DNA from: Sulfurovum sp.
Lineage (GTDB): Bacteria; Campylobacterota; Campylobacteria; Campylobacterales; Sulfurovaceae
Direction: 5' to 3'
Length of the DNA stretch: 32,351 nt
Assembly: GCA_027045015.1 (NCBI GenBank)
Contig: JALUBF010000039.1
Span: 57,681 to 90,031 of the forward strand
The notes below the pieces were generated by a model, which worked only from the letters and a program-made list of their open reading frames with translations, was not told the origin of the DNA and did not search any database. Positions 1-32,351 of the stretch are shown piece by piece; positions within the stretch are counted from its first letter, which is position 1; the number at the start of each line of letters is the position of its first letter. Both the position numbers and the translations under genes were made by a program.

Positions 1-667
1 TATATTTATTATAGATTACTTTAGCATCATCAAAATCTATCTGACCATCTGACTTTTTTATCTTCTTGCAGAGTGTTGCCATCTCTTCATTTTGTCTCTT
101 TGGTTCAATATTATCAAAATTTCTTATGGTCTCAAGTGTAAGTTTAGATGCATCTTCTGTAAGTTGTTGCATTAAAGCATACAATCTCATATCTTTTGGT
201 ATATTAAATTCAATACTATCCAATATATCTCCAGTATCTAACCCCTCTTCCATAAGCATAGATGTTACACCAGTTTTTTCATCACCATTAAGTAGTGATT
301 GTTGTACAGGAGATGCACCTCTATATTGTGGTAAAAGTGAAGCATGTAAATTTATACAAGGAGCAATATCTATTATATTTTTAGGTAATATCTGACCAAA
401 AGCTGCTACTATTATAAAATCTGGTTTTATCTTTTCTATGGACTCAAAAATCCCATCTTCTAAGAGTCTATTTGGCTGTAATACCTCTATATTATACTCT
501 TTAGCTAAAACCTTTACTGGTGGTGGTGTTAAAATCTTTTTACGACCAACTGGACGATCAGGCTGAGTTAATACCAATGATACTTCCATATCTTCAGCAT
601 TAATCAAAACTTCCAATATCTCTTTTGCATAATGGGGTGTACCCATATAAACTATTTTATTTTTCAT
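1..667 (-). CDS. fmt: Methionyl-tRNA formyltransferase, C-terminal part missing at window edge
   Basis: Transfers a formyl group from 10-formyl-tetrahydrofolate to Met-tRNA(fMet) for initiation in the cytoplasm. I translated about 222 codons from the minus strand. The protein begins [18 protein letters not shown], with the Rossmann-type start of the formyltransferase family. It continues through [11 protein letters not shown] near residue 40 and reaches the family signature [17 protein letters not shown], which carries the catalytic Asn and His. The frame stays open to base 1, so the C-terminal domain lies outside the window. The ATG at 667 overlaps the 3' end of proB by 11 bp, which suggests translational coupling in a proB-fmt operon. 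This order is usual in Campylobacterota. Confidence 0.95.
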
Positions 668-1451
668 ACAACTCTTCTTTATCTATTTTTTTAAAAAGTG
701 TTCCCCCAAGATACTTACCATCTAAAAGAAAAGATTTTACATCATTTAATTCAAATCCTGAAGCTAAAAACATCTCTTTATTGTGTCTCATCATAAAATC
801 TGCCGATTGCAGTTTAGTTACTATACCACCTGTAGCAAATTCATTATTTGGGGTATGTTCTGCTTCTAGCTCTTCTTGTGATATTGTCGAGACTATATCT
901 CTACGTTTTGCATCATTGTATCTATTTGGGTCTTTATCATAAAAAGCATCTATATCAGATAGAATAATAAGCATTTTAGCATCAAAATAGTGTGCTACAT
1001 GAGCTGATAATCTATCGTTGTCTCCAAAAATAAGCTCTTCTACACTTACAGTATCATTCTCATTGATAATAGGTACTACACCATTATCCAATAAAGTATC
1101 TATAGCTACTTTAGCATGTCTAATCTGTGCTGATACCTCAAATACATCTGCACTTAAAAGTACTTGTGAACAGATTAGATTAAACTTTGCAAACTTCTCT
1201 TGATACATCTTTAGTAAAAGTGGTTGCCCTATAGCTGCTAATGCCTGTTTATTTGCTACACTATTTCTATCTAGTGGTAAAAGTGTATGTCCAGCAGATA
1301 CAGCACCAGAACTTACAAGTATAACTTGGTAGTTATATAATTGAAGCATAGATATAAGTTCAACTAGAGCAAATATACGCTCTTTTGCAATAGCTCCATT
1401 TTCAGTTAATACATGAGAGCCAACTTTGATAACTATACGCTTTACACCCAT
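657..1451 (-). CDS. proB: Glutamate 5-kinase, short form without PUA domain
   Basis: Phosphorylates L-glutamate with ATP, the first step of proline synthesis. The 264-residue protein has the amino-acid-kinase motifs in order: KVGS at 9-12, VSSGAVSAG at 46-54, [11 protein letters not shown] at 126-136, FGDND at 142-146, [12 protein letters not shown] at 164-175 and TGGIVTKL near 207-214. Enterobacterial ProB is about 100 residues longer because of a C-terminal PUA domain. That domain is absent here, as is common in Campylobacterota, and the protein ends soon after GGTLF. The gene starts one base after the obgE stop and overlaps fmt, so it sits in an obgE-proB-fmt transcription unit. No proA is visible. 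Confidence 0.95.
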
Positions 1452-1452
1452 A

Positions 1453-2565
1453 CTATGCCTCTTGTTCCTCTTTTACATTTTTTATAAAATCACCTATAGC
1501 ATAACGTAATACTTCTGTATTGAGGTGTGCGACAGATGAAATAGGAAGAACAAAAAATGGTTTATCTTGAGGTAATTCTACTCCAAAATCAGTTTCAAAT
1601 CCATAACTTACATAAGCGTTATCAGCCTTGTATTTAGATAAAATATCGTTAGCTTCCAATCCAATATCGGATAAAAATTTTTTACTCAATTCATTTACTT
1701 CATCTTGTGATAGTGAATCTATTTTAGTAATAGCAACAGCATATTTGCGTGTTGCCAAAGTCGTAGAATATCGTTGTAACTCAATAAGAAGTGTCTCATA
1801 CTGATACTTCATATCTCTATAATTTGATGCATCAATCATAAGTAAAAGAGTTTTTGTCCTCTCAATATGTTTTAGAAACTCCAAACCAAGACCTTTTCCA
1901 TCACTAGCACCCTCTATGATACCAGGAATATCTGCCATCATAAATGAGTCAAAGTCACCAATATGAACAACTCCTAATTTAGGAGTAAGTGTTGTAAATT
2001 CATAATTTGCTACTTGTGGTCTAGCATTTGAAAGAGTTGAAATAAGTGTTGATTTACCAACATTTGGATACCCTACAAGACCTACATCTGCTATAAGTTT
2101 CATCTCTAAACGTACCTGCTTTGTTATACCTGGTAAACCTGGTTGAGCATAAGTTGGTCTTTGATTGCTAGAAGATTTAAAGTGCATATTTCCCAATCCA
2201 CCTTTACCACCATCTAAAAAAAGTACTAAATCACCCTCATTAACTAAATCAAGCAACTCTTCACCAGTCTCCATATCTACAACTATAGTTCCAGGAGGTA
2301 CGGTTATAATGGTATCTACACCTTTTCGTCCATAACATTTACGTCCTTCTCCAGGACGACCATTTTCTGCTTTTATATGTCTACGTCCACGTAAAGCTGA
2401 TAGCGTATCTGTATTGTTATCTACTTTAAAAAATACAGAACCACCACGTCCACCATCTCCACCATCTGGACCACCATTAGCTACAAATTTTTCTGTCCAA
2501 AAAGAGATGGAACCTGCACCACCTTTACCTGAACTTATCATTAGTTCTACACTATCTACAAACAT
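1453..2565 (-). CDS. obgE: Obg family GTPase
   Basis: Ribosome-associated GTPase involved in 50S assembly and stress control. The 370-residue protein has the glycine-rich Obg fold at 1-160 with many GG repeats ([26 protein letters not shown]). The G domain follows: P-loop GYPNVGKST at 165-173, DIPG at 212-215, and TKID at 280-283 as the guanine-specificity motif. A short C-terminal tail follows the G domain. The start codon is preceded by an AAGG-type ribosome site. A TATAAT box about 60 bp upstream suggests that obgE has its own promoter here, because a plus-strand lipoprotein gene separates it from rpmA. In relatives rplU-rpmA-obgE is usually one unit. Confidence 0.96.
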
Positions 2566-2627
2566 ATATCAAACCTTTATTTATATGAAAACTATGGTAA
2601 AAATACCAATAGTAAATTAATTGTCTA

Positions 2628-2633
2628 ATTATA
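2628..2633 (-). promoter_or_regulatory. Putative -10 box for obgE-proB-fmt
   Basis: The minus strand reads TTTAGATATAAT here, about 62 bp upstream of the obgE ATG. There is no good -35 box, as is usual in Campylobacterota. It lies back to back with the plus-strand promoter at 2653. Inferred from the motif alone. Confidence 0.5.
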
Positions 2634-2652
2634 TCTAAATTGAGGAAATTAT

Positions 2653-2661
2653 TGCTATAAT
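2653..2661 (+). promoter_or_regulatory. Extended -10 promoter of the lipoprotein gene
   Basis: TGCTATAAT is a perfect extended -10 (TGnTATAAT) 28 bp upstream of the ATG at 2690. A start of transcription near 2668 would leave a leader of about 22 nt that contains AAAGG. Motif evidence only. Confidence 0.55.
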
Positions 2662-2689
2662 TTTTATCTATATTAACAAAAGGTAAATA

Positions 2690-2998
2690 ATGACAAAAAA
2701 CAAAAAAATATTCTATTTTATTATTTCCCCTACTATTTTTTTATTTGTAGGATGTAGTTCAGCCAAAATACCTGAAAGAAAAGGTGGTTTTACATATAGT
2801 AGTATCTACTTTGGTAAAGTATTAAATCCAAATTTAAAACATGGTATTATTGATGGTTGTACTACAGCTAAAGGGAAATATCAAAAGATACATTACCTAT
2901 TTAAAAATAATAATTACTATAATAAAGGTTGGTTTCTAGGACGTAATAGATGTAGAAATCTTCTAAAGATAGATAAAAATGGGAATTTAATATTATAG
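2690..2998 (+). CDS. Small lipoprotein of unknown function
   Basis: A 102-residue protein with a lipoprotein signal peptide: MTKNKKIF, a hydrophobic stretch, then the lipobox LFVGC with the lipidated Cys at about residue 22. The mature part is only about 80 residues. It has the pattern GCTTAKGKY...NNNYYNKGWFLGRNRC, with two more cysteines that could form a disulfide in the periplasm. I do not recognise a named family. The gene is unusual in lying on the opposite strand between rpmA and obgE, where relatives have none. It has its own extended -10 promoter and is followed by a perfect 10-bp hairpin. It is very AT-rich. Confidence 0.8.
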   Translation: MTKNKKIFYFIISPTIFLFVGCSSAKIPERKGGFTYSSIYFGKVLNPNLKHGIIDGCTTAKGKYQKIHYLFKNNNYYNKGWFLGRNRCRNLLKIDKNGNLIL

Positions 2999-3017
2999 AA
3001 GGAGAGTTCCTTCTATA
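2994..3017. terminator. Perfect 10-bp inverted repeat between convergent genes
   Basis: TATAGAAGGA, loop GAGT, TCCTTCTATA. The left arm includes the stop codon of the lipoprotein gene, and rpmA ends 8 bp to the right on the other strand. The convergent setting suggests a two-way terminator. Neither side has a convincing T-run, so activity is uncertain. Confidence 0.5.
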
Positions 3018-3024
3018 AGTAAGA

Positions 3025-3279
3025 TTATGCAGGTATTACAGAAACTTTCTTTTGACTTCTGCTTTTATTGTCAAATTTAACAACACCTTCAACCATTGCA
3101 AAGATAGTATGATCTTTACCCATACCTACACCATTACCTGGGTGAACTTTTGTTCCTCTTTGTCTAACGATGATATTACCAGGGATAACTGATTCTCCAC
3201 CATATTTTTTTACGCCTAAACGACGACCAGCTGAATCACGGTTATTCTGAGTGGATCCTTGACCTTTCTTATGTGCCAT
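3025..3279 (-). CDS. rpmA: Ribosomal protein L27
   Basis: 50S subunit protein whose N-terminus reaches the peptidyl-transferase centre. It has 84 residues, the usual length, beginning [28 protein letters not shown] and containing the signature [19 protein letters not shown]. There is no N-terminal extension of the kind that needs protease trimming in Firmicutes. It lies 22 bp downstream of rplU and is presumably co-transcribed with it. Confidence 0.97.
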
Positions 3280-3301
3280 ACTATGCTCCTATTTTAATTA
3301 T

Positions 3302-3607
3302 TTACGCTATTTTAGTAATTCTAACTCTTGTAAAGTCTCTTCTGAAACCACGTTTAAGTTTTGAATCTTTTCTTCTTCTTTTTTTGTAGATAATAACTTT
3401 TTTATCTCTACCTTCATTAATAACTTCACCTTTAACTACTGCACCTTCTACGAAAGGAGTACCTATAGTTAATTCACCATTATCTAATGCTAGAACTTCT
3501 TTAAATTCTACAGCTGATTTTGGTTCAAGACCCATATTATCAAAACAGATAATATCTCCCTCTTGAACTTTGAATTGTTGACCACTTGCTTTAATGATTG
3601 CGTACAT
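3302..3607 (-). CDS. rplU: Ribosomal protein L21
   Basis: 50S protein that contacts 23S rRNA. It has 101 residues, the full family length, starting [18 protein letters not shown]. The basic C-terminal signature [23 protein letters not shown] is present in pieces near 75-98. It is the first gene of an rplU-rpmA pair with a TATAAT box 42 bp upstream. Confidence 0.97.
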
Positions 3608-3648
3608 TGCAAACCCTTTGTTATTCTATGTATTTTAAAAAGTTTATG

Positions 3649-3661
3649 ATTATACCCAAAA
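3649..3661 (-). promoter_or_regulatory. Putative promoter of rplU-rpmA
   Basis: The minus strand reads TTTTGGGTATAAT, ending at 3649, about 42 bp upstream of the rplU ATG. The TTGGn extension before the -10 recurs at three other promoters in this window (before the ABC-F gene, pyrH and serB). Confidence 0.6.
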
Positions 3662-3708
3662 CTATTTTAATCTAATTTGAAATATGACTATTATTTGAAG
3701 ATATATAT

Positions 3709-4098
3709 CTAAAAAGTATAATCTACACCTGCTAATGCTATACACTCTATCTCTACCAAAGCATCTTTTGGTAAGCTCTTTACTGCTATAGTACTACGTG
3801 CTGGTTTATGTGTTCCAAAATAATGAGCATATACATTATTTACCGTTGCAAAGTCATTCATATCTGCCAAATATATAGTTGTTTTTACAACATCATTAAA
3901 GTGAGCTCCTGCTGATTCGAGTACATAAAATAGATTTTTCATTACTTGATGAGTCTGATGTTCAACATCTCTTGTCTCCATAGTTCCATCTGCTTTTAGA
4001 GCTATCTGACCTGATGTATAGATAAATCCATTTGCTTCTATAGCTTGTGAATATGGACCAATAGCAGCTGGTGCTTCTTTTGTCTCTATAAATTTCAT
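3709..4098 (-). CDS. ridA: RidA family enamine/imine deaminase
   Basis: RidA (YjgF/UK114) proteins hydrolyse reactive enamine and imine intermediates such as 2-aminoacrylate made by PLP enzymes. The 129-residue protein has the family landmarks AIGPYSQAI at 12-20, YTSGQI at 27-32, the conserved Arg in PARSTIAV at 101, and VEIECIA at 115-121 with the active-site Glu. Length and motifs match the active RidA subgroup. It lies 14 bp downstream of a small lipoprotein gene and is the last gene of the metX-xseB-ThiF-like run. The presence of the PLP enzyme MetY nearby is consistent with the role but does not prove it. Confidence 0.9.
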
Positions 4099-4112
4099 AT
4101 TATTATCCTCTC

Positions 4113-4448
4113 TTAATGTGTATTTCTTTCATAAAAAATATATGATGTTGAATAGTCTGAAAACTCAAAATATACTTTCTTCTCATCATTATCTTTTTTA
4201 TAATTAAAATTAATATCATCATAACCATATCCATATCTATATGGTCTATCTTTCCCATCGGTTGTACCTTTTGCTGTAGAGATCTTGTCTATATCAATAA
4301 ATCTATGCACCAACTTATTTCCAGCATATACATCAAGTACACCATTTGTACCTGTCCAATTTTGTAGTGAACGACTTAAAGAGTTTTGTGTCTCTTGCGT
4401 ACACCCTACAAATAATAAAGCACTAGCTAATATAATTAATTTTTTCAT
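4113..4448 (-). CDS. Small lipoprotein of unknown function
   Basis: A 111-residue protein with a clear lipoprotein signal ([16 protein letters not shown], Cys at 16). The mature part is polar and rich in aromatic residues ([33 protein letters not shown]). It contains [23 protein letters not shown], a beta-strand-like segment. No named family is recognised. It is preceded by AAAGGAT as ribosome site and lies between the ThiF-like gene and ridA on the same strand. It probably sits in the inner or outer membrane facing the periplasm. Confidence 0.8.
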
Positions 4449-4480
4449 TTTTATCCTTTTTGTAATTTTAACACTATTTT

Positions 4481-5155
4481 TTAAATTTTTGGCATACCAA
4501 ATTTTTGTGTTATAAGTTCACCATTATTATTGAAATATATATAATACAATATATCTTTATCTACTGCCAATCCTGCTAAATATCTCAATGCCAAGTTTGC
4601 CTGAAATGAACCTATATGCATAACCATTGGAGCTACTATACCAGCTGGTTTATGGTTAGATGTATTAAATACTTGAAAACTTGTCTCATCAAAAAAGCAT
4701 ACTTGTCCATTGAACTCCTCTACAGAAGCATATATCCAAGGAGTTTTATTTGATTTTGCATACGTATCTATCTCTTTACGTACAGATAGATTGTCTGTTG
4801 CATCAAGTATAAGGTCATAGCTCTTGCCTAACTTTTTAAAATCACCAAAACTCATATCATAAGCTGATATATCAATAAAAGGATTTTTAGAAGCAACAAC
4901 TTTTGCTACAACCTTAGCTTTATTATATCCTTCATCATTTAATCTAAAGGCTATTTGTCTATGAATATTGTGAAAAGATACTATGTCAAAATCCACTATA
5001 TCTATATTGCCTATACCAGAACTACCTAATGCCATAGCAAGAGTACAGCCAAGACCACCAGCACCTATAATAGCTATACTTTTACTCTCTAAGCTCTCCT
5101 GAACATCTATGCCCCAAAGCTCTATTTGTCGTTTAAAATACTCATTTGACATCAT
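4481..5155 (-). CDS. ThiF/MoeB/HesA-family adenylyltransferase
   Basis: E1-like enzymes adenylate the C-terminal glycine of ThiS, MoaD or similar sulfur-carrier proteins. The 224-residue protein has the family motifs YFKRQIELWG at 6-15, ATP loop IIGAGGLGC at 29-37, D57 followed by N63 and RQ at 66-67, and LDATDN at 117-122. It lacks the two CxxC zinc motifs usual in MoeB and ThiF; only two cysteines occur, at 37 and near 143. It therefore belongs to a zinc-less subgroup, and the sulfur-carrier partner is unknown. No thiS or moaD is adjacent. The start chosen is the first of two adjacent ATG codons. It overlaps the preceding 52-codon remnant by 14 bp. Confidence 0.88.
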   Translation of the reverse strand: MMSNEYFKRQIELWGIDVQESLESKSIAIIGAGGLGCTLAMALGSSGIGNIDIVDFDIVSFHNIHRQIAFRLNDEGYNKAKVVAKVVASKNPFIDISAYDMSFGDFKKLGKSYDLILDATDNLSVRKEIDTYAKSNKTPWIYASVEEFNGQVCFFDETSFQVFNTSNHKPAGIVAPMVMHIGSFQANLALRYLAGLAVDKDILYYIYFNNNGELITQKFGMPKI

Positions 5156-5300
5156 AGAAGTTCAACTTTATCTCATTATTGGTATCAAGTATATAAAAAG
5201 TATCTAAAAAAGCTTTATATTTTATAATCTCTATCCATCTATCTATATTCATTCCAAGTGTTGGTAACTGTAGAGTACCAACAACTAACTCTCTAGCCAT
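5142..5300 (-). pseudogene. 52-codon ORF, probable remnant of a carbon-nitrogen hydrolase gene
   Basis: Translating the gap between xseB and the ThiF-like gene on the minus strand gives an uninterrupted 52-residue ORF. Its start overlaps the xseB stop (TAATG). The first 20 or so residues, MARELVVGTLQLPTLGMN, look like the N-terminal strand of the nitrilase/carbon-nitrogen hydrolase family, whose members in this phylum begin with a similar LQLPTL motif. After WIEIIKYK the family resemblance stops, and the ORF ends about 30 residues later. None of the catalytic Glu, Lys or Cys regions exist. I infer a large internal or 3' deletion that kept the coupled start. A genuine small protein is the alternative. 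Confidence 0.45.
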
Positions 5301-5506
5301 TATTCACTCTCCATATTTTGATTGGATTGTTCTATTATGCTTATCTTTGTTTTTGCATCTTCTATTAGTTTTTGAGCATCTTTGATATTTTTCAATCCAT
5401 CTTCATAAAGCTTTACAGACTCTTCTAATGTTATATCAGGATTCATAAGCTTTTCGAGTAACTCTTTTGAGTTTTTTAACTTCTCTTCAAAAGTATTATT
5501 TTTCAT
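5300..5506 (-). CDS. xseB: Exodeoxyribonuclease VII small subunit
   Basis: Small helical subunit of exonuclease VII, which degrades single-stranded DNA together with XseA. The 68-residue protein has the family core FEEKLKNSKELLEKLMNPDITLEESVKLYEDGLK, with the conserved LEESVKLYEDG segment near 27-37. Its length is typical. The start overlaps the metX stop by 4 bp (ATGA), and its stop overlaps the next ORF by one base, so it is tightly coupled on both sides. The large subunit gene is not in this window. Confidence 0.93.
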   Translation of the reverse strand: MKNNTFEEKLKNSKELLEKLMNPDITLEESVKLYEDGLKNIKDAQKLIEDAKTKISIIEQSNQNMESE

Positions 5507-6597
5507 TTCAATACCTCCTTAATATGCTCTTTAAATTTATCTAACTCAACTAAAAAAGCATCATGTCCATAATCACTATCTACTTCCAGATATGTATGCT
5601 TTTGTCCATTTCTATGCATCATTTTAGCTATATGCTCCATCTCAGATGGAAAAAACAGATAATCAGAAGAGAAACTTATAAGATGCAAATTGGCCTTTAT
5701 ACGACTAATAGCATCATGCAAAGAGTCATATCCACGACTTAGATTAAATGTATTGATTGCTTTTACTATATATAAGTAAGATAAAGGGTCAAATATACGT
5801 GAAAAGTTATTAGTATTGTACTCCATATAACGCTCTACTTCATAACGCCCAAAAAGCTCAAAAAGCCCATCATTATTTACATAATTACGACCAAATTTAT
5901 TATCCATTGAATCTGGAGAAAGATAAGATATATGTCCTGCTATACGCCCAATAGCAAGTCCATCTAAACCATCTTTTCTAAAAGCATCTTTATCATAATT
6001 TCCATTTTTAAAACGTGGGTCTCTACGTATAGCCTCTACTGCTACTTTATTAAAAGCTATAGTCCATGGACGTGTTGCATAAGTAGCTGCCATAGCTATG
6101 ATATCATCTGCAAAATTAGGATAATCAATAGCAAATTGTAGTGCCTGCATACCTCCCATAGAACCACCAACAATAGCTCTAACATGATGTATCCCAAGAT
6201 CTGAAAGTAAATGCATCTGCGCACGAATCATATCTTTAATGGTAACTACAGGAAATTTAAGTCTATAAGGAGCTTGAGTTGTATAGTTGATACTCATAGG
6301 ACCAGTACTACCAAAACAAGAACCAACAACATTAGTAGATATGACAAAAAACTTAGAAGTATCTATAGCCTTACCATCTCCTATAAGTCCGTCCCACCAA
6401 CCAGCTTTACGTTCACCTTCATATACCCCAGCAGCATGATGAGAACCAGAGAGAGCATGACATATTAAGATAACATTTGATTTATCTTCATTTAACTCAC
6501 CATAACTCTCATAGGCTATTTGATAAGGCTCTAAAATACGTCCACTTTCAAGATATAAAGGTGAGCTAAAATGGGCTGTTTTGGTTTCGATTTTCAT
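5503..6597 (-). CDS. metX: Homoserine O-acetyltransferase
   Basis: Acetylates L-homoserine with acetyl-CoA to start methionine synthesis. The product feeds MetY, encoded just upstream. The 364-residue alpha/beta hydrolase has CHALSGSHHAAG at 46-57 (oxyanion region), the nucleophile elbow GGSMGG with Ser146, Asp312 in SSDYLFFPS and His345 in YGHDAF. This completes the triad. Acyl specificity (acetyl or succinyl) cannot be read with certainty; acetyl is assumed from the neighbouring O-acetylhomoserine enzyme. It lies 90 bp downstream of metY, with a hairpin in between. Confidence 0.93.
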   Translation of the reverse strand: MKIETKTAHFSSPLYLESGRILEPYQIAYESYGELNEDKSNVILICHALSGSHHAAGVYEGERKAGWWDGLIGDGKAIDTSKFFVISTNVVGSCFGSTGPMSINYTTQAPYRLKFPVVTIKDMIRAQMHLLSDLGIHHVRAIVGGSMGGMQALQFAIDYPNFADDIIAMAATYATRPWTIAFNKVAVEAIRRDPRFKNGNYDKDAFRKDGLDGLAIGRIAGHISYLSPDSMDNKFGRNYVNNDGLFELFGRYEVERYMEYNTNNFSRIFDPLSYLYIVKAINTFNLSRGYDSLHDAISRIKANLHLISFSSDYLFFPSEMEHIAKMMHRNGQKHTYLEVDSDYGHDAFLVELDKFKEHIKEVLK

Positions 6598-6658
6598 AGA
6601 CTACTTTTTCACTTAAATTTATTGATATTAATATTTTATCATATTTAAACTTTGTAGG

Positions 6659-6683
6659 TAGGGTGTTATAGTGCTACACCCTA
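6659..6683. terminator. Hairpin between metY and metX
   Basis: TAGGGTGT and ACACCCTA form a perfect 8-bp stem around a 9-nt loop, starting four bases after the metY stop codon. There is no U-tract after it on the minus strand, so it may be a weak terminator, an mRNA-stabilising stem or an attenuator that lowers metX relative to metY. Confidence 0.45.
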
Positions 6684-6687
6684 TATA

Positions 6688-7950
6688 TTATCCTAAAGCC
6701 CTCTTCAAGTCATCAATCAAATCTTGAGTATCTTCCAAACCAACACTAAGACGTATAAGTCCAGCAGGGACACCTGCATCTTCTAACTCTTTATCTGAAA
6801 GTTGTTGATGTGTTGTACTAGCTGGGTGAGTAATGATAGATTTGCTATCACCGATGTTTGTTACAACAGAAAAAATCTCAGTAGCATCAGCTATACTCTG
6901 TGCCTCTTCCTTACTCTCAACCTCAAAAGAGAGTAAACCACTAGCCATACCATTTTTAAAATATTTTTGAGATAATTTATACTGTTTACTTGATTTTAAT
7001 GCTGGATAATTTACCTTTTTTACTTTAGGATGTGACTCCAAAAACTCAGCTATGGCAAGTGCAGAGTCTGAATGTTGTCTCATACGAAGTGGCAAAGTCT
7101 CAAGACCTTGTATGTGTAACCAAGAATTAAATGGACTAGGTGTTCCTCCTAAATCACGAAGTAATGCCAAACGAACTCTCAGAGTAAAAAGAGGCATAGG
7201 CAAATCACTATATATAAGTCCATGATAGCTCTCATCAGGAGTATTAAAGTGTTCATAACGTGCATTACCTTTAATCTTCTCTACCAAGTTCTCACGCTCT
7301 ACAATAATACCTCCAAGTGCAAGACCCTGCCCTGTTGTATATTTGCTAGTACTATGTACTACCAAATCTACACCATAAGAGAGAGGTTTACAAAGTACAG
7401 AAGTTGCTACAGTATTATCTACACAAGTTATAATATTGTATTTTTTAGCTATTTGTACAATCTCTTCTATATCTGCCACATCAATACTAGGATTGGTTAT
7501 GCTCTCAAAAAGTATAATCTTTGTTCTATCATCTACTAAAGCTTCTATCTCACTAGGATTACATACATCAAAATAACGAGTCTCTATACCAAAACGTTTG
7601 ATGGTATGTCCTGTTAATGTAGTAGTTCCACCATAAACTTGCTTTGCCACAATTATGTTATCTCCTGCTTCAGCTACATTGGCAATAGCATAAAAAATAC
7701 CAGCCATTCCCGAAGCAGTCCCTATGGCAGCTACCCCTCCTTCAAGTGAAGCAAAACGCTTCTCAAAAACATCTGTTGTAGGATTCATCAAACGTGTATA
7801 TATATTTCCTAACTCCTTAAGAGCAAAAAGATCAGCTGCATGTTTAGTATCTTTAAACTCATAAGCAGTACTCATATATATAGGAACAGCCATAGTCCCC
7901 ATCGCATCTTTTTCATATCCTGCGTGTATAGCTAATGTTTGTTCGTGCAT
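6688..7950 (-). CDS. metY: O-acetylhomoserine sulfhydrylase (aminocarboxypropyltransferase)
   Basis: PLP enzyme that makes homocysteine from O-acetylhomoserine and sulfide in the cytoplasm. The 420-residue protein is in the Cys/Met metabolism PLP family. It starts EQTLAIHAGYEKDAMGTMAVPIY and has the PLP-contact region GTASGMAG at 77-84, CVDNT at 176-180, and the Schiff-base lysine at 203 in VHSTSKYTTGQG. The sulfhydrylase-length insert before the C-terminal domain (YHGLIYSDLP...) separates it from cystathionine lyases. The gene is preceded by AAGGA. It forms the methionine branch with metX. Confidence 0.94.
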   Translation of the reverse strand: MHEQTLAIHAGYEKDAMGTMAVPIYMSTAYEFKDTKHAADLFALKELGNIYTRLMNPTTDVFEKRFASLEGGVAAIGTASGMAGIFYAIANVAEAGDNIIVAKQVYGGTTTLTGHTIKRFGIETRYFDVCNPSEIEALVDDRTKIILFESITNPSIDVADIEEIVQIAKKYNIITCVDNTVATSVLCKPLSYGVDLVVHSTSKYTTGQGLALGGIIVERENLVEKIKGNARYEHFNTPDESYHGLIYSDLPMPLFTLRVRLALLRDLGGTPSPFNSWLHIQGLETLPLRMRQHSDSALAIAEFLESHPKVKKVNYPALKSSKQYKLSQKYFKNGMASGLLSFEVESKEEAQSIADATEIFSVVTNIGDSKSIITHPASTTHQQLSDKELEDAGVPAGLIRLSVGLEDTQDLIDDLKRALG

Positions 7951-7995
7951 TATTTTTCCTTGTTTAAATTTATTTCCTGAACTATTTTTATAAAA

Positions 7996-9834
7996 CTACT
8001 CATCAATCTCTCTTAACTTTAACTCATACTTTGCAACAATCTCTTCATCTGCTTCTGTTGCCAACTCTAACTTTTCAAACAATTCATCTATCTGCTGTTG
8101 CAATAAACCAACCTCTTTTGAGTACTCCATAATAGCACTATTGTCACCTTTATTTGAAGCCTCTGTTAAGATTTTATTTTTTTTAGCCATCTCAAGTTCA
8201 AGCTTCTCTATCTTCTCTTCAGACTCTTTTATCTCTTTTACAAAAGACTTACGCTCTTCATTTCGCTCTTTAGTTACTATCTTACGAAGTCGTTTTCTCT
8301 CTTTATAATCTATCTTTGGCTTCTTCTTTTTAGACTTCACATTACCCTCTTCCTCTTCCCAGCCTATCTTCTCTAAAAAGTCAGCATATGTTCCATCAAA
8401 ATACTCTGCTCCACCATTATGAAAGATGATAAGTGCATCTGCTAGTCTATGTAACAACATCTCTGAGTGTGTTACCATAATGAGTGAACTATCAAAAGCA
8501 TCTATGGCATCTGCTAGTGCCTCTATAGATTGCATATCTAAGTGGTTTGTAGGTTCATCAAGAAATAGTAAGTTAGTAGGTGTAGCTATAATCTTACCCA
8601 ACATTACCCTACTTCTCTCACCACCAGATAGAACCTCTATCTTCTTATCGCCTAGTTCACCAGAAAACATCATACGCCCTGCTATATTACGTGCTTGAGG
8701 GATACCAACATCTTTACTCATAGAAGCTATCTCTTCTACTATAGTTACTTGTGTATTGAGACGCTCTATGTTTGTCTGTCCAAAGTGTGCAAACTCTGTA
8801 GATGGGTGAAACTCCAAACTACCTTGTTGCTCTTTCATCTCTCCAGCTATATAGTTAAGAAGAGTAGATTTACCCTTACCATTCTTTCCAATGATAGCGA
8901 TACGCTTACCTTTTTCCATAGCAAATGTGATATTTTGAAAAAGTGGCTCATCAGGGTTATATCCAAACCCCAATCCATTGGCACGAAATAGTATCTTTGC
9001 AGGTGTATCTTTATAATTAAAGTTAAAAGATAGATTTGTATCTGTTAGCAAATCATCCATCTCCTCCATCTTATCTAACTCTTTTTGTTTAGACTGGGCA
9101 AGTGCAGCTGTTGAGGCTCTAGCCTTATTACGAGCAACAAACTCCTCTAACTCTTTACGCTTTTTATCTTGGTTGGCTTTAGTCTTTTCATATGTTTCAT
9201 CTGCCAACTCTAACGTACCATAATACTTATGGCTATCACCACTTACTATATGCAACCCTTTACGCTGTACACCCATTGTATGAGTAGTTACAGAGTCCAT
9301 AAAATCTCTATCGTGTGTGATAAGTATAACTTCACCATCAAACTCTTTTATGAAACCTCGAAGCCATCTAAGAGATATAATATCAAGATAGTTAGTAGGC
9401 TCATCAAGCAATAGCATATTTGGTTCAGTAGCCAAGAGTTTTACAAGATTGATGCGTATCTGATACCCTCCAGAAAAGCTCAATGGGTCTTTATCTAAAT
9501 CAGCTTCAGAAAATCCAAGTCCAAATAGAAGTTTCTCTATCTTATAGAAATTCCACTGCTCATCTTCGGGTAATACCAAAGCACACTCTTCACGCACTGT
9601 AGGCTCTGTAAAAACAAGATGTTGTTTAAGCGCTCCTATACGATAATTTTTAGGTATGCTTATGCTTCCACTATCGTGACTCTCTTCACCCAATATCATC
9701 TTGAAAAGTGTAGATTTACCAGACCCATTACGTCCTACAAATCCTATCTTCTGCCCAGATTGCATCTTAAAATTTACATCATTAAAAAGTGTCTGTCCAC
9801 CAAAGCTTTTAGAGAGATTTGTAAGTTGTATCAT
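7996..9834 (-). CDS. ABC-F family ATPase (ribosome-associated)
   Basis: ABC-F proteins are soluble twin-ATPase factors that bind the ribosomal E site; they are not transporters. There are no membrane segments. Of the 612 residues, domain 1 has Walker A GRNGSGKST at 34-42, signature LSFSGGY at 118-124 and Walker B LLLDEPTN at 141-148. An interdomain linker lies at about 210-270. Domain 2 has GKNGKGKST at 316-324, LSGGE at 402-406 and LLFLDEPTNHLD at 422-433. A Lys/Glu-rich coiled-coil tail occupies about 515-612, as in the Uup/YheS subgroup. The exact subgroup (uup, yheS or an antibiotic-resistance type) is not resolved. It has its own promoter and lies upstream of metY. Confidence 0.93.
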   Translation of the reverse strand: MIQLTNLSKSFGGQTLFNDVNFKMQSGQKIGFVGRNGSGKSTLFKMILGEESHDSGSISIPKNYRIGALKQHLVFTEPTVREECALVLPEDEQWNFYKIEKLLFGLGFSEADLDKDPLSFSGGYQIRINLVKLLATEPNMLLLDEPTNYLDIISLRWLRGFIKEFDGEVILITHDRDFMDSVTTHTMGVQRKGLHIVSGDSHKYYGTLELADETYEKTKANQDKKRKELEEFVARNKARASTAALAQSKQKELDKMEEMDDLLTDTNLSFNFNYKDTPAKILFRANGLGFGYNPDEPLFQNITFAMEKGKRIAIIGKNGKGKSTLLNYIAGEMKEQQGSLEFHPSTEFAHFGQTNIERLNTQVTIVEEIASMSKDVGIPQARNIAGRMMFSGELGDKKIEVLSGGERSRVMLGKIIATPTNLLFLDEPTNHLDMQSIEALADAIDAFDSSLIMVTHSEMLLHRLADALIIFHNGGAEYFDGTYADFLEKIGWEEEEGNVKSKKKKPKIDYKERKRLRKIVTKERNEERKSFVKEIKESEEKIEKLELEMAKKNKILTEASNKGDNSAIMEYSKEVGLLQQQIDELFEKLELATEADEEIVAKYELKLREIDE

Positions 9835-9866
9835 ATATCTATTCCATCATTAATTAAATTTTTAAA

Positions 9867-9879
9867 ATTATACCCAAAT
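9867..9879 (-). promoter_or_regulatory. Putative promoter of the ABC-F gene
   Basis: The minus strand reads ATTTGGGTATAAT, about 33 bp upstream of the ATG at 9834. It has the same TTGGGTATAAT core as the rplU promoter. It is divergent from the CYTH gene promoter. Confidence 0.55.
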
Positions 9880-9900
9880 ATTAAAATCAAAATCCAAAAA

Positions 9901-9909
9901 TGATATAAT
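9901..9909 (+). promoter_or_regulatory. Extended -10 promoter of the CYTH gene
   Basis: TGATATAAT (TGnTATAAT) lies 24 bp upstream of the ATG at 9933. The ribosome site TAAGG sits between the two. Confidence 0.5.
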
Positions 9910-9932
9910 ATATCAAAACAATAAGGTAATCT

Positions 9933-10397
9933 ATGGGAATAGAAATAGAACGTAAATTTATCATAGACATAAACAAACTACCACCTCTAACTAATGGTTA
10001 TACCATCAAACAAGGCTACATACAAACAGAAGACTACACTACAGTTAGAGTACGCATACGTAATAAAGATGCTTTTCTTACCATAAAAGGTAAAAATAGA
10101 GGAGCTTCACGTCTGGAGTTTGAATACCCTATCCCACTGCAAGATGCCAACGACATGCTAGAAGCTCTTTGTCAAAGCTCTCTTGTAGAAAAAACACGAT
10201 ATTTAGTAAAATATGAAGGGCATATATGGGAAGTTGATATTTTTGAGGGAAGAAATAAAGGTTTAATTGTAGCAGAAGTAGAGTTAGATAGTGAAGATGA
10301 AGCTTTCAAACTACCAAACTGGGTGACCAAAGAGGTCACTGATGATATTAGGTATTTTAATTCAAATCTTGTAAAGCATCCGTATTGTGATTGGTAA
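9933..10397 (+). CDS. CYTH domain protein, probable inorganic triphosphatase
   Basis: CYTH proteins form an eight-stranded tunnel that binds triphosphate compounds with metal ions. Bacterial single-domain members are usually tripolyphosphatases or, less often, class IV adenylate cyclases. The 154 residues start with the hallmark EIERKF at 4-9. Typical alternating charged strands follow: VRVRIRNKDAFLTIKGK near 38-54, RLEFEYPI near 60-67, and WEVDIFEGRNKGLIVAEVEL near 99-118 with the EVEL acidic motif. There is no CHAD domain. The substrate cannot be fixed from sequence. The gene stands alone, convergent with argH at a distance of 19 bp. Confidence 0.88.
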   Translation: MGIEIERKFIIDINKLPPLTNGYTIKQGYIQTEDYTTVRVRIRNKDAFLTIKGKNRGASRLEFEYPIPLQDANDMLEALCQSSLVEKTRYLVKYEGHIWEVDIFEGRNKGLIVAEVELDSEDEAFKLPNWVTKEVTDDIRYFNSNLVKHPYCDW

Positions 10398-10408
10398 TAT
10401 ATACCAAT
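10390..10408. terminator. Short hairpin between convergent CYTH gene and argH
   Basis: ATTGGTA, loop ATATA, TACCAAT: a perfect 7-bp stem that includes the CYTH stop codon. A T-rich stretch (ATTTTTCTTT) starts about 10 bases later on the plus strand. A modest two-way terminator is possible. Confidence 0.4.
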
Positions 10409-10416
10409 TATTAAAC

Positions 10417-11805
10417 CTATTTTTCTTTACCAAGCCAAGCCTTCAAACTCTCTACCTGTTCAAGCGTCCTAACAGTAGCCGTACCACCTTCAGATTGACG
10501 GGCATTCATAGAAGCTCGATTGTCCAACAATGCTACTACACCCTCACCGATGCGTGCATCTATGCTCTGTAACTCTGCCAAGCTAAGTTCAGAGATGTCC
10601 AAGCCTTTCTCTTCTGCTAGGTTTACTACATTTCCTGTGATGTGGTAGGCATCACGAAAAGGTAAGCCCTTCTCTTTTACGAGGTAGTCTGCCAAGTCCG
10701 TAGCACTTAAATGTCCTACCATACATGCACGCTCCATCGCCTCTTTGTTTACTCTCATATCTGCTATCATCTCTTCTAAAACCTGAAGGCTAAGTATCGC
10801 TGTACGTACAGAGTCAAAGACACCCTCTTTGTCCTCTTGCATATCTTTATTGTAAGCAAGTGGTAAACCTTTCATTACAGTAAGTAGTGCTACCAAGTTA
10901 CCATTTACTCGTCCTGTTTTACCACGAAGAAGCTCTGGAATATCAGGGTTTTTTTTCTGTGGCATAATGGAGCTACCTGTAGCATGTCTATCACTCAATG
11001 TTATCCATTTAAATTCAGCAGATGACCATAAGATAAGCTCTTCACTCAAACGACTCATATGCATCATCATAGTAGAGATATTAAAAAGTATCTCTAAAGC
11101 AAAATCACGGTCACTAACTGTATCAAGACAGTTAAGAGTAGGAGCGTTAAATCCCAACTTATCTGATGTTGTTTGACGGTTTATAGGGTGTGGTGTACCA
11201 GCCAATGCTGCACAGCCTATGGGACTATAGTTATTGCGTTCAAAAGAACTCATAAAACGCTCATAGTCGCGTTTAAACATACTTGCATAAGCCAACATAT
11301 GGTAACCAAAGTTTATAGGCTGTGCATGCTGTAAATGTGTCATACCAGGAAGTATAGTATCTGCATTTTTTTCTGCTACATTTACTAATGTTTCGATATT
11401 TTCTAAAAGTAGTTCAGAGATGTTTTTGGTACTATTTTGTACATATAGTCTAAAGTCTAGTGCCACTTGGTCGTTACGACTTCTAGCAGTATGAAGACGT
11501 TTACCTGCATCACCAACTTTTTCAGTAAGTCTAACCTCTATAGCCATATGGATATCTTCATCATCACCATCAAGTTTAAATATACCTGACTCTACTTCAC
11601 CTAAGATTTCATATAGACCTGACTCTATCTGTTCATAGTCCTCTTTAGATATGATACCCTGTTCACAAAGCATATAGGCATGTGCGCGTGACCCCTCAAT
11701 ATCCTCACGATAAAGTACTTTATCAAATGGTAATGAGTTATTAAGTTCTTGAAGTAACTTAGAACTCTTAGTAGATATACGAGCTGAAGCAATTTTTTTA
11801 GACAT
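10417..11805 (-). CDS. argH: Argininosuccinate lyase
   Basis: Cleaves argininosuccinate to arginine and fumarate, the last step of arginine synthesis. The 462 residues are the usual length. Fumarase/aspartase superfamily motifs are all present: HTARSRNDQ at 105-113, THLQHAQP at 156-163 with the catalytic His, and the flexible signature loop [11 protein letters not shown] at 277-287 with the catalytic Ser. It is a single-gene unit on the minus strand with a TATAAT box close to the start. Confidence 0.97.
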
Positions 11806-11824
11806 AGTTATTCCTAGTTAAATT

Positions 11825-11830
11825 ATTATA
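11825..11830 (-). promoter_or_regulatory. Putative -10 box for argH
   Basis: TATAAT on the minus strand 19 bp upstream of the ATG, which would leave a short leader. Upstream (11847-11889) the plus strand carries two copies of ATTCGTTT 31 bp apart and two copies of GTTTTAGA 21 bp apart, which might bind a regulator. Confidence 0.4.
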
Positions 11831-11921
11831 AGTATTTTATCGTAAAATTCGTTTGATTAGGTTTTAGAATATATCCTATTCGTTTTAGATATAAGTTAGG
11901 AGATAATATTGATTATACTTA

Positions 11922-11930
11922 TGATATAAT
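11922..11930 (+). promoter_or_regulatory. Extended -10 promoter of the toxin-antitoxin operon
   Basis: TGATATAAT (TGnTATAAT), 34 bp upstream of the antitoxin ATG. It directly abuts the inverted repeat at 11931-11950, so a protein bound there would block transcription. Confidence 0.6.
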
Positions 11931-11950
11931 TAATTTAATTTGTTAAATTA
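11931..11950. promoter_or_regulatory. Inverted-repeat operator of the toxin-antitoxin operon
   Basis: TAATTTAA, spacer TTTG, TTAAATTA: a perfect 8-bp inverted repeat between the -10 box and the ribosome site AAAGGAG. Position and symmetry fit an autoregulatory operator bound by the antitoxin or the toxin-antitoxin complex. Because the region is AT-rich, chance is not excluded. Confidence 0.5.
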
Positions 11951-11963
11951 AAAGGAGTAGAAA

Positions 11964-12263
11964 ATGTTACAACTACAAATCAACAATAATGAAATGAAAA
12001 AAATCTTTGAAACAAAATTTCACTCTAATCAAGAGAGATTTATGGAGTTTATCTTCTCTTTTCTTCAAGAAAATAGAAAAGTTATAGATGACTATTCTCA
12101 TAAAGATAAAAAACCAACTTTTAAATATAAAAAGTTAAATCCAATGGAAAACTACTATAAATTATCTACTGATGATAATAATATAGAAATGAGTAATCCA
12201 TTTAAACATATTACAGATTCAGTTACTTTTGGAAAAGAGTTAAGAGAGGATTCATATAGATGA
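11964..12263 (+). CDS. Putative antitoxin of a PIN-toxin pair
   Basis: A 99-residue protein with no family I can name firmly. The N-terminus MLQLQINNNEMKKIFETKF resembles small antitoxins in which a short strand is followed by a helix. The C-terminal half is polar, ending SVTFGKELREDSYR, of the kind that wraps a PIN toxin. It is preceded by a strong AAGGAG site at the right spacing. Its stop overlaps the start of the PIN gene by 4 bp (ATGA). Gene order, sizes, overlap and the upstream operator together support the antitoxin role; the sequence alone does not. Confidence 0.7.
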   Translation: MLQLQINNNEMKKIFETKFHSNQERFMEFIFSFLQENRKVIDDYSHKDKKPTFKYKKLNPMENYYKLSTDDNNIEMSNPFKHITDSVTFGKELREDSYR

Positions 12264-12619
12264 TACTTCTTGATACCAATATTTTAATAGAATATTTGAA
12301 GGGAAATAAATCATTTATTGAACCTTATCATTTTGAAGAACTTTTTATCAATGATATTATTCTAATGGAACTATATCAAAGTGCGAAAAGTAAAAGTGAT
12401 TTAAATTTTATTATAAAAAATATTTCTGATTTTAAAATTTTAAAAAGTCATAATGAGATTATAAAATTGGCAACATCATTATTGAAAGAGTATAATTTAT
12501 CTCATAATATGAATATGACAGAAGCTATAATTGCTTCTACTGCGATGGTTTATGATATGAAATTAATGAGCTTAAATAGAAAAGATTTCATCTATTTAAA
12601 TGACTTAAATTTAATTTAA
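12260..12619 (+). CDS. PIN-domain ribonuclease toxin (VapC-like)
   Basis: VapC-type toxins are Mg2+-dependent RNases that cut tRNA or rRNA when freed from antitoxin. The 119-residue protein starts MILLDTNILIEYLKG with the first acidic residue D5. E37 follows in IILMELYQSA, and the C-terminal LNRKDF (106-110) supplies D109. The third acidic position, usually Asp in a DALIAAT-type motif, is Glu here (MTEAIIAST, E88). All four positions stay acidic, so activity is likely. The gene overlaps the antitoxin by 4 bp and is translationally coupled to it. Such pairs are commonly acquired, and this one sits between two housekeeping units. Confidence 0.88.
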   Translation: MILLDTNILIEYLKGNKSFIEPYHFEELFINDIILMELYQSAKSKSDLNFIIKNISDFKILKSHNEIIKLATSLLKEYNLSHNMNMTEAIIASTAMVYDMKLMSLNRKDFIYLNDLNLI

Positions 12620-12630
12620 TTGATATTATA

Positions 12631-12636
12631 TATAAT
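12631..12636 (+). promoter_or_regulatory. Putative -10 box for the CinA-like gene
   Basis: TATAAT 28 bp upstream of the ATG at 12665. It supports that ATG as the true start, because the longer frame opening at 12620 would put the promoter inside the gene. Confidence 0.45.
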
Positions 12637-12664
12637 AGTAAAAAATAAAAATAAAAGAATTTGT

Positions 12665-13414
12665 ATGAAAAATCCTCCTAATTTCTTTGCTCTTATTATA
12701 GGCACAGAGATACTTAACCGTCGTAGAGATGATGCTCACTTTGACTTCGTTACTAAAATACTAGCAACTAAAGGTCATAAACTTAGTGGCTCTTTTATCA
12801 TAGAAGATGACCCAGCTCTTATTGTCCAAACTATTAAATTTATAGCATCTCAACCAAATCCTATCTTATTTAGTTTTGGAGGTATAGGCTCAACTCCTGA
12901 TGACCATACACGTAAATGTGCATCTATAGCATTGCGTAATGGTGAACTAAACACTCATCAAGAGGCTAAACATATCATAGAAGAGACATTAGGTAAAGAT
13001 GCTTACCCTCACCCTATCAAGATGGCAGAACTTCCAAAAGGAGCAAAACTTTTAGATAACCCTGTCAATAATATGCCAGCATTTTATCTTGATGATCGTT
13101 ACTTTTTTATGCCAGGTTTTCCTCAAATGAGTCACCCTATGGTAACTAAAATTTTAGAAAAAATTATTCCAGAAAAAAAAGAGACCTACAGATATACACT
13201 TACAGCAAAATGTAAAGAGAATCTATTTATAGATGTTATGAACCATATGCCTAAAGAAGTTGAGTTCTCTTCATTACCCAAAATAGCTAAAAATGGCTGG
13301 GAAGTTAGCATATCTGTAGCTAGTGATAATGATGATTTGGCAAAAGAGGCATTTGAAATGTATGTAGATGTAGTTAAAAAAGCAAATATTCCCTACTCTC
13401 TTGAAGATAAATGA
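12665..13414 (+). CDS. Molybdopterin-binding (MoaB/CinA N-domain) protein
   Basis: A single-domain protein of the MoCF-biosynthesis fold, the same fold as the N-terminal part of CinA. The 249-residue form starts MKNPPNFFALIIGTEILNRRRDD and contains the fold signature LFSFGGIGSTPDDHT, equivalent to the usual TTGGlGpTpDD. The C-terminal CinA amidase domain is absent. Molybdopterin-linked and nucleotide-pyrophosphatase roles have both been proposed for relatives; neither can be chosen here. I prefer the ATG at 12665 over the upstream in-frame ATG because homology begins there and a TATAAT lies just before it. It is followed 61 bp later by ppa. Confidence 0.85.
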   Translation: MKNPPNFFALIIGTEILNRRRDDAHFDFVTKILATKGHKLSGSFIIEDDPALIVQTIKFIASQPNPILFSFGGIGSTPDDHTRKCASIALRNGELNTHQEAKHIIEETLGKDAYPHPIKMAELPKGAKLLDNPVNNMPAFYLDDRYFFMPGFPQMSHPMVTKILEKIIPEKKETYRYTLTAKCKENLFIDVMNHMPKEVEFSSLPKIAKNGWEVSISVASDNDDLAKEAFEMYVDVVKKANIPYSLEDK

Positions 13415-13475
13415 TGAGATATTTATAGACTTTATGATACTATTTTATAAAATTTAACCAAATGGAGATACCTTT

Positions 13476-13994
13476 ATGGATATTACAAAAATTGGATACG
13501 GCGATTGTCCTGATGCAGTAAAAGCTATTATTGAAGTACCACTCAATTCAAACATAAAATATGAGATAGATAAAGATTCTGGTGCAGTAGAAGTAGATAG
13601 AGTTCTATACTCAGCAGTTCACTACCCAGCGAACTACGGTTTTGTAGCAAATACACTTTCTGATGATGGTGATCCAGCAGATATCTTGGTACTTTGTGAC
13701 TACACACTTCAAGCAGGTTCATACATCAAATGTCGTTTAGTTGGTGTTCTTATGACAGAAGATGAGTCAGGTGGAGATGAAAAACTTCTTGCAGTTCCTA
13801 CTGAAAAAATTGACCCAACTTATGCAAATATTCAAGATTTAGGTGATATTCCAGAAGCTACACTAAATCGTATCAAAAACTTTTTTGAAACATACAAAAT
13901 GCTTGAACCAAACAAATGGGTAAAAGTAGCAGGGTTTAAAGATAAAGCAGAAGCGACTAAGATACTTGAAAAAGCTATCAAAAACTATAAATAA
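13476..13994 (+). CDS. ppa: Inorganic pyrophosphatase (family I)
   Basis: Hydrolyses pyrophosphate to phosphate in the cytoplasm and so drives biosynthetic reactions. The 172-residue protein has the family I active-site signature DDGDPADILV at 63-72, with Asp64, Asp66 and Asp69 as metal ligands. Other conserved parts are ALYSAVHYPANYG-like VLYSAVHYPANYGF at 43-56 and VPTEKIDPTYANIQD near 108. GGAG lies 13-16 nt before the ATG, a rather long spacing. It may be transcribed with the CinA-like gene or from a weak TATGAT at 13433. Confidence 0.96.
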   Translation: MDITKIGYGDCPDAVKAIIEVPLNSNIKYEIDKDSGAVEVDRVLYSAVHYPANYGFVANTLSDDGDPADILVLCDYTLQAGSYIKCRLVGVLMTEDESGGDEKLLAVPTEKIDPTYANIQDLGDIPEATLNRIKNFFETYKMLEPNKWVKVAGFKDKAEATKILEKAIKNYK

Positions 13995-14007
13995 TTCTAA
14001 ATTATAA

Positions 14008-14040
14008 ATAGAAGTTAGAGATTTATCTCTACTCTTCTAT
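14008..14040. terminator. Hairpin between convergent ppa and amidase genes
   Basis: Arms ATAGAAG-T-TAGAGA and TCTCTA-CT-CTTCTAT form a 13-bp stem with a small internal bulge and a TTTA loop. It lies 14 bp after the ppa stop and 22 bp from the end of the amidase gene, as expected for a shared terminator. T-runs are poor. Confidence 0.5.
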
Positions 14041-14062
14041 ACTCATACATAAATTATCAATT

Positions 14063-15235
14063 TTATTGTATATCTATCTCTTTTTTTCTATTTGATAAAT
14101 AACTATCTATCCCATAAGCGATACCTTTTGCTTGTAATGCTTGATAAGTTGGAGTAAATAGCCTTTTACGTTCTCTTGGATTCGATATATAACCCAATTC
14201 TACAAGTATTGATGGTCGACTAGCACCAACAAGTACCCAAAATGGTGCATGTCTTACACCACTGTCTTTAACCCAACTATATTTTTTTTTCAATTCATAT
14301 ATCATATGTCTTTGAACATCAATAGCCAATTTATTTGATTCTACTATCTTTGGTCCAGTTAAAACAGAGTCTATAATAACATTCCTACTCAATCTTGTAG
14401 TCCCTCTAAGTACTGCTCTATTTTCTCTTACAGCTACACGCTGAGATTTTGCATCTCTTGTATTTTGAAGAAAAAAAGTCTCTATTCCATGTGCTATATT
14501 TCGTTTACGTTTAGGTACAGAGTTTGCATGAATAGAGATAAAAACTACTGCTTTTTTCCTATCTGCAATATGTGTACGCTGAGAAAGCTTTAAAAAACGG
14601 TCATCTCTTCTAGTCATATAAACAGGATAACCTAAATTTCTTAAATATCTTGCTACACGTTTAGCAACCTGCAATACCAAAGTTTTTTCATATTTTCTAC
14701 CACCAACAGCACCACTATCATGTCCACCATGCCCTGGGTCTATAACAATAACATCATTTTTATGATTATAACTATAATGATGTTTTTCTACAACTCTTTT
14801 AAAATATACTTTTTTAGCTTTTTTAGGTATTTGTTTACTTTTAACTATATAGCTATTTGGTTTTATATCTATTAATTCAGGTAGAGATATATTGTATTTT
14901 TTACTAGAAAAAAAAGGCTGATAACCAAGAGGTTTATATATATTATTTTGTGGAATAACAACAACTCTAACAACATCTTTTTGATATTGTGCCATACGTA
15001 TATATTTACCAAGACCTAAAGGCACTCTTACATGTGCAAGTTGTGTATTTTTAAAATCATAAATCTCTCTATGAGGATTAGATAGTGTAAAATGTCTTAC
15101 ATTTCTTGAAGAAAACTTATTGATAAAAAAAAGATTGAGTTCACCTTTTATAATAAGTGCTTTTTGTACTATATTTACACTTGAGAAAAGCAGTGTATTT
15201 GCCAATAATATTAGAAAAAATACTCTGCTAAACAT
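14063..15235 (-). CDS. amiA: N-acetylmuramoyl-L-alanine amidase
   Basis: Zinc amidase that cuts the stem peptide from muramic acid during cell separation; it acts in the periplasm. With the ATG at 15235 the protein has 390 residues and begins with a signal peptide (MFSRVFFLILLANTLLFSS). An AMIN-like beta domain lies at about 30-100 and a basic linker at 130-160. The Amidase_3 domain has IDPGHGGHDSGAVGGRKYEK (H169, E183), SIHANS (H236) and the catalytic Glu346 in LVELGYISNP. A start 28 codons upstream is in frame but would overlap the neighbouring gene and hide the signal peptide. It lies 4 bp downstream of the nitronate monooxygenase gene. Confidence 0.92.
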   Translation of the reverse strand: MFSRVFFLILLANTLLFSSVNIVQKALIIKGELNLFFINKFSSRNVRHFTLSNPHREIYDFKNTQLAHVRVPLGLGKYIRMAQYQKDVVRVVVIPQNNIYKPLGYQPFFSSKKYNISLPELIDIKPNSYIVKSKQIPKKAKKVYFKRVVEKHHYSYNHKNDVIVIDPGHGGHDSGAVGGRKYEKTLVLQVAKRVARYLRNLGYPVYMTRRDDRFLKLSQRTHIADRKKAVVFISIHANSVPKRKRNIAHGIETFFLQNTRDAKSQRVAVRENRAVLRGTTRLSRNVIIDSVLTGPKIVESNKLAIDVQRHMIYELKKKYSWVKDSGVRHAPFWVLVGASRPSILVELGYISNPRERKRLFTPTYQALQAKGIAYGIDSYLSNRKKEIDIQ

Positions 15236-15239
15236 TGTG

Positions 15240-16343
15240 CTATTTACCTTCTCCATACATAAGCTTACCAATAAGCTCTTTAACACTAATAATCTCTTTA
15301 AGTTTATAACCATTTGCACCCGTAAAAAATAGACCTGTTTCAGCTATGCCATCATAAGCATCACTTAATCTATCGGCAATACAATAACCAACTATTTTTG
15401 CCTCTTCCCCACGCTTACATGGAGCAACACAGTTAGATATACATGCTACTTTTGGAGCTGTTCCTTTTTCTATATCTCTATGAAGTTGTGTCTTTACTCC
15501 ACGTGCAGGATAACCTACTGGCGATTTAAAGAGTTTTATATCATCTTCATTAGAATTTAAAATAATATTTTTCATTACATCACTTGCATCACACTCAACT
15601 GTACCTATAAATCGTGTTCCCATCTGAACAGCATCTGCTCCAAGTTCTAACATTTTTACAATATCATCATGATCCCATACACCACCAGCTGCTATTACTG
15701 GCATAGAACCCCAATTTTTAGCCTCTTCTATAACTGGTGGCAAGATATTTTCAAGCTGATTCTCTTCTAAAAAACACTCATCATATTTGAACCCTTGATG
15801 TCCACCTGAGAGTGGTCCTTCAACGATAACTGCATCAGGAAGTCTATCGTGTGTTTTTTTCCAACGACGACATAAAATGCGTAATGCTTTTGCAGTTGAG
15901 ACAATAGGAACAAGTGCAACATCAGGATAATCTTTTGCTGCTTCGGGCATAGTCAATGGAAGTCCTGCTCCAGTTATAACAATATCAGCACCAGCTTTAC
16001 AAGCATCTGCGACTACTCTATCATAATCATTTTGTGCATATAAAACATTGACTGCCAATGGTGCATCGCCACAAATCTCTCTAGCATTTTCAAATATCTT
16101 TTTAAGTGCAGGATAAGAGTAAAAGTTGATAGCATCTAAAGGTCTTTTTTCAGCTCCAACTGTCTTTTCAACATAAGCTCTTTTTTTATAAACTCCTGTA
16201 CCAACAGCCGAAATAACACCAAGTCCACCCTCTTTACTAACATTTCCTGCAAGTTGATCCCATGATATACCTACACCCATACCACCTTGAACGATAGGTT
16301 TTTCTATCTTATATTTACCAATATTGAAAGATTTAAATTCCAT
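15240..16343 (-). CDS. Nitronate monooxygenase-family flavoprotein
   Basis: FMN-dependent TIM-barrel enzymes of the 2-nitropropane dioxygenase family oxidise alkyl nitronates; some relatives (FabK) are enoyl-ACP reductases. The 367 residues include the N-terminal PIVQGGMGVGISWDQLAG and the central GGHQGF (putative catalytic His near 190). The FMN phosphate-binding run PVIAAGGVWDHDDIVKMLELGADAVQMGTRFIGT lies near 214-248. The substrate is unknown. Its start overlaps the tyrS stop by one base (TAATG), placing it in the pyrH-to-amidase operon, as in other Campylobacterota. Confidence 0.88.
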   Translation of the reverse strand: MEFKSFNIGKYKIEKPIVQGGMGVGISWDQLAGNVSKEGGLGVISAVGTGVYKKRAYVEKTVGAEKRPLDAINFYSYPALKKIFENAREICGDAPLAVNVLYAQNDYDRVVADACKAGADIVITGAGLPLTMPEAAKDYPDVALVPIVSTAKALRILCRRWKKTHDRLPDAVIVEGPLSGGHQGFKYDECFLEENQLENILPPVIEEAKNWGSMPVIAAGGVWDHDDIVKMLELGADAVQMGTRFIGTVECDASDVMKNIILNSNEDDIKLFKSPVGYPARGVKTQLHRDIEKGTAPKVACISNCVAPCKRGEEAKIVGYCIADRLSDAYDGIAETGLFFTGANGYKLKEIISVKELIGKLMYGEGK

Positions 16344-17542
16344 TACTTTACCTTTACTTTTGCAAATCTTTTTTTACCTACTTGCAAGATATATTCACCA
16401 GCTTCAAGATTTAATTTTTCATCATTTATCTTTTTTTGGTCAATGCTTACAGCATTTTGCTTAATATCACGTCTTGCTTGAGATGTAGATGGTTCTAATT
16501 TAGCATCTACTAACGCTTGACATATCCAAATACCATCTTGCATCTCAAATTCTGCCATATCTGTAGGTATATTTTTCCCTTTAAATACAGAGTTAAACTC
16601 CTCTTTGGCTAGTTTAGCCAACTCTTCATTATGAAATCTTGTAGTTATCTCCAAAGCTAAATTTTCTTTAGCTATCTTAGGGTGAACAGTACGAGTTGAT
16701 ACATCTTTTTTAAGTTGTTCTATATCACTTAAAGATTTTTCACTAAGCAACTCATAGTAACGCCACATCAAATCATCCGATATAGAGAGTACTTTACCAT
16801 ATATATTTTTAGGTTCTTCAGTTACTCCAATGTAATTTCCTAAAGATTTAGACATCTTTTGAACACCATCAAGTCCCTCTAAAATAGGCATCATCATAAC
16901 AGCTTGTTGCTTCTTAAGTCCATAAGCTTTTTGAAGTTGTCTTCCCATAAGAAGATTAAACTTCTGGTCAGTTCCACCTATCTCAATATCGCTTTCAAGA
17001 TGTACAGAGTCATACCCTTGTAGAAGAGGATATATAAACTCACTCACTGCTATAGGTGTATTGGACGCATAACGTTTTGAGAAATCATCACGTTCTAACA
17101 TTCTAGCTACTGTTAAGTTAGATGCCAACTGTAACATACCACCAGCTCCAAGTTTTTCAAGCCAATCATTATTGTAAACAATGGTTGTTTTATTCTCATC
17201 AAGTATCTTAAATGCCTGTTTAGTGTAAGATGTAATATTTTTAATAATATCATCTTTAGTCAATACTTTACGTGTTGCACTTTTACCTGTTGGATCTCCA
17301 ATCATAGCAGTAAAATCACCTATAAGAAACTGTACACGCCCACCAAACTTCTGAAATATTGCCAATTTCTGTAAAAGTACAGTATGCCCAAGATGTAAAT
17401 CGGGAGCTGTAGGGTCAAAACCTGCTTTAACAGTATAGGTAGTACCATCTTCATAATACTTTATTAAAAGCTTCTCAATCGCCTCAATATCTATAATCTC
17501 TGCTGTACCTCTGCTTATCTCTTCTAATGCCTCTTTTATCAT
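16343..17542 (-). CDS. tyrS: Tyrosyl-tRNA synthetase
   Basis: Class I synthetase that charges tRNA(Tyr). The 399 residues carry HLGH at 50-53, GGTDQKFN at 189-196 and KMSKS at 229-233. A C-terminal S4 RNA-binding domain occupies about 340-399 (EPSTSQARRDIKQNAVSID...). The HLGH variant and overall length match the TyrZ-like type. It lies 12 bp downstream of the rel/spoT gene and is coupled to the nitronate monooxygenase gene. Confidence 0.97.
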   Translation of the reverse strand: MIKEALEEISRGTAEIIDIEAIEKLLIKYYEDGTTYTVKAGFDPTAPDLHLGHTVLLQKLAIFQKFGGRVQFLIGDFTAMIGDPTGKSATRKVLTKDDIIKNITSYTKQAFKILDENKTTIVYNNDWLEKLGAGGMLQLASNLTVARMLERDDFSKRYASNTPIAVSEFIYPLLQGYDSVHLESDIEIGGTDQKFNLLMGRQLQKAYGLKKQQAVMMMPILEGLDGVQKMSKSLGNYIGVTEEPKNIYGKVLSISDDLMWRYYELLSEKSLSDIEQLKKDVSTRTVHPKIAKENLALEITTRFHNEELAKLAKEEFNSVFKGKNIPTDMAEFEMQDGIWICQALVDAKLEPSTSQARRDIKQNAVSIDQKKINDEKLNLEAGEYILQVGKKRFAKVKVK

Positions 17543-17554
17543 ATACTTACTTTC

Positions 17555-19705
17555 CTATTTATTATATGCATCATCTAAACTTATTATCTCTATAAGTTTG
17601 ATTTTCTTACTAATTTTATCTTCTAAAATCTGTTTATTTGTCTCTGAAGTTTCAACATCTATTTGACAATATTCAGCCTCTTCAGAGCTATGAATACCAA
17701 GCTCTATGCTTAAAATATTGAGATTAAAATCTGATAATTTATTTAGTAAATCAGCTAAAACACCTTTTCTGTTTTGTAAACTTATAGTCAATCTATATTT
17801 AGATAATTTAGAACCAGCCCAACTCACATAAAGCATCTCTTCATTTTCTAAAATCTTACTATAGGCTTTTTTACAAAGTTTATGATGTATGATAGCCTTA
17901 CCATCTTTATAAAATGCAACTATCTTATCTCCAACTTTAGGGTGACAACAGTAGTCAAACTCTACACCATCTAAATGTCTATTTGTAAAAAATTTAAAAT
18001 GCTCCAACTCTTTTATATGAGGCTGTTTGTAACCCTTTTTTAGGATCTCCCAAAATCGTACCTCTTTTGTCCCAGTATATGTAGCAAGTTTATGTATAAC
18101 CTCTTTAAAATAATCTACTTGAAGAGGTAATTTATAGATACTATTTTGTAAATTTAACTGCTCAATAAGCAACTTAATATCACTACTTTTTTGATTAAAG
18201 AGTGCAGATAATATATTGTATGCACTTAAAGTATCGGTCTTTCTTACTCTTGTACGACAAGCTGAGCGTATGCCATCTTGAGCTTTTGAGGTCTTAACAG
18301 AATCTATCCAAGAGCAGTGAAGATGTATTTTATCATCTTTGATAATCTTTACAATATCACCATTTTTAAGTATTGTAAGTAGTGAACTATTACGCTTATT
18401 GACTAATGCATCTATGGCATTACTTCCCACTTCAGAGTGAACAGCATAGGCAAAGTCTAATGCTGTAGAGTCTTTAGGTAAAGTATAGTAATCACCTTTT
18501 GGAGAAAATACGGTAATATCTTCTGCAAATAGGTCAGACTTAGCAAGTTCATAAAACTCTTCAACTGACTCATTTTGATAATGAAGTGACTCAAGCCACT
18601 GAAGATTTACACTATCTGTTCCACCTTTATACTTCCAGTGAGCTGCTACACCATACTCTGCTAGTCTATGCATCTCTTCTGTACGTATTTGAGCTTCCAA
18701 GATACCATCTTTACTAAAAAGTGTTGTATGAATAGTCTTATATCCATTCTCTTTAGGAACTGCAACATAGTCTTTAAAACGTGAAATCAATGGTATAAAA
18801 CTAAGATGCATAATACCTAAAACTCTATAGCACTCTATAGGCTCTCTAACTATAACACGTACAGCCAACAAATCAAGAACTTCCTCTATACTAACACCTT
18901 TTCTTTGCATCTTCATATAGATGGAGTAGTAGTGTTTAACTCTTCCTTCTACATTAAATTCATCTTCATCAAAACCATTTTGAAGCATATACTTCTTAAT
19001 AGTTTGTATAAATCCGTTAAGTTTTACCTGTAGATTTTGTACATTTGAGTTCATATAGTTATCTATCTTTGCATAATCATTAGGATATATATATTTAAAA
19101 CTCAAATCTTCAAGATAATTTTTTAAGCGAGATATACCCAATCTATGAGCAATAGGTGCATAGACTACTAAAGTCTCTTCAGCTATACGTTTTTGCTTAT
19201 CTGCTCTTAATGCATCAAGAGTTAGCATATTGTGAAGCCTATCACATAGTTTTATAACCAATACTCTTACATCTTTGATTGAGGCTATAAGCATTTTTCT
19301 AAAAGTAAGTGCTGAACCTATAAGCTTCTCATTTGAAGTGCCTACAAGCTCTTCATCACGGATCTCTACAATTTTTGTCAATCCATCAACTAAATGAGCT
19401 ACATCATCACCAAATATATCTCTTAACTCTTCTGAGGTAAAATCTGTATCTTCTACTACATCATGAAGTAATGCAACTTGTACCATTGTTTCATCATTTG
19501 AGATTTTAGCTGTAATTGCTGCTACAAGTATAGGGTGGATTATATAAGGTTCACCACTTTTACGCTTCTGACCATCATGAGCTTTAGTAGCAAGTTCAAA
19601 TGCTTGTTTAGTCAGAGGTAGAGGAGATGCTATCTTACTCCAAAGAAGAGCTTCAGCATCCTCTATGGTATTTATATTTTTAGCCTTGTCTAGAAAAACT
19701 TCCAT
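17555..19705 (-). CDS. spoT: Bifunctional (p)ppGpp synthetase/hydrolase (RelA/SpoT homologue)
   Basis: Makes and degrades the stringent-response alarmone (p)ppGpp. The 716-residue protein has four domains. The HD hydrolase is intact (H43, H57 and H81-D82 in LLHDVVEDTD, with CDRLHNM at 154-160). The synthetase has GRVKHYYSIYMKM at 254-266 and GYKTIHT at 321-327. A TGS domain lies around 390-450 (ITVFSPKGDYYTLPKDSTALDFAYAVHS). A C-terminal ACT domain lies at about 640-716. The synthetase loop reads RFKD (309-312), the RxKD type found in bifunctional enzymes, as opposed to the ExDD type of RelA. It is probably the only long RSH in the cell. It follows rpoZ by 18 bp. Confidence 0.95.
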   Translation of the reverse strand: MEVFLDKAKNINTIEDAEALLWSKIASPLPLTKQAFELATKAHDGQKRKSGEPYIIHPILVAAITAKISNDETMVQVALLHDVVEDTDFTSEELRDIFGDDVAHLVDGLTKIVEIRDEELVGTSNEKLIGSALTFRKMLIASIKDVRVLVIKLCDRLHNMLTLDALRADKQKRIAEETLVVYAPIAHRLGISRLKNYLEDLSFKYIYPNDYAKIDNYMNSNVQNLQVKLNGFIQTIKKYMLQNGFDEDEFNVEGRVKHYYSIYMKMQRKGVSIEEVLDLLAVRVIVREPIECYRVLGIMHLSFIPLISRFKDYVAVPKENGYKTIHTTLFSKDGILEAQIRTEEMHRLAEYGVAAHWKYKGGTDSVNLQWLESLHYQNESVEEFYELAKSDLFAEDITVFSPKGDYYTLPKDSTALDFAYAVHSEVGSNAIDALVNKRNSSLLTILKNGDIVKIIKDDKIHLHCSWIDSVKTSKAQDGIRSACRTRVRKTDTLSAYNILSALFNQKSSDIKLLIEQLNLQNSIYKLPLQVDYFKEVIHKLATYTGTKEVRFWEILKKGYKQPHIKELEHFKFFTNRHLDGVEFDYCCHPKVGDKIVAFYKDGKAIIHHKLCKKAYSKILENEEMLYVSWAGSKLSKYRLTISLQNRKGVLADLLNKLSDFNLNILSIELGIHSSEEAEYCQIDVETSETNKQILEDKISKKIKLIEIISLDDAYNK

Positions 19706-19723
19706 AAAAGAGCCTTTAATTAA

Positions 19724-19930
19724 TTAGTTATCCAAACTTACAATTAATTTACCTTCAGCTATCTCTTGAAGTGCAATATCTGTAAATTTCATATCTGATG
19801 TATCTATATCCAATAGAGATGACTCTCCACTTGAAAGTGCTTCTGCTCTTTTTCCTATAGCATTTGCTAAAAGATATTTATCAAAATCCAATCTTTCCAA
19901 TGCTTTTGCTGTTAACTGTTCTGTTCTCAT
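19724..19930 (-). CDS. rpoZ: RNA polymerase omega subunit
   Basis: Small subunit that helps RNA polymerase assemble around beta-prime. The 68-residue protein starts MRTEQLTAKALERLDFDKYLLANAIGKRAEALSSG, the conserved first helices, and includes the TDIALQEIAEGKL segment. It lies between pyrH and spoT, the usual place in this phylum. In some bacteria omega contributes to the ppGpp site, and the rpoZ-spoT pairing is in line with that. Confidence 0.93.
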   Translation of the reverse strand: MRTEQLTAKALERLDFDKYLLANAIGKRAEALSSGESSLLDIDTSDMKFTDIALQEIAEGKLIVSLDN

Positions 19931-19955
19931 ATTTTTCCTTTAAAATCTATTTATT

Positions 19956-20672
<717 letters not shown>

Positions 20673-20689
20673 TCATATATAATTTATTG

Positions 20690-20702
20690 ATTATATCCAA
20701 AG
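20690..20702 (-). promoter_or_regulatory. Putative promoter of the pyrH-rpoZ-spoT-tyrS operon
   Basis: The minus strand reads CTTTGGATATAAT ending at 20690, 27 bp upstream of pyrH. It shares the TTGGnTATAAT form with the rplU, ABC-F and serB promoters. Confidence 0.55.
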
Positions 20703-20749
20703 GTTGGTTAGGAGGGGTTGAAAACAATATTTAAAAGAGTCTAAAATAT

Positions 20750-21376
20750 CTACTCAATAACCTTAAGAACTTCTCTTAAATCTTTAATATCAATACAATG
20801 TGTTGCTGCCTCTTTTAAGATAGATTTACCACAAAATGCTACTCTTGTATCGGCATAGGCAAACATACTAAGGTCATTGGCTCCATCTCCTACTACAAGT
20901 GTATCTTTTCTATCTATATCCAATAAATTTTGAAGACGTACTATCATATCGCCTTTAGCATCTGAGTACATCATCTCCCCACCTACAGCACCTGTAAGTA
21001 CTCCATCTTCACTATGAAGAAAGTTAGAAAAATCTGCACTAATACCAAGTTTTTTACAAAACGGCTCTGTTGCCTCTCTAAATCCTCCAGAAAAGCACAC
21101 AACAATGTATCCTTGTGCCTGAAGTCCTTCTACAACCTCTTTTGCTCCATTCATAACTGGTAGATTTTTACAAATCTCTTCTACTTTTGTTTTAGGTAAA
21201 CCTTTAAGCAAAGATACACGCTCTACCAAAGAGGTATAGAAGTCTAACTCTCCTGCCATTGCTCTATTGGTGATGGCTACTATTTTCTCTTTTAAGCCAA
21301 GAACTTCTGCAAAAAAGTCAATGGTCTCTCCGTCCATAAGTGTTGAGTCAAAGTCAAAGACTGCTAGTTTAGACAT
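20750..21376 (-). CDS. serB: Phosphoserine phosphatase
   Basis: Dephosphorylates phosphoserine in the last step of serine synthesis. The 208-residue HAD-family protein has motif I FDFDSTLMDGE with Asp8 and Asp10, motif II CFSGGFREATEPF near 94-106, and motif III GDGANDLSM near 162-170. It lacks an N-terminal ACT domain, as usual for the short bacterial form. It is transcribed away from the MTHFR-family gene. Confidence 0.93.
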   Translation of the reverse strand: MSKLAVFDFDSTLMDGETIDFFAEVLGLKEKIVAITNRAMAGELDFYTSLVERVSLLKGLPKTKVEEICKNLPVMNGAKEVVEGLQAQGYIVVCFSGGFREATEPFCKKLGISADFSNFLHSEDGVLTGAVGGEMMYSDAKGDMIVRLQNLLDIDRKDTLVVGDGANDLSMFAYADTRVAFCGKSILKEAATHCIDIKDLREVLKVIE

Positions 21377-21406
21377 ATGCGTACCTCTATGTATAATTTT
21401 GATAGA

Positions 21407-21419
21407 ATTATAACCAATA
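21407..21419 (-). promoter_or_regulatory. Putative promoter of serB
   Basis: The minus strand reads TTATTGGTTATAAT, with the -10 box at 21407-21412, about 31 bp upstream of the serB ATG. Confidence 0.5.
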
Positions 21420-21440
21420 AAATAAAAAAGAGAATTTAAT

Positions 21441-22367
21441 ATGTTTGAAAAATTTTGTGATGTTCTTTGCCTTGAAAAAGAGTTTATTACTGTTGAAGTA
21501 AACCCACCTCATGGTGCTTCTATAGATACAATTATTGAAGATATAAAAAAGTATGATTTACAAGATAAAGTAACAGGTTTTTCTTGTACAGATAACCCCC
21601 TAGCAAAGCTAAAAATGTCTGGTGTTTTATCTGCTATAAAGATACAACAGACATTGGGTAAGCCTGTTATTGCTACGATGAGTATGAGAGATAAAAATAA
21701 ACTCTCACTACAATCAAGCCTACTTGGAGCCAATGATTTTAATCTAAGATGTATTCTAGCTCTTACTGGTGACCCAGCAAAGTTATCTGACCAACCTGAT
21801 GTTAAAGGAGTTCTTGAACGTGACTCTACATTACTCCTAAGTATCATTCATCACCTCAACAAAGGTGTGGACTATAGCAACAAAGCTCTAAACCCTGCAC
21901 CAAAACCCATCTATCCTTTTGCTGTAAGTAACTCATATGCAAAAGATATGAATAGCATTAAAAAACGTATGATAAAAAAGCTAAACTATGGAGCTAGAGC
22001 CATCATAACTCAACCTGTATATAATTTAGACAATGCCAAAGAGTTATTGTCCATTTTTAAAGAGGCAAAAGAAGTTAGCATAAGAGATACAGCAAAAGAG
22101 GCTCATCTTGTTTTAGGTCAATTCCCTATAGTATCAGCTAGAACTGCAAATTTCATTGACGATAAAGTACCAGGTATAAAAGTACCTAAAGATATTATAG
22201 ATGAGATGAACTTAGCCTCTATGGACGGTGTAGAGAAAGAGCGTGAAGTTGGTTTCAATATCTCTAAAAAGATTTTTGATGAAATTATGCAAGAGCATGG
22301 AAAAGTACATCTAATGACACATAATCGTTTTGATCTATGTTCTGAGCTAATAGGAGAGAGGATGTAA
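21441..22367 (+). CDS. Methylenetetrahydrofolate reductase family protein
   Basis: FAD-dependent TIM-barrel proteins of this family reduce 5,10-methylene-THF to 5-methyl-THF, the methyl donor for methionine. The 308 residues show the expected pieces: FITVEVNPPHGAS near 16-28 (substrate Glu), FSCTDNPLAKLKMS near 47-60, ILALTGDPAKL near 105-115 and ARAIITQPVYN near 185-195. It is more divergent than enterobacterial MetF, so I leave the symbol blank. A second, more canonical MetF may exist elsewhere. It converges with comF with only 2 bp between the stop codons. Confidence 0.82.
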   Translation: MFEKFCDVLCLEKEFITVEVNPPHGASIDTIIEDIKKYDLQDKVTGFSCTDNPLAKLKMSGVLSAIKIQQTLGKPVIATMSMRDKNKLSLQSSLLGANDFNLRCILALTGDPAKLSDQPDVKGVLERDSTLLLSIIHHLNKGVDYSNKALNPAPKPIYPFAVSNSYAKDMNSIKKRMIKKLNYGARAIITQPVYNLDNAKELLSIFKEAKEVSIRDTAKEAHLVLGQFPIVSARTANFIDDKVPGIKVPKDIIDEMNLASMDGVEKEREVGFNISKKIFDEIMQEHGKVHLMTHNRFDLCSELIGERM

Positions 22368-22369
22368 TC

Positions 22370-22945
22370 TTATTCATCGACATCAGCCAAAGTGAGTGCG
22401 AAAAGTACATTTACTCCATTGTTAGATAGAACTTTATGAGCCTCTTGTAGTGTTATGCCTGTAGTTATAATGTCATCTACCAAGATAGCATCTATATCTT
22501 TTTTGCCAGTGTATCTAAAATTGCGAGGATTAGTTAATCTAAACTGCAAATCTTTTCCTGAGTAGTTTACTCTATTTTCTGCTAAGAGTGATGAGTGTAG
22601 AGGTTTTGAAGTTTTAGTTTTCATAGATTCAGTAAGTATTGCTACATGCGAATAGCCACTTTTTACATATTCATCTACTCCTATAATATATACATCTCCT
22701 ATATCATTTTCCACAAACTCCTCCATAAAAGGCTTCAATATCATATCTGCCAATGCCTTATAGATACGATATCCCTCTGGTTTATGTTTGGTAAGAAGTA
22801 GTGGTTCAACTGTTTTATATTTATAAAAAGAGATAACATCTAAAGTACCAATCTCTCTAGTAGATGTATTGGGGACAAATATACTCTCTCTACACTCTTT
22901 ACATATTATGGAAAAACTCAATTTGGCACAAGAGTAACAACGCAT
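22370..22945 (-). CDS. comF: ComF family phosphoribosyltransferase-like protein
   Basis: ComF proteins are linked to uptake of single-stranded DNA in natural transformation. The 191 residues start with a zinc-ribbon (C3, C6, C15, C18 in MRCYSCAK...ICKEC). They end in a type I phosphoribosyltransferase domain with the PRPP loop AILVDDIITTG near 153-163. Length is slightly below the family norm of about 200-240. It is the last gene of the lepA-NifX-like-CopD-like-comF run, 7 bp after its neighbour. Confidence 0.88.
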   Translation of the reverse strand: MRCYSCAKLSFSIICKECRESIFVPNTSTREIGTLDVISFYKYKTVEPLLLTKHKPEGYRIYKALADMILKPFMEEFVENDIGDVYIIGVDEYVKSGYSHVAILTESMKTKTSKPLHSSLLAENRVNYSGKDLQFRLTNPRNFRYTGKKDIDAILVDDIITTGITLQEAHKVLSNNGVNVLFALTLADVDE

Positions 22946-22952
22946 TTATGAG

Positions 22953-23399
22953 TTATAGTATATTTCTAATTACCATTGCATAGTGTAATACAAAAAGATT
23001 TAGAAAGAAGATAAGCATAGATGATGCTCTTGATATAAAATGTTGTAGTGGTGTACGCTCTACATTATTTGTTTTAAGAGCTATAAAAAAGTGTACAACT
23101 GTTACCATAAGTAAAACCAAAACTATCAAAAGTTTTGTACGTAAAGCATCTATTAGCGTAGAGTTATCTTGTGTAAATAGAAGCTTTATCAATCCATCAC
23201 CTACAATCATATATGTACCACTTAAAAGTAAAAAAACAAGTGCTACCAACTCAAAGTAACCAAATATTGGTCCAATATGAGGATATACTGACTTTTGAGC
23301 CTCTTTATCTCTCATACTTACACCAAGTACAAACATAAAAATAGAACCACCTATCCAAGAGATAGCTGCCAAGATATGTATGTGTAGTGCTATGCCCAT
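22953..23399 (-). CDS. CopD-like integral membrane protein
   Basis: A 148-residue membrane protein with four predicted transmembrane helices at about 3-25, 47-68, 87-108 and 120-145. The start MGIALHIHILAAISWIGGSIF has the H-x-H...W-x-GG pattern seen in the CopD/YcnJ-like and related haem or copper membrane families. The function is unproven. Its start shares a base with the end of the NifX-like gene, so the two are coupled. Confidence 0.7.
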   Translation of the reverse strand: MGIALHIHILAAISWIGGSIFMFVLGVSMRDKEAQKSVYPHIGPIFGYFELVALVFLLLSGTYMIVGDGLIKLLFTQDNSTLIDALRTKLLIVLVLLMVTVVHFFIALKTNNVERTPLQHFISRASSMLIFFLNLFVLHYAMVIRNIL

Positions 23400-23761
23400 T
23401 AGTTAAACTTATCTTTATTGTGATGACCCATAGTACAGTAATGCTTTGCATTCTCATCGGTAATCAATATAAGTTCATCTGGATTTATATGAGTATAGAA
23501 CTCTATATCTTCTGAAATAAGATATAGATCTATATTCAACTTTTTTAGCTTTAAATAAGTTTTGTAACCTAAAGATTTTACATATAATTTATCTACATCA
23601 TATTTTTTAAAATTTTCAAAAAATAGTGTAGATTTATCTGCTTTAAAATGGTTCTCTTGTACTAAGATTCCACTTTTAGGGTCTATAAAGACAAACATAG
23701 GTGCTTTTCTAAACCCATTTGCTATAGTTTTTTCATCACTTTTAACAGGTATAACTATCAT
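23399..23761 (-). CDS. NifX/NifB C-domain-like protein
   Basis: A 120-residue protein starting MIVIPVKSDEKTIANGFRKAPMFVFIDPKSG, which resembles the ribonuclease-H-like fold of the dinitrogenase iron-molybdenum cofactor family (NifX, NafY, NifB C-terminus). No nitrogenase genes are nearby, and non-nitrogenase members are common. A His/Cys-rich C-terminus (HYCTMGHHNKDKF) could bind a metal. It lies 2 bp after lepA in the same direction and overlaps the CopD-like gene. Confidence 0.6.
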   Translation of the reverse strand: MIVIPVKSDEKTIANGFRKAPMFVFIDPKSGILVQENHFKADKSTLFFENFKKYDVDKLYVKSLGYKTYLKLKKLNIDLYLISEDIEFYTHINPDELILITDENAKHYCTMGHHNKDKFN

Positions 23762-23763
23762 AA

Positions 23764-25575
23764 TTAACTATCCAACTTCAATACTGCCATAAATGCCTCT
23801 TGTGGCACTTGAACTTTACCTATAGACTTCATACGTTTCTTCCCTGCTTTTTGTTTCTCCAAAAGTTTACGTTTACGTGTAATATCACCACCATAACACT
23901 TTGCAGTAACATTTTTACCCATAGATTTTACATTTGAACGAGCTATAACATCATTTCCAATACTAGCTTGGATAGCTACTTCAAAAAGTTGTCGAGGTAT
24001 AAGCTCTTTTAGCTGTGCAACAAATGCAAGTCCACGAGTACGAGCTTTATCACGAGGCACAATAATAGATAGAGAATCAACTATATCTCCAGCTACACGA
24101 ATATCTAGTTTTACCAAATCCCCTACTCTAAAACCTATAGGTTCATAATCAAAACTTGCGTACCCTTTTGTAGTAGATTTTAACTTATCATAAAAATCCA
24201 TTACTATCTCATTCATAGGAATATCATACTCTAAAAGTACACGAGTTTCATTGAGATAATCCATCTTTATCTGAACACCACGTCTGTCATTTAGAAGTTT
24301 TATAAGATTACCCAAATACTCTTGAGGTGTTAAGATAGTAGCTTTAACATATGGTTCATAAATAATATCTATCTTTTGAGGTTCAGGTAGTTCAGATGGA
24401 TTTTGTATCTCTAACTCCTCACCATTTGTCTGTTTAACTCTATAGACAACTGTTGGAGCTGTTGCGATTAGGTCAAGATTGAACTCCCGTTCTAAACGCT
24501 CTTTGATAACCTCCATATGAAGCATACCTAAAAAACCTGTCCTAAAACCAGAGCCAAGAGCCATAGAACTTTCAGGTTCAAAAGATAGTGAAGAGTCATT
24601 TAGTTTTAGCTTGTTTAGTGCATCACGCAAATCTTCAAATCTATCTGTCTCTATAGGGTAGATACCTGCAAATACAAAAGGTTTTGCTGGTTCAAATCCA
24701 CCAATAATCTCCGATGTTGGATTTTTAGCATCGGTTATAGTATCACCAACCTGAAGACCTTCAACTGTCTTAAGCCCAGTAACAACAATGCCAACTTCAC
24801 CTGTGCGTATCTCATCTGTTTTAATGGGAGCTATGGGGTTAGGATACATCAAATCAAGAACCTGATGCTCCTCTTTTGTACCCATAATCTTAATCATCTG
24901 ACGCTTTTTAATACTTCCTTCAAAAACACGAACAAGTGCCAATGCTCCTAAATAGTTATCGAACCAAGAGTCATAAATAAGTGCTTTTGCTGGAGCATCA
25001 ATGTTACCAGTAGGTGCAGGAATACGCTCAACTATAGAGTCTATAAGTTCAGCTACACCTACTCCTGTCTTAGCAGATACAAGATTGTGTTCTGTAGCAT
25101 CAATGCCTATCGCCTCTTCAAGTTCTGTAAGTACTCTATCTGGATCGGCAGCTGGAAGGTCTATCTTGTTTACAACAGGAAGCAACTCTAAATCATTCTC
25201 TATAGCAATGTAAACATTAGCTATAGTTTGAGCCTCTACACCTTGAGCAGCATCTACAATGAGTAATGCCCCCTCACAAGATGCCAAAGAGCGACTCACC
25301 TCATAAGAGAAGTCAACGTGACCTGGAGTGTCTATGAGATTTAGTATATAGTGTTCACCATCTTTAACATAGTCAAGACGTACAGATTGAGCTTTAATGG
25401 TAATACCACGCTCTTTTTCAATATCCATAGTATCCATAACTTGTGCAGACATCTGTCTGTCACTTACTGCTCCACACTCTTGTATGATACGATCAGCCAA
25501 AGTTGACTTACCATGGTCAATATGTGCGATAATAGAGAAATTACGTATATTTTGTTGAGGTACTTTATTTGCCAA
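23764..25575 (-). CDS. lepA: Elongation factor 4 (LepA)
   Basis: Translational GTPase that acts on the ribosome, probably during initiation or back-translocation under stress. The 603 residues are full length. G1 AHIDHGKST is at 17-25; the switch region [14 protein letters not shown]3 DTPGHVDF and G4 NKIDLP follow. The LepA-specific C-terminal domain ends with the conserved [21 protein letters not shown]-type tail. The start at 25575 is preceded by AAGGAAATAA. Confidence 0.97.
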
Positions 25576-25607
25576 GTTATTTCCTTGTATAGAAGAGGAT
25601 TTTTAGA

Positions 25608-25632
25608 TACCTCTATGACAAGCATAGAGGTA
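25608..25632. repeat. Perfect 10-bp inverted repeat between prs and lepA
   Basis: TACCTCTATG, loop ACAAG, CATAGAGGTA, lying 8 bp after the prs stop. On the minus strand it is followed by TCTAAAAATCC, not by a T-run, so it is not a classical intrinsic terminator for prs. It may stabilise the prs mRNA end or be a processing stem. Confidence 0.5.
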
Positions 25633-25640
25633 ATATATTG

Positions 25641-26576
25641 TTAGTTAGTTTCAAAGAGTGAATTTACACTCTCATTGTTGATTACTCTTCTTATAACTTC
25701 TCCGAGCATAGAAGCTGTAGAGAGTACTTTTATCTTGCTAGATATCTTTTTCATAGGAATAGTATTGGCAACAACCAACTCATCTAATGCACCATTTTCT
25801 ATGCGTTCAAATGCAGGACCTGAAAGAACTGGGTGTGTACAACAAGCCATTACAGAGGTAGCACCCAAATCTTTAAGGGCTTTTGCTCCGTGTGTCATAG
25901 TTCCAGCTGTATCAACCATATCGTCTATTAAGATAACATCTTTACCTTCAACATCACCTATGACATTCATAACTTCTGATTCATTTGCTTTTTCTCTACG
26001 TTTATCAACTATAACCATATCTAAACCTAGTTTAGTTGCAAAGTATCTAGCACGAGCAACACCACCAATATCTGGAGATGCAATAACTGGATTTTTAAAG
26101 TTTTTTGCCTTAATATAATCCATAAATAAGATAGCACCATATAGGTTATCTACAGGAATATCAAAAAAACCTTGGATTTGAGATGCGTGAAGATCAACTG
26201 TTACCATACGAGTAATACCTGCTGTCTCCATAAGGTTGGCTACAAGTTTAGCAGAGATTGGTACACGTGGAGCTGCTTTTCTATCTTGTCTAGCATATCC
26301 GTAGTATGGAACAACAGCAGTAATCGACTTAGCAGATGAACGTTTAAGGGCATCTGTCATAATAAGCAGTTCCATCAAATTTGCATTGGCAGGTGCTGAA
26401 GTTGGTTGAATGATAAATACATCTTTACCACGTACAGACTCTGCAATCTGTACAGATATTTCACCATCAGAAAAACGATTTATTTTTGCTTCACTTAGAG
26501 GCATTTCAAGGTAAGTTGCTATCTCATTAGCAAGCTCGGGGTTTGATGTTCCAGAAAAAAGCATATATCCACTCAT
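25641..26576 (-). CDS. prs: Ribose-phosphate pyrophosphokinase
   Basis: Makes PRPP from ribose 5-phosphate and ATP for nucleotides, histidine and tryptophan. The 311 residues have DGEISVQIAESVRGKDVFIIQ near 37-57, the metal site VTVDLHASQIQGFF near 127-140, SPDIGGVARARYFA near 168-181 and the PRPP loop DVILIDDMVDTAGT near 214-227. It lies upstream of lepA in the same direction. Confidence 0.97.
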   Translation of the reverse strand: MSGYMLFSGTSNPELANEIATYLEMPLSEAKINRFSDGEISVQIAESVRGKDVFIIQPTSAPANANLMELLIMTDALKRSSAKSITAVVPYYGYARQDRKAAPRVPISAKLVANLMETAGITRMVTVDLHASQIQGFFDIPVDNLYGAILFMDYIKAKNFKNPVIASPDIGGVARARYFATKLGLDMVIVDKRREKANESEVMNVIGDVEGKDVILIDDMVDTAGTMTHGAKALKDLGATSVMACCTHPVLSGPAFERIENGALDELVVANTIPMKKISSKIKVLSTASMLGEVIRRVINNESVNSLFETN

Positions 26577-26609
26577 AATGTAACCTTATTGTTATAATTT
26601 AATAGGCGT

Positions 26610-26615
26610 ATTTTA
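26610..26615 (-). promoter_or_regulatory. Putative -10 box for prs
   Basis: The minus strand reads TTTGTGTAAAAT: a TAAAAT -10 box with a TGn extension, 34 bp upstream of the ATG. Confidence 0.4.
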
Positions 26616-26661
26616 CACAAATCTTGTTAAAAAGGGGTTTTAAAGCCTTTGAGTATTACAC

Positions 26662-26682
26662 TTATACAATCAAATTGTATAA
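26662..26682. promoter_or_regulatory. Inverted repeat before the DUF2062 gene
   Basis: TTATACAA, spacer TCAAA, TTGTATAA: a perfect 8-bp inverted repeat ending 13 bp before the ATG at 26696. It could be an operator overlapping the transcription start, or an RNA stem masking the start region. AT-richness makes chance possible. Confidence 0.35.
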
Positions 26683-26695
26683 ATATGGATAAATA

Positions 26696-27193
26696 ATGAT
26701 AAGAAAATTTTTCAGAACAAAGGCATCAAGTAAAGGCAAACTAGATAATTTTTTAGATAAATATAATCTACCTCGTGCCTACTTTAATATAAATAGAAAA
26801 ATGATTAGTAAAGGTGTACTTGTAGGACTTTTTTGGGGGTTTATACCTATGCCTATGCAGATGGCAGGAGTTATGATAACTACACCTTTGTTTAGATTTA
26901 ATGTACCTATAGGTTTAGCTACTGTTTGGCTATCAAATCCTATTACCTACCCTCCACTTTGGTATCTTGAATATAAAACTGGAAATATTATGCTCCAAAG
27001 AGATGGACTAACCAATATAGAGCTTACTATGCAATGGTTTCAAAACCATTGGGACGATATTGTAGTGCCTCTTTATGTTGGTACAGTATTCTACTCTACT
27101 ATTGTCTCTTATCTTATATATCTCCTTATAAATTGGCTATGGATACGTTCAGTTAGAAGTGAGAAGTCTCAAAAGAATTACACTAAAGTATAG
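26696..27193 (+). CDS. DUF2062 membrane protein
   Basis: A 165-residue inner-membrane protein. It has the DUF2062 pattern: a basic N-terminal part, then GVLVGLFWGFIPMPMQMAGVMI (helix 1 near 42-63), the NPITYPPLWYLEYKTG segment with the conserved NP-T-P motif near 97-112, and a C-terminal helix near 125-150 ending in basic residues. The biochemical role of the family is unknown. It is followed 7 bp later by the peptidase gene. Confidence 0.82.
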   Translation: MIRKFFRTKASSKGKLDNFLDKYNLPRAYFNINRKMISKGVLVGLFWGFIPMPMQMAGVMITTPLFRFNVPIGLATVWLSNPITYPPLWYLEYKTGNIMLQRDGLTNIELTMQWFQNHWDDIVVPLYVGTVFYSTIVSYLIYLLINWLWIRSVRSEKSQKNYTKV

Positions 27194-27200
27194 ATATATT

Positions 27201-28526
27201 ATGACTTATAGATTTTTGCTTATAGTGATATTGTCTTTTCAGACTCTTAATGCTACTTATATTTTAAAAAAGAGTAAACGTGCTATAAGCAAGATAGATT
27301 ATATGCCCAAACATAGTGTTGCTGATATGAGAAATATCCCTCAAGACCCTACATACTACTCATCACAGATAAAACCTTTTCCTAAAGGCAGACAAAAAAA
27401 GTTTGATAGAGAGTTCAATAAAAAATATTTTAAACCATGGCATCTCTTAAAACTAGATATACCTAAAAAAGATTTTGGCTGGGAAGTAAGATTTATCGTA
27501 AACAAACCTATATATAAAACTAAAGGATTCATAATTCCATCTTCTATATATAATAGATGGATAGAAAATGCCAATTATAAAAAGCTTGATACTAAAAGAT
27601 ATAGAGCCATAACTATACATCATACAGATGTAAAAGCTCTACCAACATCTTCTGCTTTTTATCGTGACCCACACAAAACTGGAGAGGGTTTTCCATTTAA
27701 TTATAATCAAAACTCAGCTCTTCACATAAATGTACCTCTTTATATATCACACTTTTCAAAAGATAAACATTGGGCATTTGTAAGAGCATCTTACTCATTT
27801 GGCTGGGTAAAAGTTTCTGACTTGGCATTGGTAAACAGTAGATTTATTAAACGATTTGAAAATGGCAACTATGCTATGAGCATAAAAGATAATCTACGAC
27901 TTTTCAATGGTAAAAAAGCTATATCCATAGTAAAACTTGGAACACTATTTCCCATATCTAAATATAAAAAATACTATCTTGTAGCAAGTAGAGACAATAA
28001 AGGTTATGCTCACATAGAAAAAGTATTGGTAAATAGTAGAAATATCATAGCTAAAAAACCTTTACCATTCACACCTAAAAATGTTGCTCGTTTAGCTAAA
28101 GAGTTTTATTCTGAACCTTATGGTTGGGGTGGAGGTTATGAGTGTAGAGACTGTTCATCTACTACTAGAGATTTTTTAGGAGTATTTGGTATATTTCTTC
28201 ATAGAAACTCATCTAAACAAGCCAAAGATGGTAAAAGTATTTCTATTAAGTATTTATCAAACAAAGATAAGAAAAAGAGGATTATCTCTAAAGCCAAACC
28301 TTTTCGTTCACTTCTTTATGTCAAAGGGCATATAGTACTTTATCTAGGAGAATTTAGAGGAGAACCTGTCATTATGCACACATATTGGGGCATACGAAAA
28401 AACAATGGTACAAAGCTTATTACAGGACGTACTATTATCACAACAACCCAGCCAGGTAAAGAGCGTAAAGATATAAGAAAGAGGAGCGAACTCATAAATA
28501 CTCTAAAAACTATCGTAAATTTTTAA
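27201..28526 (+). CDS. SH3-domain NlpC/P60 family cell-wall peptidase
   Basis: Secreted cysteine peptidase predicted to cut peptidoglycan stem peptides in the periplasm. With the ATG at 27201 it has 441 residues and opens with a signal peptide (MTYRFLLIVILSFQTLNA). The middle (about 85-280) has bacterial SH3-like segments such as HWAFVRASYSFGWVKVSDLA. The C-terminal NlpC/P60 domain has the nucleophile Cys318 in GGGYECRDCSSTTRDF, His377 in VKGHIVLYLG and a third polar residue near His393. An in-frame start 14 codons earlier overlaps the DUF2062 gene and puts charged residues before the signal, so I rejected it. Confidence 0.88.
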   Translation: MTYRFLLIVILSFQTLNATYILKKSKRAISKIDYMPKHSVADMRNIPQDPTYYSSQIKPFPKGRQKKFDREFNKKYFKPWHLLKLDIPKKDFGWEVRFIVNKPIYKTKGFIIPSSIYNRWIENANYKKLDTKRYRAITIHHTDVKALPTSSAFYRDPHKTGEGFPFNYNQNSALHINVPLYISHFSKDKHWAFVRASYSFGWVKVSDLALVNSRFIKRFENGNYAMSIKDNLRLFNGKKAISIVKLGTLFPISKYKKYYLVASRDNKGYAHIEKVLVNSRNIIAKKPLPFTPKNVARLAKEFYSEPYGWGGGYECRDCSSTTRDFLGVFGIFLHRNSSKQAKDGKSISIKYLSNKDKKKRIISKAKPFRSLLYVKGHIVLYLGEFRGEPVIMHTYWGIRKNNGTKLITGRTIITTTQPGKERKDIRKRSELINTLKTIVNF

Positions 28527-28547
28527 AGGTTTAGATAAAATACTGTT

Positions 28548-29159
28548 ATGAAAAGAACTAAAAAAGAAAAAATAAAAATATTTACTACAACCATCACGGC
28601 AGGAGAATATAAAGGTAAAACTATAGAGATACCTGATATATTTACAACAAGAAGCTCAAAAGGCATACTAAAAGAGTCACTTTTCAATACTTTGCAGTTT
28701 GATATTATAGATAAAAACTTTGTAGAGGTATTTTCAGGTTCAGGTTCTATAGGGCTAGAGGCTTTAAGTCGTGGAGCTAAAGATGCCTACTTTATGGAGT
28801 ACAATCATACTGCATATAAATGCTTAGAAGGCAATACAAAACGTATATCTCCTAACAACTCTCACCTCTTTTACGGAGATAGCTTTGAAAACTTTGAAAT
28901 AGTATATAATATAGTTAAAAAATCTCCAGAAAAAACATACTTCTACTTTGACCCACCATTTTCTACAAGAGATGGTATGGACGACATATATGACAAAACC
29001 TTAAAACTCATAGAGAGTATAAGTAAAGATATAACAGAGATGATAATGGTTGAACATATGACAAATCTTACTATGCCAAATGAGATAGGAGAGTTTAAAC
29101 AACATAAACGCAAAAAGTTTGGTAGAAGTACTATAACATACTATAGACCACAAGCATAA
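28548..29159 (+). CDS. rsmD: 16S rRNA (guanine-966-N2)-methyltransferase
   Basis: Methylates G966 of 16S rRNA during 30S assembly. The 203 residues follow the RsmD plan: an N-terminal TAGEYKGKTIEIPD strand, ILKESLFNTL near 40-49, SAM motif I VEVFSGSGSIGLEALSRGA near 59-77 and motif IV DPPF at 135-138. The N-terminus is a little longer and more basic than usual. No strong ribosome site precedes the ATG. Confidence 0.9.
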   Translation: MKRTKKEKIKIFTTTITAGEYKGKTIEIPDIFTTRSSKGILKESLFNTLQFDIIDKNFVEVFSGSGSIGLEALSRGAKDAYFMEYNHTAYKCLEGNTKRISPNNSHLFYGDSFENFEIVYNIVKKSPEKTYFYFDPPFSTRDGMDDIYDKTLKLIESISKDITEMIMVEHMTNLTMPNEIGEFKQHKRKKFGRSTITYYRPQA

Positions 29160-29162
29160 TAT

Positions 29163-29915
29163 ATGTCAAGAAATAAACATGAAGACCGTATAGCACTCTT
29201 TATAGACTGTGATAATATCTCTTATCGTTCTATTGATAGTATCATCAATGAACTCAGTAAATATGGCATTGTAAATATACGCCAAGCCTATGGAAATTGG
29301 ACAAAAGAAAACCTCAAAAATTGGGAAGATAAATTATTGGAATTTGCAATAAAACCAATACAACAATTTGACTATTCTAAAAATAAAAATGCTACTGATA
29401 TACTTATGACCATAGATGCCATAGACCTACTTCATACTAAAGATATAGATGCTTTTGCTTTTGCCACTTCAGATTCAGACTTTACACCAGTAGTAATGCG
29501 TGTACAAGAAGAGGGGATAAAAGTATTTGGTTTTGGCGAAAAGAAGACACCTAAGCCTTTTATGGTTGCTTGTTCACAATTTATATTTACTGAAAAACTC
29601 ATGAGCAATGTTACCAAAGAAAATTCTGAAGAATCAATAGAAAAAACTACACGTAAATCAGGTAAAGAGATGAGACAAGATACTTGGCTTGTAAATGTAC
29701 TTCGCACTGCATTAGAACAGACTATGGACGAATATGGCTGGGCAAATTTAGCAGATATAGGACAATATATAAATAACTCGACATCATTTTCACCTATAAA
29801 CTTTGGCTATAAAAAACTATCTAATCTTATAAATGAAATAGATCTATTTGATATATACGTAGATGAAGATAGCAAAACAATGAGTATAAGAGATAAAAGA
29901 TTAGCACCTATTTAA
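29163..29915 (+). CDS. NYN-domain putative RNase with C-terminal OST-HTH/LOTUS domain
   Basis: NYN domains share the PIN-like nuclease fold and are thought to process RNA; LOTUS/OST-HTH domains bind RNA. The 250 residues start with the NYN motif ALFIDCDNIS (D15, D17). D79 lies in NATDILMTIDAIDLL, and ATSDSDFTPVVMRVQEEG at 101-118 carries D104 and D106. VFGFGEKKTPKPF follows. After an acidic linker, 170-245 matches a LOTUS domain (DEYGWANLADIGQYINN...FGYKKLSNLINEI). It lies 3 bp after rsmD. Its last codon and stop lie inside the first CRISPR repeat. A link to CRISPR function is possible but unproven; similar genes occur without arrays. Confidence 0.87.
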   Translation: MSRNKHEDRIALFIDCDNISYRSIDSIINELSKYGIVNIRQAYGNWTKENLKNWEDKLLEFAIKPIQQFDYSKNKNATDILMTIDAIDLLHTKDIDAFAFATSDSDFTPVVMRVQEEGIKVFGFGEKKTPKPFMVACSQFIFTEKLMSNVTKENSEESIEKTTRKSGKEMRQDTWLVNVLRTALEQTMDEYGWANLADIGQYINNSTSFSPINFGYKKLSNLINEIDLFDIYVDEDSKTMSIRDKRLAPI

Positions 29916-32350
29916 ATACAACAATCTGTATAGGTTCAATTTCTTTTGCTTTTGCAGGTTGAGGAGTTTTCTCACTATTTAAATACAACAATCTGTATAG
30001 GTTCAATTTATTTTTTAAGATAATACTGTGCTTAATGTTATTGATTTAAATACAACAATCTGTATAGGTTCAATACATCATCATTTGAGTTAGGGTTAAA
30101 ATAAAAAAAATTTAAATACAACAATCTGTATAGGTTCAATTTTAAAAAGTGTACAAAATCATCTTGGTCATATTCGATTTAAATACAACAATCTGTATAG
30201 GTTCAATATGTTTATTTGCATATTCCAATATTCCGTGTTTTATTATTTAAATACAACAATCTGTATAGGTTCAATATAAAATGTTTAGTCCTATAGTTCC
30301 AATCCAACCTGATTTAAATACAACAATCTGTATAGGTTCAATTTATCTTAAACCTCATATAGATGTTCCAACCGAAATTTAAATACAACAATCTGTATAG
30401 GTTCAATGAAAGAAAGGTGCTATAGTAGCATCTAAATTGGAATTTAAATACAACAATCTGTATAGGTTCAATATTTTTTGTAAAAAGCGATATTGATATT
30501 ATAACTATATTTAAATACAACAATCTGTATAGGTTCAATCAACTCCTATTTTTTAATCTTTATTCCAGCATCACATTTAAATACAACAATCTGTATAGGT
30601 TCAATACTTGAGCTATAACTTGCAGAGGATGTTGCTCTGATATTTAAATACAACAATCTGTATAGGTTCAATCCATTTTCTCAGGATCTTGTTGAGAAAA
30701 TGACACAATTTAAATACAACAATCTGTATAGGTTCAATTGAGCAGAGAGAAGCTTATGATAATACAAAGATAATTTAAATACAACAATCTGTATAGGTTC
30801 AATGTCGTAACACAACCGTAGGGCGTTAGTTCTCAGGGATTTAAATACAACAATCTGTATAGGTTCAATCCCAATTCAAAATGCAGTTAATAGATTACTT
30901 AAGGAATTTAAATACAACAATCTGTATAGGTTCAATTATATCTCTTTATGGTGTACCAAATATATCCAACTAATTTAAATACAACAATCTGTATAGGTTC
31001 AATAAGTTTCTCATCTTTATTCATAAAGATATAAGCTAATTTAAATACAACAATCTGTATAGGTTCAATTAGACTTTCAAAATTTTATGTAAAAGACAAA
31101 GCAGAATTTAAATACAACAATCTGTATAGGTTCAATAATTAAGCACCACGAGAAAGAAATTTCATTATCAGAATTTAAATACAACAATCTGTATAGGTTC
31201 AATCCGATTATTGCATAAGGTATATACATAGGTTCAAGATTTAAATACAACAATCTGTATAGGTTCAATCGGAATAAAAGGCTCTTTTTAGCTTAGGCTG
31301 TTTTGGATTTAAATACAACAATTTGTATAGGTTCAATCGATTGGTATAACACACCTTTAGGACGTTTAGGTATTTAAATACAACAATTTGTATAGGTTCA
31401 ATAGAAAATTAGAGATGAGAAAAATGTGAAGAAAAAAAATTTAAATACAACAATTTGTATAGGTTCAATTATGTCTAATCTGGAGTTAAATATAACTTGT
31501 TGCTAATTTAAATACAACAATTTGTATAGGTTCAATCTAAAGAAGACCTTAAAAACTTAAAAAATTTTGAATTATTTAAATACAACAATTTGTATAGGTT
31601 CAATGCACCTTCTGATGATAATACTTCTTCTTCTTCTTCTGAATTTAAATACAACAATTTGTATAGGTTCAATTGTTTGTATCGGTTCTTACAGCTATAA
31701 CCTTAGTTAATTTAAATACAACAATTTGTATAGGTTCAATAAGAGGCTCTTGATATACTATTAAAGCTTTTAGGGCAATTTAAATACAACAATTTGTATA
31801 GGTTCAATGTAATCAATGGGAAGGGGAATATTTTAAAGGGTATGTATTTAAATACAACAATTTGTATAGGTTCAATGCCACCTGTAAGAGTGTTTTAGAG
31901 TTTGTTTCAATTACATTTAAATACAACAATTTGTATAGGTTCAATTCTAAAGATTACTTTGGTTTAGGCTTTAAAAATGATAGATTTAAATACAACAATT
32001 TGTATAGGTTCAATATTTTCAGTAAAAAGCAAGAAAGCCCATATCTTCTAATTTAAATACAACAATTTGTATAGGTTCAATCAGATAAAAAAGGTTTAAG
32101 GAAAATACTATGACGATTTAAATACAACAATTTGTATAGGTTCAATTAGGTCGTTCTAAGGGACGCGATTGGTATAATACACCCAATTTAAATACAACAA
32201 TTTGTATAGGTTCAATGCACGGAATATTGGAATATGCAAATAAATGCAAACTATTTAAATACAACAATTTGTATAGGTTCAATTATCTCAAGCTTGGAGT
32301 TAAATGTAACCTGTTGCTAATTTAAATACAACAATTTGTATAGGTTCAAT
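29910..32350 (-). CRISPR. CRISPR array, at least 37 repeats, continues past the right edge
   Basis: Thirty-seven repeats of 31 bp (plus strand: begins ATTTAAATACAACAA, ends TGTATAGGTTCAAT), with 36 complete spacers of 34-39 bp; the 37th spacer starts at 32351. Repeats 1-21 (29910-31269) have C at position 17, and repeats 22-37 (31307-32350) have T; otherwise all are identical. Positions 7-12 and 17-22 can form a stem. Strand is inferred. The left end has no room for a leader because repeat 1 includes the stop codon of the NYN gene. The minus-strand repeat ATTGAACC...GTATTTAAAT resembles clostridial type I-B repeats, whose 5' handle is the last 8 bases (here ATTTAAAT). So leader and cas genes are expected to the right. 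No cas gene is in the window, so the type is not proven; type III sharing of such repeats is also possible. Confidence 0.98.
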
Positions 32351-32351
32351 G

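Follow-up and report, generated by a model that had tools for sequence, protein, structure and literature searches.

Spacers 5 and 35 of a long CRISPR array in Sulfurovum sp. share a 27-nt core in opposite orientations, and we regard it as likely that they are separate memories of one site, taken at different times and on opposite strands from two elements that were related without being identical, the site being the HGILEYANK block of a plasmid-type serine recombinase gene. Both spacers lie near the end of the 32,351-nt stretch analysed here (the window; Table 1); the array itself runs on beyond it, where positions are given for the locus L012.

The inverted match and its flanks

A repeat search returned one perfect inverted pair between spacers 5 and 35 (100% identity over 27 nt), confirming the exact reverse complement reported by the first-pass annotation. 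Among the 101 unique spacers of the array this is the longest opposite-strand match, the runner-up being 13 nt; given the base composition of these spacers, ∼5 × 10⁻¹⁰ opposite-strand exact matches of ≥27 nt would be expected. The sequence for searching the shared site is CACGGAATATTGGAATATGCAAATAAA. In register, the overlap of the spacers comes to 31 nt: the 27 core bases are the same in both, and the other four all differ. The reverse complement of spacer 5 is AATAAAA-core-CAT, against G-core-TGCAAACT for spacer 35. The earlier statement that no base had changed is therefore true inside the core only. Since the four comparable flanking bases differ, the donors were not identical at this site, and the proposal that the same mobile element was met twice is not supported; the donors were relatives instead. 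Two acquisitions, one from each strand of a single target site, remain supported by the reverse-complement overlap, the independent flanks and the uniformly oriented repeats.

Table 1. Positions in the window of the array, the paired spacers and the neighbouring re-sampled spacers.
Feature	Position	Strand	Description
CRISPR array, repeats 1–37 of at least 106	29910..32350	(-)	31-nt repeat ATTTAAATACAACAAT[C/T]TGTATAGGTTCAAT
Spacer 5 (37 nt)	30208..30244	(-)	crRNA orientation AATAAAACACGGAATATTGGAATATGCAAATAAACAT, reads IKHGILEYANKH; sense strand of recombinase-like frame
27-nt core in spacer 5	30211..30237	(-)	nine codons, HGILEYANK
Spacer 22	31338..31371	(-)	DWYNTPLGRLG; overlaps the 34/101 site
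Spacer 24	31470..31505	(-)	MSNLELNITCC; relatives in the same register are spacers 36 and 104
Spacer 34	32147..32185	(-)	GRSKGRDWYNTP; relative of spacers 22 and 101
Spacer 35 (36 nt)	32217..32252	(-)	crRNA antisense to frame ?HGILEYANKCK
27-nt core in spacer 35	32218..32244	(+)	exact reverse complement of the spacer 5 core
Spacer 36	32284..32319	(-)	ISSLELNVTCC; latter half of the tandemly duplicated 35-36 unit; shares strand and register with its relatives, spacers 24 and 104

Were one and the same element to have been met twice, with both its strands sampled, the flank differences would have to be later mutations in the array or the element. The unchanged core would agree with this, but random mutation would not spare 27 of 27 core bases yet alter four of four flanking ones, and the edges of the match coincide with variable codons of the recombinase described below; such a history seems to us quite improbable.

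The pair might also have been produced by rearrangement of the array, either as one spacer being an inverted copy of the other (the inversion that the first-pass annotation had set against its own reading) or by capture of spacer 35 out of its own CRISPR locus. Rearrangement does occur in this array: just past the window, spacers 35 and 36 recur as a tandemly repeated unit (window 32217–32351, L012:2866–3360), in at least two copies and in the order 35-36-[100 N]-35(partial)-36-35-36-41, such that spacer 35 is met again beyond the window in one complete copy and in another truncated by an assembly gap. This 100-N scaffold gap starts directly after the window end, within the duplication, and sits where an assembler struggles to cross a tandem repeat. 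However, all the repeats point in one direction; spacer 35 continues as TGCAAACT, whereas an inverted copy of the locus would give CAT and then the repeat; and spacers 4 and 6, the neighbours of spacer 5, have no inverted match in common with spacers 34 and 36. The differing flanks on either side, together with the uniform direction of the repeats and the absence of inverted copies among the neighbours, exclude inversion and capture from the array, and the chance that a rearrangement lies behind the pair is close to nil.

Coding content of the shared core

Read from its first base, the core makes up nine whole codons, HGILEYANK, in a frame that is open in both spacers. A degenerate scan for this peptide in any codon spelling, run over ∼85,000 species genomes, gave only two matches (∼0.35 expected by chance, by hand calculation). 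Each lies in frame in a small serine recombinase (MANYAYLRVSTDQQDV[D/N]NQRHGILEYANK...), at a position common to the two; one is carried by an 8-kb contig of a gammaproteobacterial MAG, the other by the Thiothrix plasmid pTfr12. The matched recombinase has a Pfam Resolvase domain and corresponds to PHROG 125; its family is common on plasmids and bears the motif NQ[R/K]HGILEYAN. Across 11 plasmid-type relatives there is hardly any variation in HGILEYAN; H is preceded by R or K, and N is followed by variable residues. In front of the H, spacer 5 has the codon AAA (K) and spacer 35 has xxG; behind the K of the core, spacer 5 has CAT (H) and spacer 35 has TGC (C). The two spacers thus diverge exactly at the poorly conserved codons on either side of the HGILEYAN motif. 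The flanking residues agree with the family in the K/R before H and in the variable residues after ANK, but disagree in the I that spacer 5 has two residues before H, a position at which all the relatives carry Q. Given this I-for-Q difference, the donors probably belonged to a somewhat diverged branch of the family. We infer that the donor gene would encode a plasmid-type serine recombinase and that the donors would be plasmid-like.

The first-pass annotation had offered two explanations for the match, namely one element met twice over a long interval or a hot spot with suitable motifs on both strands. As the core is a conserved coding motif, neither an unchanged element nor a special two-strand hot spot is required.

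A different origin would be a non-coding module, such as a recombination or attachment site, shared by otherwise unrelated elements, with the HGILEYANK reading being accidental. It would suit the abrupt end of the identity on both sides, the absence of synonymous drift within it and the I of spacer 5 where the relatives have Q, but not the frame that is open in both spacers, the coincidence of the match edges with codon edges, or the placing of both database matches in frame at a homologous site of a single protein family; we therefore hold it to be unlikely.

In the host family, relatives of the recombinase (33–42% identity) were without the motif, and the 397 genomes of the phylum, a set without a positive control, contained no close relative of the recombinase (E ≤ 1 × 10⁻⁴⁵). 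No protospacer of spacer 5 or 35 was found in IMG/VR, the phage set, the plasmid set or 175 genomes of the family. In IMG/VR there was likewise no match to an exact 24-mer of the core, to KGRDWYNTP, to GVPISQWDSH or to the patterns of spacers 7/83/92, and no confirmed relative of the recombinase was returned by a recombinase query; a single match to degenerate GILEYANK was out of frame and was rejected as due to chance. The whole array gave weak E-values only against the phage and plasmid collections, and the spacers had no match at ≤8 mismatches in loci L013–L021, which include recombinase-bearing elements.

Orientation of the array and re-sampled sites

The array extends beyond the window up to position 94736 of contig C39 of the genome assembly, with at least 106 repeats in all, and the repeat direction is uniform throughout. 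Since cas2 ends ∼195 bp from the last repeat, the leader most likely lies on the right, between the array and cas2, with the array transcribed leftward; spacer 1 in the numbering of the first-pass annotation would then be the oldest. Position 17 of the repeat is C in repeats 1–21 (window 29910–31269) and T in repeats 22–106 (31307–32350, on to L012:7736), a lone C-to-T switch that fits growth of the array from one end and provides a time mark within it. If the leader adjoins cas2, spacer 5, in the trailer-end half, is the older of the two and spacer 35 is younger by position.

Repeated sampling of a site from diverged relatives is seen in some eight further groups of spacers (L012:590–7736), among them 7/83/92, 8/81, 24/36/104, 22/34/101, 41/70 and 42/72/90. 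In nearly all of them the strand is unchanged and in most the register too, and synonymous changes are present: spacers 8 and 81 differ by six synonymous and no non-synonymous changes in 10 codons, spacers 41 and 70 by seven and none in 12 codons, and the re-sampled pairs other than 5/35 have 1–7 synonymous changes per 10–12 codons. Spacer 35 itself lies between members of two such groups (spacers 34 and 36). These groups indicate that the host repeatedly met diverging members of at least one element family. Compared with the other re-sampled pairs, the nine codons of spacers 5 and 35 are somewhat unusual in having no synonymous change, from which it follows that in this stretch the two donors have a recent ancestor in common, although their sequences part immediately next to it. 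The simplest reason for the 27 unchanged bases is such recent common descent, or else recombination within the block.

Apart from the low-complexity GA-rich spacers 42, 72, 86 and 90, the array has no clear opposite-strand pair other than 5/35. Those low-complexity spacers (L012:3459–3493, 5464–5498, 6407–6442 and 6675–6708) are recurring GA/CT-rich sequences that partly pair with one another. Spacer 71 (L012:5398–5432), which reads EALANKYNLST, has an 11-nt stretch in common with spacer 35 on the same strand; it is possibly a more distant relative of that spacer, or the likeness is due to chance. The neighbouring spacers 49 and 50 (L012:3925–4028) overlap by 14 nt and can be joined into a 20-aa peptide with a weak match to ParB/RepB/Spo0J partition proteins (E-values of 0.09 and 0.27), which hints weakly at plasmid-like targets.

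Cas proteins bind the mature crRNAs of type I systems. The idea that the crRNAs of spacers 5 and 35 could pair with each other stands as a physical possibility, their duplex as naked RNA (–40.6 kcal/mol) being the strongest of all spacer pairs (mean –8.1, s.d. 3.4), but nothing indicates that such pairing occurs. It is very unlikely that the complementary crRNAs pair and modulate each other, or that the 27-nt block is a short cassette, moving between diverged elements or kept identical in them by recombination or as a recombination site, that was caught in two contexts.

Strand choice in a type I-B system

On the minus strand beyond the array lie cas6, a 555-aa gene at the cas8b position, cas7 (Cst2/DevR), cas5, cas3, cas4, cas1 and cas2, an operon of type I-B. 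When compared with NCBIfam models, the products of cas4, cas1, cas2 and cas6 all exceeded the curated cut-offs, the best model for Cas1 being the type I-B Cas1b (391 bits); the Cas3 core (283 bits), its HD domain (70 bits) and Cas7 Cst2/DevR (143 bits) also passed. The top model for Cas5, Cas5t, scored 78 bits, below its cut-off of 96.7, while the general Cas5 model passed. The 555-aa gene (L012:13616–15283, minus strand) matched no NCBIfam model.

In type I systems the PAM orients the prespacer and sets which strand becomes crRNA. Returning to two captures from related elements, the target would be a conserved block, HGILEYANK, close to the N-terminal end of the recombinase gene, an AT-rich site that presumably has a usable short PAM at either side, with the two registers ∼6 nt apart. 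Spacer 5 would then have been captured in the sense and spacer 35 in the antisense direction, the 27 nt being identical as a conserved nine-codon block and the match ending where the protein conservation ends. We infer that this PAM geometry accounts for the opposite strands, and both crRNAs would be expected to guide Cascade-Cas3 to such elements. Read by hand from the alignments of overlapping spacers, the candidate PAMs were TCA, CCA and CCT, but also CTT, CTA and AAA; the first three would be compatible with the YCN of the Clostridioides difficile I-B system (PMC8406132) while the others do not fit.

An inverted spacer overlap can thus be decoded without a protospacer: the codon reading of the shared block led to a likely target gene, and also showed the donors to be relatives rather than one element. 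With its ∼8 groups, the array records in order how a diverging element family was sampled again and again, and is useful for studying the rate of protospacer drift and how strictly acquisition keeps to the same register.

Compared with known systems, the locus shares with type I-B CRISPR-Cas of the Cas7/Cst2-DevR, Cas5t and Cas1b variety the gene families and order cas6-cas7-cas5-cas3-cas4-cas1-cas2 adjoining the array. It differs in its putative large subunit (555 aa), for which there is no NCBIfam match; the tandem duplication of the 35-36 unit and the array length (at least 106 repeats) are variations of no particular note. Serine recombinases of plasmids ('recombinase family protein', PF00239; e.g. 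those of the Thiothrix plasmids pTfr12 and pTfr21) have NQ[R/K]HGILEYAN in frame with the shared core, although the spacer DNA differs from theirs at synonymous sites and the invariant Q is replaced by I in spacer 5. Strand-independent acquisition has been documented for type I-F (PMC4117759), and acquisition from both strands for type I-B, transposase genes being a both-strand source in Haloferax volcanii (PMC7521656); there, as here, spacers came from either strand of the same target. In contrast to those cases, the captures in this array would be from two alleles at different times rather than within one experiment. The pair is what type I-B adaptation ordinarily produces, a repeat immunisation against a recurring and diverging class of element.
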